DNA of 64,000 bases from a virus, in IMG/VR virus record IMGVR_UViG_3300034683_000192, positions 62,001 to 126,000 of that record; one strand, written 5' to 3'. This document shows, in pieces, positions 1 through 64,000 of the stretch. Position 1 is the stretch's first letter. The number at the start of each line of letters is the position of its first letter. The notes below the pieces were generated by a model. That model made no database searches. It was given only the letters and a program-made list of their open reading frames with translations, and had not been told where the DNA came from. The position numbers and the translations under genes were made by a program.

Positions 1-3000
1 GCCACGCTACCTGAGTCGGGAGTAGCTTCAGATACCGTTCCGACACCATCTTCAGGATACCGCCGATCGTTGACAACGAATGCTTGTGCTGTACGACCAC
101 CTGCACCAGTATAAGTAAAACTGGATGCAATTTTCATTTCCTGAATAGGATTGATATCCTCAATTCCAATCATCGATTGGTCTTGCAGGATTCGCTGAAG
201 AACTGCATTAGGATTGATGCTGAACATCGCACCTGAACCTGGACGACGTTTGAAGCTCGCATGTTCTCGCATGATCTCGTTGTAGACGATCATGTTGAAC
301 CGTTCGTATGACCGAAGTCTATGATTACCCATCGCGGATGCTTCGAGATGCTGCGGTGTCACGAGCATATCTGTTGCACGAATGAGTAGATCTTTGAACG
401 TCGTAGGTTCTCCCATTTGGATGAGAGTTCCTCTGGTTTTTGCATCGACAAAATACGTGAAGGTATCTTCAATACCCTTCAAATAGTTTGTCTTAAATCC
501 CTTTGAAGTGAGCAACTCGTAATACACGTTTTTGGTATCGAGATCCTCAAAGAGGTAGTTCTTCGTATCGAACATCGACAGACCGGCAAGGATCAAAGAA
601 TTTCGCATCGGGTATCTTGGGATAACCAGTGCATAATCTTTGAACCTGATGATGATGTCTGATGGTTTGATATTTTGTCTCTGACGGTAGTTGATGAGTT
701 GGTAGTTTATCCCGAGATATTCGAGTACATGTCTCAAACCAAACTGGAAGCACAGCAAAAATCCGACAGGGAATTTCTTGTCAAGAATTTTGATGTCAGT
801 CCATTCGGTCAACCGAGTACTTGGCATACCAAATATCGTCGAGAACATGTCAATGAATGTCGTACGGAAAAGAATCTTCTTGGTAGTTGGGTTCACCAGT
901 GTGATGAGGTTGTTCGCACTGATAAACATTTTGTACAGTACATTCTCTCTGGTCGTTTCACCAAAAAGAATACCGTGTGATTTTTCCAATTGATTGAGTG
1001 TCTTCTCGTCGAGAGCATTTCCGAGTTGTGCGAAACGATCATTCAGATTGAAGTACATGTGCACAGGACAACTGCGATGATCCTTGAACTTCAACCTGCG
1101 ATAGATCGATGCAATATCTGCATATTCCGAGGAGATTCGATCATTGATCGATATCCCACCAAATTCAATAACGATGCGATCATTTTCTTTGTTCGCATTG
1201 TTGATGAGCTTTTGGAAATATGGAAGAAAGCTATGAGCTTTTGCTTCGTTTTTCTCTACGACAGTTTTGTTGTAGTACGACGCAAGTGAAACTCGTGTCG
1301 GAGAAACTTTACAGATGGGAAGGTTTGTCATCTGCTTTCGCAGTGCACACTTTACGCCATTGACGAGACAGTTGCCATTTTCGTCGACGTGCGGAAGAGT
1401 AAAGTTGATCGTGTGTTTCTTTCCATTGATGTCTTCAAACTTCATCTTGTATTTAACAAGACGATTAAGTGCATCAGACTGCATCGTCTCTTCGATACCA
1501 GTCAGATACATCCCGTGTTTGTTGAGACTGAGTGCAACTGCAGCGAGATCTTTGTGGAAGAATTTCTCCATGTAGATCTTGTCAAAACTTTGGATACTCG
1601 ATGATGCTTGTGAAGGATCAGGAAGTTGATCTTCAAGGAACTCGAGTTTATCCGATGTCAACTTTGGATCGACTGCTTGAGTGATGTGTTCCTCAATGGT
1701 CTTTCCGTTGAGTACAACTTTCTTCGATGCACTTGCGATATTCTTGAATCTTTCCTTTTGTTTGATGGTGAGTGAACTTTCTCGAAGAGTTTTCTCGATC
1801 TGTTCATCCACTTCGTCGAGGAAAGTTTGACCTTCTTTCGCAACTTCCTCAGGAGTCTCAAATGGTTTCATTTGAGACAATAGTCCTTCAAGCTCACGAA
1901 TCTCTTCATCGAGAGAATCGGTAGAAATATCCTCTCCCTGTGGAGGAATATCGAGTTGAATATCTTGAGTTTTCTGTGACTGTGAAGCAGTCCCCTCGAC
2001 GTCGGATTTCTCGTCGATTGGCGTACGAGTTACTACGTCTGAAGACTGATCAAATCCAGAGTAATCGAGAATCCTGAGCTTTCCTGCAGTGAGTTCAGGT
2101 TCGACTTTACCGATACCAGTGAGTGTCCCATACAGACTCTTTATTCTGTTGGACAGATCGATATCTTTTTCTGTATTCTGAATATCCGCAGACAGTTCGA
2201 GTTCTGCTTCTTCTTTAGGTCCAGATGCAACAACTTCCTGATCTTCAGTAGTTGTGACTACCTTTTCAGTCTTTGTTGCATTAAGGATATCGAGTTCTGC
2301 CTGATTTTCATCTTCGTTGACAGTTACGCCCATGTTAGCAAGGACGAATGCATTGAGCTGGTTCACGTACTTGTTGTACATCCGGTTTTCCGGATTAAGC
2401 TCTTTGGCATCGTGCAATGTCCAGAACATTGCGTAATTTATGTTTTCTACTCCAACAGTGAAAACGATGACTGTATTTGCCCATCTCTCTTTCGGATATT
2501 GATTGAACAGAGAAATGGTATCTTTTCCATTATTGGTAATGAAATTGAGCCAATGCATCATGAAGAAGTAGTGGAAGCTATTCTGCGATCTGATTGCAGA
2601 AGGAGCTTCACTCGTCTGCGCCATCATGAACTTCGATCGATCGTAGATATGATTGGACAAAGGAACAATGATGTATTGTACCTTTTCCATCGGCATTTTA
2701 CATGCAGTGTTGAGAATCGATCCGAGAATGACTTTGAATTGTCTATAGTTCGGAAGAGTATCTCTTACGATAGTGTGAAAGAGAGGATTGTGGTTGATTA
2801 ACGTCAAGGTATTCTGAGTACTTGGAATATCCTTGGGACTTGTGATTACACGAACCATGCGATCTTTCACTACACTCTTTCTGAATGTAAGAAGTTCTCG
2901 CATGAGGTTTTGACTACGGAAAAAGAATTTTTCCGTGATAGGAATTGGTCCGTCTTTATCCACGTGATCCATGGACAAGATAAATTTTCGATATGTCTCA

Positions 3001-3230
3001 TTTGCGTAAAATGGCGTTTTCAGATTCGGGATATCTGCCATCGGAAGATGGTTATCCCGCTGGTACATGTTGTCAAATGTGTGTATGATACTTCCGATAG
3101 GAAGTTGAATGTCTTTGGGAATAGGAGAGAATTTCGGTGCAAGATTCGACTGGCGAAAATTGAACATCTTTCTGAAGAACGCGCTGAAAATGAGTCGTTC
3201 TTCGCCAGGAAGAATAGGATCATCGAACAT
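1..3230 (-). CDS. RNA polymerase beta-like subunit, N-terminal half (partial, runs off left edge)
   Basis: The minus-strand reading frame is open from an ATG at 3230 (GGAGG just upstream) to the window edge, more than 1075 codons, and its 3' end is outside. Seen: close to the edge the protein reads INPIQEM then GAGGRTAQAFVVNDRR. This lines up with the RpoB stretch containing NPLSEITHKR and GPGGLTRERAGFEVRDVH. Earlier there is a Lys/Glu/Asp-rich middle and a segment with LVNGVKCTLRKQ, like the 'NG...Q' strand of RpoB. Established: in phiKZ phages beta and beta-prime are split over several genes and one set (gp178, gp149, gp180, gp80) is packaged in the virion. Inference: this is the phiKZ gp178 counterpart, part of the injected polymerase that reads early genes. 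A beta-prime piece is encoded at 13070-14761. Confidence 0.72.
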   Translation of the reverse strand, partial: MFDDPILPGEERLIFSAFFRKMFNFRQSNLAPKFSPIPKDIQLPIGSIIHTFDNMYQRDNHLPMADIPNLKTPFYANETYRKFILSMDHVDKDGPIPITEKFFFRSQNLMRELLTFRKSVVKDRMVRVITSPKDIPSTQNTLTLINHNPLFHTIVRDTLPNYRQFKVILGSILNTACKMPMEKVQYIIVPLSNHIYDRSKFMMAQTSEAPSAIRSQNSFHYFFMMHWLNFITNNGKDTISLFNQYPKERWANTVIVFTVGVENINYAMFWTLHDAKELNPENRMYNKYVNQLNAFVLANMGVTVNEDENQAELDILNATKTEKVVTTTEDQEVVASGPKEEAELELSADIQNTEKDIDLSNRIKSLYGTLTGIGKVEPELTAGKLRILDYSGFDQSSDVVTRTPIDEKSDVEGTASQSQKTQDIQLDIPPQGEDISTDSLDEEIRELEGLLSQMKPFETPEEVAKEGQTFLDEVDEQIEKTLRESSLTIKQKERFKNIASASKKVVLNGKTIEEHITQAVDPKLTSDKLEFLEDQLPDPSQASSSIQSFDKIYMEKFFHKDLAAVALSLNKHGMYLTGIEETMQSDALNRLVKYKMKFEDINGKKHTINFTLPHVDENGNCLVNGVKCALRKQMTNLPICKVSPTRVSLASYYNKTVVEKNEAKAHSFLPYFQKLINNANKENDRIVIEFGGISINDRISSEYADIASIYRRLKFKDHRSCPVHMYFNLNDRFAQLGNALDEKTLNQLEKSHGILFGETTRENVLYKMFISANNLITLVNPTTKKILFRTTFIDMFSTIFGMPSTRLTEWTDIKILDKKFPVGFLLCFQFGLRHVLEYLGINYQLINYRQRQNIKPSDIIIRFKDYALVIPRYPMRNSLILAGLSMFDTKNYLFEDLDTKNVYYELLTSKGFKTNYLKGIEDTFTYFVDAKTRGTLIQMGEPTTFKDLLIRATDMLVTPQHLEASAMGNHRLRSYERFNMIVYNEIMREHASFKRRPGSGAMFSINPNAVLQRILQDQSMIGIEDINPIQEMKIASSFTYTGAGGRTAQAFVVNDRRYPEDGVGTVSEATPDSGSV

Positions 3231-3270
3231 GGAAGTAGCCTCCTTGAATGTCTATACGATAAGTGATTGT

Positions 3271-3282
3271 ACAAAAAATAAC
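3271..3282 (-). promoter_or_regulatory. T-rich element upstream of polymerase beta
   Basis: Minus strand GTTATTTTTTGT between a hairpin and the beta gene. Shared with six other spacers; promoter or U-tract. Confidence 0.35.
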
Positions 3283-3299
3283 TTAGTATGGTCATTTTG

Positions 3300-3335
3300 A
3301 GAGTAGGACTCGTGGAATTCCACGAGTCCTACTCT
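3300..3335 (-). terminator. 36-base perfect palindrome
   Basis: Fully symmetric, 2 bases after the stop of the 3338 gene. No U-tract adjoins. Confidence 0.75.
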
Positions 3336-3337
3336 AG

Positions 3338-4174
3338 TCAGCAAAACTCTTCAGGTATGATGCCTACATACTGATAGTCACCATACATGAGCCACGACAT
3401 CGCTTTGGTCTCATTCAATGTCTTTCGTAACTTTCTAGCAAGTACAGCTTTTTCTTCTTTGGTAAAGCGCTGCATAGGGACGTATCCCGCTAGCATGCTT
3501 CGACTGTATACCTCTTTCTGCTTTTTCAGAATGTAGTCCCGAGTAATTTCAGTACGAGACTTGAGATTGCAGAAGCTTCGGAAATGATCGACGATTCTTC
3601 TTTCGAGTTTTTCTTTATCTCCTTTCAGTACGATTTTCGTTATATTTGTTTTGAGTAGCGTCATCTGCGCTGTGGAATTGTCTGCAACGAATACTACGCG
3701 ATGGTACCACTTGAATGGTGGAAATTTGTCCATAGTCTGTTCAACATTATCATGAAATCGATCTATGCCATCTATGGTGATGACATATTCCGATCTCACA
3801 ATTCCTCGGACTACCCTACCATCCTCGATGAATTGCATGCCGCAGTACGTTCCATCGAGTATTGGTATCGATGCTTTTTTCACCGGCTGATTGTCCGATA
3901 TGTATTTCATGAAAAATCGAATCTTACCTCCACCAGATACCGTAGTATCGAATGCGTGCTCGACGATACCTTCATATACGTCGAGTGCGTTCTGTAGCGT
4001 TGAGGAAAGATGGTCATCTCTGAGTTCTCGAATTGTTTTTGACTCAGAAACGACTTCTATAATTCGTCTGTATTGTGCAAATGTGAGAGGAATGCCATCG
4101 AGATCTTCCCACGAATGCGCGTACTTCTTTTCGGGTACAGGAAACTTGACATTAAAATTGCGTAATTTGAACAT
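3338..4174 (-). CDS. Unknown protein between polymerase beta and tail genes
   Basis: 278 residues from the ATG at 4174, chosen because AGGAG lies 7 bases upstream; an in-frame ATG at 4198 has no such site. The protein is soluble-looking and rich in Lys and Arg. The C-terminal third is helical and basic (KEEKAVLARKLRKTLNETK) and it ends in a Cys. No family recognised. It sits between a virion structural gene and the RNA polymerase beta piece, the place phiKZ gives to small virion genes, so a virion or polymerase-associated role is possible but unproven. A TATATTAC-like promoter lies about 50 bases upstream and a 36-base perfect palindrome directly follows the stop codon, so it may form its own transcription unit. 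Confidence 0.8.
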   Translation of the reverse strand: MFKLRNFNVKFPVPEKKYAHSWEDLDGIPLTFAQYRRIIEVVSESKTIRELRDDHLSSTLQNALDVYEGIVEHAFDTTVSGGGKIRFFMKYISDNQPVKKASIPILDGTYCGMQFIEDGRVVRGIVRSEYVITIDGIDRFHDNVEQTMDKFPPFKWYHRVVFVADNSTAQMTLLKTNITKIVLKGDKEKLERRIVDHFRSFCNLKSRTEITRDYILKKQKEVYSRSMLAGYVPMQRFTKEEKAVLARKLRKTLNETKAMSWLMYGDYQYVGIIPEEFC

Positions 4175-4222
4175 GGGTAGGCTCCTATGTAAATTCATTG
4201 GATTTAGGATTGGTTCAAATTT

Positions 4223-4230
4223 GTAATATA
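4223..4230 (-). promoter_or_regulatory. TATATTAC-like early promoter
   Basis: Minus strand reads TATATTAC, about 50 bases before the 3338-4174 gene. Same core as nine other spacers. Confidence 0.6.
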
Positions 4231-4243
4231 CTTACAAAAAGTA

Positions 4244-4276
4244 GATGAGAGACAGCCCACAGGGCTGTCTCTCATC
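4244..4276 (-). terminator. 15-bp hairpin after 4278 gene
   Basis: GATGAGAGACAGCCC stem with a 3-base loop, 1 base after the stop codon. Confidence 0.8.
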
Positions 4277-4277
4277 T

Positions 4278-6131
4278 TTAGTTGTTTCCGTATCTTGTCC
4301 ACGGAGTAAAGGCTGCAATGAGTCGTGGGACTGTAGACTGCCCGATATTGGTTGCCCAATAGAGCGGGTTTGCGTATGTCGATCTGAGAATTCTTAAGGA
4401 CGTGTTAAGTTTTCGGAAAAACTTCTCAGTCCATACAAGTCGCTCATTGAGACCAAGACCAGACAAAGTCAGGAGGTATTCCTGAAATGCTGAGTTAGAC
4501 CCAAAGATTTTGAATAGTTTAGCTCCTTCATCTGCAAGAGCCATATGCATGACAGGAGCAAGATCCTCGATAGTGAAGGATACTTCCACAGTAGTCGGAA
4601 GCATGCTATTGTTCCACCCAAATTCTTGCGCACCTCGTTTGATGGTCATTGACGTGATCATCCCAAGAGGAACAGAGAAGATACCCTTACTGAACGCACG
4701 AAGAACAAATGGTTGGGTATATCCATTTTCTCCGACAGATCTAGGCATCGTTCCTGCAAGAAGAAGGGATAGTGGTACCATGATATCCTGGAAGAATGAA
4801 CCAGGAGATCCATCCACTGCTTTAAGCGTCATCTGGAAGTTGTAGCTTTTTGAAAAGCTACTTCCTTGCCAAACTTTAGGAATATCGGCAAGACCAGAAC
4901 CAGTCATGATCCCGGCCCCTGTACCAATAATTCCAAGTACGCTTGAAGCTCCTTGGAATAGTCCTTGGACTGCATCACCGATGACGTTAAGTCCAGGGAT
5001 ATCTGCAACCTTACCACCCATCATGGAGAATACTTTATCCTTCATGCTGAGTGACTGTGAGTTAATCATACCTGCTACGGAAGATTCACCCACTTGGTTA
5101 CTGAGAGATTCGCTACTGTCGACGGACTTTTCGATACGGAAAGATACAAACTTATCCGCACCATGCATGGATGAATCAATTCTGGATATAACGTCCGAGA
5201 ACCATCCATCCGACTTTCCGTTTTTATCTCCAAGGAGATAATCTTCAGATGAGACATCCCCTCGATCAGTCCCAAGATATCGATCTCGAGTAGCGAGGAT
5301 TTTGTAGATGTCTACACCATTCCGAAGTATTTCTGGTACGGCATCAGGATCTGCACCATTGTTCGAATACAGATTCTTGTACGTCTCGTTCATTTGTCCG
5401 TCAGTCTGGCCACCAGGACCATTTGGAACAAGTCCCAAGTTTACCGCGACGTGAGCAAGAATACCGTTAACATACCGATAGTAAAGAGGCATCGCTGATC
5501 TGAAATCGTAATACCTCGTTACTCTATCAGTATCGATAACTTCTGCTGTCTTTTTCGCTAAGTAAATAATCGGAATTGTTGGAATGTTTATCGCAAGCCC
5601 GATCAGTGCTGTACCAGCAACTACTTTAGCGATAAGAGAACTTAAGATCTTTACTGTCGATTGCTCCCCGTTGTTCACGAGGTCGGCTACATCAGTATTG
5701 ATCAAGTTCTTATAGAAATCCAAAAGATTCCCATGTTGAGGACAGCCGAATGTCATGTGAAGAAGTTGCTGGGTCATGTCGTACGTTTCACTGTAGACAC
5801 GACCCAGACCATCGTAAGTACTTCCATTGATCCCTGTTACAGGATGAATGATGTCATCATTTCTACAGAACTGAGGGTAACAATTGATGGCATCGTTACC
5901 CCCAACTCTCGTAGATCGTACGTTAGCACGAATGTAGATTTCTGGTGTTATCGATGTGAGTTTTGTCGAGAAGTCCGACATACTCGTTTTGATAATTCCA
6001 TCCCCTGTACCTGCACTTGTGATGTAGTTCAGGGTCTCCTGAAATGTAGCGAAATCCTTCCCGATACGAAAGACATACGGCGATCGTGATGTCAATACGT
6101 TATCGTTGAATTCTGTTTGCGTTTTAAGCAT
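4278..6131 (-). CDS. Probable tail/baseplate-associated virion protein
   Basis: 617 residues, 13 bases downstream of the tape-measure-like gene and probably co-transcribed with it. Seen: a hydrophobic stretch around residues 160-190 (KVVAGTALIGLAINIPTIPIIYLA) and a glycine-rich apolar stretch near 400 (VLGIIGTGAGIMTGSG). The C-terminal third has the pattern PFVLRAFSKGIF ... MTIKRGAQEFGW ... TVEVSFTIEDL, typical of large phage tail or baseplate proteins of unknown detail. Inference: a virion component working with the tape-measure protein, perhaps in membrane contact during DNA delivery. The ribosome-binding site is weak (AAGGA 10 bases upstream), so the start is less certain than its neighbours. 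Confidence 0.7.
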   Translation of the reverse strand: MLKTQTEFNDNVLTSRSPYVFRIGKDFATFQETLNYITSAGTGDGIIKTSMSDFSTKLTSITPEIYIRANVRSTRVGGNDAINCYPQFCRNDDIIHPVTGINGSTYDGLGRVYSETYDMTQQLLHMTFGCPQHGNLLDFYKNLINTDVADLVNNGEQSTVKILSSLIAKVVAGTALIGLAINIPTIPIIYLAKKTAEVIDTDRVTRYYDFRSAMPLYYRYVNGILAHVAVNLGLVPNGPGGQTDGQMNETYKNLYSNNGADPDAVPEILRNGVDIYKILATRDRYLGTDRGDVSSEDYLLGDKNGKSDGWFSDVISRIDSSMHGADKFVSFRIEKSVDSSESLSNQVGESSVAGMINSQSLSMKDKVFSMMGGKVADIPGLNVIGDAVQGLFQGASSVLGIIGTGAGIMTGSGLADIPKVWQGSSFSKSYNFQMTLKAVDGSPGSFFQDIMVPLSLLLAGTMPRSVGENGYTQPFVLRAFSKGIFSVPLGMITSMTIKRGAQEFGWNNSMLPTTVEVSFTIEDLAPVMHMALADEGAKLFKIFGSNSAFQEYLLTLSGLGLNERLVWTEKFFRKLNTSLRILRSTYANPLYWATNIGQSTVPRLIAAFTPWTRYGNN

Positions 6132-6144
6132 ATCTCATCCATCC

Positions 6145-9100
6145 TTAAGTGCTGCGCGCACTAGCGGCAGGAAGCTTTCTATTCATAGAAATAGCAGGAG
6201 CTCCTGCAGACTTGGATACGTGAGACGGGGAACTCGAACTTGCTGGAGTAGCAACCGCAGATTGTGCTCCACTTGCAGTCATTGAAGCGACACTAGAGAA
6301 CCCACTGGAAATACCATCACGAATTTCCGTGAGAACTGTCTGGCTCGTAACCAGTGCATCGAGTCGATTGATGACTTGCACAAGATTCGTATTGATTTGA
6401 CGAAGTTCTGTGTTTCCACTATCTCCACCGGCAGTTTTTGTGGCTGCAGGAGTTTCAGTTGATACAGTCGGAGTGGGTGCACCATTAGGTACAGTCACCG
6501 ATGCCGTTTGTGCAGGAGTAGTCGTAGATGCTCTTTCGGTCATCGACGACGGGGCATTCCCACTAGCATCTGCTGCTGCATTGATCTTTGGTACATTCGG
6601 GGCTTGTGGTTTCGGTGTATTTTCTGCTACAGCTCCAGTGTCAGGAAGAGGAGTACCTGCAGTGGGTATACCTTCTTCCGTTTTAGCACCATCACTAGAA
6701 CTTTTTTCTTTAGCAAGCATGGCAAGTGCAATAGCTGACTCTTCACGGAATCTGCTCTTCACCGATGCCTGCACTGATGCGGTAGATGAAGGGAAATTAC
6801 CACTTCGCTTACCGTAGATAAGTTTGATGAGATTTTCAGGATCAGTCTGAGGACCAGCTTGAGCGTATGCTGCATTGAAGATCCTTGCAGCTCCTCCTGC
6901 ACCATGTTGAACTGCAGTTGACCACAGTACATCCTGAAGTGCCTTGGATTTGCTGACCATATCCTGAAGAGCAGGATTCAGACTACCGAGTGCTGGTTCG
7001 TAGTGGGTCTTTTGGATGAACTGATGTTCCAGATCACCCATTTTACCTTCCATAACGAGACGCTTCCACTCATTCGGTACAGCGCCATTACGGCTACCCG
7101 TATCGTACGGTCCGGCATCTCTGAGACGTTTTGCTACTTCGGCTCCATCGCCACCAGCACGATCGGCGAATGTGAGGAATCTTTCGAACGTACCAGTACG
7201 CGCTGCGATCTGGTATTTACCGTAAGAAGTACCTCCAGTACTGTCCCACCCGATAGCGACAGAACCCGCTTTCGCCGATTCGAATTTCGCTGAGAGAGCA
7301 CCCAATTCGTCGGAATTCGGCGGACTTGCTTTATATCCTGAAGTATCGATAGGTTCAATTTCTTTCTGACCTGGTGCAGAACCAAATCCGAAGAAACTCT
7401 TGGTCTTGTCCCAAAAGCTAGAACCTCTTGCTTCAGTGACATCAGACTTTGTGACTTTCTTATTCTGATCCGTCATTCTGGAAGATGCAGCTGCATAATC
7501 CGAAGAGGCTCCATATTTCTTCGTATATCTCGTTGTGTCGGAGTTGGCTTCTCTGCCTTGTTCCCCTGCATCGAGATCTTTCTGTGACTTAGTGTCTTTA
7601 CCCTCATCCTGATCTTTCTTCATCTTCGCGTATGTTTTGGTAAAGAGATCAAATCCCTTCTTATCAGGAGTAAGATCTCTATACTGCGAAGCATGGGATT
7701 TTGTTTGTTCGACAAAGATCTGACCAATCTGTTTGGACACGTCTTCAGGGATATCATCGATATTCCCGTAGTTGTATCCAGCCTTCTTGATAAGATCGAT
7801 ATAGATACGGAATGCCGGGTAGAATCTCTGTCTGTACCAAGTTGCCCAGTACCGAACTTCTTCTTCCGACTTACCGTTAAATCCGAACCGCATTGCCCAG
7901 TACTTGATGTCACTATCGTTCATGGGAGATGCAGATCTTTCGAATATCTCTGCAGTCTTTTCTTCGAGTGCAATCAGTTTCTTGGTGTAGGATTCACCAA
8001 AGATACCTGTACTTGTATCGAGATTGACTCCGTATGTCTTTGCTCTGGTCTCAATTCCTGCATCACCTGAAGGATTCAGATATTTGTAACCAAGATACGT
8101 AGCAGCGATAGTGCCACCAACAAGCCACCCAATTGGGTTAGATGCGATAAGTCCTGCAAGCGCAGAACCACCAGCAGCGAGTGCTCCTCCAGTCGCAGAC
8201 GCAAGTCCACCCAAAGAAGCCATGAGTCCACCGCCAGCAGCTGTCGCTCCAGCGGCAGTTGCTCCTGCTGCAGCAGCTCCGCCACCCGCAGCTGCACTGG
8301 CAGCAGCACCCATCCCAAGTTTAGTAGCTAGACCCCCAAGACCAACTCTGGCCATGAGACCACCAGCTGCTCCTTTAAGGCCACCCATGATGCCACCAGC
8401 AGCAGAACGAATACCAAGGAAGGTAAGGATCTTATCCATCCACCCACCATCGGCATTATCTGCAGCTTCTTTTTGTGCTTTCAGAGTACCCTTAGCAAGA
8501 TCTATCTGCTTCTTGCTATTATCGACCAGCGTCTTCAAGGATTCCTTGATAGATTTCTGGTCGAGAGCTGCGGCTTTTTCTGCTTTGTCTTTTCTACCAC
8601 GAACCAGTCTCTCGAATACGGTATCTTTCTTACCGTCAGCATCGAGATCTCCAGCAGTGGGATCGGATGATTGATCTTTTGTCTTAGCTGCTTTTCCCTC
8701 TCCAAATCTATCCACGAGAAAATCGTAGATCTTGTCGAGCTTATCTCCGACAAGTTCTTTGAGGGATTTTCTATTGACCGAAGTATCGTCAAACTTGAAC
8801 GCTTTTGCGAGCATGTTGTACGAGAACTTACCAGCCAACTTAGTCAAATCGAATGCTGTACCAAGACCACCAGCAAGGATTTTCATCAGTGGATTATCGG
8901 AGCTGAAGATATCTTTGATCTTCCCAAATCCTCCGAACATCTTACCGAGACCCTTCTTGGCAAATCCTAGTGCGCTAATACCAGTCGTCAATGGTTTGTT
9001 ATTGACATCCACGAGACCGTGATCGATATCTTCTTTTGAGATCAGAGTTTCACCAGACTTGGGATCAAGTACTGGATGCTTGATGTCAAATGAAGATTGG

Positions 9101-12100
9101 ACTTTTCGTCCACTCGGGAATACCACACCACTGACTTGTTTTTTCTTCGTCAAAAGAGGATTACCGGGATCGACCTCATCCTTACGATAGATATCGACAT
9201 ACCGGACATCAACGAGATTCTTGATCTTTCGACCGAGCTGCCTAGTCTTAACCAATCCTCTCTTATACTTTCCGCTGTATTTATCCTTGATACTGTCTTT
9301 CCAAGATGCGACACTTTCTCGCATGTTCTGGTATTTTCCAGACAGTCTCCCGAATGCGGATCTTCCTACTCCTCCGAGCATATCTGCGGTACCGTAAAGT
9401 CCACCCATAGCCATACCAGCCATGCGTTTACCCATACCAAGGATACCGCCGCTATCTCCGGCTCCTCCACTACCTCTACCGAATTTTCTCAGGTAGTCCA
9501 TTCCGTAGAGTGCACGAAGATACATGTCTTCTCCAAATCCGGCGACCTTTCCACCAAATCCAGAGAACTTTCCAGTCAAACGATTCTTTACATTGATGAG
9601 TCGTTCAAGCTGAGATTGACCGAATGTCTTTCCTCGATGCAGAAGGTTACCGAATACTGATCCGGTAGTTCCTATCAAAGAAAGCATTTTGTCATTCATT
9701 TCCGACGACGAAGCTGCTATCTTCTCCAGAAGATCGGGAACTGGGTGTTGTCTTTCTGCATGTGTTTTGAGTAGTTCAACGAGACCGCTAGTGTCTGCTG
9801 ATGCTACAGTAGGAACAGTTACTTGAGGATATCCGGAACGTCTGGCAATTCTTCGTCTTGGTGTACGAAGTTTGAGACCAGACGATGCGTACTCATCCAT
9901 ACTTGAACTTGTACCCAGATCTGCGAGTTGATCAGAGATCTGAATATCTCGTTCGTATTTTGCAAGTTCCGATTCGTTGATTTCGCGCGCATCAGAATCG
10001 CCGAGTAACTTCGTGAGTGACTTAACTACATCGTTAGTAGCTCTACGATCAGCGATTTCGCGATCAAGTCGACTTTTAGTGTAATCGGAAGTGGTGGTGA
10101 CACCTTCTGCGAATGAGTAAGAAGTACCACCTTGGGCAATACGTCTTACTGCATCCTGATTGATTTCAAACGAAGACCCTCTGGCCTCAAAGAGATCTTT
10201 AAGATGTCTTGCTTGGCCAAGAGTGTTAAGATGCTGTGGAAGAACATCGAGATACCCATCACGGCCCATCATCGAAATGATGTGACGATCTATCTCAATG
10301 ATAGATGCAATATTCTTCTTTCCAGATTCGTCGAACAAAGGTTCGACCATAATCCGCGCAACATCTCGTTTATTCGAGATACCCTCAAACACTCTGACGA
10401 TGTACTGCTCTTCCTTATCGGAAAGCTCGTCACCTTCTGCGTACTTCTTAAGAGCTTCTGGCTTTAAGTAGTACTTCTTGAGTGCATGATTGGTAATGAC
10501 TTTTGCAATAGTTTCGGAGACTTCGTCGAACGCGAGTACATCGCCACCCATATGCGCAGTTACGCCACGATAGGCACCGACTGCTTCACCAAGTGCACGA
10601 CCTCTCGCTTCATCTGTACCAAATGCTTCGTCTATGACCTTTCTACGGAAACTAGATTGACGAAGAAAATCTCGTTTCGTGTGGTCGTAGACGAGCTCTT
10701 CAGTATCCTTTCCGGTAGCAAGTTTCTCAAGGAGTTGAACGCTCTTTGCAAGATATCCAGGCATCACTTCAACGATACTCTGCCGTACTGCCCGGTCAAA
10801 TGGAACCGGCTCATACGGATTCGACATATCGTTGACGATAGATCCTGCGCCTCTGGTTACACCAGGTGCAAGAATATCCGCAAGAAACTCAGTCATCGAT
10901 CCTGGTTCAGCATTCTCCTGAAGCTCTTTTGCTTTGAGCATCATTCGAAGTTTGAACTGACTAGCTATATCTCCTACTCCACGAGTATACGGAGAAAGCA
11001 CACCTGGAGTATCGTAATCACCAAAGAGTTTCTTTGATGCTGCTTTACCCAATCTAGACGCAAGAAGAGCTCCTGCTATTCCACCTATTTTTTGTGCGCC
11101 GGTTTCTTCTTGTACTCCAAAGTCTTTCATGGACTCTTCGATGCTGGCGTACATGTCGAGGCCGCCAGCAGTCATTTGTAGTCCCTGAACGACAGGATCA
11201 AGTACCTTTGACTGAATATTCTTAAGGATGCGTCCACCCCATTCACCAAGACTGGTGTTGATTCTCTGGGATACGGACGCTCTCATCACGTCTTTGTAGG
11301 ATTCAGAAAGTTTCTGCTTCTGAATATCAGGGAGAGCTGAGTTGTGTCTGATTTGTTCAAGTTTGGTTTCAAGTACCTTTGCCATACCCTGAACGACAGC
11401 CAGAGTATCTTTGGCCACGAAGAGGTGATGGTACTTAAGTTCCAGACTCTTTTTAAGGTAACTGATACCTACAGTTTCAGTAAACGATTTTTGAAATTCA
11501 GTTGCAAGACGAATTGAGTCGACTACTTTGATGAGATTTTCATGCCGGGTAGTTTCGACTGTCTTGTTCGCCAGTCGTTCGACTCTCTCTTCGTCAAGTT
11601 GACCTTGTGCTCGTTTTTCTTGTACTGCAAAAATTTGCGCAAGAGTTTCGTTGATTGCTGCAGTTCTTGATTCTTCTACTGAGGCAGATTTGAATGACTC
11701 AGGAGTTTCAAGGATCTTATTGATCTTTCTCTCAAGACCTGCAGGAAGATATTTAGTATACTTCGGTGCGATGACTCGCGTTGCGCGTTTGATCGTAGTG
11801 ATATTCGCATTTGCGTCTCGAAGGAATTTCTGGCGCATAGCTTCTGCACCAGATGCAAACTGCATTCCTTCTCCGACAAGTGAACCTACCGACGGAATAT
11901 GATTGTCGATACTTCTTGCGAGCTGAGGTCCGATCTTCTTCGCAGTAGAAGTAAGACCAGATGTGAGCCCTTCGCGCACCTTGGTGATAGGTGTGCGATT
12001 GGAATCAGAATTCGAGACAGTAGTGTCATCGAAATTGAAGTCACCGAAGTCACTTTCAAAATCTTCGAATTCCGATCCAAGGTCGAGATCTTTGTTCTTA

Positions 12101-12105
12101 GCCAT
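6145..12105 (-). CDS. Giant tail protein (tape-measure-like) with lysozyme-like domain
   Basis: 1986 residues, the largest gene here. Seen, in order: an acidic N-terminus (residues 1-40); a long helical part to about 900; Gly-rich stretches; an Ala/Gly-rich hydrophobic segment at roughly 1225-1345 that includes a likely membrane span (SNPIGWLVGGTIAATYLGYKYL); a lysozyme-like domain at about 1590-1770 with AKFESA, GTSYGKYQI and VQHGAGG; then a low-complexity Ala/Thr/Pro/Ser tail. Established: phiKZ gp181 is a similarly large virion protein with a peptidoglycan-cleaving domain. Inference: it spans the tail tube and cuts cell-wall glycan during DNA entry. At about 0.15 nm per residue a fully helical ruler would give up to roughly 300 nm, but how much of it acts as ruler cannot be told. 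The start is the first ATG, 8 bases after the stop of the gene upstream. Confidence 0.82.
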   Translation of the reverse strand: MAKNKDLDLGSEFEDFESDFGDFNFDDTTVSNSDSNRTPITKVREGLTSGLTSTAKKIGPQLARSIDNHIPSVGSLVGEGMQFASGAEAMRQKFLRDANANITTIKRATRVIAPKYTKYLPAGLERKINKILETPESFKSASVEESRTAAINETLAQIFAVQEKRAQGQLDEERVERLANKTVETTRHENLIKVVDSIRLATEFQKSFTETVGISYLKKSLELKYHHLFVAKDTLAVVQGMAKVLETKLEQIRHNSALPDIQKQKLSESYKDVMRASVSQRINTSLGEWGGRILKNIQSKVLDPVVQGLQMTAGGLDMYASIEESMKDFGVQEETGAQKIGGIAGALLASRLGKAASKKLFGDYDTPGVLSPYTRGVGDIASQFKLRMMLKAKELQENAEPGSMTEFLADILAPGVTRGAGSIVNDMSNPYEPVPFDRAVRQSIVEVMPGYLAKSVQLLEKLATGKDTEELVYDHTKRDFLRQSSFRRKVIDEAFGTDEARGRALGEAVGAYRGVTAHMGGDVLAFDEVSETIAKVITNHALKKYYLKPEALKKYAEGDELSDKEEQYIVRVFEGISNKRDVARIMVEPLFDESGKKNIASIIEIDRHIISMMGRDGYLDVLPQHLNTLGQARHLKDLFEARGSSFEINQDAVRRIAQGGTSYSFAEGVTTTSDYTKSRLDREIADRRATNDVVKSLTKLLGDSDAREINESELAKYERDIQISDQLADLGTSSSMDEYASSGLKLRTPRRRIARRSGYPQVTVPTVASADTSGLVELLKTHAERQHPVPDLLEKIAASSSEMNDKMLSLIGTTGSVFGNLLHRGKTFGQSQLERLINVKNRLTGKFSGFGGKVAGFGEDMYLRALYGMDYLRKFGRGSGGAGDSGGILGMGKRMAGMAMGGLYGTADMLGGVGRSAFGRLSGKYQNMRESVASWKDSIKDKYSGKYKRGLVKTRQLGRKIKNLVDVRYVDIYRKDEVDPGNPLLTKKKQVSGVVFPSGRKVQSSFDIKHPVLDPKSGETLISKEDIDHGLVDVNNKPLTTGISALGFAKKGLGKMFGGFGKIKDIFSSDNPLMKILAGGLGTAFDLTKLAGKFSYNMLAKAFKFDDTSVNRKSLKELVGDKLDKIYDFLVDRFGEGKAAKTKDQSSDPTAGDLDADGKKDTVFERLVRGRKDKAEKAAALDQKSIKESLKTLVDNSKKQIDLAKGTLKAQKEAADNADGGWMDKILTFLGIRSAAGGIMGGLKGAAGGLMARVGLGGLATKLGMGAAASAAAGGGAAAAGATAAGATAAGGGLMASLGGLASATGGALAAGGSALAGLIASNPIGWLVGGTIAATYLGYKYLNPSGDAGIETRAKTYGVNLDTSTGIFGESYTKKLIALEEKTAEIFERSASPMNDSDIKYWAMRFGFNGKSEEEVRYWATWYRQRFYPAFRIYIDLIKKAGYNYGNIDDIPEDVSKQIGQIFVEQTKSHASQYRDLTPDKKGFDLFTKTYAKMKKDQDEGKDTKSQKDLDAGEQGREANSDTTRYTKKYGASSDYAAASSRMTDQNKKVTKSDVTEARGSSFWDKTKSFFGFGSAPGQKEIEPIDTSGYKASPPNSDELGALSAKFESAKAGSVAIGWDSTGGTSYGKYQIAARTGTFERFLTFADRAGGDGAEVAKRLRDAGPYDTGSRNGAVPNEWKRLVMEGKMGDLEHQFIQKTHYEPALGSLNPALQDMVSKSKALQDVLWSTAVQHGAGGAARIFNAAYAQAGPQTDPENLIKLIYGKRSGNFPSSTASVQASVKSRFREESAIALAMLAKEKSSSDGAKTEEGIPTAGTPLPDTGAVAENTPKPQAPNVPKINAAADASGNAPSSMTERASTTTPAQTASVTVPNGAPTPTVSTETPAATKTAGGDSGNTELRQINTNLVQVINRLDALVTSQTVLTEIRDGISSGFSSVASMTASGAQSAVATPASSSSPSHVSKSAGAPAISMNRKLPAASARST

Positions 12106-12113
12106 GATTCACC

Positions 12114-12923
12114 TTAATTCGAGGTAGATTCGCCAGTATCGATTTTGATGTCGGTGTAGATATACGTGGTAAGTAGATTGCAGATAACTCCAGCATTCTG
12201 AATAGCTTCTGCAATTTGTTCTTGAGACATTACCGAAATAGTCTCAAGAAGTTTTGGACAATTGATTCTTCTGGGAGTAAAAACAATTTTGTCACGAAAC
12301 AGATTGTCGATAAAGAAATGCTTATAGCACTGTCCATCTTGATCTGTTACGTGCGAAATATTTTCGATGAAGAATGTATCGAATCTTGAAATAGTTGTAG
12401 CAGGAAGATGCTTCAATGGTGTACTAATAAATCCGACAACCGGATTCTCAGTGACCTCAAACATACGTGTTTTGATAAGAAGCATTTCGTCGGTTGTAAG
12501 CTCGAGTGGATAATGATTGATCACGTATTCGATTGTATCGTCTTTGTGATCATCTCCGGCAAGAATACGATTTCTTTCGACATTTTCTCTATGAAATTCG
12601 GGAAGCTTGTCGAATATATCTGTTGTAGGAGATGCAGCAATAATACGACTGACGTTTTCTCGATCAGTGATGTATTCGAGAATGCTTTCTTCTGTTTCGT
12701 TCAAATCAGGAAAGAATTGGGTTCTGGATATTGTCACTCGGTTATTGTACGCATTGAGATTTGAGAAAATATGGTTGTACGCTTGCTCATTGAGATTCTT
12801 GAGAAGAATACCACCGAGATAGACATCTTGAATATACGCAAGGTCAATGTAGACCTTCTTGATCGTACGAACAAAGTCTTTATTTACGGCTTTGTTGATG
12901 AAGTCCAGATCTATCCCGGTCAT
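12114..12923 (-). CDS. Unknown protein upstream of the tape-measure gene
   Basis: 269 residues with AAGGAG 8 bases before the ATG. It is first in the leftward tail operon and its stop lies 8 bases before the tape-measure start. No family recognised; the sequence is mixed alpha/beta, acidic and without membrane segments. It diverges from the beta-prime gene across a 146-base spacer that must hold promoters for both directions. Tape-measure genes are often preceded by small tail-assembly proteins, so a tail assembly or virion role is plausible by position only. Confidence 0.8.
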   Translation of the reverse strand: MTGIDLDFINKAVNKDFVRTIKKVYIDLAYIQDVYLGGILLKNLNEQAYNHIFSNLNAYNNRVTISRTQFFPDLNETEESILEYITDRENVSRIIAASPTTDIFDKLPEFHRENVERNRILAGDDHKDDTIEYVINHYPLELTTDEMLLIKTRMFEVTENPVVGFISTPLKHLPATTISRFDTFFIENISHVTDQDGQCYKHFFIDNLFRDKIVFTPRRINCPKLLETISVMSQEQIAEAIQNAGVICNLLTTYIYTDIKIDTGESTSN

Positions 12924-13069
12924 GGAAATGCTCCTTAGAGACGGTATTTACTTACATTCTATATCCGGCTGTTCCTAAAAACTATATTCTCTGGGTCTAT
13001 TTGACCCAGGAATATTCAGTACTTGATCATACGATGAATCATCTAGTTCACATTCTAGGAGTTATCCCG
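12924..13069. other. Divergent promoter region
   Basis: 146 bases between the tail operon (leftward) and the beta-prime gene (rightward). It must hold promoters for both, but no TATATTAC motif is seen. Short A/T-rich pieces (ACTATATTCT, ACATTCTATAT) are present. The two directions probably use a different, later promoter type. Confidence 0.5.
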
Positions 13070-14761
13070 ATGAAACCTACTCAGCCGTTTAACATATGGC
13101 CTCTCAATATCGACGATCTCATTCGTCGTGAAGGTCTCCTTGAAGTGAAATCTCATCTCATTTGGGAACCATCTACCACAAATCTCCATCCTGACGGTCT
13201 CTTCTCTGAAGGGATATTTGGACAGGTAGGATCACCTGAACGTATCTACAGAATGGGGTTTATTTCACTCAATACGAAGATCATGGTTCCTAACGTGTAT
13301 AAGAACGTGATCGATTTGAAACCCATATATTCCGACATCATGGAAGGTAAAGCATACGCCACCTTCAATAAGAAGACGGGTGAATTCGATCCTTGTCCAA
13401 AGGATCAGCCAGGATGCGATACTGGATATTCCTTCTTTCTTTCGCATTTCGATGAATTGAAGTTCACCCCTACCAATTCACATACACGATCAATGAAAAT
13501 TGCTGCAGTCGAAAAATCGAAAACGATGAACGCTGCGATCGCTGAAAGAATTCCTGTACTTCCTGCAGGTATTCGAGATCTCAAGATGGAAGGAGATCGT
13601 GTAGCTACTGAAGAAATCAATAAGGTCTATTCTGCTATTCTTTCTCTCGCAAGTGAAGTATACCACAAGTTCAATGATCCTATCCTCGATAAGATCTATG
13701 ATGGAGTGAAATACAATATTCAGCTCAAAGTCTACGAACTCTTTGCTACTCATAAAGAGTTTCTCAGTGGAAAGACTGGATTTGCACAGAGAAAATATGC
13801 CAGACGTGCACTCGCGTGCGGTACACGAGGAGTTATCTCTGGTGCAGATATGAAGGGTAAAAATATCGAAGATCCTTCCTATCAGAAACACGATGAGACA
13901 ATTGGTCCTCTTTTCCAATTGGCAAAGGCATTCCAGCCACTTGTCGTGCATCAATTGAGAGAGCTTTTTTACAGCCAGATCTTTACTCAAGTCAGTAACC
14001 GAGTAATCGGTATCGATACGAAGACATATGAAACGACATATATCGAAGTCTCAAATGCTGAAGTAACTCGAGCTCTTTCTGCCGAAGGAATGGAAGACAT
14101 TATCTCGATGTTCCGAAATGTCCACATGCGTGAACGACCGGTAATCATCAGAGATATCAAAGATAAATTCTATTATCTGTTCTTGGTATACGACAGAGAA
14201 AGCGGAAAAGATTCCGCGCAGAATGAAATCTATCTTCTGCGAAATATGAACGACTTCGTTACGTTCATGAAAGACAATCATGGGCATGAAGTTGACAAAT
14301 CAAAGATTCGTCCGCTCACGTATACTGAAATGCTGTATCTTGCAACATACCGTGCAACGGTAGATAAATACTGCACATTTACGCGGTATCCTGCAATTGA
14401 GCTTGGCTCAATATATCCGACGAAGATCAAAGTAGGATCGACGATTCCCAATCGTCAGGTCATGTTCAAGTCGCAGTATGACGACAAAGCCATTCTTCTG
14501 CCAGCATATCCGATTCTTGGAAAGATGTATCTCGATAGTGTCGTGGTCCATCCTTCTCAGGTTGTTGGACTCGGTGCAGACTACGATGGCGATACTGGTT
14601 CTCTTAACAGTGTCATGTCAGCCGAAGCAATTGAAGAATGTCGAACATATCTTAAGAGTTTGAAAAGCTTCATCTCTCCTGATGGTAAATTCATCAAGAG
14701 TGCAGAAACCGCTCTTACTGAATTGACCTTCTTCAATTTGACCAGAGATGCCAGAGCTTAG
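13070..14761 (+). CDS. RNA polymerase beta-prime-like subunit, N-terminal part
   Basis: 563 residues. The ATG at 13070 is chosen over upstream in-frame codons because AGGAG lies 8 bases before it. Seen: near the C-terminus GADYDGDTGSLNSVMSAEAIEE, with Asp504, Asp506 and Asp508 in the positions of the catalytic Mg-binding NADFDGD motif of RpoC, followed by the RpoC-like SAEA segment. The protein stops about 60 residues after the motif, so the rest of beta-prime must come from another gene. Established: phiKZ virion polymerase splits beta-prime (gp180/gp80) at about this point. Inference: it is the catalytic part of the packaged polymerase, pairing with the beta piece at 1-3230. It is one of only three plus-strand genes and ends at a bidirectional terminator. 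Confidence 0.82.
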   Translation: MKPTQPFNIWPLNIDDLIRREGLLEVKSHLIWEPSTTNLHPDGLFSEGIFGQVGSPERIYRMGFISLNTKIMVPNVYKNVIDLKPIYSDIMEGKAYATFNKKTGEFDPCPKDQPGCDTGYSFFLSHFDELKFTPTNSHTRSMKIAAVEKSKTMNAAIAERIPVLPAGIRDLKMEGDRVATEEINKVYSAILSLASEVYHKFNDPILDKIYDGVKYNIQLKVYELFATHKEFLSGKTGFAQRKYARRALACGTRGVISGADMKGKNIEDPSYQKHDETIGPLFQLAKAFQPLVVHQLRELFYSQIFTQVSNRVIGIDTKTYETTYIEVSNAEVTRALSAEGMEDIISMFRNVHMRERPVIIRDIKDKFYYLFLVYDRESGKDSAQNEIYLLRNMNDFVTFMKDNHGHEVDKSKIRPLTYTEMLYLATYRATVDKYCTFTRYPAIELGSIYPTKIKVGSTIPNRQVMFKSQYDDKAILLPAYPILGKMYLDSVVVHPSQVVGLGADYDGDTGSLNSVMSAEAIEECRTYLKSLKSFISPDGKFIKSAETALTELTFFNLTRDARA

Positions 14762-14783
14762 ACAAAAAAAAAAGAAAAGAGGA

Positions 14784-14805
14784 GAGGAGCCCAATTGGGC
14801 TCCTC
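14784..14805. terminator. Bidirectional terminator
   Basis: Palindrome GAGGAGCCCAA/TTGGGCTCCTC between convergent genes. On minus it is followed by a U-rich tract of about 15 bases. Confidence 0.85.
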
Positions 14806-14832
14806 CCTCATCTTACGATATGCGTGCTCGTC

Positions 14833-15585
14833 TTATTGACGAACTGTCACTTCAGGCTCTTCGTCTTTTTCATCGAATTTCCAGTAAGCCTGTACGTCGA
14901 CTGCCCCCGAAATATTCGGACGTTCAAGACCCATCTTCGTTTGCCCATTGGCAAGGAATCGAGTCATGATGTACGTCCGCTCTCTTTCGGAGAGTTCGAC
15001 TTTGGCGTCTTCTTTCTGTTCGATGAGACGATCTTCGCCGTGTTCAAAGATGCACTCGGATACTCCGAAGTTTCCGTTCTTGTAGTGCAAGCAGAACCTT
15101 GGCAGCATGTACTTGCGACCATTTTGCAGGTAATGCATTTCTGACAGCACGATGTACCCTTCTTCATTCGGGTCGTCGAGCAGAATGGTATCTACCGCTT
15201 CCGGAGTAGAAGATTCCGGATTCTGGATGAAGAACTCGATCTTTCGAAGAACGTTGTCGATATTCTCCTTTCCATGAGTCGCACGAGCAATGCCCACGTC
15301 GTAGATCATCGGAGGGAGGGATTCCATGTTGGTATGGATTGCAGCCGAGATAATCCCCTTGAGAGCAGAACTTCTCGTTGCAAAATCCGTCCCGACATTC
15401 ATGGAGTTGACCATGGTGATTTCGCCAGTGTACGCGCCTTCGACGTTTTTGGTCGGATACGCGATGATCATTGCAAGATCATCGATGCTGCGCAAGCACG
15501 GAAAACTCCCATCGAGGAAGTTTTTATAGAGATCCTGCTTGGACAGAATGGTGATGAGCTTGTCATTGAATCTCAGCATCCACAT
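14833..15585 (-). CDS. Unknown protein
   Basis: 250 residues, GGAG 7 bases upstream of the ATG, no membrane segment or signal peptide. The C-terminus is very acidic (FDEKDEEPEVTVRQ). It lies at the end of a leftward run of unknown genes and converges on the beta-prime gene. Hints of a mixed beta fold (YIVLSEMHYL, KYMLPRFCLHYKNGNFG) resemble the general style of the following paralogous genes, but no clear shared motif could be found. Function not recognised. Confidence 0.78.
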   Translation of the reverse strand: MWMLRFNDKLITILSKQDLYKNFLDGSFPCLRSIDDLAMIIAYPTKNVEGAYTGEITMVNSMNVGTDFATRSSALKGIISAAIHTNMESLPPMIYDVGIARATHGKENIDNVLRKIEFFIQNPESSTPEAVDTILLDDPNEEGYIVLSEMHYLQNGRKYMLPRFCLHYKNGNFGVSECIFEHGEDRLIEQKEDAKVELSERERTYIMTRFLANGQTKMGLERPNISGAVDVQAYWKFDEKDEEPEVTVRQ

Positions 15586-15608
15586 TGGAAAACTCCGTCA
15601 GTTAAGGG

Positions 15609-16280
15609 TTAGATGAAATGGTAGAAAAGACGTTCGATTTCTTCATCGTTGAACCGGAAAATCCGATCACCCGGTTCGAGTAGAATGGACTGAGGAAGTT
15701 GTTCCCCGTAAGGAATTTCGATTCTGGAATCGTCCTTCTTTTTGTAGAGGACGTAGACGTTGTTCATCGACCATTCCGCCAGTCTCTTCTTCGGGTAGAT
15801 GAGATGAGGCCGATTCCTGTTGTTCCCACGAAGTCCCCAGATGACATTCGGAGAGATCTTGTTCATGACCACGGCAGAAACTTCATCATTGTAATGCTTG
15901 GAGTTTGCTGCAGGAATGAATCGCAGTTCGAGAGAATCTGCATCGATGAGGTAGTCGACATCTTCGCGGATCTGGTACCGATGCCCACGTACTTTCGGTC
16001 TTCCATCTTTCGGCATCGTGCGCATGATGCGTTCTTTGTCGAACACTCCAGTCGCTTGATCCGGATGCTTGACGATGTATACCGTGTGGGAGTCACAGTA
16101 GAGCGAGATGATCGCCTGCTGGTGTTTGACGATCCCGACTTCGTAGAGTTCCTTCGATTCGAAAATGTGATTCAGTGCGGTACCAGAGATGAAGATGGAT
16201 CGATCCCCGACACGAAGGGTATTGAAGTTGGCGGTAATGAAGTCCAGTTGATCTTCGAAGCTGTGAGCAGTCTGAAGCAT
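15609..16280 (-). CDS. Unknown protein, possible member of the local paralogue family
   Basis: 223 residues with AGGA upstream. The sequence alternates short strands and charged turns. Near the C-terminus it has RIEIPYGEQL then DRIFRFND, which loosely follows the strand-Leu-turn-strand ending seen in the genes at 17994-21603. It precedes the gene at 14833 with a 23-base gap and is probably co-transcribed with it. No database family recognised and no catalytic motif seen. Confidence 0.78.
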   Translation of the reverse strand: MLQTAHSFEDQLDFITANFNTLRVGDRSIFISGTALNHIFESKELYEVGIVKHQQAIISLYCDSHTVYIVKHPDQATGVFDKERIMRTMPKDGRPKVRGHRYQIREDVDYLIDADSLELRFIPAANSKHYNDEVSAVVMNKISPNVIWGLRGNNRNRPHLIYPKKRLAEWSMNNVYVLYKKKDDSRIEIPYGEQLPQSILLEPGDRIFRFNDEEIERLFYHFI

Positions 16281-16329
16281 GATGAGTATTCCTTTGTGTG
16301 AGTATAGAGTTATTGGACTTTGTGTACGA

Positions 16330-16860
16330 TTACTTACGGAAAGTTTTGCACAGTCGATATGCTTCTTCGAATTTCTTTTGTATCTGAATGCTTCGCAAAT
16401 TCACTTCGATGGAGGGTACGTCACGATACACTGTAGGCCATACCCAAACACGAATAGAACGTGCGTTTTTGGTAATCATTTCTTCTTGAATCTTATCTGC
16501 GTCGGAAAATGCGATTTCCCACTTCGTGGTGGTTTCTTCAGGATAACCATACGTAGTGTAACTCACGTGTGGGTTGTTTGCATCTATTTTGACCCAAGAA
16601 AATCCACCCTCGATAAATTCCTTCGAGGTACCCAAAAATTCCGTAGTAGAGACAGAAATCATCGGGTAGTTACAGAGATTCTCAGGAGAGTAGTCAAGGT
16701 AGAGAGAAACTTGGTCGTCGGTATTGTCGATTTGAATTCTTGCAACTTGTGCGTTATTCGCGAAATCCGAGAGAACAGGAATTACTGAAACATTCGACTC
16801 TTTCGCATGTGCAGATACAGAGAACAGAAGCGAGATAGTGAGAACAAGAATGCGCAGCAT
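16330..16860 (-). CDS. Exported protein with signal peptide
   Basis: 176 residues from the ATG at 16860, which has GGAG upstream. Seen: MLRILVLTISLLFSVSAHA, a typical Sec signal peptide with a cleavage site after AHA. The mature part has two cysteines (NLCNYP and RLCKTF) that could form a disulfide in the periplasm, beta-rich sequence, and a helical C-terminus. Phage proteins sent to the periplasm usually act in lysis, superinfection exclusion or envelope changes; nothing here decides which. It is preceded by a GGAGGGGA hairpin that ends the transcript of the gene before it. Confidence 0.82.
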   Translation of the reverse strand: MLRILVLTISLLFSVSAHAKESNVSVIPVLSDFANNAQVARIQIDNTDDQVSLYLDYSPENLCNYPMISVSTTEFLGTSKEFIEGGFSWVKIDANNPHVSYTTYGYPEETTTKWEIAFSDADKIQEEMITKNARSIRVWVWPTVYRDVPSIEVNLRSIQIQKKFEEAYRLCKTFRK

Positions 16861-16879
16861 GATTGTCGCTCCATTTGTA

Positions 16880-16903
16880 GGAGGGGACCTTTCGATCCCC
16901 TCC
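16880..16903 (-). terminator. Hairpin after 16924 gene
   Basis: GGAGGGGA/TCCCCTCC stem with an 8-base loop, before the exported protein gene. Confidence 0.7.
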
Positions 16904-16923
16904 AAGATGTATCGTTGATTCGG

Positions 16924-17982
16924 TTATTCGTGGTCACCTTCGAGATGGTAATCTCGACCGAGATCCATCGTTACTCGTGGGGTAATAGTTCTCAGAAATT
17001 CTGCCGTGTGATCGATATGGAAAATTAGATGGCCATCCACACATTTGACACACGTCGCGCTGACTACTACTTTGGAAAAATCAGCACTGATCTGTTTGGA
17101 TGGACTCCAAAATTCCTTAATGACTGACTCGTAGCAGGGCGCAGATTCCGCTAACTTCAGTGTGATTTTGGGTGGTGTATCGATGGAAAATTGAACTTTT
17201 TCGACGTCTGCCTGATATATGGTATCAGTACGTAGGTCGTGAATTATTGTTCCCTGCGAATGAAAATAGTCATAGATCTCTGTGTAAGGATCCACGACAA
17301 CTTTTTCACACACGAAACAATCTACCAGATTTACTGAAGAATTATTCTTAGTAATATCTACTTCAATCCCGCGCAGTTTCCCTGTAAATTTTCCGTATGT
17401 TTCCTTATGATTGACACTTACTGTTTTACCCAGATATTTGTCTATGGGGAAAACTGGAATTGTCGCATCAGCGATGATCATTTGTGGTGCACCGTAAGCA
17501 CCAACATTGTGGATTTGCGATCCATCTATGACGGATGTGACATTGGAGGTAAATGCATCGTCTGCATCCGCATATTTGAGATAGTGAAGTTCAGCATGAA
17601 CTGCGATATTCTGTCTATGCGGAATGTAGATCGTTCGGTTCTTTTTTGTATTGAAGTAATTCAGTTCAGCGAGATTGAGTCTGTCGTATGTCGCACCACG
17701 TCTGAGATATTCATTGAGAAATTTTCCCTCAATGTATTTCAGAGAAATCTCATCGAATACGTTCTTCGGGTCAAGTATAGCGTAGTGGTCGGAATTCTTA
17801 TCGTCGATCACCTGTATTTTAAGGGTATTGATGTCCTTTATTTTGTCACAATAGATTCTTGCAACAGTAGGAACGAATTCTTCCGTCGTGTCGAGTACAA
17901 GTTTTGTTGAAAACAGCTTGTCGAGACAATCGGTCAGATTGATCAATTCCTCGAGCTGAGTGAGATGTACTTTTTGAAACAT
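16924..17982 (-). CDS. Unknown protein in paralogue-rich cluster
   Basis: 352 residues with a good AGGAG site; its start is 11 bases after the stop of the 17994 gene, so the two are very likely co-translated. The sequence is beta-rich with repeated short strands (KVQFSIDTPPKITLKLAE, KVVVSATCVKC). A hairpin follows the stop. The ending (TITPRVTMDLGRDYHLEGD) roughly matches the strand-Leu-strand end of the neighbouring family, but the match is weak. No function recognised. Confidence 0.8.
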   Translation of the reverse strand: MFQKVHLTQLEELINLTDCLDKLFSTKLVLDTTEEFVPTVARIYCDKIKDINTLKIQVIDDKNSDHYAILDPKNVFDEISLKYIEGKFLNEYLRRGATYDRLNLAELNYFNTKKNRTIYIPHRQNIAVHAELHYLKYADADDAFTSNVTSVIDGSQIHNVGAYGAPQMIIADATIPVFPIDKYLGKTVSVNHKETYGKFTGKLRGIEVDITKNNSSVNLVDCFVCEKVVVDPYTEIYDYFHSQGTIIHDLRTDTIYQADVEKVQFSIDTPPKITLKLAESAPCYESVIKEFWSPSKQISADFSKVVVSATCVKCVDGHLIFHIDHTAEFLRTITPRVTMDLGRDYHLEGDHE

Positions 17983-17993
17983 GACGTTCTCCT

Positions 17994-19049
17994 TTAAGAA
18001 TAGGTAGGTTCAGTCGTATAAATCTCGTTACTCGGATCAATGTAGATCCTGGTGAGAGGATCCGACGAGAATTCGATTTGGTCAATCGGTACTTCAACGT
18101 ATTGTGGAAGATTGTCTATATTTCTCCCTTTCGACATCAGCTGGACCTGATCTGGTTTGACGTAGAATCGAATCTGTATTTGGTCGATGACTACTCGATC
18201 CACGATACCTGGATATTCGTCACCGGTAGCGATATTTCTCACGATGAAGTTACGAGACTTCGTGATTTGTCTGAATAACGTATCCGGATCGAAAGTCTTT
18301 CCGTCGGATTTTCTTGCGAGTATACCTGGATGATCTGTATTGGGAGGACGATTCGGGTAAACTATGATTCTCGTAAGACGATTAAGTACTGTCGATTTGC
18401 CGTCTGGTTTGGTAACTGTAAATGCATCGTCGATGAAATTGGACAATGCGTTTTCCTGTATCAGACTCGAGAGATCGTTGATCGAAGTATATACTTTATC
18501 GTCGCGTACCGCAGAAATCAGACACGCTGGTTCTCCGTCGAATTTGTAAATACTCGGTATTGTGCATTCACGTGGTATGGATATCCACCTATTGAGGCCA
18601 CCAACTTTCAACAATACGTCGAATTGTTCTTTGTATCCTACAATTCCTACGCGATGCGGTCGAAATTGATAGTAATTGTTGTACATGTAGCACCGATCAT
18701 CGATCGACACTGCCAAAATATTTGCGCAAAGATATGCTGGATCTCCATTAGTGGATATACTTAAGTATATTGGAGTATTGAAGATTTTTTGGTAATATTC
18801 CTGAATTACTGCGATATCAAATTCGGGATATTTCGATTTGCAGTAATGTTCCAGATCATCTTTCGATATGAACACACCACTTTCAGGATATCGAGTAGAG
18901 GTAATCGATACTTGAAGATCACCATGAATTCGAATTTGTTCTGGAATAGGCGGAAGCCCTTCATCGTCATCTTCTATTGACTTGAGTGGGTAATTGAACA
19001 GCAGTTTATACATTATCTGGACCATAGTTTCTTGTGCGGAAGTGGTCAT
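17994..19049 (-). CDS. Unknown protein, tandem paralogue family
   Basis: 351 residues, GAGGA before the ATG. Seen: the C-terminus has VEVPIDQIEFSSDPLTRIYIDP. This matches in pattern the ends of the genes at 19127, 19648, 20219 and 20971 (strand with alternating hydrophobics, a conserved Leu/Ile, an acidic turn, then a short strand with an aromatic). Inside, YPGIVDRVVIDQIQIRFYVK resembles the matching part of the 19648 product. No enzymatic motif is visible. Inference: a protein family that has multiplied locally by tandem duplication. Confidence 0.78.
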   Translation of the reverse strand: MTTSAQETMVQIMYKLLFNYPLKSIEDDDEGLPPIPEQIRIHGDLQVSITSTRYPESGVFISKDDLEHYCKSKYPEFDIAVIQEYYQKIFNTPIYLSISTNGDPAYLCANILAVSIDDRCYMYNNYYQFRPHRVGIVGYKEQFDVLLKVGGLNRWISIPRECTIPSIYKFDGEPACLISAVRDDKVYTSINDLSSLIQENALSNFIDDAFTVTKPDGKSTVLNRLTRIIVYPNRPPNTDHPGILARKSDGKTFDPDTLFRQITKSRNFIVRNIATGDEYPGIVDRVVIDQIQIRFYVKPDQVQLMSKGRNIDNLPQYVEVPIDQIEFSSDPLTRIYIDPSNEIYTTEPTYS

Positions 19050-19077
19050 AAAAATTCCTCGTCGGTCTAATAGTTAT

Positions 19078-19103
19078 CCGGTAGGGGATTTATCCCCTAC
19101 CGG
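19078..19103 (-). terminator. 11-bp hairpin after 19127 gene
   Basis: CCGGTAGGGGA/TCCCCTACCGG with a 4-base loop. Confidence 0.75.
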
Positions 19104-19126
19104 TAGTTTGTCCTATATGCTACGCC

Positions 19127-19585
19127 CTAGCCAGGATATGGAAATTCGGCAAATGTCTCGGGTACTTTATAGCACCCAAAACAGTCGTCTACTTCTTTGA
19201 GGTCGGAAAGCTTGAACTTGGTTACGATACCACTACGGTGTTCACAAAGACCGATCATTGTGGATTCAGGAGTTTCTATCAAGTCGACATATTGCAACGG
19301 AGAGAATTGATAAAATACACCATGATCCAGTTTGAACGGAACGAGAACTGTCGCATCTCTGATAGCATCGTAGATATGTGATGCACTGAGACACTGACTT
19401 TTGGTGAATACCGACATTCCGTCGGCAAGAAGAATTTCGATGCAGTATTTTTTACGAACACCCCAGAATCTAAAACAAGAAATGTCCGCAGTCTTATTGG
19501 TATTCTTGACGAGAAGATTTACGGAATGCCCGATGTAATGACGAAAGTAGTCAACTTCGTAAATGAGACTGGTAAGTTCCAACAT
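19127..19585 (-). CDS. Unknown protein, tandem paralogue family
   Basis: 152 residues from the ATG at 19585, chosen for AAGGA about 9 bases upstream. Seen: TVLVPFKLDHGVFYQFSPLQYVDLI and, near the end, TKFKLSDLKEVDDCFGCYKV. The first resembles TVLIPVRY...YSVIFRPAEVAEIRL of the 19648 product and the second shares the family's C-terminal pattern. It is flanked on both sides by perfect hairpins, so it may be a single-gene transcript. Function unknown. Confidence 0.78.
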   Translation of the reverse strand: MLELTSLIYEVDYFRHYIGHSVNLLVKNTNKTADISCFRFWGVRKKYCIEILLADGMSVFTKSQCLSASHIYDAIRDATVLVPFKLDHGVFYQFSPLQYVDLIETPESTMIGLCEHRSGIVTKFKLSDLKEVDDCFGCYKVPETFAEFPYPG

Positions 19586-19606
19586 GATGAATGTTCCTTT
19601 AGCTAT

Positions 19607-19636
19607 CAGGTAGGGATCCAATTGGATCCCTACCTG
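19607..19636 (-). terminator. 30-base perfect palindrome after 19648 gene
   Basis: Fully symmetric arms CAGGTAGGGATCCAA and its complement. Confidence 0.75.
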
Positions 19637-19647
19637 GAGATGGTGGA

Positions 19648-20208
19648 TTATTTCACATTGTCTTTGTGGAGATGATACACCCCCGATACCCCGTCAACCG
19701 GGATAAGTTCAGTGAGATCGTACAGGAATACCGTTTTGCGAAATCCCACGTGATTCCGATACGACAGAGAAAGCCTGAGTTCTACTGCTTCGAGGTGAGT
19801 GATCTGTACCTCCGTACCGGTATGGGAATATTCCGTCACTTGGTCCAGACGAATCTCTGCAACTTCTGCTGGGCGAAATATTACCGAGTATTCGTCTTGT
19901 CGCGGATTCGATGGATCTGGCGAACAGTATCTGACTGGAATCAGTACCGTCGAGTACGCAAGTGGTGTAAGTATCGACTGTACGGCAATAGCCGGATGAG
20001 AAGAACGCACACATATACGCGAGCGTCTTTCTCTGGTCTCGACTGTAACTTGCCCGAAGTTGAACACTCCACCAATACACACGCTCGTGATTTTGTCGTC
20101 AGGGTATTCGCAGTCGAAGTGGTCACCGGATCTTGTTCCGATGAGTTCTTCGATGTGTTTGAGCCTATCAGGAAGCTCTAGCAAACTCATGAAGGTAACT
20201 TCTCGCAC
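19648..20208 (-). CDS. Unknown protein, tandem paralogue family (GTG start)
   Basis: 186 residues. The best start is a GTG at 20208, 5 bases after GGAGG; an in-frame TTG at 20238 would overlap the gene before and lacks a site. The stop codon of the upstream gene lies within the ribosome-binding region, so translation is probably coupled. Seen: TVLIPVRY and FRPAEVAEIRL shared with the 19127 product, and the C-terminal TVFLYDLTELIPVDGVSGVYHL in the family pattern. A 30-base perfect palindrome follows the stop. Confidence 0.75.
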   Translation of the reverse strand: MREVTFMSLLELPDRLKHIEELIGTRSGDHFDCEYPDDKITSVCIGGVFNFGQVTVETRERRSRICVRSSHPAIAVQSILTPLAYSTVLIPVRYCSPDPSNPRQDEYSVIFRPAEVAEIRLDQVTEYSHTGTEVQITHLEAVELRLSLSYRNHVGFRKTVFLYDLTELIPVDGVSGVYHLHKDNVK

Positions 20209-20218
20209 TAGCTCCTCC

Positions 20219-20761
20219 TTATTCGGAAGTATCTTCAATCAGATACAGACCTGATCGGTATTCTTTCAACCGATCGATTGAGATCTGTGCCGACGTTGTA
20301 CCATTTCCGAGATTCCGTACCACCACGAATTCATCGATGGGAAGATGCGGCCCACATTGAGTGAAGACAATTTCCCCGAGTACGCCAGGAATGATGGCTA
20401 TTCTGTGGCCGTAATCTTCTTGTTCGCAACCGGAGTGAATGAACCCGAGTAGATGAAGATACTTGATCGAATCTTTCTTCATGTCGATCTTCCACACCAG
20501 TTTGCATGCGGGAGAAAGATAGGAAGCTTTCGCGTACGACCCTGTGACAGATAGTTCCAACTTCACCGTGTGGATAGTGAAGCTCGCGTTTTCGTCGTAC
20601 TTGGTAAATTCCGGAAGACCCTTGTGTGTCAGAGACATTTTCAGGTCTCCGTACGACTTCAGGATGTACTGTTTGACATCCTTCATGTTCTTCCCGACCA
20701 AGCTACGCAATGTCATAAGTTCCGGAACATGATGCTTGGTGAATTTGGGTTCGAAGATCAT
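20219..20761 (-). CDS. Unknown protein, tandem paralogue family
   Basis: 180 residues. Its ATG overlaps the stop of the small frameshifted gene upstream (ATGA arrangement). Seen: a C-terminus reading AQISIDRLKEYRSGLYLIED, one of the clearest examples of the local family ending, preceded by a beta-rich middle with three cysteines (ACKLVW, HSGCEQED, FTQCGPH). No signal peptide. Family membership rests on pattern, not on strong identity. Function unknown. Confidence 0.78.
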   Translation of the reverse strand: MIFEPKFTKHHVPELMTLRSLVGKNMKDVKQYILKSYGDLKMSLTHKGLPEFTKYDENASFTIHTVKLELSVTGSYAKASYLSPACKLVWKIDMKKDSIKYLHLLGFIHSGCEQEDYGHRIAIIPGVLGEIVFTQCGPHLPIDEFVVVRNLGNGTTSAQISIDRLKEYRSGLYLIEDTSE

Positions 20762-20921
20762 TCTTCCTTCCTTGCAGTAGGATATATCAAAATGCAGTTG
20801 TTGCGAAAATCAAGCTGATGATAGTGGTATTCTTTTTCCACCACCTCACCAAGATCATAGGTACTCAGAATATGGGGATTGCCATCAACGGTGGTTGAAC
20901 TTCGATTTTGGAGTATTTCAT
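20758..20921 (-). pseudogene. Small gene with a one-base frameshift
   Basis: An ATG at 20921 with AAGGA 7 bases upstream opens MKYSKIEVQPP and soon meets a stop. Moving by one base at about 20887-20890 gives DGNPHILSTYDLGEVVEKEY...PTARKEE, ending in a TGA that overlaps the next ATG (4-base overlap). Restoring one G (CCG to CCGG) would make a single 54-residue frame. The well-formed ends suggest a real gene that either lost one base or was misread in a G run. A programmed shift is possible, but no slippery heptamer is seen. The 3' half reads like a normal acidic phage protein. Confidence 0.6.
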
Positions 20922-20938
20922 TTGAATATCCTTGTGGT

Positions 20939-20962
20939 CGGGAGGGGATTTCTCCCCTCCCG
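20939..20962 (-). terminator. 10-bp hairpin, GAAA loop
   Basis: CGGGAGGGGA stem; the minus-strand loop is GAAA. Follows the 20971 gene. Confidence 0.78.
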
Positions 20963-20970
20963 ATGATTGA

Positions 20971-21603
20971 TCATTTGCTTTCGAGTATCCGTACCTGAAA
21001 CAAGTCGTCGTCGTGCGAATCTTCGAAAAACTCACACTGAGAAAGCCGGATGGTCAGGAGGTCGTCGGTCTCATTTCCGGGAAGATGCACAGCACGAAGT
21101 ACGAGCTTGGTGTCGTATCCTTTCAGTCCGACAGCATTGCAGAGAATGAGTGCGTGCGGAAAATAAGTCGTGTACATGGGGACAGATCGTACTTCACCAC
21201 CCGGTGTCTGGTACAGGCTCTGAGTTTCTACGACGAACAGCTTGTTCTCGATTCTCCACATTTCTTCGAGCAGCGGATCGAATTGCTCGACGTCGACTTC
21301 GATGGATATCGGATTTTCGCAATGTCCAGCCGCGGTAAGCCGAACATTGGCGTGTCTGGTTACGGGAATGTAGACTTCATTGATCGTTTCCGTACCCCAC
21401 ACTTCAGTAGGTTCCAGATCCTTTCGACGACGTATGCTCACTCGAATCGGTGCAGCGATCAGCGAGTACATCGAGTCCAGCCATTCGAGCATCGGATTTA
21501 CCGGGCCAGCGAGCAGCCCGCTACTGGTTCTCGAATCTTCCTTGTACGTGAAGAGATCGTTCCCGAATGGGAATTCTTTGGCTACCGATGCTTCTTCTAC
21601 CAT
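20971..21603 (-). CDS. Unknown protein, tandem paralogue family
   Basis: 210 residues, overlapping the end of the 21597 gene by 7 bases and with GAGGAAAG upstream, so translation is probably coupled. Seen: the ending DDLLTIRLSQCEFFEDSHDDDLFQVRIL fits the family C-terminal pattern. The middle has EVYIPVTRH and SIEVDVEQFD strands. A hairpin with a GAAA loop on the minus strand follows the stop. No motif for enzymatic activity is visible. Confidence 0.78.
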   Translation of the reverse strand: MVEEASVAKEFPFGNDLFTYKEDSRTSSGLLAGPVNPMLEWLDSMYSLIAAPIRVSIRRRKDLEPTEVWGTETINEVYIPVTRHANVRLTAAGHCENPISIEVDVEQFDPLLEEMWRIENKLFVVETQSLYQTPGGEVRSVPMYTTYFPHALILCNAVGLKGYDTKLVLRAVHLPGNETDDLLTIRLSQCEFFEDSHDDDLFQVRILESK

Positions 21604-21923
21604 GTGACTTTCCTCACTCGATGTTTGGTGTAGGTAAGGGGATAGCGTCCTTGCCCGCAGACAGGAAGAACTTTGTCAAACTGTCCGATTGTAGGATCGA
21701 TCCACCAAGAATCTGCGACCACCCAAGTATGGCTGACGTCATCTATGGTTGCCACATGTACACTCATTTGTGATGGATCAAATCCTGCAGCTACGAGCAT
21801 AGATAAAGCGAGCGACACCATCTGTCCGCACTTGTAACATCCAGCACCATATTCTCCGTCCGGACCAAAGTGGTCCGCGAGGAAGTTGGCGATGGTTTCC
21901 GGAGACTTACTTTTTCCGTTCAT
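21597..21923 (-). CDS. Small transglutaminase-like cysteine protein
   Basis: 108 residues, starting inside the end of the gene before it (17-base overlap). Seen: GAGCYKCGQMVSLALSMLVAAGF, then SHTWVVADSWWIDPTIGQF. The order Cys at a helix start, His in an HTWV strand and Asp in an IDPT strand is the layout of transglutaminase-like and arylamine N-acetyltransferase folds. Established: that fold uses a Cys-His-Asp triad for protein cross-linking, amide cleavage or acyl transfer. Inference: a minimal enzyme of this class; the target is unknown. A second, longer candidate lies at 43789-44409. Confidence 0.6.
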   Translation of the reverse strand: MNGKSKSPETIANFLADHFGPDGEYGAGCYKCGQMVSLALSMLVAAGFDPSQMSVHVATIDDVSHTWVVADSWWIDPTIGQFDKVLPVCGQGRYPLTYTKHRVRKVTW

Positions 21924-22407
21924 AGTTCATCTCCGAAAAGTTCATCTGGTGCTCGGGGATTTTGATGGAATAGCAATGAGGGAAATCTTCCACGGGATTC
22001 ACAGGAGTCGATTTCAAATCGACAATCAATTGACCCCACTTCTTTCCATTGATCGGTCTGGTCAGAAACAGTTTGACGAGAGGCTTTTTGTAGAAGTTGT
22101 TCCACACCACGATATGACTCAGGGTATAGAACCTGGTGATCGGCTTACCTTTCTTGGTAAGCTCGGAAGTCAGAAACGAAACATGTCTGTACATGTCGAA
22201 TACTTCATCCGACACGTATTGGTCGACGACCAGTCTGGTCTTGACTGATACGGATGCAGCGTCCTTCGGGTCCGTTATGAAAATTTCATTCCCTCTGGGG
22301 CAGATGTGTACCACATGTTTTCCGCAGGCATTCCCGTCGAGATGAGTAATCGTCTCGTACAGGGAATCGAACCCGTGGGCAACACCAGATGCGAAAAGAT
22401 GACACAT
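21907..22407 (-). CDS. Unknown protein, first gene of an early-type operon
   Basis: 166 residues with AAGGA upstream of the ATG. A TATATTAC-like promoter ends about 44 bases before the start, and the next two genes overlap it in series. The operon therefore probably runs from here through 20971. The sequence is mixed, with ACGKHVVHICPRGNEIFITDPKD near residue 30 and a Lys-rich C-terminus (NYERKK). No family recognised. Coupling to the transglutaminase-like gene may mean the two products work together. Confidence 0.78.
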   Translation of the reverse strand: MCHLFASGVAHGFDSLYETITHLDGNACGKHVVHICPRGNEIFITDPKDAASVSVKTRLVVDQYVSDEVFDMYRHVSFLTSELTKKGKPITRFYTLSHIVVWNNFYKKPLVKLFLTRPINGKKWGQLIVDLKSTPVNPVEDFPHCYSIKIPEHQMNFSEMNYERKK

Positions 22408-22450
22408 GTGAAATTTCCTTTGGTTTAGGTTAGTGAAACATATCAGATTT

Positions 22451-22460
22451 GTAATATATA
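22451..22460 (-). promoter_or_regulatory. TATATATTAC early promoter
   Basis: Minus strand TATATATTAC, 44 bases before the operon 22407-20971. Confidence 0.65.
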
Positions 22461-22472
22461 CACAAAACCATG

Positions 22473-22503
22473 CTCATCTAGGAGGGATATCCCCCTAGAT
22501 GAG
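22473..22503 (-). terminator. Hairpin after 22524 gene
   Basis: CTCATCTAGG arms with one bulged base, 20 bases after the stop. Confidence 0.7.
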
Positions 22504-22523
22504 TGAGTAGGCGTAGTCTTGAA

Positions 22524-22742
22524 TTATTCGTTGATCCCATAGCCGTTGCGAAGATACCCTTCATCGTAGAAGAATCTGGTAGGATTCTTGAAGAACCCGT
22601 CCATTACCTTCGATGACTCAAGTATGACTTGTGCCCCATCTATCAGAGCGATGGATTTGGCCTGTTCCTTCGTAACAAAACTCCAGGATTTCACGAACAA
22701 TTTCTGTGTTTTGATGTCTTTCTGAAGAGTGACTAGAATCAT
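22524..22742 (-). CDS. Small unknown protein
   Basis: 72 residues, GGAGG before the ATG, 14 bases after the stop of the structural gene at 22757. The sequence begins with a strand-rich part (ILVTLQKDIKTQKLFVKSWSFVTKEQAKSI) of the style of short phage 'DUF1653-like' proteins, but no family can be named. It ends the structural transcript, followed by a hairpin. Confidence 0.72.
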   Translation of the reverse strand: MILVTLQKDIKTQKLFVKSWSFVTKEQAKSIALIDGAQVILESSKVMDGFFKNPTRFFYDEGYLRNGYGINE

Positions 22743-22756
22743 GTAACTATCCTCCT

Positions 22757-24652
22757 TTAGAGGAAGATAAGAACATGACGCATGTTCAGCTGATTCGAAG
22801 TCGGACCAGCAGTGATGTCTGCATTCACCGACAGTTCGAGCTTCTTGGTCACCTGATTTCTGGTAAGCATCGCGTTGATATACGCAGGCTTGCCGTTGTA
22901 CGTGAATGCTCCGGAACCAACAAGATTCTCGGAACCAGGGACGACATCAAGCGTGATCGGGAAGTTGTTCGCACCGACTTCTTCGAGATCGATTCGAATC
23001 TTCCTGATATTCTTGATATCCGTATCATCTTCAAGAAGATGTACGAGTGTGAAGTTCTTCCATCCGCTGTTCGGACGGTTGAGTGCTTCTGACCCAGCCC
23101 AGACGATGTGTCCATCAGGGAATGGGGTCATGTAGCTCACCTGACGAGAATCAGGATTCATTGTATCCCAGACGTGATTTCCACTGGGAAGAGTAAGCGT
23201 GTCATCTTCAGGAAGTACGGAGATTTCAGGGTCAGGAATAAGAATCCAGCACGACTCGTTACCACTCCAGTCTTCGACTGCGATGGTTTCTTCACGTACC
23301 GTCTTCAATCTGAGACCAACCTGCAGATAAATCCCAGAACCTTCGACCGTATTTTCATTCCAGATGATTCTGAACTGAGGACGAATGATGTTTTCAAGTT
23401 CAGAGTAATCTTCGAACGGAACATATCCCTTTGGATACGTCGCAGACAGACACGTCACATTCAGCTTGTTTGTCGGATTCGTGATGTTCACATTGACGAT
23501 AGCGTCGAATGCAAACTGCGTGAGCAGTGACGTGAACCTGAGCTTCATGGTATCCGACAGAACGACCTGATCAGATCCTTCTACCTTGAAGAGTTTTGCG
23601 ATTGTCCACCAGTGCAAAGCCGTATCATCCGCAGCGATACGTTTCTTCAGGCACCGGCCATTGGACATATCGCCATACGAAGGACGACCTGTGGCGATGA
23701 GTCTGCGCATTTCTTCCTCCAGTTGAAGAATTTTGTTTCGCATGAGTACGATCGACGGAGCATCGCCGACAGTAGATGCAGTCATGATTTCTGCGTTGAC
23801 CAGATAGTCAAGCATGTTGTCCTGATTTTCATAAAGTGCGCGAATGTCGTTGAGGGTAGGATCTCCACCAAATGCATGGTAGTCGATCTTGACTTCACCG
23901 ACAAATGCTTTCTTCAAAAGAATAAATTCGTATACACCAGAAGTCACAGAACAAAGCTTTGTCTTGTGAAGATTGCTGCCAAACTTGACATAGTCTTCAC
24001 CTTCGACGAGTAGTGCTCCGGTGGAGTTGCTGTACACTTTGAGGCTATCCCCATAGTAAGCTCCTCCGATCGGGTGAATCGAAGATATGCCTTCAGGGAC
24101 ATTCACCAAGTGTATTTCATTTTGAATGAAGTTGCTGGTGTTCTCCATCGTGAGGTCCACTTCAAGAAGAAGTGGATTGGTCTCGACTATGGTGTGGATA
24201 TCCTTCACAGGGGAGAGCAAGAGCTCATGTCTGCGAATGGTTTCGACCATGTCGAGAATGAGTTCAGGAGAAACATCAAGCCGTTCCTTAGTCGGATCAA
24301 GTACGATCTTCGAAATGACTGGAAGGTTTGACTGGTAAACCATTCCGATCTTGTACTTGTAACCTGCGTAAGGCTTGATGATTGTGATGCTCTTGACAAG
24401 AATCTTGTCGAACGTATCGTCGATAAGTTGCATCTCTGCCATCGACGAATAGTCAATGTCATCCGCCGCAACTGCCCAATCCACGTTCACGAGCATGGTG
24501 CGATTGATTGTACCGAGCAGAGTCATCTGGATTGAATCAGCGTATACTGGACGACTGAATTCAATCTTCTGATCTGCCGTGATAATCAACCGGATATCAT
24601 TGTCTGTTTTGTACAGAACATTTTGTCCGGTGAGGTCATATTCAAAATACAT
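22757..24652 (-). CDS. Probable virion structural protein (tail/baseplate type)
   Basis: 631 residues, AAGGAG before the ATG. Seen: beta-rich N-terminal 270 residues, a short coiled-coil (residues about 300-330, IVLMRNKILQLEEEMRRLIATG), then a beta-sandwich-like C-terminal half (LVHLLEDDTDIKNIRKIRIDLEEVG). This two-domain layout with a central trimerisation-type helix is common in phage fibre or baseplate proteins. It is co-oriented with genes 24668-27365, which look structural too. No named family recognised. Confidence 0.7.
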   Translation of the reverse strand: MYFEYDLTGQNVLYKTDNDIRLIITADQKIEFSRPVYADSIQMTLLGTINRTMLVNVDWAVAADDIDYSSMAEMQLIDDTFDKILVKSITIIKPYAGYKYKIGMVYQSNLPVISKIVLDPTKERLDVSPELILDMVETIRRHELLLSPVKDIHTIVETNPLLLEVDLTMENTSNFIQNEIHLVNVPEGISSIHPIGGAYYGDSLKVYSNSTGALLVEGEDYVKFGSNLHKTKLCSVTSGVYEFILLKKAFVGEVKIDYHAFGGDPTLNDIRALYENQDNMLDYLVNAEIMTASTVGDAPSIVLMRNKILQLEEEMRRLIATGRPSYGDMSNGRCLKKRIAADDTALHWWTIAKLFKVEGSDQVVLSDTMKLRFTSLLTQFAFDAIVNVNITNPTNKLNVTCLSATYPKGYVPFEDYSELENIIRPQFRIIWNENTVEGSGIYLQVGLRLKTVREETIAVEDWSGNESCWILIPDPEISVLPEDDTLTLPSGNHVWDTMNPDSRQVSYMTPFPDGHIVWAGSEALNRPNSGWKNFTLVHLLEDDTDIKNIRKIRIDLEEVGANNFPITLDVVPGSENLVGSGAFTYNGKPAYINAMLTRNQVTKKLELSVNADITAGPTSNQLNMRHVLIFL

Positions 24653-24667
24653 TCCATACTCCTTCAG

Positions 24668-25279
24668 TTACGGATTGGAAGTAAGACTCATGAGTTTTGC
24701 TTGGTAGGCTGCAATGATTCCAGCCAACCTTGCATTTTCTTTTCTCAATTCAACATTCTCGCCAAAGTAGTTGACGATATCGATTCCGTTCTGTCGTCGA
24801 TCCTGTACAACCTGAGAGTATTCTTCATCAGTTAAGTACACATCGTTAACGGTCATCGTAAGAGGAGCATCAGTTATTCCGAACATCTTCGAGATAAGTT
24901 CAGATACATTCGATTTGATGTGAGTCAACTCTTCGGCATCTTTACATGCACCAAACTTAAAAGCTAGTGCAAGTACTGGATATCTCTTGACGTTGTGATC
25001 GGGTACGAACGAACAGATCCCTTCAGGTACGTAGTACACGATACTGGAATCTGTTGGGGAAACCAACTTGAAAATGCTCTGAGTACGGTAGTATTCTGAA
25101 TCAGTATCAAGTTGTGATTCGGTTTTGTTCACATGTGTGTAAAGCCCATCGAAGAGGTTCAATCCATCTTCAAGGAGCTCGTCGTACGTATAAATTTTGA
25201 GAACCGTATAAATTCCATCCAATGACGAGAAATCGACATTGAATTTGAATTTGTAGATCCAGCCTACGTTAAGCTGCAT
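24668..25279 (-). CDS. Probable small virion protein with C-terminal coiled coil
   Basis: 203 residues, GGGAGG upstream. Seen: an N-terminal beta-rich part (WIYKFKFNVDFSSLDGIYTVLKIYTY) and a C-terminal helix with heptad-like spacing (NYFGENVELRKENARLAGIIAAYQAKLMSL). It lies 15 bases before the structural gene at 22757. Position and shape suggest a tail or baseplate accessory protein. No family recognised. Confidence 0.7.
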   Translation of the reverse strand: MQLNVGWIYKFKFNVDFSSLDGIYTVLKIYTYDELLEDGLNLFDGLYTHVNKTESQLDTDSEYYRTQSIFKLVSPTDSSIVYYVPEGICSFVPDHNVKRYPVLALAFKFGACKDAEELTHIKSNVSELISKMFGITDAPLTMTVNDVYLTDEEYSQVVQDRRQNGIDIVNYFGENVELRKENARLAGIIAAYQAKLMSLTSNP

Positions 25280-25334
25280 GATGTATCCTCCCTACATGAT
25301 GACACATAGAATATCGAAAAGCATAAATATTCAT

Positions 25335-25370
25335 CTAGAGAAGGACCCCCAGTCGGGATCCTTCTCTTAG
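25335..25370 (-). terminator. Hairpin after 25375 gene
   Basis: GAGAAGGA/TCCTTCTC arms plus inner CCC/GGG. Confidence 0.7.
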
Positions 25371-25374
25371 TAGA

Positions 25375-26016
25375 TTACACCTTGAAATCACAAAGACGGT
25401 CATCGGGAGTATTCTCAAGCTCATCTCGCTTGTCTCTCTCCCATTTGTGGCATTGTTCTGCGTATATCTGTGCTTCGCGCTGAACACGTACACACAAATC
25501 ATACGTCATGACAATCCACGCCCCGTTTGAAGCCTGCCATGTGCACGAATAGTTTTTGTTATCTTCGTGCGCATGAATGAATGCCATATATCTCGTCTGT
25601 GCGATATCGTTGGCGTTGAATTTCACGCCATCGACAGTAACACCATGATTGATCTTTCTTTTTCGAGAATTCTCGATCTTGAGCAGTAGCTCTTCTCGAA
25701 GAATTGTGGTCGGTTTTGTCGGTGGTTCAAATGAACATTCTTCAGGGATATCTCCTGGAAGAATCACTGGAATACCAGGAGAGCACCAACTCATTCCTGG
25801 TTCCCAATAAGTCTTTCCTCGATGGTCTATTTCATACACCCAAGAATTATCCAGAACATCCCTGCAGATTGCATATCCTTCTCTCGGTGGAGGAGGTACT
25901 TCATCTGTTTGATAAAGTGTCGGAACGTGATCAGTAGGAACCATCACTGAGCCCAAACATTCGTGGGGGTATGTTGAGCTCCAACCGTAAAGGATTTTTG
26001 TGGAGGTATCAGACAT
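25375..26016 (-). CDS. Tail fibre assembly-like protein with DUF4376-type C-terminus
   Basis: 213 residues. Seen: an N-terminal part with Pro-rich PPPPREGYAICRDVLDNSWVYEIDHRGKTYW, as in tail-fibre assembly chaperones. The C-terminal half reads REELLLKIENSRKRKINHGVTVDGVKFNANDIAQTRY, matching the DUF4376 pattern (short helix, 'GV.V.G..F..d...Q.R'). Established: DUF4376 occurs in phage tail-fibre and fibre-assembly proteins. Inference: it helps fold or attach the fibre encoded nearby. A hairpin follows the stop, so it ends the transcript that starts near 27365. Confidence 0.6.
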   Translation of the reverse strand: MSDTSTKILYGWSSTYPHECLGSVMVPTDHVPTLYQTDEVPPPPREGYAICRDVLDNSWVYEIDHRGKTYWEPGMSWCSPGIPVILPGDIPEECSFEPPTKPTTILREELLLKIENSRKRKINHGVTVDGVKFNANDIAQTRYMAFIHAHEDNKNYSCTWQASNGAWIVMTYDLCVRVQREAQIYAEQCHKWERDKRDELENTPDDRLCDFKV

Positions 26017-26033
26017 AGCTTAGTCCTCATCGA

Positions 26034-27365
26034 TCAGAGTGTCGGGTACGAAGATTTGTTGAGTACATGGTATTCGATGCCAGTACTCACAAACGACAGG
26101 TATGTTCTTCCATCGAAAACGTTTTCAGCGAATTCGTCGAGAAGAGTTTCTCCAAGAAGAACTCCCATGCACCTAGAGAGTTTCAGTGCAAACTCCCTGG
26201 TTTTCTGTTCCATGTACGCATTCTTCGCATCAGATGGCGGATAGAATTGATACGTGGGATGCAGTGCCAGAAAGTCGAATGCACTTTCATTGAGAGGATC
26301 CGCAATGAAGATCAGAAAGATTTCGCTGGCCGCACACGTGACAATCGTCCAGTTTCTTGTAAGGAAATCAGGATCGACATTCGGGAACATAGTGGGAAGA
26401 AGAGTCTCGATAGATTTCAGCTTGAGTGCCGAAGGATACATCACTCGGTCAGGACGAACAGTTGTGTTCGGCCAGATCGGAATAACGTAAAATTGGCCAG
26501 TAACGAAAAGATCAGGGAGAATTGCTTCCCACACTTCTTTCGTTGCCAAACCATACGAAAGTATCTTCTCTCGGATAGCTTTTCGTATCTCGAGAGTGCT
26601 CGGTTTGGCTCCCTTGTAGAGGATACCAAATGGCATCATCTTGACCGTATTTGAATTAATGATGTACTTTGTGTTGTACACCAAAACTCCGCTATGATCA
26701 CCAGTCACAACTTTGGGATCGAGCATCCCGAGGCTGATAGTAGTACTCTGAATGATGGCATCTACAGTATTGCTTACTTGACCCGGGTTGAGCAAAGTAG
26801 CAGCGTTGCACGGCATGACTACTTCAGATATGGTCGAAAGAGGATAGTCGCTCGCGAATGTGACACGACTCATCCAAAATTTGAATTGCTCGGTACCTGA
26901 ACCGAGAGCAATCTCAAACTGGATATAGTCCCGCATGGTCTTCGGACCAATTCCATCTGCAGGGATACCAGTACCAGTAAACCTTGTACCAAGGCGCAGC
27001 GATTCCTGGATGTATACTACACTGTATCTGGGATCGGTAGTCAACTCTTCTTCGAGTACCGCAAGAGAAGTATCTTCTGCGGTATAGATTTTTTCGATGA
27101 TTTCGAAAAGAAGATTTCTTTCTTCTTCGGTGAGTTTGGTGAAGATATGATCTTCTGCCAATTTGGATGCATCCATGTACAACCGAATTTTTCCGGTATA
27201 TGCTGGATTGATTCTTGTCTCACGTACGTCAGTGACCGTGAGACGCGTTTCGAAGTAGTTCTCGATCGTATCATCGAGATAGCACACAGGGGGAAGCGAG
27301 CTTTCGCCAACTTCGATAGTTGGTGCTGTACGGAAAAGTTCGTCTCCGATATAGCCGTAGATCAT
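26034..27365 (-). CDS. Probable virion structural protein
   Basis: 443 residues with AGGAG upstream. The sequence is mixed with several strands and helices and no signal peptide or enzymatic motif. It lies 17 bases ahead of the fibre-assembly-like gene. Context (structural genes from 22757 on) and size suggest a tail, baseplate or fibre component. A T-rich TTTATTTTTTGT element lies about 45 bases before the start on the coding strand, shared with nrdG, dUTPase, nrdD and others. Confidence 0.65.
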   Translation of the reverse strand: MIYGYIGDELFRTAPTIEVGESSLPPVCYLDDTIENYFETRLTVTDVRETRINPAYTGKIRLYMDASKLAEDHIFTKLTEEERNLLFEIIEKIYTAEDTSLAVLEEELTTDPRYSVVYIQESLRLGTRFTGTGIPADGIGPKTMRDYIQFEIALGSGTEQFKFWMSRVTFASDYPLSTISEVVMPCNAATLLNPGQVSNTVDAIIQSTTISLGMLDPKVVTGDHSGVLVYNTKYIINSNTVKMMPFGILYKGAKPSTLEIRKAIREKILSYGLATKEVWEAILPDLFVTGQFYVIPIWPNTTVRPDRVMYPSALKLKSIETLLPTMFPNVDPDFLTRNWTIVTCAASEIFLIFIADPLNESAFDFLALHPTYQFYPPSDAKNAYMEQKTREFALKLSRCMGVLLGETLLDEFAENVFDGRTYLSFVSTGIEYHVLNKSSYPTL

Positions 27366-27408
27366 GAGATTCTCCTTCTCGTATTTTCAAAGATGAAGCA
27401 TAAAATGA

Positions 27409-27420
27409 ACAAAAAATAAA
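27409..27420 (-). promoter_or_regulatory. T-rich element upstream of 26034 gene
   Basis: Minus strand TTTATTTTTTGT, 25 bases after a hairpin and about 45 before the start codon, too far to be a simple U-tract. Confidence 0.4.
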
Positions 27421-27445
27421 CAACATGCAGCATAATCTTAAAGCA

Positions 27446-27473
27446 GGAGGAGGGGCGCCCGTGCCCCTCCTCC
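27446..27473 (-). terminator. 11-bp GC-rich hairpin
   Basis: GGAGGAGGGGC/GCCCCTCCTCC, 180 bases after the endolysin stop, so the endolysin transcript has a long 3' tail. Confidence 0.75.
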
Positions 27474-27655
27474 GAAATGTGGCAACGTAAAGTTGCGAAG
27501 AATCAGACGACCGGATGCGGCCGATGTTCGTGAGGGAGTCTACGTGGACGTCACCTCAGAAACCCTTTAATTCAGTTGACGATTGTCAATGCGAATATAC
27601 CCACGAATGAGTATCTGTGAAATATTCGGTGCAGTTTACCTCCCCTCTATAGAGA
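27474..27655 (-). other. Long 3' tail of the endolysin transcript
   Basis: 182 bases between the endolysin stop and its hairpin. No ATG/GTG gene is found. A strong GGGGAGG site is followed by a CTG opening 20 codons, noted but not accepted as a gene. Otherwise nothing recognised. Confidence 0.45.
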
Positions 27656-28291
27656 CTAGCTGTGAACTGTCACTTCTCCTAAATCAATCCACTCGTTGTG
27701 TCGCATAGCCTGTGAAAGTTGTTCCGCTCGAGTTCCAACTTCTTTCCAATACTTAGTCTTCTTTGCTCCAGTATAAAGAATTTCACGTGCTGCTTTCTTG
27801 TACTGCCCTTTCTCAGATGCAGCCAAGAAATTCTTGAATTTATAGATTCCACTACTCCCGAGATTGTAGACCATATTGATCATGACCTGCTTTCGTACGG
27901 GAGACATATCCCTCCACCACGGGAATTCTGCGTCTAGCTGATTGACAGCATTCTGTACGTCGATGAGTAGCCACGCGTATGCTTGCTTCTCACCTACTGC
28001 TTTTCTGTTCGGAGAATCGATACGTCGTCCGTATCCTTGAGTCCAGTAGCCTTTGCTACATTTGTAGGGTTTTGAGGAAAATCCCTCATGGACCATGATG
28101 ACTTGTGCAGCCTCACGGACAAGTTTGAGAGTTTCTGCCCGAGGATCGGACAATACAGCATGACTGATTTTTCCACGGACTTCGTGAGTAGCAGTCAGTT
28201 CGGCGACCATACCATTCGCTTCTTTTCCGGACACCGGAAAGAGAATAACGAAAAGCATAAGCACACCGGCGATGAAGTTACTCAACGGCAT
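27656..28291 (-). CDS. Endolysin, T4-lysozyme family (GH24), with N-terminal export/anchor segment
   Basis: 211 residues from the ATG at 28291, which has AGGAGG 6 bases upstream; the ATG six bases earlier touches the ribosome site and is unlikely. Seen: an N-terminal hydrophobic segment (LSNFIAGVLMLFVILFPVSG), a signal peptide or signal-anchor-release segment. The catalytic pattern is Glu69-x8-Cys78-x5-Thr84, the E-(D/C)-T spacing of GH24 lysozymes, here with Cys at the position of T4 Asp20, followed by GYGRRID. Established: it hydrolyses the glycan of peptidoglycan. Inference: lysis enzyme exported without classical holin passage. A TATATTAC-like motif lies about 42 bases upstream, unexpected for a lysis gene. 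Confidence 0.88.
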   Translation of the reverse strand: MPLSNFIAGVLMLFVILFPVSGKEANGMVAELTATHEVRGKISHAVLSDPRAETLKLVREAAQVIMVHEGFSSKPYKCSKGYWTQGYGRRIDSPNRKAVGEKQAYAWLLIDVQNAVNQLDAEFPWWRDMSPVRKQVMINMVYNLGSSGIYKFKNFLAASEKGQYKKAAREILYTGAKKTKYWKEVGTRAEQLSQAMRHNEWIDLGEVTVHS

Positions 28292-28332
28292 ACACATCCT
28301 CCTGTTAAGGTCAATACAGTTCATCTAGAAGG

Positions 28333-28342
28333 TAATATATAT
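28333..28342 (-). promoter_or_regulatory. TATATATTAC early-type promoter before endolysin
   Basis: Minus strand TATATATTAC, about 42 bases before the endolysin start. Early-type control of a lysis gene is unexpected. Confidence 0.6.
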
Positions 28343-28400
28343 TCGTATCACCTTCGATGAGTGGAAAATATGCTCCCTGTAGTATAATGTCCTATTTGTG

Positions 28401-28433
28401 TAGAAAGATGTGGGATACCCCCACATCTTTCTA
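28401..28433 (-). terminator. 14-bp hairpin after nrdG
   Basis: TAGAAAGATGTGGG arms with a 5-base loop, directly after the nrdG stop. Confidence 0.78.
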
Positions 28434-28436
28434 GTG

Positions 28437-29153
28437 TTATCGAACTGCAAATCTGAAAGCGGAATATGTGGATGTCATCATCTTTTCAATTGATCGAAGA
28501 GATCCTGGTCCATAGATGTCCCGGTCGGTTAGATCCCCGACTTTGTTCGTTTGGTTAAGATACCAGATAAATCCTGGCCAGTGACCATGGTCTTTGACGA
28601 GAGCTGCATGAACTGATTGAAGAAAATCGCCAACTTCTACAAAAAACTCAGCTGGATTGAGTTCAGTAGTAGGCGTAGTACGAAATTCAAAACGACGTGC
28701 TTTTTGTATGATACATGTAATCGATTTCTTGATTCTTTCTTCGATATTCGGAATGGTACATAGTTTCAAGTAATTTGAAAAGCTGGTTTTGATATCCATT
28801 GCAACGTACGAAACACATCCTTGATCGAGTATGGTTTCGAGCATTTCAGGATTAAATCCATTTGTATCGAGTTTGATCAAAAATCCTTCCTCTTTTAGTA
28901 AACGGATAAATTGAGGAAGAGAATTGTGCATGGTAGGTTCACCACCAGTAATTGTGACCGCATCAAAGAGTTTCTTATTCTTTTTGAGTTTCTTGAAGAT
29001 CTCATCAAGATCTGCTGTTAACACACGACCTCTGGCGAGATCTACATTGTGACAATAGTTGCAGTGCATATTGCACCCGACAGTGAATATGGTACTACAA
29101 GTTTCATCAGGAAAATCGACATGAGAGATGATCACATTTTTCGCTAAAATCAT
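28437..29153 (-). CDS. nrdG: Anaerobic ribonucleotide reductase activating protein (radical SAM)
   Basis: 238 residues. Seen: VGCNMHCNYCHN, the CxxxCxxC cluster motif of radical SAM enzymes, then GGEPTMH for SAM binding. Established: NrdG uses a 4Fe-4S cluster and S-adenosylmethionine to put the glycyl radical on NrdD, so deoxynucleotides can be made without oxygen. The partner nrdD is encoded at 51680-55294, 22 kb away. At 238 residues it is longer than E. coli NrdG (about 154) and closer to the larger archaeal/clostridial-type activases. A closely related radical SAM activase cannot be fully excluded, but the nrdD in the same window supports this call. Confidence 0.85.
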   Translation of the reverse strand: MILAKNVIISHVDFPDETCSTIFTVGCNMHCNYCHNVDLARGRVLTADLDEIFKKLKKNKKLFDAVTITGGEPTMHNSLPQFIRLLKEEGFLIKLDTNGFNPEMLETILDQGCVSYVAMDIKTSFSNYLKLCTIPNIEERIKKSITCIIQKARRFEFRTTPTTELNPAEFFVEVGDFLQSVHAALVKDHGHWPGFIWYLNQTNKVGDLTDRDIYGPGSLRSIEKMMTSTYSAFRFAVR

Positions 29154-29189
29154 GAGTATGTACCCTCCCTATACCACTATCTAGTTATA

Positions 29190-29202
29190 GCAAAAAATAA
29201 AT
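29190..29202 (-). promoter_or_regulatory. T-rich element upstream of nrdG
   Basis: Minus strand ATTTATTTTTTGC directly after a GAGGGGTTCCC hairpin and about 36 bases before nrdG. Confidence 0.4.
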
Positions 29203-29205
29203 ACA

Positions 29206-29233
29206 GAGGGGTTCCCTAGTTTGGGAACCCCTC
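29206..29233 (-). terminator. 11-bp hairpin with U-tract
   Basis: GAGGGGTTCCC arms; on minus followed by TGTATTTATTTTTTG. Ends the 29246 gene. Confidence 0.82.
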
Positions 29234-29245
29234 ATTCTCGGTCAG

Positions 29246-29629
29246 TTATACTGCACCGAAATTTCGGTGATGGATGATCGTCGTGTACGGCTCAGGGTGG
29301 CCGTTGTGGAAGTTGGACGCGATCGACTTGATCATTGCCAGCCGATCACGTTTCTCTTTGATTTCCGGATAGAACCGGGCCCCGACTCTGGCTGCTAAGT
29401 AAAGCTTCCAGCTTTCCGTGATGAGGTTCGCGACTTTTTCGCGAGCTTTCTCACTTTCGTCATCCATCAGCTCGAGAAATTCCAGATACATGTAGCGCTG
29501 ACGATCCTTGGGAGGCATCGCCTGTATCCGCGCCAGACGTTCTGCTTTTTTGCGCTCTTCTTCTGCTATGCGCGCTTTCTCGGCCTTGATTTTTATGTTC
29601 GCGATCACATCTTTCAGTGATTGTCTCAT
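29246..29629 (-). CDS. Small coiled-coil protein
   Basis: 127 residues from the ATG at 29629 (GGGAGGAAG upstream). Seen: a long basic/acidic helix (IKIKAEKARIAEEERKKAERLARIQ) then a second helical part. No family recognised. It follows a 55-residue membrane protein by 13 bases and the two share an early-type promoter at 29862. Followed by a GAGGGGTTCCC hairpin. Confidence 0.78.
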   Translation of the reverse strand: MRQSLKDVIANIKIKAEKARIAEEERKKAERLARIQAMPPKDRQRYMYLEFLELMDDESEKAREKVANLITESWKLYLAARVGARFYPEIKEKRDRLAMIKSIASNFHNGHPEPYTTIIHHRNFGAV

Positions 29630-29642
29630 CGGTCTTCCTCCC

Positions 29643-29810
29643 TTACCGATGGTTAAGATGTGCGTAGGGAATACGATCGGTGGACCAACGTGCACCAATC
29701 GGATCCATGACAGTGTAGATCTGACCGGAAATGATTCCGATCATGATCATACCCATCACTACAAGATACGGCATCCACCGAACCTTGTCACGCTTGTAAA
29801 TGTTTCTCAT
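29643..29810 (-). CDS. Small single-span membrane protein
   Basis: 55 residues, read directly from the sequence: AAGGAG, then ATG at 29810, TAA at 29643. Seen: a basic N-terminus (RNIYKRDKVRW) and one hydrophobic span (MPYLVVMGMIMIGIISGQIYTVM). It has the size and shape of a small holin or membrane-active phage protein. It is the first gene after a TATATTAC-like motif, which argues more for an early host-takeover role than lysis. No family recognised. Confidence 0.7.
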   Translation of the reverse strand: MRNIYKRDKVRWMPYLVVMGMIMIGIISGQIYTVMDPIGARWSTDRIPYAHLNHR

Positions 29811-29861
29811 CTCTTCTCCTTATTCAGCTGACCTTATTGAGATTGGTTAGACCTCAATGTT

Positions 29862-29871
29862 GGAATATATA
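29862..29871 (-). promoter_or_regulatory. TATATATTCC variant promoter
   Basis: Minus strand TATATATTCC, one base different from consensus, about 52 bases before the small membrane protein gene. Confidence 0.45.
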
Positions 29872-29929
29872 TCCGACTAAAGGACGAGTAACATCGGGAA
29901 ATGTGGAGTTTCCTCAATGTCATAATTTC

Positions 29930-30772
29930 TTAACAGAATGCGTTCTTCAGCATCTTGATCACGTAGTCGATCTTCTTGACCAGCTCAGCATATCGTTCGG
30001 GATCCTTGGAAGGAATGGTCAGATTCTGTACGGAGAAGATCGGACACACGGAATCTTCGGCGACTGCGACGATGAGTTTGCGGTCACCCCAGACGTCGTG
30101 ATCCAGTACGAGAAGTTCTTCATTCGTACTTGCAGAGAAGACGTCGGTGAATCTGGTCCGCATACAGAATTTCGAAATGTCGTCCGAATGATTCACATTC
30201 CACACTTCCACCCCGACAGGGCTATGGGAATTGAGGAAAGAGACGAAGTCGTAATGCACCCTGATCGCCGTCGGATATGTCCGATTCCCTTCATCGATTG
30301 GGGTTCTGAGCGTATTCGCGAGTACGTCGATCAACGTACGACTGACGAAGTCGTGTCGCGTGAACGCGGCGTGGCCGTACAGCAACGAATCGATGCGTTT
30401 GTCTGAGATTTTGTAGAACGTACAGCGCGCGATGTCGAGAGGAAGTGAAAACTTGTACGACGGCTCTTCGGATGAACCTTCGGCAATGCGAAGTTCCGTA
30501 TCGGTGATTTCGATGATCATACTCTTCGTGATCGAGTGTATCTTGATCACGTCCGGAGTACTTTTGTAATTCCACGCATTGTGGATGGTTTCGACCATTT
30601 GCGAAATGGAATCACTCGAGAAATCCACCAGGTACTCGACTTTTCCCGAATCGCAGCAGAAGATGGTACAGAGTTTCGGATTGTCCGTCGAGAAGATCTG
30701 CATCTTTTTGTTTTCGACGTCCATACCAAGCAACATTTTTTCCAGGTTGTTCCAACCAAAGATTCTTTCCAT
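29930..30772 (-). CDS. Unknown protein
   Basis: 280 residues, GAGGGA upstream of the ATG. No signal peptide, membrane span or catalytic motif. Beta-rich parts (KLCTIFCCDSGKVEYLVDFSS, IEITDTELRIAEG) alternate with helices, with a helical basic end (YAELVKKIDYVIKMLKNAFC). Its 3' flank (29870-29929) carries no clear hairpin, unlike most neighbours. Function not recognised. Confidence 0.78.
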   Translation of the reverse strand: MERIFGWNNLEKMLLGMDVENKKMQIFSTDNPKLCTIFCCDSGKVEYLVDFSSDSISQMVETIHNAWNYKSTPDVIKIHSITKSMIIEITDTELRIAEGSSEEPSYKFSLPLDIARCTFYKISDKRIDSLLYGHAAFTRHDFVSRTLIDVLANTLRTPIDEGNRTYPTAIRVHYDFVSFLNSHSPVGVEVWNVNHSDDISKFCMRTRFTDVFSASTNEELLVLDHDVWGDRKLIVAVAEDSVCPIFSVQNLTIPSKDPERYAELVKKIDYVIKMLKNAFC

Positions 30773-30818
30773 GAGATGTCCCTCTTATTGATCGGTATTT
30801 AACCAGACTGAGATTGGA

Positions 30819-31088
30819 TTATTTGGATGTGTCCAATGAGTCACCGATTGGGTTAATCTTGACGCACATTCCTCGAATGACTATCGTACTACGATTGTCT
30901 CGATTTTCATGGGAGTTAGGAACTTGATAGAGAAAGGATTGATGTCCCATTGCGATATCGTCAGCGATAGCGATGCATTGTTTGCGTGAGTTATACACAC
31001 CGATTTCGATTGGGGTTATTTGTGGAGAAGTGTGTACCGTGGGAGGAAATGCAATCAAGAGAATGATGAGTTTCCACGAGGTGAGCAT
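30819..31088 (-). CDS. Small exported protein
   Basis: 89 residues with AAGGA upstream. Seen: an N-terminal MLTSWKLIILLIAFPPTVHT, a likely Sec signal peptide. The mature part has two cysteines (KQCIAIA, GMCVKI) that could form a disulfide, and pattern similarity to small secreted phage proteins. No family recognised. It lies 46 bases before the 29930 gene and may be co-transcribed with it. A hairpin with a GAAA loop separates it from the zinc-ribbon gene upstream. Confidence 0.75.
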   Translation of the reverse strand: MLTSWKLIILLIAFPPTVHTSPQITPIEIGVYNSRKQCIAIADDIAMGHQSFLYQVPNSHENRDNRSTIVIRGMCVKINPIGDSLDTSK

Positions 31089-31102
31089 AACTATCCTTTT
31101 CT

Positions 31103-31126
31103 GGGGCTGAGATTTCTCTCAGCCCC
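31103..31126 (-). terminator. 10-bp hairpin, GAAA loop
   Basis: GGGGCTGAGA arms after the 31141 gene. Confidence 0.78.
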
Positions 31127-31140
31127 TATGAATTTGGTGA

Positions 31141-32133
31141 TTAGTCTTCGGGATTCAAATACTTGGCAATTGCGCTGTGGATATGGAACGATGAACCCAC
31201 TGCGTCACTGAGACGACTGGCATGCCATTGCTCATCAGCCGGGCGTTTTTGGATGGTGTTGGCGAATACTTTTGTCAGTGCCGACATGAACGAGTATTCG
31301 ATTTCTGCCATTGCTGCTTGGGCATACCGATCCCATACGCGCATCTTGTCGACATGCGCATCACGAAGTTCGCGTATGAGTTCGTAATCCCCCGACGTTT
31401 CGTCCTGGTGTACTCGGTAAACTGCACGCACGGTGTAGTTTTCACCAGGGACATAGACGAAGAATTTCGTACGCGTATCCGACGGAACGAATCGCGGGTG
31501 CGGACGACCGCCATTACGAATGACTCGAAGAAATTCGTCAGGAGAAGACGACTTGATGTAAATCGTCGGTTCATCTTTGTCGAACAGGATTTCCTGAATG
31601 CTCTGTACTTCGAGTTTTGGCCGGATTTGAGCCGTATAGTTGGTATACCCACTATCAGCAGAGAATCCATCCACGACAGTATCTGCATTTTTCAGCAGAT
31701 TCATGCACGCATCATCGAAGTCCCTTGTCTCCGAAAAGAACCAACACATTGCGGTTGTCGTGGCGACATCCTGAACTTTTCGAATTTTCTTCATGGGGGT
31801 TTTCGGCACTTTGATACCGAATCCGACATCTCTCAAGAACGTGAGCCCTGATACCATGGATTCTGCGGATTCGAACTCGAGTGTCACGCTAGGGAAATGT
31901 CCGGTATTGTACGAGAAACACGAGAACGGTCGAGCGTGCGGAAGTTTGGTACCAACGATCTTCACCGGGCAGCCGTTTTCCCACGTATCCATCAGTAGAA
32001 CAATTGGTAGAAACTGGGAATGGATCGAATGAAAAATCTTGCTGGTGCACTTCAGGTTAGGACACGTTCTTTCCGTCCAGGTGTTCGGAGAAAACGCACC
32101 ACCACAGCTAGCACAGACATGTACCTTAGACAT
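31141..32133 (-). CDS. Zinc-ribbon protein of unknown function
   Basis: 330 residues, GGAGG before the ATG. Seen: a four-Cys N-terminal zinc ribbon (CASCGGAF ... CPNLKC) followed by a long alpha/beta part with SCFSYNTGHFPSVTLEF. The same layout (zinc ribbon, then 'C.G' turn and strand) is seen in the products of 34894 and 41363. A TATATTAC-like promoter lies about 67 bases upstream. Inference: possibly a nucleic-acid or ribonucleoprotein binding family. No named family recognised. Confidence 0.72.
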   Translation of the reverse strand: MSKVHVCASCGGAFSPNTWTERTCPNLKCTSKIFHSIHSQFLPIVLLMDTWENGCPVKIVGTKLPHARPFSCFSYNTGHFPSVTLEFESAESMVSGLTFLRDVGFGIKVPKTPMKKIRKVQDVATTTAMCWFFSETRDFDDACMNLLKNADTVVDGFSADSGYTNYTAQIRPKLEVQSIQEILFDKDEPTIYIKSSSPDEFLRVIRNGGRPHPRFVPSDTRTKFFVYVPGENYTVRAVYRVHQDETSGDYELIRELRDAHVDKMRVWDRYAQAAMAEIEYSFMSALTKVFANTIQKRPADEQWHASRLSDAVGSSFHIHSAIAKYLNPED

Positions 32134-32199
32134 AAAGCCTCCATTTGGTTTAGACCCTGTTCGCTACATGGAGTTGGGTCTTTTGGTATAGTTACTAAA

Positions 32200-32209
32200 G
32201 TAATGTATA
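32200..32209 (-). promoter_or_regulatory. TATACATTAC promoter
   Basis: Minus strand TATACATTAC, about 67 bases before the zinc-ribbon gene at 31141-32133. Confidence 0.55.
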
Positions 32210-32224
32210 TTTGTATCATTAACG

Positions 32225-32254
32225 AGAGGAGAGAGCCATATGGCTCTCTCCTCT
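32225..32254 (-). terminator. 30-base perfect palindrome after tmk
   Basis: Symmetric AGAGGAGAGAGCCAT arms, 5 bases after the tmk stop. Confidence 0.78.
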
Positions 32255-32259
32255 ATGTA

Positions 32260-32928
32260 TTACAATGGTGATCTTTCTCCAAGTTTTTCTCGAAGGAGAT
32301 TCTGTATTAATGAAAATACCTGATCAAATACTTCATCTTTCGTTTTGTTGGCATCCACGATACGAAATCTATCTGGATTCTTCTTTGCCCAATCCAAATA
32401 TCCATTTCGTACCTTTATATGAAATTCCATTTGTTCAGCTTCAAATCGTCCTTCTGCGGTCGCTGTACCATCTGTGATATTTCTTTTACGTGCACGTGTG
32501 ATACCCACTACAGGATCGACATCAAAGTAGATCGTCATGTCAGGCCAGATTTTTTCGACGGCGATATCGTTCAGGTGAAATAGATGTCCAACATCTAGTC
32601 CACGACTATATCCCTGATACACTATTGCGGAATCCGCAAATCGGTCACTGATCACTATACCGTCTTGTTCAAGTACTGGTTTGATCATGGCACCGACATG
32701 TTGAGCTCTATCTGCAAGATACAAGAAGAGCTCAGTAGTAGGAGTAAGATCCGTGCTCTCCATGTCAAGTAGGGCAGATCGAATCACTTTACCAATTCTA
32801 CTTGCCCCAGGTTCTCTGGTGAACATGACTGGAAGGGAATCAGTTGAAGGAAGTAACGATTTGAATCGTTCGATACAACTACTCTTTCCTGATCCTTCTC
32901 CACCTTCGAAAGTGATGAACGTGCCCAT
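32260..32928 (-). CDS. tmk: Thymidylate kinase
   Basis: 222 residues. Seen: P-loop FEGGEGSGKSS near the N-terminus, the DR(F/Y/H) segment as VISDRFADSA, the TREPG substrate loop, the LID region with RARKR and a Glu/Arg-rich helix. Established: it converts dTMP to dTDP using ATP. GAGG precedes the ATG, 4 bases after the dUTPase stop, so the two genes form one dTTP-supply operon: dUTPase yields dUMP, the host or phage methylates it, and this enzyme phosphorylates dTMP. Length fits the family (about 210). Confidence 0.92.
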   Translation of the reverse strand: MGTFITFEGGEGSGKSSCIERFKSLLPSTDSLPVMFTREPGASRIGKVIRSALLDMESTDLTPTTELFLYLADRAQHVGAMIKPVLEQDGIVISDRFADSAIVYQGYSRGLDVGHLFHLNDIAVEKIWPDMTIYFDVDPVVGITRARKRNITDGTATAEGRFEAEQMEFHIKVRNGYLDWAKKNPDRFRIVDANKTKDEVFDQVFSLIQNLLREKLGERSPL

Positions 32929-32931
32929 CAG

Positions 32932-33438
32932 TTACCTCAATCCAGTATGGCCAAATCCATTACCTCCACGATGTGTGGGATATTGGTTGGCGATATCTTT
33001 CGTGGGAAGAAATCTTGCACGTACTGTCGGTACGATCAATAATTGCGCAATTCGTTCGTGTCGAACGATTTTACATCCCTCCGGTTTGGTGGCTCCTACA
33101 CAGATACTCATTTGTCCACGGTAATCACTATCGATCACCCCAGTCTGATTAACAATTCTAAGTCCACCATGTGTACTCATTCCTGATCTTACGATCATGA
33201 GTCCTGCATGATATTTCGGAAGAACGAGACCAAGTCCGGATGGAATTCGGAAAGTATCTCCGGGCATTACGGTAAGTTCTGATTCATCGAAACATGCACG
33301 AAGATCAAACCCGACAGCACCGTCAGTTTCGTATCTAGGTGGATGTGTAAGATAAATGTCATCAAAGTATTCCACAGGAATCTCTACTTCAAAGATAAAC
33401 TTTCGGAACATATTTCTGATAGTATTCACTATACTCAT
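32932..33438 (-). CDS. dut: dUTP diphosphatase
   Basis: 168 residues. All five trimeric dUTPase motifs are visible in order: GAVGFDLRA, RSGMS, GVIDSDYRGQ, RIAQLLI and the C-terminal RGGNGFGHTG, which folds over the active site. Established: it hydrolyses dUTP to dUMP and pyrophosphate, keeping uracil out of DNA and feeding dTMP synthesis. AAGGAG precedes the ATG. It is the first gene of the dut-tmk operon and lies behind a T-rich TTTATTTTTTGT element and a hairpin. Confidence 0.95.
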   Translation of the reverse strand: MSIVNTIRNMFRKFIFEVEIPVEYFDDIYLTHPPRYETDGAVGFDLRACFDESELTVMPGDTFRIPSGLGLVLPKYHAGLMIVRSGMSTHGGLRIVNQTGVIDSDYRGQMSICVGATKPEGCKIVRHERIAQLLIVPTVRARFLPTKDIANQYPTHRGGNGFGHTGLR

Positions 33439-33479
33439 GATGATCTCCTTAACGTAGTGTACAATATCTTAATGTCGTG

Positions 33480-33493
33480 ACAAAAAATAAATA
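33480..33493 (-). promoter_or_regulatory. T-rich element upstream of dut
   Basis: Minus strand TATTTATTTTTTGT directly after a hairpin and about 40 bases before the dUTPase gene. Confidence 0.4.
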
Positions 33494-33523
33494 GGAGTGG
33501 AGCCCTTTATAGGGGCCCACTCC
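33494..33523 (-). terminator. Hairpin with U-tract after lipoprotein gene
   Basis: GGAGTGG/CCACTCC arms with inner pairs, followed on minus by TATTTATTTTTTG. Confidence 0.8.
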
Positions 33524-33533
33524 ATAATCCAAT

Positions 33534-33683
33534 TTACTTCGATTCGTGATGGTACTTGAAAGAGAAATCTTTCGTTGTACTGTTAAATGACCCCTCAACT
33601 TCAGTAATTGATGTAGAACATGAAGCTAATAGAATTGAAAGTGCGAACAAAATGATTCTTCCATAGACAATAACTTTTTTCAT
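33534..33683 (-). CDS. Small lipoprotein
   Basis: 49 residues, read directly: GGAGG, ATG at 33683, TAA at 33534. Seen: MKKVIVYGRIILFALSILLASC, a lipoprotein signal with lipobox LASC, then a short Ser/Thr-rich mature peptide of about 28 residues. Small phage lipoproteins act as outer-membrane spanins (Rz1/u-spanin type) or block superinfection. Lack of proline richness and of a nearby Rz-like gene makes Rz1 less likely. A TATATTAC-like motif lies about 88 bases upstream, pointing to early expression and so favouring exclusion. Confidence 0.72.
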   Translation of the reverse strand: MKKVIVYGRIILFALSILLASCSTSITEVEGSFNSTTKDFSFKYHHESK

Positions 33684-33770
33684 GAGATACCCTCCAGTAG
33701 GATGTTTACCGTCGTAACGGTATGGTTTAGTTTAGATTCAATTAACTAAATTGTCAAGAGAATCATAGCA

Positions 33771-33779
33771 GTAATATAT
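33771..33779 (-). promoter_or_regulatory. ATATATTAC promoter
   Basis: Minus strand ATATATTAC, about 88 bases before the small lipoprotein gene. Confidence 0.55.
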
Positions 33780-33840
33780 CTGCATAGAATCGATCGATTA
33801 CATTTTGATGGAAAATGATATGTAATCATAGGAGGATCAA

Positions 33841-34845
33841 ATGCCGATATGTGTCCTGCTCGAAGAAGCTGCTACGAAACTCAAGAATGTGTATCAATGG
33901 GGACCTCCTGAAAAGACAATCGTATTTCCAGATAGTGCTGGAAATTTCGTATCTACTGGAGTAGTCGCAACTGATGAATTCGTATCTGTACTGGATGGAG
34001 ATCCAGTAGTTAAATGTTTCGACAATATGACCATCAATGCTGGTCATATCGTACGTCCCACAAATCGATGCAAAGGGATGTTTATTCGTGTTCTCGGGAA
34101 TTTGATTGTCAATGGTCAATTGACTATGACTGCCAGAGGTGCAAAAGGCCCTGGTAAATTTGTAGGAATAGCTCATCAAGACGAGATAATTTACTTCAAT
34201 CCTACGGATATCTATCCTAAAAATCCAAGATTCACAGTCATCGATAGACTTGGTGGAGCCAGACGAACTTCACCAAACTCACCGGGTTCTCCTGGAGTTA
34301 ATGGAGCGTGTGGTGGTGGTGGGTGTGGATCGGTCGAAACTGCATATGGTGCAAGTCGCGGTCTAGGTGGAGAAGGTACTTCATTTTCTGGTGGTCCAGG
34401 TGGAGGTGGTTCTCCTCGTGCTGCTGCTGGCGATGGTGCGATAGAAGGTGGCGCAGGCGGTGCCGGTGTTGGGTGGTATTCAGGTACTCGATGGTGGTCT
34501 GCTGGTGGTGGAGCAGGAAATCCAGGTGGTGCCGGAAATGGTACGGGAGGAACTGCTGGTGGTAACGGCACTGGCGGTCTGATTATTCTTTTCGTACATG
34601 GAAATATCATATTTGGTGCCAACGGAAAAATAATCTCTGGTGGCACCCAAGGTGGAGCAGGTTACGATTCTGGCGGAGGATCTGGTGGCGGAGCCATCCA
34701 TATCTTTCATAAGGGTAGTCTTGGTGAACCTGCAAAGATTTCTTGTCCAGGAGGTGCTCCAGGTACACCAGTTGCAACTGGTGGGTATAATGGTACTCCT
34801 GGATTTGCTGGAGGAGCTGGGTCTGTTAATATTGTCCAAATATAA
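33841..34845 (+). CDS. Glycine-rich adhesin-type tail fibre tip protein, copy 1
   Basis: 334 residues on the plus strand, AGGAGG 7 bases upstream. Seen: an N-terminal domain (1-120) with TDEFVSVLDGDPVV, TINAGHIVRP and GNLIVNGQLTMTARGAKGPGKFVGI, then a long region of Gly-rich repeats, then GGGSGGGAIHIFHKGS and the end GSVNIVQI. Paralogues at 59647 and 60776 share both ends nearly word for word. Established: Gly-rich adhesins (gp38 type of T-even phages) fold into polyglycine-II bundles and bind receptors. Inference: a receptor-binding component; the Gly-rich part is a likely site of recombination between copies. Confidence 0.7.
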   Translation: MPICVLLEEAATKLKNVYQWGPPEKTIVFPDSAGNFVSTGVVATDEFVSVLDGDPVVKCFDNMTINAGHIVRPTNRCKGMFIRVLGNLIVNGQLTMTARGAKGPGKFVGIAHQDEIIYFNPTDIYPKNPRFTVIDRLGGARRTSPNSPGSPGVNGACGGGGCGSVETAYGASRGLGGEGTSFSGGPGGGGSPRAAAGDGAIEGGAGGAGVGWYSGTRWWSAGGGAGNPGGAGNGTGGTAGGNGTGGLIILFVHGNIIFGANGKIISGGTQGGAGYDSGGGSGGGAIHIFHKGSLGEPAKISCPGGAPGTPVATGGYNGTPGFAGGAGSVNIVQI

Positions 34846-34850
34846 TAGCT

Positions 34851-34878
34851 CTAGAGTCACCCAGTCGGGTGACTCTAG
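34851..34878. terminator. Bidirectional 12-bp hairpin
   Basis: CTAGAGTCACCC arms between convergent adhesin copy 1 and zinc-ribbon gene. Confidence 0.8.
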
Positions 34879-34893
34879 ATTATACGAGTTAGA

Positions 34894-35667
34894 TTATTTC
34901 AAAAACATCTCGATGAGTCGATGGATATCATCCACAAACCGTGAGTATTGTCGCTTGTACTCGAAGTATTTGGATACTCCGAGTGTAGTGAAGTAATCTC
35001 GATAGAACTGATACTCAATCGAATCTACAGGTATGAGCTTCACAGATCCGTATTTCTGAAGAATGTAGCCGAGTGGAGTACTCGCAGATCTTGGAAAATA
35101 CAGAGCAGTCTGACTTGGTTGAGAGACTTCAAATACACGAACAAGTTCTTCGTCGTGAATTGCACCGTACATGATACCAGCATCCACCTGGATCTTGGAT
35201 AAGTTAGCATCGGTGAGTTGCGATACATCTGTTTCCACCGAAAGATAGTGCAATCGAGCATCATCCACGTGATCGAAAGGCGCAGAGATTGGTAAATTTT
35301 TCAGGAAACTCATCATTGGTTCGTGCACTGGGTGAATACGGCATGTATTTCCAGTGATCGAAACTCTGATGGTATCATTGAGTTTGTGTGTGTTTTGAGA
35401 TTCTCGATATGTGAGTGCTTGAAGATTTCGAAGATCTTCAGGAATACCACGAAGAGTAATGTGCATGTTACCGTATGCAGAGCATCTATCTTGAGGAACA
35501 AATCCAGTACATGCTTCTTCGATGCGTAGTTCACTGAATTGTTCCAAAAGTTTCGCCAACTCCACGAAGTCATCGTCGATCTTCTTGAGGCTAGGATTAG
35601 TACACACGATATTTGCACATTCGCCATCTCTTGAATAATGCCCGCAGGTTGCGCATCTGTAAATCAT
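34894..35667 (-). CDS. Zinc-ribbon protein of unknown function
   Basis: 257 residues from the ATG at 35667, chosen for GGAGGA just upstream; earlier in-frame codons run into the purZ-like gene region. Seen: an N-terminal zinc ribbon (CATCGHY ... CANIVC), then a helix and a C-terminal half with alpha/beta character and no known motif. Similar in layout to the products of 31141 and 41363. It is wedged between two plus-strand genes in the opposite direction and ends at a bidirectional hairpin shared with the adhesin gene. Confidence 0.72.
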   Translation of the reverse strand: MIYRCATCGHYSRDGECANIVCTNPSLKKIDDDFVELAKLLEQFSELRIEEACTGFVPQDRCSAYGNMHITLRGIPEDLRNLQALTYRESQNTHKLNDTIRVSITGNTCRIHPVHEPMMSFLKNLPISAPFDHVDDARLHYLSVETDVSQLTDANLSKIQVDAGIMYGAIHDEELVRVFEVSQPSQTALYFPRSASTPLGYILQKYGSVKLIPVDSIEYQFYRDYFTTLGVSKYFEYKRQYSRFVDDIHRLIEMFLK

Positions 35668-35760
35668 GATGTTCCTCCGTTGTAAAATTTGTACTCGTAC
35701 ATGATGGTAATGATCCATCATATTTAACATCGAGTAACTACGATATACATGGAGGGAATC

Positions 35761-36993
35761 ATGTTTGAAAATTTTGTCAAGCCTGGAAAAATCAATATGG
35801 TGATCGATGGTGCATTTGGTAGCACTGGTAAAGGTGCGGTTGCTGCACGTATTGCCATGGACACAGATATCATCCATCTTGCGTGCAGTACCACATCCCC
35901 CAATGCAGGACATACGTTCTATTGGAATAATACCAAATACATCACGCATCTCATTCCGGCTGCTGCGATCATCCATGACAGATGTGGAATTTACATGTCC
36001 GCAGACTCAGTCATCGACTACGATCTACTCATGAAAGAAATGGACGAATTTAACATAGACGATGGTCGATTGTTCATCCATCCTCGTGCATGTGTAATCA
36101 CTGATGAAGATAAAGAAATCGAAGCTCGTCATGGTGGAATCGAAACGATCGCATCCACACAGTCTGGAGTAGGATCTGCTCGTGCGAGAAAGATCTTGAG
36201 AACAGGGCTTCTTGCTGAGAATGATCCAAGACTTAAGGACTATGTCAAGAAATACGACATTCGTCGAGACTTCGGAGAAATCGAAGACTGTAAAGTACTC
36301 GTCGAAACAGGACAAGGTCTAGGTCTCGACATCAATCATGGATATAGCTATCCGTATTGTACATCAAGATCTGTACTTCCAGCAAAGGTTCTTGAGGAAC
36401 TCGCACTACATCCCAAGTATTGTGGGAACATTATGCTCTGTTTTCGGACATTTCCTATCAGAGTGGGCAATCCCACAAGAGACGGAAAAGAAGTAGGATT
36501 CTCTGGTCCTTTCTGGGACGATTCAGTAGAAACATCCTTCGAAGAAATCGGAGTAGATAAAGAACTCACCACCGTCACAAAACGGGTGCGACGTGTTGCT
36601 ACGTTCTCAGTAAAGCAATACGAAGACGCAATTTACACGATTGAACCAACGCACGTAATCATTACGTTCATGAATTACCTCGAAGAGATGGAAGATTTCC
36701 CTATACTTAAGAGAGCCCCAGACTACATCAACGTAGGTCCTTACCCTGATGATATTTGTGCATTTCCTGGGTGGTGCAACGAGATTCCTATCGTTATGAC
36801 CAACAAGAGATTTCAGAAAAGATTGGCGGTACTTCAAGAATGGATTGATGAAGCATATGCCATCAATTCCGCAGTACTTACAAAAACTATGACCATCACT
36901 GATGACGGATACACGGAATTGAAAGAATTGCTCAGAATGCTTATCCAGCGTAAGAGCGATTTGAACTATATGTATCGACATACAAACAAATGA
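35761..36993 (+). CDS. Adenylosuccinate-synthetase homologue with Ser in place of the catalytic Asp (PurZ-like)
   Basis: 410 residues from the ATG at 35761 (GGAGG upstream). Seen: the N-terminal loop GAFGSTGKG matches PurA GTQWGDEGKG but has Ser21 where PurA has its catalytic Asp. PNAGHTF keeps the NAGHT His (His51). STQSGVGSARARK replaces TTGRGIGPAYEDK. ETGQGLGLDINHGYSYPYCTS matches EGAQG...HG.YPY.TS. KRVRRVA matches the GR.RR.G loop. Established: PurA joins IMP and aspartate using GTP; PurZ of Z-genome phages acts on dGMP toward diaminopurine and has lost that Asp. Inference: a 2-amino-deoxyadenylosuccinate synthetase or related purine ligase. No datZ, mazZ or dpoZ is seen in this window. 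One of three plus-strand genes. Confidence 0.8.
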   Translation: MFENFVKPGKINMVIDGAFGSTGKGAVAARIAMDTDIIHLACSTTSPNAGHTFYWNNTKYITHLIPAAAIIHDRCGIYMSADSVIDYDLLMKEMDEFNIDDGRLFIHPRACVITDEDKEIEARHGGIETIASTQSGVGSARARKILRTGLLAENDPRLKDYVKKYDIRRDFGEIEDCKVLVETGQGLGLDINHGYSYPYCTSRSVLPAKVLEELALHPKYCGNIMLCFRTFPIRVGNPTRDGKEVGFSGPFWDDSVETSFEEIGVDKELTTVTKRVRRVATFSVKQYEDAIYTIEPTHVIITFMNYLEEMEDFPILKRAPDYINVGPYPDDICAFPGWCNEIPIVMTNKRFQKRLAVLQEWIDEAYAINSAVLTKTMTITDDGYTELKELLRMLIQRKSDLNYMYRHTNK

Positions 36994-37006
36994 CAAAAAA
37001 TAAATA
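36993..37006 (-). promoter_or_regulatory. T-rich element beside PurZ-like gene
   Basis: Minus strand TATTTATTTTTTGT after the hairpin of the 37069 gene; no minus-strand gene follows closely, which favours a terminator role here. Confidence 0.35.
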
Positions 37007-37018
37007 CACTCACCACAA

Positions 37019-37048
37019 GAGAGGGAGAGCCCTAGGGCTCTCCCTCTC
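37019..37048. terminator. Bidirectional 14-bp hairpin
   Basis: GAGAGGGAGAGCCC arms between the convergent PurZ-like and 37069 genes. Confidence 0.8.
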
Positions 37049-37068
37049 ATATCTGTGAAGAATGCCTA

Positions 37069-37908
37069 CTAGAACTCCGGAGTCTCATACTCGAGCTCGA
37101 TTTCCGGGCCGAGTTTATCCACGTAGTGTTCGATGCTGGACGCCGTAGCAACGAATGCTTTCACCATTCCTTGAACATCGACGCCTTCGGCATCCATGGT
37201 GTACGGTACATTGTACATGGTCAGTTCGATGTCGATTTCGACGCCCTCACTCATTCCTTCACCGAAATTGGCGGTCGTGATTTCGATCTCGGACCGACCG
37301 AGAGGAACCAGGATCGTTGAGTCGATCCGCAGAAGAGCGATATTTATCTTTCCGCTCAACCCCAGATCAACCGAAGGCGCACCGTACTGTGGACCAAACT
37401 CGACCGATGTGGTGGTGGAGTTCAGTACCAGGAGCATCGATGTGAGAATTTCATCGAAGTCCATCTTTTCCCAGTTTTCGCTGGGGAATTCCGCAGACGT
37501 ATGCGAAAACGGTATCTGGAGGGTATACGACATTGCGATGTGTACCGTATCTTCACAGTACACCTCAGGATGATGCATCCTGTCGCGGTCGGCTCCGGAA
37601 TTCTTGGGAAGCCCGTTCTCATCGATGGTCATCTGAGGATGCTTCCAAATGGACGTATCCAATTCTTCTCTGGGAATGATCATGATCCTGGGTGCGATGA
37701 ATGCACCCCGGATGGCGTTGCCGATCTGGAAATACTTTTTGTCGAGGTACCCCAGAATTTGCATCATGGCAGCGAACTTTGTGAACTCACTGCCATAAAT
37801 TTTCAGAGCATTGTACCGATGCCCCGTGACGTCGGATACGACGAAGTTGTACCAGTTGTCGTTGTTCGCCGCAACCATTTGCTGAAAGTTGGACCTGATG
37901 ATTTCCAT
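37069..37908 (-). CDS. Unknown protein
   Basis: 279 residues, GAGG before the ATG. Seen: beta-rich C-terminal half with long strands (KINIALLRIDSTILVPLGRSEIEITTANF) and an acidic end (ELEYETPEF). No signal peptide or motif. A TATATTAC-like promoter lies 130 bases upstream, with a 17-codon reading frame in between that may be a leader. It converges on the PurZ-like gene across a GAGAGGGAGAG hairpin. Function not recognised. Confidence 0.78.
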   Translation of the reverse strand: MEIIRSNFQQMVAANNDNWYNFVVSDVTGHRYNALKIYGSEFTKFAAMMQILGYLDKKYFQIGNAIRGAFIAPRIMIIPREELDTSIWKHPQMTIDENGLPKNSGADRDRMHHPEVYCEDTVHIAMSYTLQIPFSHTSAEFPSENWEKMDFDEILTSMLLVLNSTTTSVEFGPQYGAPSVDLGLSGKINIALLRIDSTILVPLGRSEIEITTANFGEGMSEGVEIDIELTMYNVPYTMDAEGVDVQGMVKAFVATASSIEHYVDKLGPEIELEYETPEF

Positions 37909-37933
37909 GACAGACCTCTTTTGGTGTCAAGTG

Positions 37934-37987
37934 TTATTTTAAGAAGAGCGAGAAATCGTTCGAGATCGAGTCGCCGAACTTGGACAT
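37934..37987 (-). CDS. Possible 17-codon leader peptide
   Basis: ATG at 37987 with GGAG about 6 bases upstream, stop TAA at 37934, product MSKFGDSISNDFSLFLK. It lies between an early-type promoter and the 37069 gene. An in-frame ATG 12 bases earlier is also possible. It may be a translated leader, a tiny protein or chance; only the clean ribosome site supports it. Confidence 0.35.
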   Translation of the reverse strand: MSKFGDSISNDFSLFLK

Positions 37988-38037
37988 GGTGGTCTCCATG
38001 TATATTGATTTTGGTGATTGACAGATCGATCAAAAAA

Positions 38038-38047
38038 GTAATATATA
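38038..38047 (-). promoter_or_regulatory. TATATATTAC promoter
   Basis: Minus strand TATATATTAC, downstream of the tRNA cluster terminator and 130 bases before the 37069 gene, with the 17-codon frame in between. Confidence 0.6.
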
Positions 38048-38060
38048 CTTGAAATAACTA

Positions 38061-38090
38061 GAGAGACAGGAGGTTTCCCTCCTGTCTCTC
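38061..38090 (-). terminator. 13-bp hairpin ending the tRNA/tmRNA cluster
   Basis: GAGAGACAGGAGG arms, GAAA loop on minus, 11 bases after tRNA-Ser. Confidence 0.82.
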
Positions 38091-38101
38091 ATGTATTAAA
38101 A

Positions 38102-38191
38102 TGGCGGAAGGAGAGGGATTCGAACCCCCGGTAGGTTTCCCTACGTCGGTTTTCAAAACCGATGCAATTAGCCAGACTCTACCATCCTTCC
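38102..38191 (-). tRNA. tRNA-Ser (anticodon UGA)
   Basis: Seen on the minus strand: a 7-bp acceptor stem GGAAGGA/TCCTTCC, a discriminator G and an encoded CCA. The anticodon stem closes the loop TTTGAAA (anticodon TGA), and a long variable arm (GTAGG...CCTAC) is typical of serine tRNAs. It is the last RNA of the cluster in the direction of transcription and is directly followed by a GAGAGACAGG hairpin. Confidence 0.95.
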
Positions 38192-38202
38192 GTAAATTGC
38201 AT

Positions 38203-38586
38203 CTATTCGGGAGTGCGGAATCCGAGCTTGGAGAATCTCCGCAGATTGTTAATAATCCGCGTTACACCCGCGAGAAGTTCATGAATCAGTCGGACCTTGA
38301 AGACGTCAGCATCAGTAGGAGACGCTGCATATCTGATACGATCTGTGAACTGAAACCCATCGGTGCTTCTCCACAGAACACAACTAAAATCCGTCGTGTC
38401 CATGGTCAGTTCAACCCATACGGTCTGATCAGAGCTGATGGATACATCGAGCTGAAACCAATCCAGAGGATCATTGATATCGTGAATGTTCGCGCAGATC
38501 TCTTCGACGACAGTCTTCGCGATTGTGAACTGTTCTTCGCATGTGAGTTCCCGATGTCGTCCAACACTAGCGATGCTTGCGCACAT
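38203..38586 (-). CDS. Unknown protein inside the RNA cluster
   Basis: 127 residues between tmRNA and tRNA-Ser, AGGAG upstream of the ATG. The sequence is alpha/beta (helix CEEQFTIAKTVVEEICANI, then strands WFQLDVSISS and TVWVELTMD) and ends in a basic helix (LAGVTRIINNLRRFSKLGF). No family recognised. Its position suggests that it is co-transcribed with the RNAs and that processing of the RNAs releases it as mRNA. Confidence 0.72.
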   Translation of the reverse strand: MCASIASVGRHRELTCEEQFTIAKTVVEEICANIHDINDPLDWFQLDVSISSDQTVWVELTMDTTDFSCVLWRSTDGFQFTDRIRYAASPTDADVFKVRLIHELLAGVTRIINNLRRFSKLGFRTPE

Positions 38587-38614
38587 ATATCTTAATCTCC
38601 TGAAGTTGTAAAGT

Positions 38615-39010
38615 TGGTGGAGCCGGTGGGAATCGAACCCACGTCTTGAACTGGAATCAGAATTGCATCTACGTGTGTATCCTCAGTGTTTTCTGACCCG
38701 AGGCTTGGTCGCTCCTATTTTTCAAAGGTGGGGTACGGAGAACTCCTACCACCTAGGGTTGACAATTTAAATGCGATCACCACTCGCATCGATCCAGATA
38801 AGTTTCGCACTTCTTCTTTATCTGACGTCCAGAGAAGTACGTGCTCCTCTAGGGAGCAGTGGCTCTAGGCGGCGTTCGCGTAAGCGAAGTCGTCACGAGC
38901 GGGAGCAGCAAGAGCGTTGGCAGTTGCTTTCGTTGGGCTTTTTAACGCGGCCAGCCCACCGCGACACGCAGCAGTATCCTATCCAACTCAATCGAAACCA
39001 GGGCGGCCCC
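38615..39010 (-). ncRNA. ssrA: tmRNA (transfer-messenger RNA) with encoded tag peptide
   Basis: Seen: 5' end GGGGCCG pairs with 3' CGGCTCC for a 7-bp acceptor stem with a G-U at the third pair, the alanine identity element. Next to it are discriminator A and encoded CCA, and a T-arm GTGGGTTCGATTCCCAC. The 5' part has CTGGTTTCGATTG, as in tmRNA tRNA-like domains. A tag reading frame runs from a GCA codon (38925-38927) to TAG (38865-38867). It gives a peptide starting Ala-Thr-Ala-Asn (or Ala-Asn if the resume codon is the later GCC) and ending DDFAYANAA. Hydrophobic ...AA ends are the normal protease signal. Length about 396 nt, one piece. Established: tmRNA plus SmpB rescues stalled ribosomes and tags the peptide for degradation. 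No smpB is seen here, so the host protein would be used. Confidence 0.92.
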
Positions 39011-39019
39011 ACTTTAATT

Positions 39020-39095
39020 TGGCGCGCTCGAGAAGGGTCGAACTTCTGACCAAGAGTTTAGAAGACTCCTGCTCTATCCACTGAGCTACGAGCGC
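39020..39095 (-). tRNA. tRNA-Arg (anticodon UCU)
   Basis: Seen: acceptor stem GCGCTCG/CGAGCGC, anticodon stem GGAGT/ACTCT around loop CTTCTAA (anticodon TCT, reads AGA), T-arm with GTTCGAC and encoded CCA. It lies 10 bases upstream of tmRNA on the minus strand. AGA is rare in many hosts, so this may help phage translation. Confidence 0.93.
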
Positions 39096-39110
39096 ATGAA
39101 TTGTAAAATT

Positions 39111-39186
39111 TGGTCGGAACGACTGGATTTGAACCAGCGACCCCTGCTCCCAAAGCAGGTGCGCTGCCAGGCTGATCTACGTTCCG
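39111..39186 (-). tRNA. tRNA-Pro (anticodon UGG)
   Basis: Seen: acceptor stem CGGAACG/CGTTCCG, anticodon stem CCTGC/GCAGG around TTTGGGA (anticodon TGG), T-arm GGTTCAAATCC and encoded CCA. The C1-G72 pair is typical of bacterial proline tRNAs. Confidence 0.95.
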
Positions 39187-39203
39187 ATAAGGAGAAAGAA
39201 ATT

Positions 39204-39278
39204 TGGAGCGGGGTACGGGATTTGAACCCGCAACAGCTGGGGCGGAGACCCAGTATTCTACCTTTGAATTAACCCCGC
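39204..39278 (-). tRNA. tRNA-Gly (anticodon UCC) with unusual C33
   Basis: Seen: acceptor stem GCGGGGT/ACCCCGC, discriminator U with encoded CCA as in glycine tRNAs, anticodon stem CTGGG/CCCAG around TCTCCGC, T-arm GGGTTCAAATCCC. The loop gives anticodon TCC but has C instead of the near-universal U at position 33, and its D-arm (TTCAAAGGTAGAA) is short. It could be functional, degenerate or misread. Confidence 0.85.
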
Positions 39279-39281
39279 ATC

Positions 39282-39825
39282 TCACATACACTCGCGTTTC
39301 TTGGTAGGAAGACCAAGAAAATTGGCCCATTTACGAACCGCGTTATCACTAACGCCATATTTCTCACCAACTTTCGTCACTGGCATTTGTGAAAGGTCTC
39401 TTCCTAGTTGATCAGCGTCCGGTCGATTCACCTTTCGTGACGACATCTGTGCACACGAGTATGAACAAAATTTTTTCTGTCCTATATCTAGAGATTTTCC
39501 ACACTCCAGACAATGTTTATTCCGTAATGCTTCTTTCGCTACATGTATGGGATTTGGAAGTATTACTCGGGTATCCATCCATTTATGTAATTTTGCATGC
39601 TGGGAGTTACGAAGAATCAGTAAATTTCTTGGGTCGTTGTTACTTTTATTGCAATCAAGATGATGAACTACTTCGTCACTTCGCAATCCTTCAGGAACTG
39701 TGGAATCCGCTACTAGAATGTGTTCGTATACATATCCCTTATAACTTCCAGATCTGATTGCTCTAGGATGCTCTGGAGCATAACACTAATACATATCCTG
39801 AATCTTTTATTATCCGTTTATTCAC
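39282..39825 (-). pseudogene. HNH homing endonuclease with one-base frameshift
   Basis: Seen: GAGGAG and a GTG start at 39825 open MNKRIIKDSGYVLVL. After one extra T at about 39779-39788, the frame moves to YAPEHPRAIRSGSYKGYVYEHILVADS...LRSDEVVHHLDCNKSNNDPRNLLIL, a typical HNH endonuclease core, followed by a four-Cys zinc motif (CLECGK ... CSYSC) and a helix-turn-helix-like end. Established: such genes cut DNA at a site lacking them and spread by repair. The stop lies 3 bases before tRNA-Gly. Removing one T from the TT would restore a single frame of about 180 residues. It may be inactivated or a sequencing error. Confidence 0.82.
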
Positions 39826-39854
39826 CAAATCTTCTCCTCAAATAGTAAAAATAC

Positions 39855-40045
39855 GTACTCACCCAAAGACGAACCAATCCACCGGTCATTGTCCTTAGGT
39901 GAGTACGGGTTTCCTCCACGGAGGACGATTCAATCACGGAGCCTATGTGACTGAACCAAGTTGAAGTTTACGTAGCTGGATTGCTCCTGCCCCTCAACCC
40001 TGGGATAACCACTTCCCAGTTAGACTATGATGAATTCCCGTGTAG
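39855..40045 (-). ncRNA. Candidate structured RNA of unknown class
   Basis: A 190-base stretch without an open frame, rich in inverted repeats on the minus strand: CTGGGA/TCCCAG around an 8-base loop, GGTTG.../CAATCC, an outer CACGG/CCGTG pair, a CCTCCGTGGAGG palindrome, and a 9-bp GTACTCACC/GGTGAGTAC pair closing 36 bases. It lies between a protein gene and the HNH gene. Segments such as GCAATCCAGC and TTCAGTC are reminiscent of group I intron core elements but do not form a full core that I could trace, and no split gene is evident. It could be a riboswitch-like leader, an intron remnant or a regulatory RNA. Confidence 0.4.
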
Positions 40046-40067
40046 TATACCCGGAGTATGTTTTTGT

Positions 40068-40373
40068 TTACATCCGGTATGGGAACTTCTCCTCAATTGA
40101 TGCTGTGATGATCCGGATTGCATTGATCCTTTTGTAGTGCCATGCCGCTCTGGCGAACAATCTGTTTCCCGGAACAACTATAGTTACTGACACCTTATCA
40201 GGATCAAGGTAGGTGTGAAGCCTTTTCAGAAATGTCTCGACTGAGCAAGTTCCGTGTAGACGATGTTCGGAATATTCGAGAACTGTCAAATTCTCGATAT
40301 TCGAATTGATGAGGATATGAACCCCTTCAATTTGGTATACTTGCTCTGCGAATTTCTTCAAGCTCACAAGCAT
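40068..40373 (-). CDS. Small unknown protein
   Basis: 101 residues, GGAG before the ATG, 4 bases after the stop of the membrane protein gene at 40377, so co-translated. The sequence is alpha/beta and basic toward the end (WHYKRINAIRIITASIEEKFPYRM), with VSVTIVVPGNRLFARAAWHY. No family recognised. It is the last gene before the structured RNA and the tRNA cluster. Confidence 0.72.
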   Translation of the reverse strand: MLVSLKKFAEQVYQIEGVHILINSNIENLTVLEYSEHRLHGTCSVETFLKRLHTYLDPDKVSVTIVVPGNRLFARAAWHYKRINAIRIITASIEEKFPYRM

Positions 40374-40376
40374 CTG

Positions 40377-40853
40377 CTAGTCTCCTTTGCTCGCGCAGTC
40401 CGGGTGGCGTCTTTCCAGTTCACCAATGAGTTCGTCATCGGTGAATGAGGAAAGCTGTAACTTTCTCGTTCCGACGTTTTTCTTCGGAAGGCTATCGTAG
40501 ATGAGCGCGACTATCGCGGAGGCGATGCCAGTCGCACACATGATAGCAATATATCCGTATACCATCTTGGTCGTGGACGTCACATCCATGGTACTGGGAC
40601 CACAGATGGAAAGTAGTGCCAGCAGCATCGACAGGCCCACGGCGATGCCGAGATACACCATACCTCGGAAACTCAGTCCGTCGTATTGTGCCACTGCGTG
40701 CGGATACAGATGCATCTTTCTTCCCCAGTACTGAGACGTCTGGATTGCGCGATGATTCATGATCGCGAGTTTGCGTGCCTTGCGCAGTCGTTCGAATTTC
40801 CATGCAGCGTATTTTCCGGAGATTTTCTGCCAGAGAAAAGAAAAGATGTTCAT
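40377..40853 (-). CDS. Membrane protein with two spans
   Basis: 158 residues, GGAGGAG before the ATG. Seen: a basic helical N-terminus (KFERLRKARKLAIMNHRAIQ), two hydrophobic spans (MVYLGIAVGLSMLLALLSICG and MVYGYIAIMCATGIASAIVALIY), and a C-terminal soluble part ending in ELERRHPDCASKGD. It belongs to a run of small membrane protein genes (40377-42825). Function unknown; likely in the inner membrane. Confidence 0.78.
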   Translation of the reverse strand: MNIFSFLWQKISGKYAAWKFERLRKARKLAIMNHRAIQTSQYWGRKMHLYPHAVAQYDGLSFRGMVYLGIAVGLSMLLALLSICGPSTMDVTSTTKMVYGYIAIMCATGIASAIVALIYDSLPKKNVGTRKLQLSSFTDDELIGELERRHPDCASKGD

Positions 40854-40855
40854 GA

Positions 40856-40993
40856 CTACTCCTCCGATTTGTCAGATGTACGGTAGATGATTCGTTCTTT
40901 GTCACTGAAGATTGAGACGACGAACAGAATAAAGAACCACAGCCGGTAACCATTTCCGAAGATTACCGACAGAAATAACAGAAAACTAAGCAT
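40856..40993 (-). CDS. Small membrane protein
   Basis: 45 residues, read directly: GAGAGGA, ATG at 40993, TAG at 40856; the stop lies within the ribosome site of the next gene. Seen: two short hydrophobic stretches (LSFLLFLSVIFG and LWFFILFVVSIF) and a charged tail (DKERIIYRTSDKSEE). No family recognised. Tight packing with its neighbours supports a real gene. Confidence 0.65.
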   Translation of the reverse strand: MLSFLLFLSVIFGNGYRLWFFILFVVSIFSDKERIIYRTSDKSEE

Positions 40994-41004
40994 GTGGTCC
41001 TCTC

Positions 41005-41352
41005 TTATTTTTCATCTTTCTCCAAGAACATCGATGGTGCAACCTGAAAAAACTTCCCGAGGCGAACTGCAGTTCTTTTCGTGATCTTGTGAGTTCCAGT
41101 TTCGATCGCAGACAGTAACGACTGGCTCAGTTTCGTTGCATTCGCGACATCCGCCTGTGAAAGATATCTCGATGTACGATATTCCCGTAGCCGCTCATGC
41201 GGTCTTAAATCATCAATCAGAACGGGTGGATTTTCGTTAGACTCCGGTGAAATTAGTTCCACAATGCCGCCAAGTCTGGTGACAAAATTTCGAATAAGCT
41301 TAAGATCAGTATTCGGAATAATGCATCTGATCTCGACGAATCCATCCATCAT
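41005..41352 (-). CDS. Helix-turn-helix (XRE family) DNA-binding protein
   Basis: 115 residues. Seen: the C-terminal half LREYRTSRYLSQADVANATKLSQSLLSAIETGTHKITKRTAVRLGKFFQV is a Cro/CI-type helix-turn-helix. The N-terminal 50 residues form a separate strand-helix domain (EIRCIIPNTDLKLIRNFVTRLGG). Established: XRE proteins bind operator DNA as dimers. Inference: a regulator of phage or host genes, or of the small membrane protein operon it sits in. Two neighbouring ATGs could serve as start; AGGAG fits either. Confidence 0.85.
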   Translation of the reverse strand: MMDGFVEIRCIIPNTDLKLIRNFVTRLGGIVELISPESNENPPVLIDDLRPHERLREYRTSRYLSQADVANATKLSQSLLSAIETGTHKITKRTAVRLGKFFQVAPSMFLEKDEK

Positions 41353-41362
41353 CGCGATTCTC

Positions 41363-42037
41363 CTAAAATGGTTCTTTCCATTTGACTTTGGTCAGTTCGC
41401 ACAGAAGAGAACACATTCTCCCTTTTGCTGCGTAGAATTCTTCGGTAGTAGGAAGTCTATCAAAATCCGCACGCACCGTGAAGTGATAGTAATCCGGGAT
41501 GTGAGCTATGCTGGCATCGTTGTAGTGTGTACCTGCACGCATCTTTCCGAGATACTTATGTGGTGCACTTTTCTTACCTGCAGGTGATTTGAGATACACC
41601 GGACGGTTCTCGAATCTCGTATCGTGAAATGGACCAATGTCGATTCGTATTCCGGTCTCTGGGGTAAGTTTTACGATTCCTTGAAATGCGAAATTGGAAT
41701 CGAATGCACAGAGAAGGTCGTCATACCCCGAGGATATGATTTTGTTGATGAGTGTGACTATCGTTTCAGAATGAGATACGAATGTCACGTAAGGAGTTGA
41801 ACACGACTTAACATCACCTTTTTCGGAGTGTGCGATATGTCCTTCACAGCTGAACAAGGTGAAAATGTGCTTTTTCCAGAGTGTCGCGATGAGATGTGCA
41901 TGAGCGTCATCCACATGAATGAGTTTCTTCAGTGGTTCGTATATTCTTTCGCAAGTGAACATCGGGCACAGTCCAGAGACTTTTTGTGCACTGACATCAG
42001 AAATAACCGAGTTGCACATTCTACATATCCAGGACAT
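41363..42037 (-). CDS. Zinc-ribbon protein with CEGH motif
   Basis: 224 residues, AAGGAG upstream. Seen: N-terminal zinc ribbon (CRMCNSV ... CPMFTC), then HIFTLFSCEGHIAHSEKGDVKSCSTPYVTFVSHSE, a Cys-Glu-Gly-His turn between strands, a charged middle and a helical end. The products of 31141 and 34894 share the ribbon and a similar follow-up strand. The Cys/His pair might bind a metal. No named family recognised. Confidence 0.72.
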   Translation of the reverse strand: MSWICRMCNSVISDVSAQKVSGLCPMFTCERIYEPLKKLIHVDDAHAHLIATLWKKHIFTLFSCEGHIAHSEKGDVKSCSTPYVTFVSHSETIVTLINKIISSGYDDLLCAFDSNFAFQGIVKLTPETGIRIDIGPFHDTRFENRPVYLKSPAGKKSAPHKYLGKMRAGTHYNDASIAHIPDYYHFTVRADFDRLPTTEEFYAAKGRMCSLLCELTKVKWKEPF

Positions 42038-42048
42038 GCCCAGCTCCT

Positions 42049-42435
42049 TTATTCATCGAAGATTGTTGAGACTTCTTTGTAAACCGATTTGGTGACATTC
42101 TCGTACGCCGATGCGTGGATCGTCCGTAGAATTCTACCCACGAAAAATCCGAACATTGCAGCATGCCCCCAGAAGACCAGACAATACCAGAACTTCCAAC
42201 TCATCACAGAATTGAAGCATACCCAGCCACAGACGAACGTGATCGCAGTACCAGTAAGCGCAAGTATGAGAAAAATTACTTGAACTGGATCGATCCTCCC
42301 GGGAGTGAATACCCGGGAGGTTTCCATGACCTGGATGAATTCTTTTTCTTTTGAATCGCTGCTTCTCATGACGTCTTGATACGGTTTGGTCATATGGGGA
42401 GAAGCAATCCAGAGATGGTGACCCATATATGCCAT
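42049..42435 (-). CDS. Membrane protein with two spans
   Basis: 128 residues, GAGGAG before the ATG. Seen: a soluble N-terminus with PHMTKPYQDVMRSSDSKEKEF, two hydrophobic spans (VIFLILALTGTAITFVCGWVCF and FWYCLVFWGHAAMFGFFVGRIL), and a short tail. It is packed 4 bases from the next membrane protein gene. Function unknown. Confidence 0.76.
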   Translation of the reverse strand: MAYMGHHLWIASPHMTKPYQDVMRSSDSKEKEFIQVMETSRVFTPGRIDPVQVIFLILALTGTAITFVCGWVCFNSVMSWKFWYCLVFWGHAAMFGFFVGRILRTIHASAYENVTKSVYKEVSTIFDE

Positions 42436-42438
42436 ATC

Positions 42439-42825
42439 TTACTCCTCAATAAGAAAATGAACGTCGTCAAAATTTGTGCAGTACGTATACAGTTTGATCT
42501 TGTCTTTCAAGATCGTACCGTTCGTACCTTTTGGAGTAGTGACAACAGGGTACCCCTTGAGGTTATCCGGACATCTCATTCTGGTAAGAGTCCCAGTACG
42601 CACCACGGTATATTCCGGATTCACTTTTTCAAGGTCCGCATTGAGTGCATCGGACTGAGGATATGAAATATCCACGATCTTCAGATCGCGCAATTTGTTT
42701 TCAGTATATCGCTGCGCTATTTGTCCTACCACTACCAGAAGAACGACGATGCACAGCAGAATACCAATAAGGATATTCGTATTACGATCACCGATCATCT
42801 TTACGAATTCTGTGGGTTCATCCAC
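42439..42825 (-). CDS. Single-span membrane protein
   Basis: 128 residues. Seen: a short N-terminus, one hydrophobic span (ILIGILLCIVVLLVVVGQIAQRY), then a soluble, probably periplasmic, domain with two cysteines (MRCPDNL, YTYCTNF). This N-in/C-out layout fits a small inner membrane protein. It begins the membrane protein run. No family recognised. Confidence 0.76.
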   Translation of the reverse strand: MDEPTEFVKMIGDRNTNILIGILLCIVVLLVVVGQIAQRYTENKLRDLKIVDISYPQSDALNADLEKVNPEYTVVRTGTLTRMRCPDNLKGYPVVTTPKGTNGTILKDKIKLYTYCTNFDDVHFLIEE

Positions 42826-42894
42826 GAGTAAACTCCGTTTATTCGATTGCGTTGTTCACTATTGGAATGTATGTCTGAAACTTTGAAGAGTTTA

Positions 42895-43329
42895 TTATAC
42901 TCTTACAAGATACGGTAATATTTCTCTTACTTCCATAAGCATTTTCCCTAGTTTATTGAGACCAAATCCAGTTTTGAGACATACTCCCCAGTACTTGTCA
43001 TTGTGCCAATTACCTTCTATGATTGTTCTATTTCCTGTAGCATAAAGTCTATCTGCCAGATAAGGATCAGAGAATTTAGCCATCAGACCGATCATCATAA
43101 TCCTATCTTTGTCTCTGTCGAAAGTAGGACGAATCGTAATAATTCGTCCTAATCGGCGTGCATCTTTTGGTGAGTCTGAATTTAGTATACGTTCAAAGTC
43201 TTCATCGTGAAGAGCTTTGTTTGCTTGATAAAAATGTTCGTTTGTTTTCCACCAAAACCCATGTATACACATTGGACTTTCGTAGAAATTACTTAAGAAT
43301 CGGTATTCTCCACGAAATTGTGAAATCAT
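42895..43329 (-). CDS. NADAR family protein (YbiA-like)
   Basis: 144 residues. Seen: FLSNFYESP, TNEHFYQANKA with the family's conserved Glu, and WHNDKYWGVCLKTGFGLNKLGKMLMEVRE, matching NADAR from end to end; length also fits (about 150). Established: NADAR proteins remove ADP-ribose from guanine in DNA or cleave related N-glycosides, and phage versions can counter DarT-type toxins. Its ATG overlaps the stop of the DUF4326 gene by 4 bases (ATGA), so the two are co-translated. Inference: anti-defence function against DNA ADP-ribosylation, or clean-up of ADP-ribose derivatives. Confidence 0.88.
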   Translation of the reverse strand: MISQFRGEYRFLSNFYESPMCIHGFWWKTNEHFYQANKALHDEDFERILNSDSPKDARRLGRIITIRPTFDRDKDRIMMIGLMAKFSDPYLADRLYATGNRTIIEGNWHNDKYWGVCLKTGFGLNKLGKMLMEVREILPYLVRV

Positions 43330-43811
43330 TCGAAATACAATGATTCATCGTACGTGAAGGAGTTACCACAACCAGAACAAAAGAAGGTTTCATTCATCAC
43401 TTCTTCTACTCCTGTAAGTACTTTTTGGTACGAATTATACCACTGTCCATCGATAGTCTGAAACACGGGATACGTGAACAATGCTCCTTTATGTTCAATT
43501 GGTAATCGACAACTTATGATCTTGGATAAACACTTCGGACATTCTACGAGATTTGCGTATCGTAGAAGTACATCACCGTGACATGCTTTTGGTGCACAGA
43601 AACATACGAGATCTTTTCCCCGGAGCTCATGCAGTGATGACATAAGCTCCGGGGTATTCAGAAGACGCAGTTCGTAAAGCTTCACGGAAGTTTCCCGATC
43701 CATGTCTAGACCGAGGGCAAAGGGATTTCCCCATTTCGTGGGACGTCCGATAAACACAGCATTCTTCGGGATTCCGTGAATATGCTTATTAAGAACCTGC
43801 GGTCTCCTCAT
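43326..43811 (-). CDS. DUF4326 protein with zinc-binding C-terminal domain
   Basis: 161 residues. Seen: N-terminal half with VFIGRPTKWGNPFALG and GKDLVCFCAPKACHGDVLL, the DUF4326 signature including its Cys/His cluster. The C-terminal half adds CPKCLSKI and CSGCGNSF, a likely zinc ribbon. Established: DUF4326 is often found beside or fused to NADAR and macrodomains and is thought to handle nucleotide or ADP-ribose derivatives. It overlaps its neighbours on both sides (4 bases with NADAR, 23 with the transglutaminase-like gene). Confidence 0.78.
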   Translation of the reverse strand: MRRPQVLNKHIHGIPKNAVFIGRPTKWGNPFALGLDMDRETSVKLYELRLLNTPELMSSLHELRGKDLVCFCAPKACHGDVLLRYANLVECPKCLSKIISCRLPIEHKGALFTYPVFQTIDGQWYNSYQKVLTGVEEVMNETFFCSGCGNSFTYDESLYFE

Positions 43812-44409
43812 CGAATTCTCCTACGATGACTTCCCTGCTGGGAGCGGGAAGAATTTTCAGACGTTTCTTGATAGTCGGAGCATCTGTCATCAGTCTCGAA
43901 AGGTTCTGCTCAACACTGGTGAGAAACCGATTGACGATGTTGGTACCAACTTCATCATCCGTCATCCAGTGAAGCAAGAAATCGGAAAGATTGAAACCAG
44001 TGATCGGAAGCCCGTCCGCAATATCCGGAAGAAACTCACGACGGAATTCTTCGGTCGAAGTATAGACATACCCGGTGGGATGGGCGATATCAAAATACGT
44101 ACCATTCCACCCGATAAATCCATGACCACTGGTAGCGTAGTATTCCACACGCTCTCCGGTGAGTTCGGAGAATGCGATACCTATGGCGACTGCTGCTACC
44201 CCACAATCGCCAGTATTGATCGTCTCTGCAGTTTGATTATGATTGATAAAGATGGTATCCGGCCAGTGACCAGATACTTCACCTTTCAATTTTTTGTGAT
44301 GCATACCAGCCAACATGTTGGCGAGTCTGCTTTCGGTTTCATACATGATGGAGAAATGCCTGATGAGAATTTCCATCAGTTTGCTGTGAGGAATATTGAG
44401 CTTGGCCAC
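43789..44409 (-). CDS. Transglutaminase-like cysteine protein (GTG start)
   Basis: 206 residues, GTG start at 44409 with AAGGAG upstream. Seen: a GDCGVAAVAIGIAFSELTG helix (Cys), then SGHGFIGWNGTYFDIAHPTG (His, then Asp before HPT). The order Cys, His, Asp and spacing of about 40 residues is that of the transglutaminase/NlpC-like fold. Compare the smaller product of 21597. The C-terminal 80 residues are helical. It overlaps the DUF4326 gene, so it may be part of the same functional set as NADAR. Substrate unknown. Confidence 0.58.
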   Translation of the reverse strand: MAKLNIPHSKLMEILIRHFSIMYETESRLANMLAGMHHKKLKGEVSGHWPDTIFINHNQTAETINTGDCGVAAVAIGIAFSELTGERVEYYATSGHGFIGWNGTYFDIAHPTGYVYTSTEEFRREFLPDIADGLPITGFNLSDFLLHWMTDDEVGTNIVNRFLTSVEQNLSRLMTDAPTIKKRLKILPAPSREVIVGEFDEETAGS

Positions 44410-44411
44410 GA

Positions 44412-45026
44412 TTAGACTCCTTCTGCTCGCATGAATCGGAAGTTTCCTAACACAAATCCGTCATCGGTACCGAAACGATCCAACAAATGGTCGATTGATC
44501 TGACGACCAGCGTATACGGAGCCAGTCGGAAAATTGGTAAAGGACTCATCGTATCCTCTTTATCATGGAGTACTACGAATGGATGAATTCTTCCAGTGGT
44601 CACTACCTCTGGAAAGAATGTCACCAATTCTTTTTTGCCATGAAGTCTGAGTTCGGTGACCTCGGCAATTTCTGGCGCATTCTGTCGACGCAATGTACGC
44701 AATGCACGTCTAAGTGTATTGTGCACTCGCGGAGTGTACGGAATGGTTGCGACTCGAGGTTTGTCGTAGTGGAGAGCATCAAAAAGTCCACCACCATTAC
44801 TATCGCATGGATCGTAATGCATGATCAACTTAGGAATGCTTCTCTTGTAAAAAGAACGGCCAATCATCACTGAACGAGACGGAATATATCTCAACTGTCC
44901 AGTTATTGTCGCTACCCGAAGGTCAGCAGCTTCTGCTGTTGAGGATGCTACCGCTAAAGTTTTCAAATCACCAAAATGGAATTCTGCCTCTACCACGTCA
45001 TTGAACAGATCCAAAATATTTCCCAT
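44412..45026 (-). CDS. Unknown protein, weak match to paralogue family
   Basis: 204 residues, AAGGA before the ATG, 2 bases from the next gene, so co-translated. Seen: a beta-rich C-terminus PYTLVVRSIDHLLDRFGTDDGFVLGNFRF that resembles the ending of the 17994-21603 family, and an Arg-rich middle (TLRRALRTLRRQ). No motif identifies a function. It heads the operon 44412-42895 (down to NADAR). A 32-base palindrome lies upstream. Confidence 0.74.
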   Translation of the reverse strand: MGNILDLFNDVVEAEFHFGDLKTLAVASSTAEAADLRVATITGQLRYIPSRSVMIGRSFYKRSIPKLIMHYDPCDSNGGGLFDALHYDKPRVATIPYTPRVHNTLRRALRTLRRQNAPEIAEVTELRLHGKKELVTFFPEVVTTGRIHPFVVLHDKEDTMSPLPIFRLAPYTLVVRSIDHLLDRFGTDDGFVLGNFRFMRAEGV

Positions 45027-45040
45027 AGCGATTCCTTTTT

Positions 45041-45072
45041 ACAGGAGAGGTACCGATCGGTACCTCTCCTGT
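45041..45072 (-). terminator. 32-base perfect palindrome after giant gene
   Basis: Symmetric ACAGGAGAGGTACCGA arms, 15 bases after the stop of the 45088 gene. Confidence 0.78.
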
Positions 45073-45087
45073 GTATGGATTTCTAGC

Positions 45088-48000
45088 TTATGCCAGAGAT
45101 TGTGGGAACTTGTACCCCTGTTCAGCAAAAGCCCGGACGAGTGCTTCTGCATACTGGGGACGGTAAGCATTCAACTTATCAAACACCACTGGGGTGATGT
45201 CAAGAAGTGCTTTTACCGTACTGATCCCGAGAGGCCGCAGAGCTGAGAGAACAGCGGCCTGACAACCACGAGAGGTACCATCTTTCTGCATGGTCTTTAC
45301 CTTGATATTGCACAAGGCAAAGAACTTCGCGAGGGTTCCATCGGGATTGGTTTCGTAGTACTTTTGAATGTGAGTCCATCCATCAGATTCGGAGTTGATC
45401 TCGATGTTAGACAGAGGGTTATCTGCCTTTTCCGCTTCCTGCAGTTCTTCGACCGCATTAGCAATAGCGTCGAGATCGACATCACTTGCAGTAGTAACCA
45501 CTTCAGGTTCTTGTTCCTTTGTGGATACATCCTCCGCAATGATGTGCGGTTCCTGAATCTTTTTGCTTTCAACGAATTTCTTCAGGAGATTGCGGATCTC
45601 AAAGAATCCATTCGTCGTTTCTTCTGGAATGAAGATTTCCATGAAACTGAGCATGCAGGACAGGAACCAGATTTTCACCGGGTAGTCCTTGATGGTCTGC
45701 ACGCAACGGGTGAACCACTCACCAGTCGTCACCGAGAATTCCGTACAACCACGTGCATTCGCTTCGAAAAGCGCAATCGCACAGAGCAGGTACTTCTCGT
45801 ATGCCGAGTATTCCCTATTACCGAAGTATTCGGGAACTCTGGTGGATATTTCAGGCCACACCGCATCGATGAGACCCACGAGTTTGCCAGCAGAAATGGA
45901 ACCATCGAGTTTCTCGAATTCTTCCATTGTGACAATATCGTAGAATGCCATCAGCGATGTACCAGTCTGAGAGACCGTCGATCGCTTCCCTGCGATGTGA
46001 AGATACATGAGGTAGTCGAGCTGCGGGAAGTAGTGACGGACACATCTGAGAGACACGTATCTGTATACTTCCGGATCATCGAACTTCCTACCGATCGAAC
46101 GTTTGAGGTCTTCGAGATCTCTGGCGATCGATGGGTACTGGATACTGAACTGAGTTATGGCAATCCCGATTCCTGAGAACCTCACAGGAGTAGGATTAAG
46201 CTTGACGCCCTTTTCAGCGAGACCAGTCAAGAAGGTTTCTTCCATTCCAGGAGTCGTCAGGGCTGGCTGAAGTTTCCGATCTTCTTCTTTGATGGAGACT
46301 CGTTCCGATTCGACCACTTCCCGAATGTCCTTCGGAAGGACTTGCGCATCGGGAAAAGTGTACTCGCGGATAAGCGTACCATCGTCATCAGTTCCCATGG
46401 TCAGATTTTCTTGTCCTTCCATGGGTTCAGGAATTTCGTCCTGATTGAGATCGCCAGAATAGTGCTCCTGTGTACCTGGATAATTCCGGCCAAGCGGTTC
46501 CCACGTGTATGTGGTTTCTGTCGTTGGAATTTCGACTTCCATTGTACTGGCAGCTTCTTCCTTGGACTCTTCTACCGATTCAGGAAGTCCCACTTCCGAC
46601 GATTTCGATAGGTGAGCCATGAGCTTGTTCTTTTGTGCATCCCACCAGTCGAGAATGAATTCAGCTTCGATCTGTTCGAATGCTTCATCAATCCACGTCT
46701 TCACCCAGTAGAACGTCTCATCATCAGAATGTTGACGTACCAGCTTCGCGATCAGACAGAACATCGCGATGAAGTACTTCTCATCCGGAGAGGTTTTACG
46801 AGTGTCGTCATGGAAGAACTCATGCATCTTGTCGCTCCCGAAATAGTGGGAGTTGGACATATCACGGAATACCGTGTGAACGAGCTTTGCGTACGTCTGA
46901 CCAAGGAATCCTTCATCAAGACTATGCCCTTCCTCGTGGAGGTACGTCATGATGTCGAATACCAAGAGTCGCAGATCCCCGAAAGAGGTCCCAGAGTAGA
47001 GAAGCAGCGCGATATAATCAAGATCACTCCGTTCGAAGTTTTCCGACTTATCACGAATGATTCCGTACATGATCGAGAGATCTGCTTTGAGTACGAAATT
47101 CGCGCGATGGAGCGCCGTGTATGCTGAAGGGATCTGCTTTACTGCGCGAGTCATCCGATCACGCTCTTCTGCGTATTCTCCTCGCGTACCGAGATAGATC
47201 TCGAAGTTCGGATCACTTCCTCTGAGCATGACGGAATTGTAACTACCGAGAACATAATCGTCCACGATGTGATGGAACCACCACCGGCAACCGGTTACCC
47301 AGAGACTGCAGGTCGAGCATTCGGGGATTGACGATATGCACGACTTCAGCCATGCGGTAACCTTCTGATGATACCCACTGAGCGCAGGATCGTTCGAATT
47401 CGAAGCTGCTTCCACCATGAGGTGGATCATCGCGAGCATGAACCGATGCTTGTGCGTGGTTTTCGAAAAAGATGTCAGCCTATCTGCCGGATTCGGTCCG
47501 ACCAGATCGACGTAGATTCCGAGATGACGGTAGAGCTCTTCCTGTCTGATGACGAACTGCGTGGTTGCGTTGTCAAACAAGTAACTGAAGAATTCTTCGG
47601 TAATCGTGAGATCATCGAGGAATTTCATGGTACGAGTAACGAGCCGAATGTACTCTACTTTTTCCTGAGGAGGATTGTATTTCCATGCGTATATGAGATA
47701 TCCGATTTCCCGCAGGTGATGATTCGGGGGATAGAATCCGATATCTCTGTGCATTTCACGCACATCGAACACGGTAGAGTTCACGAAATCCGCGAGATCG
47801 AGATATCCCTTACTCCGGAATCGTTCGATCGCATCTTCGCGGTAGCTTTCCCGCCGAGCTTCAATTTCTTCTTTGCTCGGGTCAGTCGACAGCACGTCCG
47901 ATGCGGGAAGAATTTCTTCTGGAGCGAGATCTGCTACCAGAGTAGCGCCAGTGTGGATGATGGGAATGATGAAGGTTTCCACCACATTTCTTCGCTCTCT

Positions 48001-49956
48001 GATTTTTCCCATCTGGAATTCGAGGATCATTTCGATAATGGCATCGAGAATGGTATCCTCCGAAACATCCGTACTGAGAGTACCTTCGGCTTCCGCTTTT
48101 TCGAGATCTTCTAGTTCCGCCAGGAATAGATCAGTGAACACTCGTTTGTCCGTACTGTGATAGTCGAACGCACGAGCGCTTGCTGGATATTTGTCGATCT
48201 TCAGCAGAGCAGTCATGATCTGCGCCCACAGATATCTCCGTTTATTCGTGGATGAGACGACGGAGTTGACCTTACTAACGTTGTACAGGTATTCAGTCAC
48301 ATCCTCCGTGATGAACTGCTGACAACAAATCAGACTTTCCAGCGAAATGCCTATCTCCCCGATTTCGATGATATTCGATGACGGATCATTGAAGAAACCG
48401 ATAAGTCGGTCGAAGTCCTCGCTCGTGTTGTCTTTTCCGTCAATAAGGTCACGTACCGTACGACTGAACACGCGTACTTTCGTATTCATGTCAATCGTAC
48501 ACGAGATTGCGATGATGTACGCACGAAGGACCACAGGCAGAATTTTGGAATCCCAGATCTCTTCGTGTAGTGACAACGACATAAGACCTGGAGCGATGTA
48601 CAGATTCGGAATATTCCATTTCTCACCGATATCGACTTTGCGAGTCTCAAGAAGATACTGTTCAGTCCTCCTGATTTCATCGATGAGTTCTTTCACTGTA
48701 CCACAGGACAGCATCCGCCCGAAGCAGCGCTCGATCCTCGCCTTGTCGTAGTCAGTGTCCTCTACGAAATGTTCACCAAAGAAATGCGATTCGAGTGTCT
48801 TCACTGTCGCGAATTTTGTGGAATCATTCCTTCCCCAGACAGTAGAAATGGCGTATATCCACCAAGTCACGATTGGGATCTGCTGGATATTTCCATACCC
48901 GAATTTCGGGATTGTCTTCAGTTCGAGAGGCCGATCTTTCGGAAGAAATTCGTTCAGCTCCTCGATATTGTGGCAGATGATCCGGTGCATTTCTACGAGC
49001 CGATCGACCAGCAGGCTACCACCGAGCTCACGATACTTGTCGTAGAAGTTGTGACCAAGATCGAAAAACTCATTTGTGAGCCACTGTTGATTGCGTATAC
49101 CGAGTCTTCCGGTATTGTATTCAAGGTATGCGCATATCACGAAAAATGCAATAACGTCAAGAATACCTGAATCGTCGATCTTCAGGAATTCTGCAAGTTT
49201 TGCATTTTCTTGACGATTGGTCAGCATCAGTTTCTTCATTTCTTCGGTGACGAATCCGAAACTGACCAAATCATCGTACACCTGAGATGTGGTATCGGGA
49301 GTCGTGGTTTCCGTAAGCACTTCTTCCGCTTTCTTGATGAGACGAAGTACTTTGCGCGGCTTGTTCGCATCGCTCATCGCACTTTTCAGAGATTCGCCTG
49401 CAGAAAAGATCAATTGTCCTGCCGAAGGAGTCTCTTCCTTGGAAATCGGTTCAGATGATCCAGTCAACTCTTTACGGAGTTTGGCATCCGTTTCGGTTCT
49501 GATCGTGCAGATGAGATCCAGAAGATCGTCACGAGTATCGGTAGCCATACTCTTGGCGATTCTGAATCCCACAGATTCTTCAGGGAACAGTTTCTGGAAG
49601 AGTTGGAAATTCGGATTGAATAGATTCGTCAGACCAGCGAAGATCCACGGATCTGCCGGGATGAATCCAGGTATGATGTTACCGATCATGACCTGATGCA
49701 TGCATCCGTATTTTTCCGAAGGAAAGAATGCGAGACCGCATGCGAATGTACCGACACTGGTATCGTCGATGACGTTGGGCATCAGAGGGCACCAGATGAC
49801 ACTGTTATTAGGCATGATCTCTTTCGGACCCACACCTCTACACAGTTCCTCTGCGATGATCTCGGCACCATATTCCGCCGTACTAAAGAACCTGGACAGC
49901 AGATCTTTTTCGATGAGTTCAAGAACATCGTTGATGCTGAACGTATTTTCACTCAT
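45088..49956 (-). CDS. Giant unknown protein
   Basis: 1622 residues from the ATG at 49956, which has GGAGG upstream; an in-frame GTG at 50031 is a possible alternative and the frame stays open further into the gene before. The sequence is predominantly helical and acidic, with no signal peptide, membrane span or known catalytic motif seen. A Ser/Glu/Thr-rich linker around residues 1180-1260 separates a large N-terminal part from a C-terminal part. The last 60 residues (SRGCQAAVLSALRPLGISTVKALLDITPVVFDKLNAYRPQY) may be a small helical domain. Proteins of this size in jumbo phages are often virion or injected proteins; this is a guess. It is followed by a perfect 32-base palindrome. Confidence 0.78.
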   Translation of the reverse strand: MSENTFSINDVLELIEKDLLSRFFSTAEYGAEIIAEELCRGVGPKEIMPNNSVIWCPLMPNVIDDTSVGTFACGLAFFPSEKYGCMHQVMIGNIIPGFIPADPWIFAGLTNLFNPNFQLFQKLFPEESVGFRIAKSMATDTRDDLLDLICTIRTETDAKLRKELTGSSEPISKEETPSAGQLIFSAGESLKSAMSDANKPRKVLRLIKKAEEVLTETTTPDTTSQVYDDLVSFGFVTEEMKKLMLTNRQENAKLAEFLKIDDSGILDVIAFFVICAYLEYNTGRLGIRNQQWLTNEFFDLGHNFYDKYRELGGSLLVDRLVEMHRIICHNIEELNEFLPKDRPLELKTIPKFGYGNIQQIPIVTWWIYAISTVWGRNDSTKFATVKTLESHFFGEHFVEDTDYDKARIERCFGRMLSCGTVKELIDEIRRTEQYLLETRKVDIGEKWNIPNLYIAPGLMSLSLHEEIWDSKILPVVLRAYIIAISCTIDMNTKVRVFSRTVRDLIDGKDNTSEDFDRLIGFFNDPSSNIIEIGEIGISLESLICCQQFITEDVTEYLYNVSKVNSVVSSTNKRRYLWAQIMTALLKIDKYPASARAFDYHSTDKRVFTDLFLAELEDLEKAEAEGTLSTDVSEDTILDAIIEMILEFQMGKIRERRNVVETFIIPIIHTGATLVADLAPEEILPASDVLSTDPSKEEIEARRESYREDAIERFRSKGYLDLADFVNSTVFDVREMHRDIGFYPPNHHLREIGYLIYAWKYNPPQEKVEYIRLVTRTMKFLDDLTITEEFFSYLFDNATTQFVIRQEELYRHLGIYVDLVGPNPADRLTSFSKTTHKHRFMLAMIHLMVEAASNSNDPALSGYHQKVTAWLKSCISSIPECSTCSLWVTGCRWWFHHIVDDYVLGSYNSVMLRGSDPNFEIYLGTRGEYAEERDRMTRAVKQIPSAYTALHRANFVLKADLSIMYGIIRDKSENFERSDLDYIALLLYSGTSFGDLRLLVFDIMTYLHEEGHSLDEGFLGQTYAKLVHTVFRDMSNSHYFGSDKMHEFFHDDTRKTSPDEKYFIAMFCLIAKLVRQHSDDETFYWVKTWIDEAFEQIEAEFILDWWDAQKNKLMAHLSKSSEVGLPESVEESKEEAASTMEVEIPTTETTYTWEPLGRNYPGTQEHYSGDLNQDEIPEPMEGQENLTMGTDDDGTLIREYTFPDAQVLPKDIREVVESERVSIKEEDRKLQPALTTPGMEETFLTGLAEKGVKLNPTPVRFSGIGIAITQFSIQYPSIARDLEDLKRSIGRKFDDPEVYRYVSLRCVRHYFPQLDYLMYLHIAGKRSTVSQTGTSLMAFYDIVTMEEFEKLDGSISAGKLVGLIDAVWPEISTRVPEYFGNREYSAYEKYLLCAIALFEANARGCTEFSVTTGEWFTRCVQTIKDYPVKIWFLSCMLSFMEIFIPEETTNGFFEIRNLLKKFVESKKIQEPHIIAEDVSTKEQEPEVVTTASDVDLDAIANAVEELQEAEKADNPLSNIEINSESDGWTHIQKYYETNPDGTLAKFFALCNIKVKTMQKDGTSRGCQAAVLSALRPLGISTVKALLDITPVVFDKLNAYRPQYAEALVRAFAEQGYKFPQSLA

Positions 49957-50041
49957 GGGTTTCCATCCTCCACAGATGTAGTTGAGCTTAGTGTATACGT
50001 ATGTCGTGATGATGTCATTCCTGACATGCACACGAATCTTC

Positions 50042-50335
50042 TCACCGGTCGTCGTCAGATTCGATGCAGTAACTGTCTTCTTCTTCACGCTCGCAGACGA
50101 TGTACCCTGATCCTTCAAGTACACCAATCATCGCTTCGTAATTCAGAATCCCATCAGCATCTTCTGAATCGTAGGTGATGATGAGTACTGACGTAGATCC
50201 CGAAGTGGTTTCACCTGAGTCATCATCAGTGCTACCAGGAAATACGTAAGTATCTTCGACGCCATCTTTGGTCACAAAGATGACAATCGGATAAGTCTGT
50301 TCAATTTTTTCCTGAAACAAAAGCATATCGAACAT
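50042..50335 (-). CDS. Small acidic protein
   Basis: 97 residues, AAGGAG before the ATG. Seen: an N-terminal strand-rich part (TYPIVIFVTKDGVEDTYVFPG), a Ser/Thr/Asp-rich loop, then SVLIITYDSEDADG and a very acidic end (CEREEEDSYCIESDDD). Such acidic small phage proteins may mimic nucleic acid or inhibit host enzymes; nothing specific supports that. It precedes the giant gene. Confidence 0.72.
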   Translation of the reverse strand: MFDMLLFQEKIEQTYPIVIFVTKDGVEDTYVFPGSTDDDSGETTSGSTSVLIITYDSEDADGILNYEAMIGVLEGSGYIVCEREEEDSYCIESDDDR

Positions 50336-50378
50336 GAAAGGCTCCTTGTTGAAAAAGTTGATGGTTTCACTATATTAG

Positions 50379-50406
50379 CCGTAGGTACACAATTGTGTAC
50401 CTACGG
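50379..50406 (-). terminator. 28-base perfect palindrome
   Basis: Symmetric CCGTAGGTACACAA arms after the 50424 gene. Confidence 0.75.
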
Positions 50407-50423
50407 TGTATTGATTCGATAGA

Positions 50424-51182
50424 TCAGTCTTCGTCAAGAACGAAGCTATCACACTTTGGATCTACCAGGAAATAGACTTCCTTTCCAAGTGAGAGAGCTT
50501 TGAAAATTTCGTCACATGTCGAAACACCGATACGACCATTCGGATATCCTGGTTCAACAGGGTTTACGACATAGATCGCATCACTTGCGACGATCTTCCA
50601 GAAGTGGAGTTTGTCCAGACGTTTCTTGATCGGACCAGACATGTCGATATCGCCACAATGACCGAATACTCGTCCAGTCGAAATGGTAATATTTCCTTCG
50701 AGCGTGAGCTGGTGCTCCACGTCATCAAAGACTGCTTTGTGTTTCGAAGATCCACACAGAGTAACGATCTTCGGTCGTACACCAGATGGATAGGGATTGG
50801 CAGTAATTTTCACGATCTCTCCGGACAGAAGCGATTCGAGAGTTCGAATGTTCGGAAGGGTAGGAGTTTGGAATTCTTCAGTACTGAATGAGAGTTTTCC
50901 TACCGAATTGATGATCCCGCTATGAGAAATGAGAATTGCGAAATCTTCTTCTGGCATACCACAAACAATACCAGAGAAACACTGCATCAGCCTGCGAATA
51001 TCGAAGAGAAACGACGAATAATCGAAGTTTCTCGAAGTGATGGAGATATCGAGACAGACCGTACCTTTTTCACTTTCGGATTTTGTGATATTGTAATCTT
51101 TCCCGAGACGCCACAGAAGTTGCTGAATCTTCTGCTCCCAGGTATCTTTGTAGATGATGAAAATAAAACTCAGAGGTCCCAT
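50424..51182 (-). CDS. Nucleoside 2-deoxyribosyltransferase-like protein
   Basis: 252 residues from the ATG at 51182 (GGGAGG upstream). Seen: the C-terminal 110 residues start KIVTLCGSSKHKAVFDDVEHQL and continue with a helix, WKIVASDAIYVVNPVEPGYPNGRIGVSTCDEIFKALSLGKEVYFL. This is the fold pattern of nucleoside 2-deoxyribosyltransferases and related nucleotide-binding proteins (GS at the first strand end, 'D.i.vvn' strand, E in the helix). The N-terminal 130 residues are of unknown type. Established: the family transfers deoxyribose between bases or hydrolyses nucleoside derivatives. Inference: nucleotide or NAD-derivative metabolism. Confidence 0.65.
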   Translation of the reverse strand: MGPLSFIFIIYKDTWEQKIQQLLWRLGKDYNITKSESEKGTVCLDISITSRNFDYSSFLFDIRRLMQCFSGIVCGMPEEDFAILISHSGIINSVGKLSFSTEEFQTPTLPNIRTLESLLSGEIVKITANPYPSGVRPKIVTLCGSSKHKAVFDDVEHQLTLEGNITISTGRVFGHCGDIDMSGPIKKRLDKLHFWKIVASDAIYVVNPVEPGYPNGRIGVSTCDEIFKALSLGKEVYFLVDPKCDSFVLDED

Positions 51183-51195
51183 ACATTTTCCTCCC

Positions 51196-51564
51196 TTAGA
51201 AGTTTCGAATGTACACAAGCTCACAGCGATTGGATAATATCTCGTACCTGGTAAATTTTCGCAGCCATTCTTGGCGTTTACACGGAGGAATGTCAGTATG
51301 AATAGGCAATCCTTCGTATACACCAAATGATTTGATTATGTTTTTTGGTACATCAAGTTCCACAAAAATACGATATTCCGTACCAAAAAGCATTCGGCAG
51401 AAATTTCGAATATCTTCAAGGAACTCTTCATCAGTATCACTACACTTTCCAGAAAAGAGAGTAATCAATAAGTAACTTTCGTACTTAATGTTGCAGACTT
51501 TCGAAGTCAATACTTGTAATTCAGTACAGTACTGACTCGGGACAAATCCGGCGATTTTCGCCAT
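51196..51564 (-). CDS. Unknown small protein
   Basis: 122 residues, GGGAGGAG before the ATG, TATATTAC-like promoter about 43 bases upstream, 13 bases before the deoxyribosyltransferase-like gene. Seen: an alpha/beta style (YLLITLFSGKCSDTDEEFLEDIRNFCRMLFGTEYRIFVEL) that resembles in layout the N-terminal part of the next product (FIIYKD...FLFDIRRLMQCFSGIVCG), so the two may share a domain. No family name. Confidence 0.7.
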   Translation of the reverse strand: MAKIAGFVPSQYCTELQVLTSKVCNIKYESYLLITLFSGKCSDTDEEFLEDIRNFCRMLFGTEYRIFVELDVPKNIIKSFGVYEGLPIHTDIPPCKRQEWLRKFTRYEILSNRCELVYIRNF

Positions 51565-51606
51565 TGGTATCTCCTCCCACAGGGATTTGATTGACAGTCC
51601 AAACTT

Positions 51607-51616
51607 GTAATATATA
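51607..51616 (-). promoter_or_regulatory. TATATATTAC promoter
   Basis: Minus strand TATATATTAC, about 43 bases before the 51196-51564 gene and the deoxyribosyltransferase-like gene. Confidence 0.65.
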
Positions 51617-51636
51617 GATGCATTTCTAACGAGAAC

Positions 51637-51664
51637 CCTAGGGTGCGGATTACCGCACCCTAGG
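51637..51664 (-). terminator. 12-bp hairpin after nrdD
   Basis: CCTAGGGTGCGG arms, 15 bases after the nrdD stop. Confidence 0.78.
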
Positions 51665-51679
51665 TATTTTCAGTGCAAA

Positions 51680-54600
51680 CTATTCTTCAGTGTCGATTCC
51701 TGGAATCTTGATCTTGTCGGCGATGCTCTCGTAGGTATTGCGCATGGTCGATTCCTGCGCTTTACCCTTATTCCATCTGGACACTGGAGTATAGAACCCG
51801 ACGACTCTGGAGTAAGTCTCAGCACCACAGCCACATTTCGGGCAAGCATCAACTTTTCCAGGAAGATATCCATGTGATGCACACACAGAATAATCCGGAG
51901 AAATCGTGATGTACGGAATGTGGTAATTCGTGCAAAGCTTCTTGACCAAGTTCTTTACGACATTGTGATCTTTGATCGCTTCACCAAGAAGAACATGAAG
52001 TACTGTACCACCAGTGTAAATGGTCTGCAGACCATCCTGATGTTCAAATACTTCGATGATGTCGTCACTGTAATCGACAGGTACCTGAGTCGAGTTGGTG
52101 TAAAACGGCTCGGCACCGAGAATCTTGGAAGAAGCTGTGATGATGTCAGGATACTTCTTCGAGTTCAGTTTGGCAAGACGATAGCAGACACCTTCAGCTG
52201 GAGTTGCTTCCAGGTTGTAAAGGTATCCTGTTTCCTGCTTGAACTGATCACATTTGTCACGCATGAACCGAAGAACCTTCTCAGCAAATGCTTTGCCTCT
52301 TTCGGTAGTGATCGGTTCACCGAAGAGATTGAGGCATGCTTCATTACCACCGACGAGGCCGATCGTCGAGAAGTGATTGTGGAAGTATTCTCCATGTCTT
52401 GCAAAAGAGTCCTGAAGGTATACCTTCGAGAACGGGTAAAGACCAAGCTTTGTCTGCTGTTCGACGAAAGTCCGCTTGTCTTCGAGAAGTTCCTTCGCGA
52501 TATGCATGTACTTGTCAAGGTATTCGAAGAACTTGGATTCATCGCCCTTGGCAAGATATGCGAACAGCGGAAGGTTCTGAGTAACCACCCCAACGGAACC
52601 AGTCATGGGGTTGGCATTGAAGATACCACCACTTCTCTGACGCAGTTCGTTGTTGTCAAGCTGAAGATGGCAGTTATGCGTGACCATACCACCTTCTTTG
52701 AGCTCGAAGAGATGGTCATCGGATCCGACGGAGATGCAGTACGCGTAAGGTGCGGTTTTCTTCTGCTTCTCGATTTTCGTGATCGGAACCATGATGAACT
52801 CACCATGTACGAATGCACCCTTGGGGAGAGTGGAGAGATCTCTTCCAGTAATGCTGTACGGAACGAAAGCACCCACTTCGAGAGTATCCGCACTATACGT
52901 GCGCATATCTGTAAGCTCATGTTTTCCTTCCGTGTTCTTCTTGAGATACATTCGAGGTTGTTGATGGTTGTTCTCGAATGTAACTCCATCTGGATCATAC
53001 GCTGTCTTTACGGTAACAAATCCGTCAGGAGAAACCGCAACGACCCCAGTGACAGGAATTTCTTTTCCATTCAATCTGACGTAGTAGCCATCACCATTCA
53101 CGTAATGTCCATCAGGATCGCATCTATTTATCAGGTGATGATGAATCGAACTGATATCCATGATCAGCCAATTACCATTCATCTTGATGGAGATCTTCTC
53201 GTCAGGATGAAGCGGACACATGGATCTGATATCTTCAGGATTGAGATCTGAGTTCACGAAGTTCGTGAAATAGGGAGCACCGTATTTTGCTGCAAGCATC
53301 CACAGTGCATCGAGATTTTCGTTATCCCAGTTGAACTCTTTGGTGATGTTGTAGTTCGGAATTGGGAAAGAGAACTGGCGACCGGATGCATCTCCCTTGA
53401 GCATGACTTCACAGAATGCTCGGTTGAACATATCCATTTCTTCCTGAAAATCCCCGTAGGTATCGGAATCATGGAATTGTCCACCATGAATCACAGGTTC
53501 ATTCTTCATGTACGAAGGAACCGTAAGATCCATTGAAACATTCGTGAAGGGGCAATTTCCGGTAATGAAAGGAACACCGTTTTCTGCCTTGCAAATAAAC
53601 GTACCGGTATCAGTAGTCGGGCACCAGACCACCCCATCAAAATCAACGACATCGGACGTCACTGACGCATGTGACTTTTTGTACACAGTCACAGTGTCAG
53701 TACACGACAGCTGACGATTTCTCTTTGATCCGTATCCTGACAGCACGAGTAGAGACTGAATACACTCCGCCATGTAATCATTTTTCTTACCGATACGAAT
53801 ACGACCATTTGGCTCAATGTGCCCATCTGCATGAATCATCGTTTCGAGAAGAATTTCAATCTGTTCCACCGAAGCGTGGTTGATGAAATCCAAGGGAATG
53901 GCTTCTCGGTTTCCGCCAGTGTATTCCAAGATTTTCTTGGCGTAATCTCCCTTCACATCGAACCGATATACTTCATCGCCGTATCCACCACCGCCAGCGG
54001 TATTTGCGTACCAGTCCGCATCCAGACGAATGAGAAGATTTGCGACTTCGTGTGCATATTTTTTCGGTGACTGGTAGATACGAAGTCTGCTGCTGCGAAG
54101 ATCCATATGGCAGTCAGTAAGTGCCCATCCAAGCAGTCGGATTTCGTCGTTGGTCATGTCAACACCACGACGATTTACACGACCGGCAAGAGGGATATCG
54201 ATCGGTGTACGATACTTCTGATAAATATCTCCAGAAGTTTCGATTACGTAACTCGACGAGTTGAATTTACGTCGAATTGTGCGGTGATCGGGTGTGGTAA
54301 GAATATTCAATTTTCTTCCATGGAAATTGATCATCTTTCCACTGTAATCATAAACATTGACTCGCGTCAGTACATCAAGACGAATTTCTCCGGTATCTTT
54401 ATCGAACACGTAGATCGGATCTCCGATTCGAAGTTCGTCATGACTTTTCCACCCTTCTGGAGTAAGACAGGTGTACGTGTCAGGTACGCACTGGAAGCCT
54501 ACTCTGGTCTTAGTCGTCATGTTGTGGAAGAATTGCTGAAGCTTCTGCTTCACTTCTTTATACGTCAGACCATCATAACGAATGAATGGTGCGAGATAGG

Positions 54601-55294
54601 TATCGAAGTTACTGAATGCCTGAGCACCAGCTGCTTCACCTTGCATGGTAAAGAGGAAGTTCCAGCACTGGCCGAGAGCCACATCGAAATGCTTCGCAGG
54701 TCCAGCATCATTGGCGCCTTCGACACCACCGAAACCTACGAGAAGCACCTGCTTGATGTCCCACCCACAGCAGTAGGGAGCAAGCAGATTGAGATCGTGA
54801 ATATGCAAGAAACCATCGACGTGAGCAGCTCTGGCATCAGGAGAATAAATTTCGTTCAGCCAGTAGAGAGACATCGCCTTAGCGGCAACGTAATGATTGA
54901 GTCCCTGCAGGGAATACCCCATATTGGAGTTTTCCTTGATAGACCATTCTTCCTTACCAAGGTATTCCTTGACAAGGTTGATGAGTGCTGAATCGGAAAG
55001 ATTACGTACATCTTCACGATGCTGACGATAGATGATGTACTTTTTTGCTGTACCGTAATGTCGTGCGTACATGAGCGCACGTTCGACGAAATTCTGGATA
55101 TCTTCGATGGTAATGACATTCGACGAATCGAACTCATTCTGTATGTCATACAGAACAAGGTCAGTGATCTTGACTGCGTCCACTGATTCACCAGACGAAG
55201 CAGCTGCTTTCGAAATGGCGATTTCGATCTTCTTACGATCGAACGGTACTGCAGTCTTTCCGTCGCGTTTCATCACAGTCGTCGGCTGAAGCAT
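51680..55294 (-). CDS. nrdD: Anaerobic (class III) ribonucleotide reductase with two inteins
   Basis: 1204 residues as translated from the ATG at 55294; removal of two inteins (312 and 182 residues) leaves 710, the usual length (E. coli 712). Seen: ATP-cone at the N-terminus (VMKRDGKTAVPFDRKKIEIAI); catalytic domain (YCCGWDIKQVL, CPFTNVSMDLT, NNELRQRSGGIFNANPMTGSVGVV); C-terminal zinc site (VCASHGYLPGKVDACPKCGC); glycyl radical loop RVVGFYTPVSRWNKGKAQE with the radical Gly at about 1166. Established: it reduces ribonucleoside triphosphates under anaerobic conditions after activation by NrdG (28437-29153). A TTTCTTTTTTGTT element lies upstream. Confidence 0.95.
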   Translation of the reverse strand: MLQPTTVMKRDGKTAVPFDRKKIEIAISKAAASSGESVDAVKITDLVLYDIQNEFDSSNVITIEDIQNFVERALMYARHYGTAKKYIIYRQHREDVRNLSDSALINLVKEYLGKEEWSIKENSNMGYSLQGLNHYVAAKAMSLYWLNEIYSPDARAAHVDGFLHIHDLNLLAPYCCGWDIKQVLLVGFGGVEGANDAGPAKHFDVALGQCWNFLFTMQGEAAGAQAFSNFDTYLAPFIRYDGLTYKEVKQKLQQFFHNMTTKTRVGFQCVPDTYTCLTPEGWKSHDELRIGDPIYVFDKDTGEIRLDVLTRVNVYDYSGKMINFHGRKLNILTTPDHRTIRRKFNSSSYVIETSGDIYQKYRTPIDIPLAGRVNRRGVDMTNDEIRLLGWALTDCHMDLRSSRLRIYQSPKKYAHEVANLLIRLDADWYANTAGGGGYGDEVYRFDVKGDYAKKILEYTGGNREAIPLDFINHASVEQIEILLETMIHADGHIEPNGRIRIGKKNDYMAECIQSLLVLSGYGSKRNRQLSCTDTVTVYKKSHASVTSDVVDFDGVVWCPTTDTGTFICKAENGVPFITGNCPFTNVSMDLTVPSYMKNEPVIHGGQFHDSDTYGDFQEEMDMFNRAFCEVMLKGDASGRQFSFPIPNYNITKEFNWDNENLDALWMLAAKYGAPYFTNFVNSDLNPEDIRSMCPLHPDEKISIKMNGNWLIMDISSIHHHLINRCDPDGHYVNGDGYYVRLNGKEIPVTGVVAVSPDGFVTVKTAYDPDGVTFENNHQQPRMYLKKNTEGKHELTDMRTYSADTLEVGAFVPYSITGRDLSTLPKGAFVHGEFIMVPITKIEKQKKTAPYAYCISVGSDDHLFELKEGGMVTHNCHLQLDNNELRQRSGGIFNANPMTGSVGVVTQNLPLFAYLAKGDESKFFEYLDKYMHIAKELLEDKRTFVEQQTKLGLYPFSKVYLQDSFARHGEYFHNHFSTIGLVGGNEACLNLFGEPITTERGKAFAEKVLRFMRDKCDQFKQETGYLYNLEATPAEGVCYRLAKLNSKKYPDIITASSKILGAEPFYTNSTQVPVDYSDDIIEVFEHQDGLQTIYTGGTVLHVLLGEAIKDHNVVKNLVKKLCTNYHIPYITISPDYSVCASHGYLPGKVDACPKCGCGAETYSRVVGFYTPVSRWNKGKAQESTMRNTYESIADKIKIPGIDTEE
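52673..53218 (-). mobile_element. Intein 2 in NrdD, mini-intein without endonuclease
   Basis: 182 residues inserted next to the conserved active-site segment RSM-C-HLQLDNNELR. Seen: it starts CPLHPDEKISIKMNG, includes VKTAYDPDGVTFENNHQQPRMYLKK, and ends GGMVTHN directly before the native Cys. The terminal His-Asn and +1 Cys needed for splicing are present. No LAGLIDADG or HNH motif is seen, so it can no longer home by itself. It interrupts the most conserved part of the enzyme, the usual intein strategy. Confidence 0.88.
53555..54490 (-). mobile_element. Intein 1 in NrdD, with LAGLIDADG-type endonuclease
   Basis: 312 residues. Seen: it starts at a Cys (CVPDTYTCLTPEGWKSHDELRIGD), has a block with ILTTPDHRTIRRK, two LAGLIDADG-like helices (LLGWALTDCHMDL and LLETMIHADGHI), and ends at FITGN just before a native Cys (CPFTNVS). 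The endonuclease motifs are partly degenerate, so cutting activity is uncertain, while splicing residues (Cys1, terminal Asn, +1 Cys) are intact; the penultimate residue is Gly instead of the usual His. Confidence 0.9.
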
Positions 55295-55385
55295 GAGTAA
55301 GTCTCCATGAATGTTGGTATGGGAGATAAGTGGCAGATGGAACATAGCATACCTTGTTAAGTAGGAAGATAAAATCGAAGTCAGA

Positions 55386-55398
55386 ACAAAAAAGAAAT
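55386..55398 (-). promoter_or_regulatory. T-rich element upstream of nrdD
   Basis: Minus strand ATTTCTTTTTTGT, about 18 bases after a hairpin and 90 before nrdD. Confidence 0.35.
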
Positions 55399-55416
55399 TG
55401 ACCCATTTTAAGGAGA

Positions 55417-55451
55417 CTAGGAGAGAGATACGTCCTGTATCTCTCTCCTAG
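55417..55451 (-). terminator. 15-bp hairpin upstream of nrdD
   Basis: CTAGGAGAGAGATAC arms with a 5-base loop. It lies 149 bases after the stop of the 55600 gene. Confidence 0.78.
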
Positions 55452-55599
55452 CTGATTCCTTAATACGAGTAATTCTTTGCTTCCTGAGTACATGAGTAAA
55501 CGTACCGTGCGAGAAGGAAGCGCGTGATGCGTCCACTATTCGTGGAGTTTATTGTCCTGACAGACTAATACTGAGAGTGTGTTTTGTGTGACCTTAAAA

Positions 55600-55917
55600 C
55601 TAATTCCGGCACTGTAAGCGGTAGTCTGTCGTGGTCGGGGGCTTCTTATGCATGAACACGGATTCTCTGGCAGGTATACCAATCAGTTCCGTGTACCGCA
55701 TACTCCGCATTCCTGTCCTGAGTACCTCGATGGTGAGGCACCGGCTGACGTCAATGGCAGCAAGAATATGCTCACCATCCATCAGATCGAGATGCGGAAG
55801 AAACCCGGGAAGATTACTCTTCACCAATTTGAGCTCAAGCTCGATTTTCGGATACCGTTTGCGGACATCCATGACCGAGTCATTGAGCTCTCTCAAAATG
55901 TCATTGAGGGTGCTCAT
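55600..55917 (-). CDS. Small unknown protein
   Basis: 105 residues from the ATG at 55917 (GAGG upstream), with a TATATTAC-like promoter about 41 bases before it. Seen: a helical N-terminus (MSTLNDILRELNDSVMDVRKRYPKIELELKLVKSNL) and a shorter strand-rich C-terminal part (YTELIGIPARESVFMHKKP). No family recognised. It probably makes a one-gene early transcript ending in the spacer upstream of nrdD. Confidence 0.75.
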   Translation of the reverse strand: MSTLNDILRELNDSVMDVRKRYPKIELELKLVKSNLPGFLPHLDLMDGEHILAAIDVSRCLTIEVLRTGMRSMRYTELIGIPARESVFMHKKPPTTTDYRLQCRN

Positions 55918-55957
55918 AAAGACCTCGAAAGTTAGAAGTTTAAGAAGGTTCACAGTA

Positions 55958-55966
55958 GTAATATAT
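55958..55966 (-). promoter_or_regulatory. ATATATTAC promoter
   Basis: Minus strand ATATATTAC, about 41 bases before the 55600-55917 gene. Confidence 0.6.
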
Positions 55967-56190
55967 TTCTAAGAGCTACATGAATGACAATAATACTATA
56001 CTAGTTTCGAGAGTGTTCAGGGTTTCATTCTCGAAGCGCCTTACGTTCCTGGCGTAAGGTACTTTCTTCTTTGCAGACCGGTAAGTTGTCGGAGCCTCCC
56101 AACTGCAGGTGGGTCTTCGGACCCATCTGCAAAAAAAAAATAAACTTTATGCTGCACTCTGTGTGGAAGGGAGAAGGGTTTCCCCTTCTT
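55967..56190 (-). other. Non-coding stretch with several hairpins
   Basis: About 220 bases with inverted repeats on minus: GGGAAGAAGGGG/CCCCTTCTTCCC-like arms near 56170-56195, GCAGATGGGTC/GACCCACCTGC near 56103-56130 next to a 10-base T run, and CTTACG/CGTAAG near 56040-56060. It could be the 3' end of the 56194 transcript plus a small RNA, or a complex terminator. Confidence 0.45.
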
Positions 56191-56193
56191 CCC

Positions 56194-56505
56194 TTACCAC
56201 GACAGGGCACCGTTCCACACGATGGCGGCAGAATCGTTGTTCACGTTGCGCACGCGATTGTATGCACCACAGATCTGCGAAAGGCGGCTATTGGTGTAGC
56301 TGAGCATGCGCGCAGCTTCTTCATACGGAAGTTCCATTTCGCAGGTACGTCCGTCAACGGTGACGGCAACGGCGAACAGACTGTTGTTGTTAGCGGCGAT
56401 GCGACGCATTTCCACGGTATACTCGATCTCACGTTCGACCGTGTTGACCATACCGATGAGCTGACGGCCAAGGCGGCCGAACAGAGTGTTAAGAGCGCGG
56501 ATCAT
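56194..56505 (-). CDS. Small unknown protein
   Basis: 103 residues, AGGAG before the ATG, TATATTAC-like promoter about 60 bases upstream. Seen: a helical basic start (RALNTLFGRLGRQLIGM), strands (FAVAVTVDGRTCEMELPYEE) and a helix with Arg/Asn (SRLSQICGAYNRVRNVNN). No family recognised. Its codon use looks more GC-rich than its neighbours (many GCG, CGC), a hint of a different origin or high expression. It is followed by a 200-base non-coding stretch. Confidence 0.75.
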   Translation of the reverse strand: MIRALNTLFGRLGRQLIGMVNTVEREIEYTVEMRRIAANNNSLFAVAVTVDGRTCEMELPYEEAARMLSYTNSRLSQICGAYNRVRNVNNDSAAIVWNGALSW

Positions 56506-56564
56506 GATGGACTCCTGTGTTTGTTTTGGTTAGTTTAGAAGCCCTTTTAAGCTTCTTCACAGGA

Positions 56565-56574
56565 GTAATGTATA
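56565..56574 (-). promoter_or_regulatory. TATACATTAC promoter
   Basis: Minus strand TATACATTAC, about 60 bases before the 56194-56505 gene. Confidence 0.55.
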
Positions 56575-56600
56575 AACGACTAAAGATGAATGACATTTTT

Positions 56601-56632
56601 AAGGAGGATCCCCGCAAGGGGATCACTCCTTA
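56601..56632 (-). terminator. Hairpin after 56630 gene
   Basis: AAGGAG...GATCCCC arms with one bulge; overlaps the stop codon. Confidence 0.72.
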
Positions 56633-57181
56633 AATTTGGTGTCTTCGTGATCTTAGATATTTCTGGACTGCCAGTCGGGCATCCCAATATACTCGTTTCT
56701 TCGCTGACGCATATTTAAGCTGAATGCTTGCTTGTTTTTTGTGTGTATCAGTTCCATCCGTTTCGAGCTTTACTAATAACTTAGAAAAGCTCTCGCACGA
56801 TTGAATGCTTTTGGATAAAATGTCATCAAGTTCTCCTAGTATCTTACTAGGAGGACCATACATGGACTGGTGACCACATAGCTGACATCTTCGATTATAT
56901 TCAATCATAAAACACGCTCTATACGCAACGTATTTTGCTGTAGTCTGAACAAGTTTATCCTGTTCAGGTAATGTATATTCATTTACTATCGCTTTTTGTA
57001 ACTCAGCGATATGTCGTTCTTCTTCTACCATGAGATTTACTAGTTTCTCATGCATATCCTGCAATTCTGGACTAAGTGTAACTGCAGTCTTTTTTGATTT
57101 AGGAAAAATGTAGTGGAACAATATTACCACTACTCCTGACAAGATGCCGATGGTAATGAATAATACATCATCCATTGTCAT
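56630..57181 (-). CDS. Membrane-anchored helical protein
   Basis: 183 residues. Seen: an N-terminal membrane span (DVLFITIGILSGVVVILFHYIFP), then a long mostly helical domain with charged residues (LQDMHEKLVNLMVEEERHIAELQKAIV) and a CQLCGH turn, then a basic C-terminus. This shape suits a protein tethered to the inner membrane with a cytoplasmic coiled coil. Function unknown. GAGGA precedes the ATG and a hairpin follows the stop. Confidence 0.76.
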   Translation of the reverse strand: MTMDDVLFITIGILSGVVVILFHYIFPKSKKTAVTLSPELQDMHEKLVNLMVEEERHIAELQKAIVNEYTLPEQDKLVQTTAKYVAYRACFMIEYNRRCQLCGHQSMYGPPSKILGELDDILSKSIQSCESFSKLLVKLETDGTDTHKKQASIQLKYASAKKRVYWDARLAVQKYLRSRRHQI

Positions 57182-57247
57182 GGATCTTGATCCTCGTGTG
57201 AAAGTACGTGTAGTGTATCGTTACAGATGATGGTCAATAGAAATATA

Positions 57248-57277
57248 GGAGGAATCCGCCAGATAGGCGGATCCTCT
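57248..57277 (-). terminator. Hairpin after 57283 gene
   Basis: GGAGG-ATCCGCC arms with one bulge and a 5-base loop. Confidence 0.72.
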
Positions 57278-57282
57278 TTGAG

Positions 57283-58557
57283 TTAATGTCGCATATTGAG
57301 ATCGTCGATCAGTGAATCAATACAGTAAATATCTCTTCGTGTTTGATCACATACCGACGGATCCAGATAATTGTTCTCAGTGTAATACTTGTGACCAAGC
57401 ATATCCGGAGTGGGTACATCCGATGCAAACTGTTTGAATACGAATGACCGAAGTGAGAAGTATGACTTCTTCAGATCTTCTGGGTAAATAGTTCGTCCTT
57501 TGTCATAGCTCATCGAGATCAGAGTTTCGACAAAGTATCTATTGTTCAAATGCCCAGGACCCATAATAGCACTCCAGCCACTGGCGAATGCCATGTTCAT
57601 TGGATACTTTCGAGCAATATCTTTACATGCATCCTCCGCTATACCTGATCCAGTCAAACGGTACAACGTCGCAGCATTGAAGAAGTTACTGTGCGCTGTA
57701 AACCAAGATACAAGATACACTCGTCCAAGAAAGATCGAAAGATCTCCTGGACTAGTGATGAGTAGCGGGAAGTAACATACCAGAAGTACTCGGTAGAACC
57801 AAAGGTATTTCTTTTCCCATGTGATTTCATATCCTAGTCTGAACCATGTAAGAAGTCGAATTACATCTGGTCCAAGTCCAAACCAACGATAGAGATACCC
57901 CCGATCATCGTCAGCTTTGACTCTACCTAATTCACATGCAGCGTTTCCGAAATGAAGGAGATGTCCTTTGTTTCCATGTCTATCGGTACGACGAAATGTA
58001 GTCTGTTCGAAAAGATTGACTAGCTTCGCCAGATCGGATTTGGTTAGTTCTACAGAAGGATGATCGTTACGTATCACTTCTGTGAGCCATGCCATTAGAC
58101 CAACAACCATATCACCAGAGAAATTCACAGTAGTGTATCTATCTGGATGATTGTTTGGATATCTGCCGATATATCCATCATCACCTACATACGACAGAAG
58201 TAGTCTGTGTAGTCGATATATGTAGTTTTCTATATCTGGTGGGACAATCTTGGATGTACCTAATGCGCCCATCTTCTTTTGTGTCGAAAAATATCGAATA
58301 AGTGACGATGCGTAAAGTCCGAGCCACTTAAACGAATCTCCATCGTCAGTCAGTTTGAGAAAATCGTAGTTATAGATCCTGTGATTGAATTCTGAATTCT
58401 TCTGGAGTTTAAATCCATACGTTTTAGCTGAACGCATCAGCGAATAAGTGATGGATGGAAACCACAGACACCGACTCACGACAGATATCACTACCTTCAC
58501 AGGTTGAAGCAAAATGATATCTATCATGAAGAACAGAATGAGTAATACGTAATTCAT
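57283..58557 (-). CDS. Large membrane-associated protein of unknown function
   Basis: 424 residues. Seen: N-terminal membrane span (YVLLILFFMIDIILLQPVKVVISVV), a further hydrophobic stretch near 255-270 (FYRVLLVCYFPLLITSPGDL), and helical parts with a GDDGYIGRYPNNHPDR loop followed by GLMAWLTEV. Alternating helices with Gly/Tyr-rich loops recall alpha/alpha-toroid enzymes such as six-hairpin glycosidases, but catalytic residues cannot be assigned. It lies 19 bases after the SLOG gene stop and is probably in its operon. Function unknown. Confidence 0.72.
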   Translation of the reverse strand: MNYVLLILFFMIDIILLQPVKVVISVVSRCLWFPSITYSLMRSAKTYGFKLQKNSEFNHRIYNYDFLKLTDDGDSFKWLGLYASSLIRYFSTQKKMGALGTSKIVPPDIENYIYRLHRLLLSYVGDDGYIGRYPNNHPDRYTTVNFSGDMVVGLMAWLTEVIRNDHPSVELTKSDLAKLVNLFEQTTFRRTDRHGNKGHLLHFGNAACELGRVKADDDRGYLYRWFGLGPDVIRLLTWFRLGYEITWEKKYLWFYRVLLVCYFPLLITSPGDLSIFLGRVYLVSWFTAHSNFFNAATLYRLTGSGIAEDACKDIARKYPMNMAFASGWSAIMGPGHLNNRYFVETLISMSYDKGRTIYPEDLKKSYFSLRSFVFKQFASDVPTPDMLGHKYYTENNYLDPSVCDQTRRDIYCIDSLIDDLNMRH

Positions 58558-58576
58558 TGTCCACCTGATCCTTTGA

Positions 58577-59122
58577 TTAGTCGGATATGCGGACCGCCCC
58601 CGGCCTCATAGGATCGATGTAGTAAATTCGAACATTTTTTCGTTCAGCGTACTGAAGACATGCGTATGTTCCTCCAGTATTCTTACCATCGATGTGTACT
58701 GCAATTACGAAGGATGAATTATTTACCATCCACGCATTACGTGCGTGCATTTTCCATGCTGCATATGGATCAGGATTTACGTCAACTATGTCATCAGCAG
58801 CTTCACACAACTGATGAAATTTTTTCTGAATATGTGGAGGCCACTTGATGTGCTGTGAAGGAAATGGTCGAGCAATGATCGACTTGATATCAGAAAAAGT
58901 TTCACGTATATCGTGTACTTCTTCTGCTGCCCACTGATCCACACCCAATGCTCCACCAGTAATGAAGGTTCTGATGTTGTAGGTATGGTACATGGTAAGG
59001 ATAGCAGTTCTCAAAAGTTCTTTGATGTTGAACTCAACGTCTCGTTCAGTGAAACCGAGCTCCTGAAGAGCAGCTGGGCGATGTCCAGTAAAACAGACTG
59101 AGTATTCTGGGTCAATATGCAT
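58577..59122 (-). CDS. SLOG-family protein (DUF1273/YpsA-like)
   Basis: 181 residues. Seen: CFTGHRPAAL at the N-terminus, the SLOG/DUF1273 signature; TFITGGALGVDQWAAEEV, the nucleotide-binding Gly loop plus helix; IARPFPSQHIKW; and NTGGTYACLQYAERKNVRIYYIDP. Length fits the family. Established: SLOG domains bind nucleotide derivatives and occur in immune signalling (TIR or CBASS-related) and in DprA. It starts 3 bases after the macrodomain stop, so the two are co-translated. Inference: sensing or sequestration of an ADP-ribose or NAD-derived molecule. Confidence 0.85.
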   Translation of the reverse strand: MHIDPEYSVCFTGHRPAALQELGFTERDVEFNIKELLRTAILTMYHTYNIRTFITGGALGVDQWAAEEVHDIRETFSDIKSIIARPFPSQHIKWPPHIQKKFHQLCEAADDIVDVNPDPYAAWKMHARNAWMVNNSSFVIAVHIDGKNTGGTYACLQYAERKNVRIYYIDPMRPGAVRISD

Positions 59123-59125
59123 CTC

Positions 59126-59572
59126 TTACTCCAAGAGGTAAACATGGTTACAGGCATCTTTCAAATGCCTGATAATTTCTCGTCTAACTACATTCCAATC
59201 CAATCCACCATATCCACACCCTAGCTTGGGAATGGCGATAGAATGTATCTCTCTAGATACTATTTCTTCTCTGAGAGCTATTAAACCTTTGGTTATGTAG
59301 GACACATCAGAAGGATCTTTCCAATGAAGTTTCGTTGGAAAGTTAATGATAAAATTCGGAGTTTGTTTAGTAGAAGTAATGAACACATACATAATTCCAG
59401 GACGTAAGGTATTATTCATGCAGGCCTTAGCATATTCACGAAACATCTCAGGATATTTCAATCGAAATTGTCTAGCTAATCCGGCGCCCATTACTCCGAC
59501 ACAATTTACGGGATTGACAATTGCGTCGGTTTTCATGGTAAAGATATCTTGAGAAATTAAGCTATGGAACAT
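59126..59572 (-). CDS. DarG/TARG1-like macrodomain protein
   Basis: 148 residues from the ATG at 59572 (GGAGG upstream). Seen: AIVNPVNCVGVMGAGLARQF, the macrodomain phosphate loop; INFPTKLHWKD with Lys81 at the place of the catalytic Lys of DarG/TARG1; and IPKLGCGYGGLDW. Established: DarG-type macrodomains remove ADP-ribose from thymidine in DNA modified by DarT toxins. Inference: a second, independent anti-ADP-ribosylation factor besides NADAR. A role in processing other ADP-ribose metabolites is an alternative. Confidence 0.86.
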   Translation of the reverse strand: MFHSLISQDIFTMKTDAIVNPVNCVGVMGAGLARQFRLKYPEMFREYAKACMNNTLRPGIMYVFITSTKQTPNFIINFPTKLHWKDPSDVSYITKGLIALREEIVSREIHSIAIPKLGCGYGGLDWNVVRREIIRHLKDACNHVYLLE

Positions 59573-59607
59573 GGTTTGCCTCCGACATGACATAGGGATA
59601 CATTGTA

Positions 59608-59637
59608 AGAGGGGACATCCTTTCGGATGTCCCCTCT
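59608..59637 (-). terminator. 13-bp hairpin, GAAA loop
   Basis: AGAGGGGACATCC arms after adhesin copy 2. Confidence 0.8.
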
Positions 59638-59646
59638 ACGATTCTA

Positions 59647-60699
59647 CTACATTTGAACAATATTGACGGTACCATTTCCACCTTTACCACCGGCGACATT
59701 TCCCGTACCACCATTTCCGCCATTGGCAACGATCTTGGAAATATCGTTGATACTTCCCTTGTGGAAGATATGAATGGCTCCGCCACCAGATCCACCACCA
59801 CCGACTTTATGTGTCCCACCAGAACCATTACCACCAGCAACACCATTGGCTTCAATTGCTCCGGCAGGTCCTATGATGATATCACCATCGACAAAAAGGA
59901 TCATCAACCCTCCGGTACCAGTTCCTCCAGCAGTACCACCAGTACCACTTACGAGAATCTTTCCGTGTGTTCCACCAGGATTCCCAGCACCTCCCCCTGC
60001 AGTTCTTCCGTATCTACCACCATCAGTATCTTTGGCTACGCCATTCCCACCTTTTCCACCGTCAACTGCACCATCTTGTGCAGATCCTGAGTTACCATAG
60101 AGGTTCACTCCACCACCACCAGTGCCGCCGGAAAATGATGTACCTGCGTTCCCGCGACCAGCATTACCAGATCCTCCACCACCAGTAGTTCTTCCACCAG
60201 AGCCACCACCGCCACAGGCACCATTTACACCAATGTTTCCATTGGCACGCGATGAGTTTGCAGGGTATGCGGAAATAGCTCCACCAGTAGGACCAATGAA
60301 GGGGATATTTTCTGGAGTAAAGATATCACTACTGTGGAAATAGACTACTTTGTTTTCGTGATCTATTCCTACGAATTTTCCAGGAACATTGGCACCCCTC
60401 GCAGACATCGAAAGGCGACCATTCACAGTCAGATTTCCTCTGATGTGAATGTATAACCCCATACATCTGTTCGAGGGTCTCACGAGATGACCAGCATTGA
60501 CAGTAAAATCGTCAAATGTAAGAAGAACTGGATCTCCATCAAGAATGGATGCAAATTCGTCAGTAGTAGTGACACCAGTAGAAACGAAATTACCTGCCGA
60601 TTCTGGAAAACTTAATGCACGTTCGGCAGGAAGAAGAGGCTCTGCGTATTTTTTACGCAACTTATATCCGGCGTCTGTAAGTTCAATAGCTATCGGCAT
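59647..60699 (-). CDS. Glycine-rich adhesin-type protein, copy 2
   Basis: 350 residues, GGAGA before the ATG. Seen: an N-terminal domain with FPESAGNFVSTGVTTTDEF, TVNAGHLVRPSNRC and GNLTVNGRLSMSARGANVPGKFVGI, nearly the same as copies 1 and 3. Then a variable Gly-rich region with runs such as ACGGGGSGG and GGAGNPGG, then GGGSGGGAIHIFHKGS and the end GTVNIVQM. Inference: receptor-binding tail component with a polyglycine-helix fold. The middle differs from the other copies while both ends are kept, as expected if domain swapping changes host range. Confidence 0.7.
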   Translation of the reverse strand: MPIAIELTDAGYKLRKKYAEPLLPAERALSFPESAGNFVSTGVTTTDEFASILDGDPVLLTFDDFTVNAGHLVRPSNRCMGLYIHIRGNLTVNGRLSMSARGANVPGKFVGIDHENKVVYFHSSDIFTPENIPFIGPTGGAISAYPANSSRANGNIGVNGACGGGGSGGRTTGGGGSGNAGRGNAGTSFSGGTGGGGVNLYGNSGSAQDGAVDGGKGGNGVAKDTDGGRYGRTAGGGAGNPGGTHGKILVSGTGGTAGGTGTGGLMILFVDGDIIIGPAGAIEANGVAGGNGSGGTHKVGGGGSGGGAIHIFHKGSINDISKIVANGGNGGTGNVAGGKGGNGTVNIVQM

Positions 60700-60744
60700 G
60701 AATATTCTCCGGTGGATTTAGTTAATGGACATAGTATTCCTGAA

Positions 60745-60767
60745 AGGAGATCCCTATGGGATCTCCT
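60745..60767 (-). terminator. 10-bp hairpin after adhesin copy 3
   Basis: AGGAGATCCC arms with a 3-base loop, 9 bases after the stop. Confidence 0.78.
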
Positions 60768-60775
60768 CTGTGCCG

Positions 60776-61888
60776 CTATATTTGTACTATATTGACAGAT
60801 CCATTCCCACCTTTACCTCCAATCGAAGGGGCAGATGGCGATGTTCCACCATTTCCACCAATTGCTTTAATCTTTGTCGGATCATTGATTGTACCTTTAT
60901 GGAAGATGTGAATTGATCCACCTCCGGAGCCTCCTCCACCAGGACCATTATGACTGGTTCCAGTAGGACGACCAGCTCCACCAGCAGATCCATTGGAGTT
61001 GATTTCTCCTGAAGCTCCAAAAATAATCTTTCCACCAACAATAAGGACAATCAGCCCACCTGTACCAGTCTCACCGGGAGCACACAATCCAGGTCTAGCG
61101 GTAGCTCCACCGGGATTCCCTGCACCACCAGGAGCAGATGTCAGTGTTATTCCGAGTGATGTTGCAGGGTTGTATACAAATTTACCATCTCCACCCTTAC
61201 CAGCATTTTCTCCAGCATTTTCACAGATGGCCGATGCTTCATAACCAGTCGCACCACCACTCCCAGATCCACCAGAGAAAGAGGTACCTGCACCGCCATT
61301 ACCAGATTTTGCATATGCTGCAGTATATCCGGTACGGTTGGGAACACTTGCCATCGCACCACCCGATCCACCACCACCAGAACATCTGGATTTGATTCCG
61401 CCAGCAATACCCAATGCATATGCATTTCCTGCGGTAGGACGTGATGCAGCAACTCCTACCGCACCTACTCCACCTACGGCAGGAATGACATATACTTCGG
61501 GAACTGCGCTATATTTGTCTTGATCAGTGAATGCAAAAAATTTGTTAGCAGGATCAATATTCACGAACTTACCCGGAGCATTCGCTCCTCTGGAGGTCAT
61601 AGTCAATAGACCATTGATGGTAAGATCACCTTCGATGTAAATAAACATTCCTTTGCATCGATTTTTGGGTCGAACAATATGACCAGCATTGATGGTCATA
61701 TTTTTGAAAGAAAGAACAACTGGATCTCCATCTACAGTAGATTCAAATTCATCTGTGGTAGTAACTCCGGATGAAATAAAATCTTCAGTAGGAATGGAAA
61801 ATTTGAATCCAGGATCTGCGATCAATTCGCCAGCATATCTTGCCTGTAATGCACTACCAGCATTAGGAAGTTCAATCGCTAAGGGCAT
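60776..61888 (-). CDS. Glycine-rich adhesin-type protein, copy 3
   Basis: 370 residues, GGAGA before the ATG, in tandem with copy 2. Seen: SSGVTTTDEFESTVDGDPVV, TINAGHIVRPKNRCKGMF and TINGLLTMTSRGANAPGKFVNI, a Gly-rich centre of different composition (more Ala and Ser, e.g. GGAGTSFSGGSGSGG), then GGGSGGGSIHIFHKGT and the end GSVNIVQI. Closest to copy 1 in the NRCKGMF and NIVQI parts. A T-rich TTTATTTTTTGT element and a hairpin precede it. Same inferred role. Confidence 0.7.
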   Translation of the reverse strand: MPLAIELPNAGSALQARYAGELIADPGFKFSIPTEDFISSGVTTTDEFESTVDGDPVVLSFKNMTINAGHIVRPKNRCKGMFIYIEGDLTINGLLTMTSRGANAPGKFVNIDPANKFFAFTDQDKYSAVPEVYVIPAVGGVGAVGVAASRPTAGNAYALGIAGGIKSRCSGGGGSGGAMASVPNRTGYTAAYAKSGNGGAGTSFSGGSGSGGATGYEASAICENAGENAGKGGDGKFVYNPATSLGITLTSAPGGAGNPGGATARPGLCAPGETGTGGLIVLIVGGKIIFGASGEINSNGSAGGAGRPTGTSHNGPGGGGSGGGSIHIFHKGTINDPTKIKAIGGNGGTSPSAPSIGGKGGNGSVNIVQI

Positions 61889-61932
61889 GAGAATTCTCCA
61901 GTGGATTTTGATTTAAGAACATAGTATTTTGA

Positions 61933-61945
61933 ACAAAAAATAAAC
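61933..61945 (-). promoter_or_regulatory. T-rich element upstream of adhesin copy 3
   Basis: Minus strand GTTTATTTTTTGT directly after the helicase hairpin and about 45 bases before the adhesin gene. Confidence 0.4.
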
Positions 61946-61974
61946 AGATGGAGGGCGTTTCCGCCCTCCATCTG
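61945..61974 (-). terminator. 13-bp hairpin, GAAA loop, with U-tract
   Basis: CAGATGGAGGGCG arms after the helicase gene, followed on minus by TTTATTTTTTG. Confidence 0.85.
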
Positions 61975-61976
61975 CA

Positions 61977-63452
61977 CTACGCACGAAGCGTTTCTGCACT
62001 GTACTTCAAGGCTCTGTGTCTATATACGCGAGCTCTCGATTGGTAGTGAGCTATTTGTCTGCTAAGATTTCCATTGTAGATATCTACGAATTCTGGAATG
62101 TTACCACTCTTAAGAACACGTAAACGTCCGAGTCTCTGTTCTGCTCCAGGTTCACTACCATCTGAATCCGTACGAATGACCGTGCGAAGCATGGCAATGT
62201 CAGTCCCTGTACCACATGCTTTAGGATTCCCGATGATGATGTCGGAAATCTCTTTATTCTCTTCGGGATCGTCCCCAAAGAATGTATTCACTTTAAGATC
62301 AGGAAATTCACATTCCAGATATCGCTTGATCATTTCACCGAATGCACGAGTGAACCCAAATATCAGTAACTTTTCTCCAGGTTCTTTAACTCGCATGTAG
62401 TGTATATTGATTATTGGAATAAGTACATTCCGTAAGAATCTTTGTCTTACTTTCGGGTTATTCTGAATATACCCTTCGTATCTCGGATGAGAATAGCCGT
62501 GAAATGTATTGAACATCGATTCTTTTGGAATGTCCAGAAAATATTGATATCCTGTCACATTAACGTATTTGTGGTATTCCCCACCACTCACGAGCATTGA
62601 GTCGGGATAAATCAGATCGAATATTGCTCGTTCACTTCTCTTGCTTCTCTTAGGCGTAGCAGAGAGATATCCATTGTGCTGAATAATAGACAAAAGATCG
62701 ATTGTGACCAGTGTATGAAAACAAAGATGAAATTCATCGAAGAATTTTGCGCCAATCCCATAGTGCTTCTGAAAGTCCTCCCAAGTGGGCATTCCTTCAT
62801 AGCTACCAAGACCCTGGGCAAATGCTTTAAGCGTGTCTAATGACGCTATGAATATCTTTGGCATCAATTCAGATGCCATGAGTCTGATGACCGAGTTTGC
62901 TCCTTTAAGAACATAGACGTCATCTTCTTTGATATCTAATTGCTCAAGAACGGCATTTTTCCACTGATCAAGTAGACCATCCGAGACGATCATAGATGCC
63001 ACACCCATCTTTACGATAGCGGCATTGGCACTGAATGTCTTTCCTTTTCCTGTCTGCAAATCTGACCCACGCATAGGTAGGTTTTCATTTGCCAGATGAT
63101 CCACTACAGGAACTTGATATTCTCGAACTTCCCAGCCTTTGCGTAATTTGATGCATATTTTTCTTGGAGGAGCTACTTCTCCTTCAAACACTTCGTAGGG
63201 TATTTTTTGGAAAGTCAAGGAATCTTCAATAGAAGAAAGAAGCTGTCTAGGAACTCGCATTTCTCCATTTACGCGATCGTAAATGTAATATCTGTTCAGC
63301 AGTACAAACTTTCTGGAATTCTTATCGAATTCCATTTCTCGGCACTTATCAAGTACCCGGCGTATATCCCCTTTTCCATTCGCAACATCTCCGTTTTTTG
63401 AGCAACGGATTGCTACAAATGTGGGGTATACCGTTATGCACACAGGATCCAT
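61977..63452 (-). CDS. SF2 DNA/RNA helicase (UvsW-like)
   Basis: 491 residues, GAGGA before the ATG. Seen: an N-terminal strand/helix domain, Walker A LQTGKGKT (132-139), Walker B box DEFH (239-242), motif III SATP (264-267), a second RecA domain and motif VI QRLGR near 441. This is the motif set of superfamily 2 helicases. Length and layout resemble T4 UvsW, which unwinds branched DNA and R-loops in recombination and replication switching. Inference: phage DNA repair or recombination helicase. Substrate not decided by sequence. Confidence 0.88.
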   Translation of the reverse strand: MDPVCITVYPTFVAIRCSKNGDVANGKGDIRRVLDKCREMEFDKNSRKFVLLNRYYIYDRVNGEMRVPRQLLSSIEDSLTFQKIPYEVFEGEVAPPRKICIKLRKGWEVREYQVPVVDHLANENLPMRGSDLQTGKGKTFSANAAIVKMGVASMIVSDGLLDQWKNAVLEQLDIKEDDVYVLKGANSVIRLMASELMPKIFIASLDTLKAFAQGLGSYEGMPTWEDFQKHYGIGAKFFDEFHLCFHTLVTIDLLSIIQHNGYLSATPKRSKRSERAIFDLIYPDSMLVSGGEYHKYVNVTGYQYFLDIPKESMFNTFHGYSHPRYEGYIQNNPKVRQRFLRNVLIPIINIHYMRVKEPGEKLLIFGFTRAFGEMIKRYLECEFPDLKVNTFFGDDPEENKEISDIIIGNPKACGTGTDIAMLRTVIRTDSDGSEPGAEQRLGRLRVLKSGNIPEFVDIYNGNLSRQIAHYQSRARVYRHRALKYSAETLRA

Positions 63453-63505
63453 TAATAATCCTCGGTTAAAGGTTACATAAAATTTGCATACTGTTTGTAG
63501 AGATA

Positions 63506-63529
63506 CACCGGGAGATTTCTCTCCCGGTG
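63506..63529 (-). terminator. 10-bp hairpin, GAAA loop
   Basis: CACCGGGAGA arms after the 63536 gene. Confidence 0.78.
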
Positions 63530-63535
63530 CAAGAA

Positions 63536-64000
63536 TCAGTCGACGATGATCCAGTCGGAATCAGCGGTCTTCTTCCACTTGAGAGGAAGAGAGAACACCT
63601 GACAAAGATAGACCAGAGAGTTGATGATCTGTGCTGCCATCACGTCAGAATTGATGGGACGATTATCCTTCTTGTTGGTGAGGTATTGATGCCACACCGA
63701 AAGATGGATAAACAACGTATTTACGTCGTCATCGTCTTCGTCGAGATCTTCGTGACGTATGTCGTACAGTTCCGCAGGAACGACCGCTGTATAGGTAAAG
63801 ATAGTTTCCTGCATGACAGGATAGACTCCGAGACCCTCAGCGACGAGCTTTGATGCATCTTCGTTGGATACACCTTTAAGTTCTGCGGTAAACAATACGC
63901 GATTCTCGCGATTTCTTTCTTCGATACCTCGGACAATCTCAGCGTATCGTTTTTTGGCAGCTGCTATCTCTTCAGGAGTTGCGCAGATTTCATTTGCCCA
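63536..64000 (-). CDS. Unknown protein (5' end outside window)
   Basis: At least 155 residues; the frame stays open to the right edge, so the start lies outside. Seen: a helical beginning (EEIAAAKKRYAEIVRGIEERNRENRVL), an acidic loop (HEDLDEDDDDVN) and a C-terminal part LPLKWKKTADSDWIIVD. No family recognised. A hairpin with a GAAA loop on the minus strand follows the stop and separates it from the helicase gene. Confidence 0.72.
   Translation of the reverse strand, partial: WANEICATPEEIAAAKKRYAEIVRGIEERNRENRVLFTAELKGVSNEDASKLVAEGLGVYPVMQETIFTYTAVVPAELYDIRHEDLDEDDDDVNTLFIHLSVWHQYLTNKKDNRPINSDVMAAQIINSLVYLCQVFSLPLKWKKTADSDWIIVD

Follow-up and report, generated by a model that had tools for sequence, protein, structure and literature searches.

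Every available sequence test supports a complete phage-encoded tmRNA at positions 38615–39010 (minus strand) of the window, as we call the whole 64,000-nt stretch of DNA analysed here, whose numbering is used throughout (Table 1). ARAGORN and cmscan placed the ends of this one-piece (ssrA) gene of 396 nt identically. The covariance model RF00023 was matched over its entire length (model positions 1–374 of 374) with 130.6 bits (E = 8.3e-51), far beyond chance given the gathering score of 47 bits. No other tmRNA was detected in the 199,880-base virus record that contains the window. The preliminary description, made from the letters of the sequence, had proposed a phage-encoded tmRNA of about 396 bases here and a search against tmRNA covariance models as a check; the search bore out the identity, and the extent proved exact. 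Phage tmRNAs are already known from a few percent of phages, and this one is real but fairly ordinary. New are the phiKZ-like lineage of its carrier and the -NAA end of its peptide tag. We consider it probable that the gene yields a working one-piece tmRNA that borrows its protein partners from the host.

Architecture of the gene and the tRNA array

The tRNA-like domain contains each element that had been read in it by eye, namely a 7-bp acceptor with G-U at pair 3, a T-arm and an encoded CCA. All seven acceptor positions are paired (GC GC GU GC CG CG GC), and five pairs make up the T-stem and eight the P2 segment adjoining the domain. The CCA end is gene-encoded (...CCACCA), and the D-loop, CUGGUUUCGA, retains the RF00023 consensus motifs CUGG and UUCGA. 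The G-U pair of the acceptor has a role in alanine charging.

PK1 consists of 5 + 6 pairs and PK2 of 9 + 7 or 9 + 8 pairs, the two versions of PK2 scoring equally. At the expected place of PK3 we found a hairpin alone, the second stem being unsupported, and the formation of PK4 appears weak and doubtful (Table 1). The preliminary description had named a lack of pseudoknots as an argument against a tmRNA; two of the four are present, one is unsupported and one is in doubt. The pseudoknot-free minimum-free-energy fold was moderately more stable than those of shuffled sequences (z = −2.14; 4/100 as good).

Table 1. Features of the tmRNA gene and its surroundings, in window coordinates
Feature	Position	Strand	Evidence
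One-piece tmRNA (ssrA), 396 nt	38615..39010	-	RF00023 130.6 bits, model 1-374; ARAGORN
tRNA-like domain, 5' part: acceptor 5' strand, D-loop CUGGUUUCGA, P2 start	38983..39010	-	ARAGORN, gene 1-28
PK1, stems CGCGG/CCGCG + UGGGCU/AGCCCA	38934..38963	-	0/300 dinucleotide shuffles of its segment score as well
Tag frame ANALAAPARDDFAYANAA + TAG stop, resume codon GCC	38865..38921	-	ARAGORN, gene 90-146; resume region RF00023-aligned
Hairpin 3' of tag, UGCUCC/GGAGCA	38842..38858	-	Helix search
PK2, CGUACUUCU/AGAAGUGCG + (U)CAGAUAA/UUAUCUG(G)	38794..38841	-	4/300 shuffles as good
Hairpin at expected PK3 place, GAUGCG/CGCAUU	38770..38790	-	170/300 shuffles as good
Possible PK4, AGGUGG/CCACCU + CUCC/GGAG	38712..38754	-	32/300 shuffles as good
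tRNA-like domain, 3' part: P2 3' strand, T-arm, acceptor 3' strand, CCA	38615..38654	-	ARAGORN, gene 357-396; helix pairs
HNH endonuclease ORF, directly upstream of array	39282..39686	-	Pfam HNH_3 E 1.3e-5; phrog_15471 E 9e-27
tRNA-Gly(TCC), first of array	39204..39278	-	ARAGORN, cmscan
tRNA-Pro(TGG)	39111..39186	-	ARAGORN, cmscan
tRNA-Arg(TCT), 9 bases upstream of tmRNA	39020..39095	-	ARAGORN, cmscan
127-aa ORF between tmRNA and tRNA-Ser	38203..38586	-	Without PHROG or Pfam family
tRNA-Ser(TGA), last of array	38102..38191	-	ARAGORN, cmscan
13-pair hairpin, GAAA loop, terminator-like, directly after tRNA-Ser	38061..38090	-	Terminator scan

The gene lies in an array that reads, in minus-strand order, HNH endonuclease ORF, tRNA-Gly, tRNA-Pro, tRNA-Arg, tmRNA, 127-aa ORF, tRNA-Ser and hairpin; the four tRNAs are all those found in the whole record. 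The spacing of the array suggests one common transcript that would be processed in the manner of tRNAs. The hairpin that closes it is by far the longest of seven terminator-like sites, where 1.9 were expected. One sigma-70-like site was observed, which is below the chance expectation; a phage that encodes its own polymerases can do without sites of this kind. The 127-aa ORF gave a single-sequence model with pLDDT 65 and no confident fold match, for which reason an SspB-like or other adaptor role was dropped.

An HNH_3-type endonuclease gene also adjoins a permuted tmRNA call in Achromobacter phage JWDelta (L046). In Tunturiibacter phage Tunturi_4 (L049) the neighbour of a permuted tmRNA call is an annotated RF-1-domain release-factor-like gene, which puts two ribosome-rescue elements together.

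The peptide tag

The tag frame (GCC AAC GCT CTT GCT GCT CCC GCT CGT GAC GAC TTC GCT TAC GCG AAC GCC GCC TAG) was read by ARAGORN as 18 codons and a stop, in agreement with the open frame ending DDFAYANAA-stop that had been noted before. The 18 residues of ANALAAPARDDFAYANAA are many against 16 bacterial tags (median 10, range 9–16 residues) but not against 22 viral one-piece tags (median 17.5, range 8–31), half of which (11/22) have at least 18. A search with a tmRNA pattern of similar layout yielded 34 IMG/VR records, and the viral set is what remained after removal of 12 without a one-piece ARAGORN call. The tag had been called long, which holds for the bacterial comparison; its being unusual as a long tag outside the AND type does not hold, since such a tag is ordinary for a phage. 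Seven IMG/VR records (L212, L222, L223, L231, L233, L234 and L236), starred as a group in our tmRNA tree, have viral tags of ~30 residues with common ...EADAILAKFGWAEEAAVAA-like ends, two of which were read shorter by ARAGORN.

In E. coli, ALAA drives degradation by ClpXP and AANDENY drives SspB binding, as reported in PMC8512704. ANALAAPARDDFAYANAA has neither a terminal ALAA nor an initial AANDENY; it ends in ANAA, and the ALAA at residues 3–6 is internal, not C-terminal. In an E. coli-like host, SspB binding is therefore not expected and recognition by ClpXP is uncertain. This raises the alternative of a working tmRNA with a re-written degron, in which ClpXP would recognise -YANAA poorly or a different protease or adaptor would read it, uncoupling rescue from proteolysis or re-aiming the latter. 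The division of labour reported for the E. coli tag agrees with it, and so does the absence of an NAA end from all 38 compared tags (0/22 viral, 0/16 bacterial). The pattern [FY][AST]YANAA-stop had 17 matches in genome_contigs and 2 in viral_contigs, none of them a tmRNA by ARAGORN, and the tag-pattern searches returned no second tmRNA with a -YANAA-type end. Yet the tag still closes with AA, like 18/22 viral and 16/16 bacterial tags, and we regard a re-written degron as unlikely.

A phiKZ-like carrier

The attribution to a phage was confirmed by the phiKZ-like proteins of the record. We class it as phiKZ-like because six of its proteins belong to phage multisubunit RNA-polymerase families (phrog_2986, 2962, 3015, 3295, 2987 and 3148). 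The phiKZ-type major head protein (phrog_3231, E = 1e-17), DNA polymerase (phrog_2927 and phrog_3011) and DnaB-like helicase (phrog_3213) were matched as well, and phiKZ gp50 matched the phrog_2927 protein with E = 4e-45. In tblastn searches, the 586-aa polymerase subunit matched 294 phage records, all at <60% identity; the best among the matches listed reached 31–33%, to Erwinia phages and phiKZ-like Pseudomonas phages. At the DNA level, none of 50,697 phage records closely matched the 24-kb stretch around the tmRNA.

The nuclear shell family phrog_4795 was present in 6/9 records searched and was not found in this record (G000) or in its nearest IMG/VR relatives, G001 and G002; hence we describe the carrier as a phiKZ-like phage without a demonstrated phage nucleus. 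A phmmer search of this record with phiKZ gp54 (chimallin, the shell protein of the nucleus-forming Chimalliviridae) gave no match, and tblastn gave none above noise. Incompleteness of the record or too strong a divergence of the protein may account for this. The chimallin candidate L004:16380-18272 was rejected (model pLDDT of 35, unusable; no relatives; no PDB match). The three records without recognisable chimallin possibly represent a group without a phage nucleus. Synteny of the array with G001 was also rejected, as only six window ORFs matched anything in G001 and none of them adjoins the array. One could imagine that a phiKZ-like lineage without a recognisable nuclear shell, its mRNAs open to host RNA-cutting defences, acquired a tmRNA with a re-written degron (-YANAA). 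Ribosomes on defence-cleaved mRNA would then be recycled, and the tagged fragments handled unlike those of the host itself; we hold this combination to be quite improbable.

Three further genes of the window deserve mention. An anaerobic ribonucleotide reductase NrdD ORF of 1221 aa (51680–55345, minus) matched Pfam NRDD in three stretches, and by eye its translation has two intein-like insertions with a Cys start and a ...GN/C or ...HN/C end. An adenylosuccinate synthetase-like protein of phrog_1211 is encoded at 35749–36993 (plus); the name of this family hints at PurZ and at a genome with 2-aminoadenine. A 1679-aa protein without a PHROG family is encoded at 45088–50127 (minus).

Phage tmRNAs had been called rare in the preliminary description; they are uncommon, but well documented. 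A published survey reports them in 402/18,146 phage genomes (PMC9004378), and a list from 2014 names nine mycobacteriophages besides Bacillus phage G, including one that carries just the tRNA-like domain (PMC4131195). The tmRNAs of Bacillus phage G and of the mycobacteriophages Bxz1, Catera, Wildcat and SlimJimmy are one-piece like this one, although their hosts and phage families differ from ours; the SlimJimmy gene (99.7 bits) likewise lies between tRNA genes. The huge metagenome phages reported in PMC7162821 are similarly large and tmRNA-carrying, but are described with SmpB, which was not found here. According to PMC9004378, the tmRNAs of the marine methylophage Melnitz and of further aquatic phages are thought to use host machinery; those are two-piece (permuted), whereas ours is one-piece.

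Among phiKZ-like phages the picture is different: RF00023 matched none of 16 named phages searched as whole records, and none of 80 IMG/VR records reached its cut-off. The 16 were diverse picks among 60 listed of the 294 polymerase-matching records and were searched with stricter filters than the 80, which had been collected by alignment of the 1507-aa polymerase subunit and include many fragments (4 to 325 kb), with 73 further relatives outside the set. In the 80-record searches, the one-piece controls passed the cut-off (this record and SlimJimmy, at the scores given above). Of the two-piece controls, PHB04 was matched below the cut-off and the CcrPW matches were tRNAs, so the zero counts cover one-piece tmRNAs. 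Weak matches occurred in 17/80 records at E ≤ 0.001 (best 22.7 bits) and were rejected, ARAGORN finding tRNAs or nothing (25 loci, 0 tmRNAs). A 12-bit match in G001/G002 (model positions 82–140) was discarded too; it had no Rfam match to E = 1 and no ARAGORN gene, and by eye the site reads as part of an ORF. Conversely, the polymerase subunit occurred in 0/34 of the tmRNA-pattern IMG/VR records, in a search whose positive controls were phiKZ and this record. Among the matches listed in our literature searches, we found no publication that describes a tmRNA from a phiKZ-like phage, which leaves its absence from print unproven. Some papers on phiKZ phages contain "tmRNA" solely in the ARAGORN reference, and the word is absent from the jumbo-phage overview PMC7824862.

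Given these zero counts, the gene was probably gained recently in the lineage, and they suggest that it comes and goes within a phage lineage. Its source is not apparent among the sequences compared. Like bacterial one-piece tmRNAs (RF00023), it has the G-U acceptor, CCA, PK1, PK2, the resume region and the AA tag end; it differs from them in the 18-residue tag (vs ~10), the NAA end, the weak PK3 and PK4 and the location in a phage tRNA array. The best identity to 38 other tmRNAs was 53%, and in a tree of all 39 no well-supported group contained it. BLAST in 369 Gammaproteobacteria genomes covered, among the matches listed, only the last 30–40 bases of the tmRNA, and when the tmRNA by itself served as query in a more distant search, only short matches appeared, mostly at the 3' end. 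Assigning a host by tmRNA similarity was therefore abandoned as uninformative (one class searched; tree placement unsupported). A recent gain could also mean that the gene is a decaying passenger, recombined from a host and no longer functional. The lack of tmRNA matches reaching the cut-off in the other phiKZ-like records, the HNH endonuclease ORF adjoining the array and the unsupported, perhaps lost PK3 are compatible with such an origin; nevertheless, the tag frame is intact, no pair is missing from acceptor, T-stem, PK1 or PK2, and no close bacterial source was seen in the comparisons above. We find decay very unlikely.

Predicted role during infection

The reading that we prefer, a working tmRNA served by host partners, draws on the full-length RF00023 match, on the intact acceptor, T-stem, P2, PK1, PK2 and resume region, on the stop-ended tag frame and on the location in a tRNA array closed by the 13-pair hairpin. 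Against it count the unconvincing PK3 and PK4, the z-score of the fold and the ANAA end without AANDENY. SmpB (PF01668) was not found in the 199,880-base record by a search that was positive in 12/14 control genomes, so host SmpB would be needed. An RF-1-domain rescue factor (PF00472) was not detected in the record either, and the tmRNA thus most likely uses the alanyl-tRNA synthetase, SmpB, EF-Tu and proteases of the host.

That no SmpB of its own was found would also suit a decoy RNA, which would inhibit host trans-translation by titrating the SmpB of the host or by occupying stalled ribosomes, as has been proposed for RNAs with the tRNA-like domain only, e.g. that of mycobacteriophage DS6A (PMC4131195). 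A decoy, however, could dispense with the tag frame, the resume signal and the pseudoknots, and these have been kept; we consider this role highly improbable.

For a working tmRNA, we infer transcription, charging, SmpB binding, tagging and proteolysis from the sequence as follows. The tmRNA would be transcribed together with the three upstream tRNAs, and its 5' end would be cut as in a tRNA. Host AlaRS would charge it with alanine via the G-U at acceptor pair 3, and host SmpB and EF-Tu would bind the charged molecule, which during infection would enter ribosomes stalled on broken or non-stop mRNA. Translation would resume at GCC, append ANALAAPARDDFAYANAA after the uncoded alanine and stop at UAG, whereby the ribosome would be freed and the tagged fragment marked for host proteases. 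Rescue of ribosomes stalled on phage or cleaved host mRNA and re-targeting of degradation, the two options first suggested for this locus, are plausible. For the phage, the likeliest gain would be that ribosomes caught on broken mRNA in the infected cell are recycled. In PMC9004378 it is suggested that phage tmRNAs help to maintain the hijacked machinery, or that they allow the amino acids of host proteins to be recycled.

With this record, phiKZ-like phages join the tmRNA-carrying phages. Phage tags are long and variable in comparison with the sampled bacterial tags, and they are therefore good material for asking whether phages alter the proteolysis half of the system while keeping ribosome rescue.

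Follow-up and report, generated by a model that had tools for sequence, protein, structure and literature searches.

A large bacterial virus carries a macrodomain gene and a SLOG gene separated by only three bases, and the question raised by this locus is whether the two proteins work together and, if so, on what. The window analyzed comprises 64,000 nucleotides, corresponding to bases 62001-126000 of a 199,880-base source record. The earlier note had described a macrodomain with an NFPTK motif ending at Lys81, a DUF1273-type SLOG gene following after 3 bases and a NADAR gene in the same phage. All three were found again, and the E-values of the domain matches exclude chance for the macrodomain, SLOG and NADAR domains. 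We give about an even chance to the reading that the macrodomain/SLOG pair works as a unit within a phage set for clearing ADP-ribose, together with DUF4326 and NADAR proteins, that acts in counter-defence; the substrates, the SLOG ligand and the role are what we infer here, whereas the domains, the catalytic residues, the missing DarT-binding domain and the recurrent linkage and fusion in other elements are observed. The features are collected in Table 1.

Table 1. Coordinates of the features in the window, with the evidence for their assignment.
Feature	Position	Strand	Description	Basis
Macrodomain gene	59126-59572	-	148 aa, DarG-type (ALC1/TARG1-class), stand-alone	Pfam Macro, PADLOC/NCBIfam DarG, PDB alignment
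SLOG gene	58577-59122	-	181 aa, YpsA-type (DUF1273)	Pfam YpsA, AlphaFold, Foldseek
Gap, macrodomain stop to SLOG ATG	59123-59125	-	exactly 3 bases	
Hairpin	59608-59637	no strand	perfect 13-bp stem, GAAA loop	sequence
NADAR gene	42895-43329	-	144 aa, YbiA-type	Pfam E 1.8e-25; NCBIfam TIGR02464, above its cut-off
DUF4326 gene	43326-43811	-	161 aa	Pfam E 2.4e-21
Protein, function unassigned	57283-58557	-	424 aa	lies 19 bases downstream of the SLOG gene
Glycine-rich proteins (two, in tandem)	59647-60699, 60776-61888	-	similar to each other	
Anaerobic ribonucleotide reductase NRDD	51680-55345	-	1221 aa	matched in three stretches
Open reading frame	45088-50127	-	1679 aa	
tRNA/tmRNA cluster	38102-39278	-	tRNA-Ser, tmRNA, tRNA-Arg, -Pro, -Gly	

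The longest open reading frame of the macrodomain spans 59126-59593 and contains an inner ATG at 59572, which is likely the start because it is located 6 bases after a GGAGG (tcGGAGGcaaaccATG); this start agrees with the coordinates and the Lys81 numbering of the earlier note. The protein was matched by Pfam Macro (E 1.3e-18) and by the DarG models of PADLOC (E 5e-58) and NCBIfam (E 3e-58); both DarG models match the macrodomain portion only, and the NCBIfam score of 198 is below the full-length cut-off of 250. The top PDB sequence matches were DarG macrodomains (5M3I, E 2.8e-36; 5M31, E 1e-28). In the alignment to these structures N23, which lies within residues 20-33 (NPVNCVGVMGAGLA), K81, H83, W84 and G120 correspond to N22, K80, H82, W83 and G119 of TaqDarG, and the position of TaqDarG K29 is taken by A30. 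Mutation of N22, K80 or G119 harms the activity of TaqDarG, whose macrodomain alone is a sufficient antitoxin and gives no rescue when K80 is replaced by alanine (PMC5179494). Among 98 aligned viral macrodomains, the catalytic asparagine was present in 97 and the lysine in 88. The description of the domain as DarG-like in the earlier note is supported. The best-supported prediction from the sequence is that the macrodomain is an ADP-ribose eraser with DarG chemistry. DNA is a known substrate of DarG-type macrodomains, and other ADP-ribose (ADPr) bonds are also acted on by macrodomains of the ALC1/TARG1 class. The substrate is most likely thymidine-ADPr in single-stranded DNA (ssDNA), and de-ADP-ribosylation of DNA is a reasonable reading.

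The possibility that the macrodomain belongs to a DarTG toxin-antitoxin system was considered and rejected. The protein ends 13 aa past the aligned domain and lacks the C-terminal DarT-binding domain, which in DarG comprises about 200 aa beyond the macrodomain, and no match to DarT was identified across the 199,880-base record, which may be incomplete. Together these absences indicate a stand-alone eraser and not a toxin-antitoxin pair. Viruses commonly carry DarG-type macrodomains as stand-alone proteins: a C-terminal extension of at least 120 aa is present in 31 of the 83 viral relatives and absent in 52. In a tree of 81 rows, in which many forks are unresolved, the window macrodomain is placed beside the stand-alone macrodomains L098, L099 and L121 with moderate support (88/85). 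Direct searches with the macrodomain returned six close viral relatives, none of which had a SLOG gene nearby.

The SLOG protein was matched by Pfam YpsA (E 1.2e-24) and has kept the TGHRP motif, the GxD signature (G60, D62), R128 and the GGT motif. The residues R15, G56, G60, D62, R128, G151 and T152 are invariant in an alignment of 47 relatives, which indicates that the pocket is not degenerate. When the AlphaFold model (pLDDT 94.8) was compared with known structures by Foldseek, YpsA of B. subtilis (2NX2) was found with a TM-score of 0.80, followed by DprA proteins with scores up to about 0.6. The SLOG domain of ThsA with 3'cADPR (7UXS) was found at rank 16 with a TM-score of 0.47, 10% identity and an E-value of 1.4e-3, a likeness at the level of the fold. 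Since YpsA and then DprA match better than ThsA, the fold does not single out a cyclic ADP-ribose sensor. The window SLOG is a member of the YpsA family and not of the DprA family, and no close viral relative was obtained by direct searches with it.

These matches bear on what the SLOG protein might bind. The earlier note had proposed a sponge for the immune signal, and a reading along this line is that the SLOG protein soaks up or senses Thoeris-type cyclic ADP-ribose signals, that the macrodomain breaks down or binds these soluble signals too, and that DNA is not the target. In Iyer et al. (2022; PMC9503650), phage Macro, NADAR and SLOG proteins are seen as mainly aimed at soluble ADPr derivatives, and in ThsA proteins 3'cADPR is a ligand of the SLOG domains and ADPR/IAD of the macro domains (PMC11204291). 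The ThsA structure at rank 16 fits this reading as well, but its likeness to the window SLOG is weak compared with that of YpsA and DprA, and the known DNA substrate of DarG-type macrodomains also argues against it; we consider it unlikely. The sponge itself received no specific support beyond the fold likeness to ThsA, and a DprA-like DNA-binding role or an enzymatic role would fit equally well.

Alternatively, the SLOG protein could be a DprA-like ssDNA binder that brings the macrodomain and NADAR to ssDNA, the site of action of DarT-type enzymes, in which case the genes would encode a targeted unit for the repair of ADP-ribosylated DNA. The DprA structures follow directly after YpsA among the fold matches, and a fused protein would tether the eraser to a DNA binder. 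A suggestive context was found in Agricanviruses, where genes for a UvsX/RecA-like recombinase and a DNA-binding protein precede the macrodomain and NADAR-SLOG genes; in phiEco32-like phages the SLOG gene is followed by dNMP kinase and exonuclease genes. However, the membership in the YpsA family argues against this, the TGHR motif is also compatible with a pyrophosphate ligand, and ThsA showed no DNA binding (PMC7272460). This reading is regarded as quite improbable. The SLOG protein may have one of three roles: binding or cleavage of a soluble ADPr signal, as in Iyer et al., delivery to ssDNA or an unrelated nucleotide role. We know of no demonstration of DNA binding by YpsA.

The SLOG ribosome-binding site, GGAG, is located within the 3' end of the macrodomain gene. 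Directly upstream of the pair, in the interval that follows the preceding glycine-rich gene, a hairpin is found which is absent from the terminator listing; because it lacks a T-run, it is graded only as a possible transcript boundary. The two glycine-rich proteins, whose genes lie one after the other upstream, gave no family match and are probably duplicated surface or tail proteins. On the other side, the gene for the 424-aa protein is possibly co-transcribed with SLOG. This protein carries a hydrophobic N-terminal stretch and gave no Pfam or PHROG match; its only homologue (27% identity) is encoded by Desulfovibrio (D. vulgaris) phage 7757, which is a weak hint at the host group. None of the macrodomain, SLOG, NADAR and DUF4326 families was found within 6 kb of this homologue, and the 424-aa protein was therefore rejected as a member of the module.

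Elsewhere, the phage encodes a multisubunit RNA polymerase subunit and a tail-fibre protein akin to those of phiKZ-type jumbo phages. In the anaerobic ribonucleotide reductase, insertions following '...RVGFQCVPDTYTCLTPEG' and '...SMCPLHPDEKISIKMNG' look like one or two inteins. The tmRNA of the RNA gene cluster encodes the tag ANALAAPARDDFAYANAA, and the 1679-aa open reading frame gave no NCBIfam or Pfam match.

About 15 kb from the macrodomain/SLOG block, the same record holds a second block, in which the NADAR gene shares 4 bases (ATGA) with the DUF4326 gene. The latter, missing from the earlier note, encodes the fourth member of a proposed network: in large phages, Macro, NADAR, SLOG and DUF4326 proteins occur together, form gene clusters and are fused to one another, and they were proposed to act against host ADPr signals, with a Macro domain in 56% and a SLOG domain in 31% of jumbo phages (Iyer et al., 2022; PMC9503650). 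The record contains all four families, in two tight pairs.

The claim of two separate ADP-ribose-removing candidates holds, and the literature assigns them different bonds, thymidine-ADPr for the macrodomain and guanosine-ADPr for NADAR. The NADAR protein gp30.3 of T4 removes guanosine-ADPr in vitro, thymidine-ADPr is not reversed by NADARs (PMC11125620), and guanosine-ADPr on RNA could not be removed by the macrodomain and ARH enzymes tested (PMC11833690). If the window proteins act accordingly, they would cover both known DarTG chemistries. However, NADAR activity does not guarantee counter-defence, because gp30.3 failed to protect cells against DarT1 (PMC11125620). AdfB, the known anti-DarT factor, acts by antitoxin mimicry, likely via direct interaction (PMC11481870).

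A housekeeping or metabolic role was also considered: the macrodomain and NADAR might clear what the NAD+ or RNA-repair chemistry of the phage itself leaves behind, and the SLOG protein could be a nucleotide hydrolase or a YpsA-like modulator of host cell division. For Macro and NADAR proteins, Appr1p and related products are known or predicted substrates (PMC9503650). Overexpression of B. subtilis YpsA leads to a division block, and its GxD/E signature is important for the formation of foci, which is thought to reflect ligand binding (PMC6459960). However, neither a sirtuin, KptA/Tpt1 nor a Nudix protein was found in the 200-kb record, which is possibly incomplete, and G42, E44 and W45 of YpsA, required for the division block, are not kept in the aligned window SLOG. 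A YpsA-like division block, a phage-encoded sirtuin or KptA as source of the substrate and a Nudix protein as further step were rejected on these grounds, and the housekeeping role as a whole appears quite improbable. The search for ADPrib_exo_Tox was uninformative, as no control was matched.

Linkage among the four families was counted in 46 viral records chosen for a YpsA-type SLOG, with a distance of 10 kb. Of the 16 records with a DUF4326 gene, 14 had it within this distance of SLOG (2.4 expected); for NADAR the count was 12 of 20 (3.6 expected), and none of 100,000 simulations reached either value. For macrodomains detected by Pfam, linkage was found in 2 of 13 records, with 1.4 expected. 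Any partner within 6 kb was observed for 22 of 80 viral SLOG loci and for 1 of 80 bacterial loci (Fisher P 1e-6). The P values of these linkages are too small because many of the loci are relatives of one another: a single 60%-identity cluster accounts for 12 of the 22 linked loci, and 8 of 26 clusters are linked. Seen from the macrodomain side the linkage is weak, as only 5 of 82 viral loci with a DarG-type macrodomain have SLOG, NADAR or DUF4326 nearby. The HQxNC-type macrodomains of the jumbo-phage loci L043-L080, which were detected mainly by iterative HMM searches and are largely below the Pfam cut-off, sit with NADAR and SLOG; they belong to a different class and were not counted as DarG-type. 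No other phage was found to have a YpsA-type SLOG 3 bases behind a DarG-type macrodomain, either among the viral loci compared or with a chimeric Macro+SLOG query, for which no phage reached the threshold of 80% coverage of both parts.

Several other elements do combine these domains. On a 261-kb phage contig (L147, 5245-7781, + strand), genes for DUF4326, a DarG-type macrodomain, NADAR and a DprA-family SLOG are located within 2.5 kb; several ORFs of this contig share a short peptide (MKLHCAMMNTWRF) at their starts, which points to a DNA element that is repeated between the genes. Phages similar to phiEco32, including the BASEL phages Bas90 and Bas91, have the gene order Macro, sigma factor, SLOG. 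Erwinia phage pEa_SNUABM_37 encodes, although not annotated as such, a single 429-aa Macro-NADAR-SLOG polypeptide (L265:2001-3290, + strand), which consists of a DarG-type macrodomain (Pfam 6.5e-11), a middle domain matching phrog_652 and a C-terminal YAcAr SLOG, and full-length relatives were found on four IMG/VR contigs (L268-L271). T4 gp30.3 is also included in phrog_652, and the assignment of the middle domain as NADAR rests on this profile because BLASTP of gp30.3 against the middle domains of these fusions gave weak matches. In related Agricanviruses, e.g., Erwinia phage RAY, a Macro gene is followed by a gene for a NADAR-SLOG protein.

The chimeric query led to two further fusions. Proteus phage 10 encodes a 276-aa Macro-SLOG protein, of which the YAcAr score of 24.3 is below the Pfam cut-off of 28.2 and the phrog_289 match has an E-value of 2e-23. 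The Allocoleopsis plasmid pMIC7113.01 encodes a 506-aa DUF4326-Macro-YpsA fusion (L257:5566-7086, + strand), with 21.6 bits for Macro compared to a cut-off of 22. On this cyanobacterial conjugative plasmid the fusion adjoins genes for an ATP-binding protein, a CU044_2847-family protein and a serine protease, a neighbourhood that looks like a conflict-system locus.

With respect to INDEPENDENCE, the SLOG domains of the phage fusions are of the YAcAr/DUF2493 type, whereas the window SLOG is of the YpsA type, and the window macrodomain falls outside a supported clade (99/89) that unites those of RAY, SNUABM_37, Proteus phage 10 and Bas91. Because the SLOG types differ and the macrodomain clades are separate, DarG-type macrodomains and SLOG proteins have apparently come together on more than one occasion, with a seemingly independent pairing in the window. 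Such repeated joining argues for a shared function. The fusions and separate pairings give the coupling to SLOG described in the earlier note stronger support than that note could know, and the macrodomain and SLOG proteins probably function as a unit that counters ADP-ribose-based defences of bacteria.

In the clearing set proposed at the outset, the macrodomain, lacking a toxin partner, would strip ADP-ribose off thymidine in ssDNA via the DarG lysine mechanism and perhaps also clear other 1''-linked acceptors, and NADAR would take guanosine-linked ADP-ribose. The TGHR/GxD pocket of the SLOG protein would hold a ligand containing ADP-ribose or an adenine nucleotide, and the protein may share a substrate or product with the macrodomain and thereby serve in ligand or product handling. 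The set could then permit phage replication in hosts whose anti-phage defence relies on DNA ADP-ribosylation (DarTG1/DarTG2-like) or on ADP-ribose signals. A more elaborate version, in which the macrodomain, NADAR and SLOG proteins form a physical eraser complex with two chemistries, SLOG binds ssDNA or the freed ADP-ribose, thymidine- and guanosine-linked ADP-ribose are thereby cleared jointly and DUF4326 ends the breakdown of the product, would amount to a dedicated phage machine for the repair of ADP-ribosylated DNA; the parts form one polypeptide in some phages and are encoded by separate genes in the window, and such a complex seems doubtful. A layered shield against NAD/ADP-ribose defences, as proposed in the earlier note, is plausible and is already a published prediction (PMC9503650). 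If the clearing set exists, phages can reverse DNA ADP-ribosylation with a set of several parts, and the retention of macrodomains, NADAR and SLOG proteins in so many large phages would be explained. The value of the locus is that it is a clear, testable instance of the predicted network. Since close analogues of the pair are present in Bas90, Bas91 and phiEco32, which are easily handled E. coli phages, the published prediction is directly testable.

Compared with known systems, the window macrodomain shares the fold and the catalytic asparagine, lysine and glycine with DarG of T. aquaticus and M. tuberculosis (5M31, 5M3I), but differs from DarG of DarTG in the missing C-terminal domain and in having SLOG as partner and no adjoining DarT. 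The SLOG protein shares the fold and the GxD/E signature with B. subtilis YpsA, which unlike the window protein is chromosomal and gpsB-linked and has the division-block residues. The pairing of a DarG-type macrodomain with SLOG is common to the phiEco32-like phages, where the two are two genes apart; these are, however, small 77-kb podoviruses with a YAcAr-type SLOG and an intervening sigma factor gene. The Agricanvirus genes and the fusions of pEa_SNUABM_37 and Proteus phage 10 likewise link a DarG-type macrodomain to SLOG (and NADAR), with the different SLOG type and macrodomain clade described above. In the neighbourhoods of Iyer et al. (2022), the four families of the window likewise share one large-phage genome, and both the idea of clustering and fusion and the counter-defence proposal are the same. 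Here one block directly joins SLOG and a DarG-type macrodomain and another, 15 kb away, DUF4326 and NADAR, an arrangement which may already be contained in Fig. 5h of that article. The locus belongs to the network already predicted there, with an arrangement of its own.
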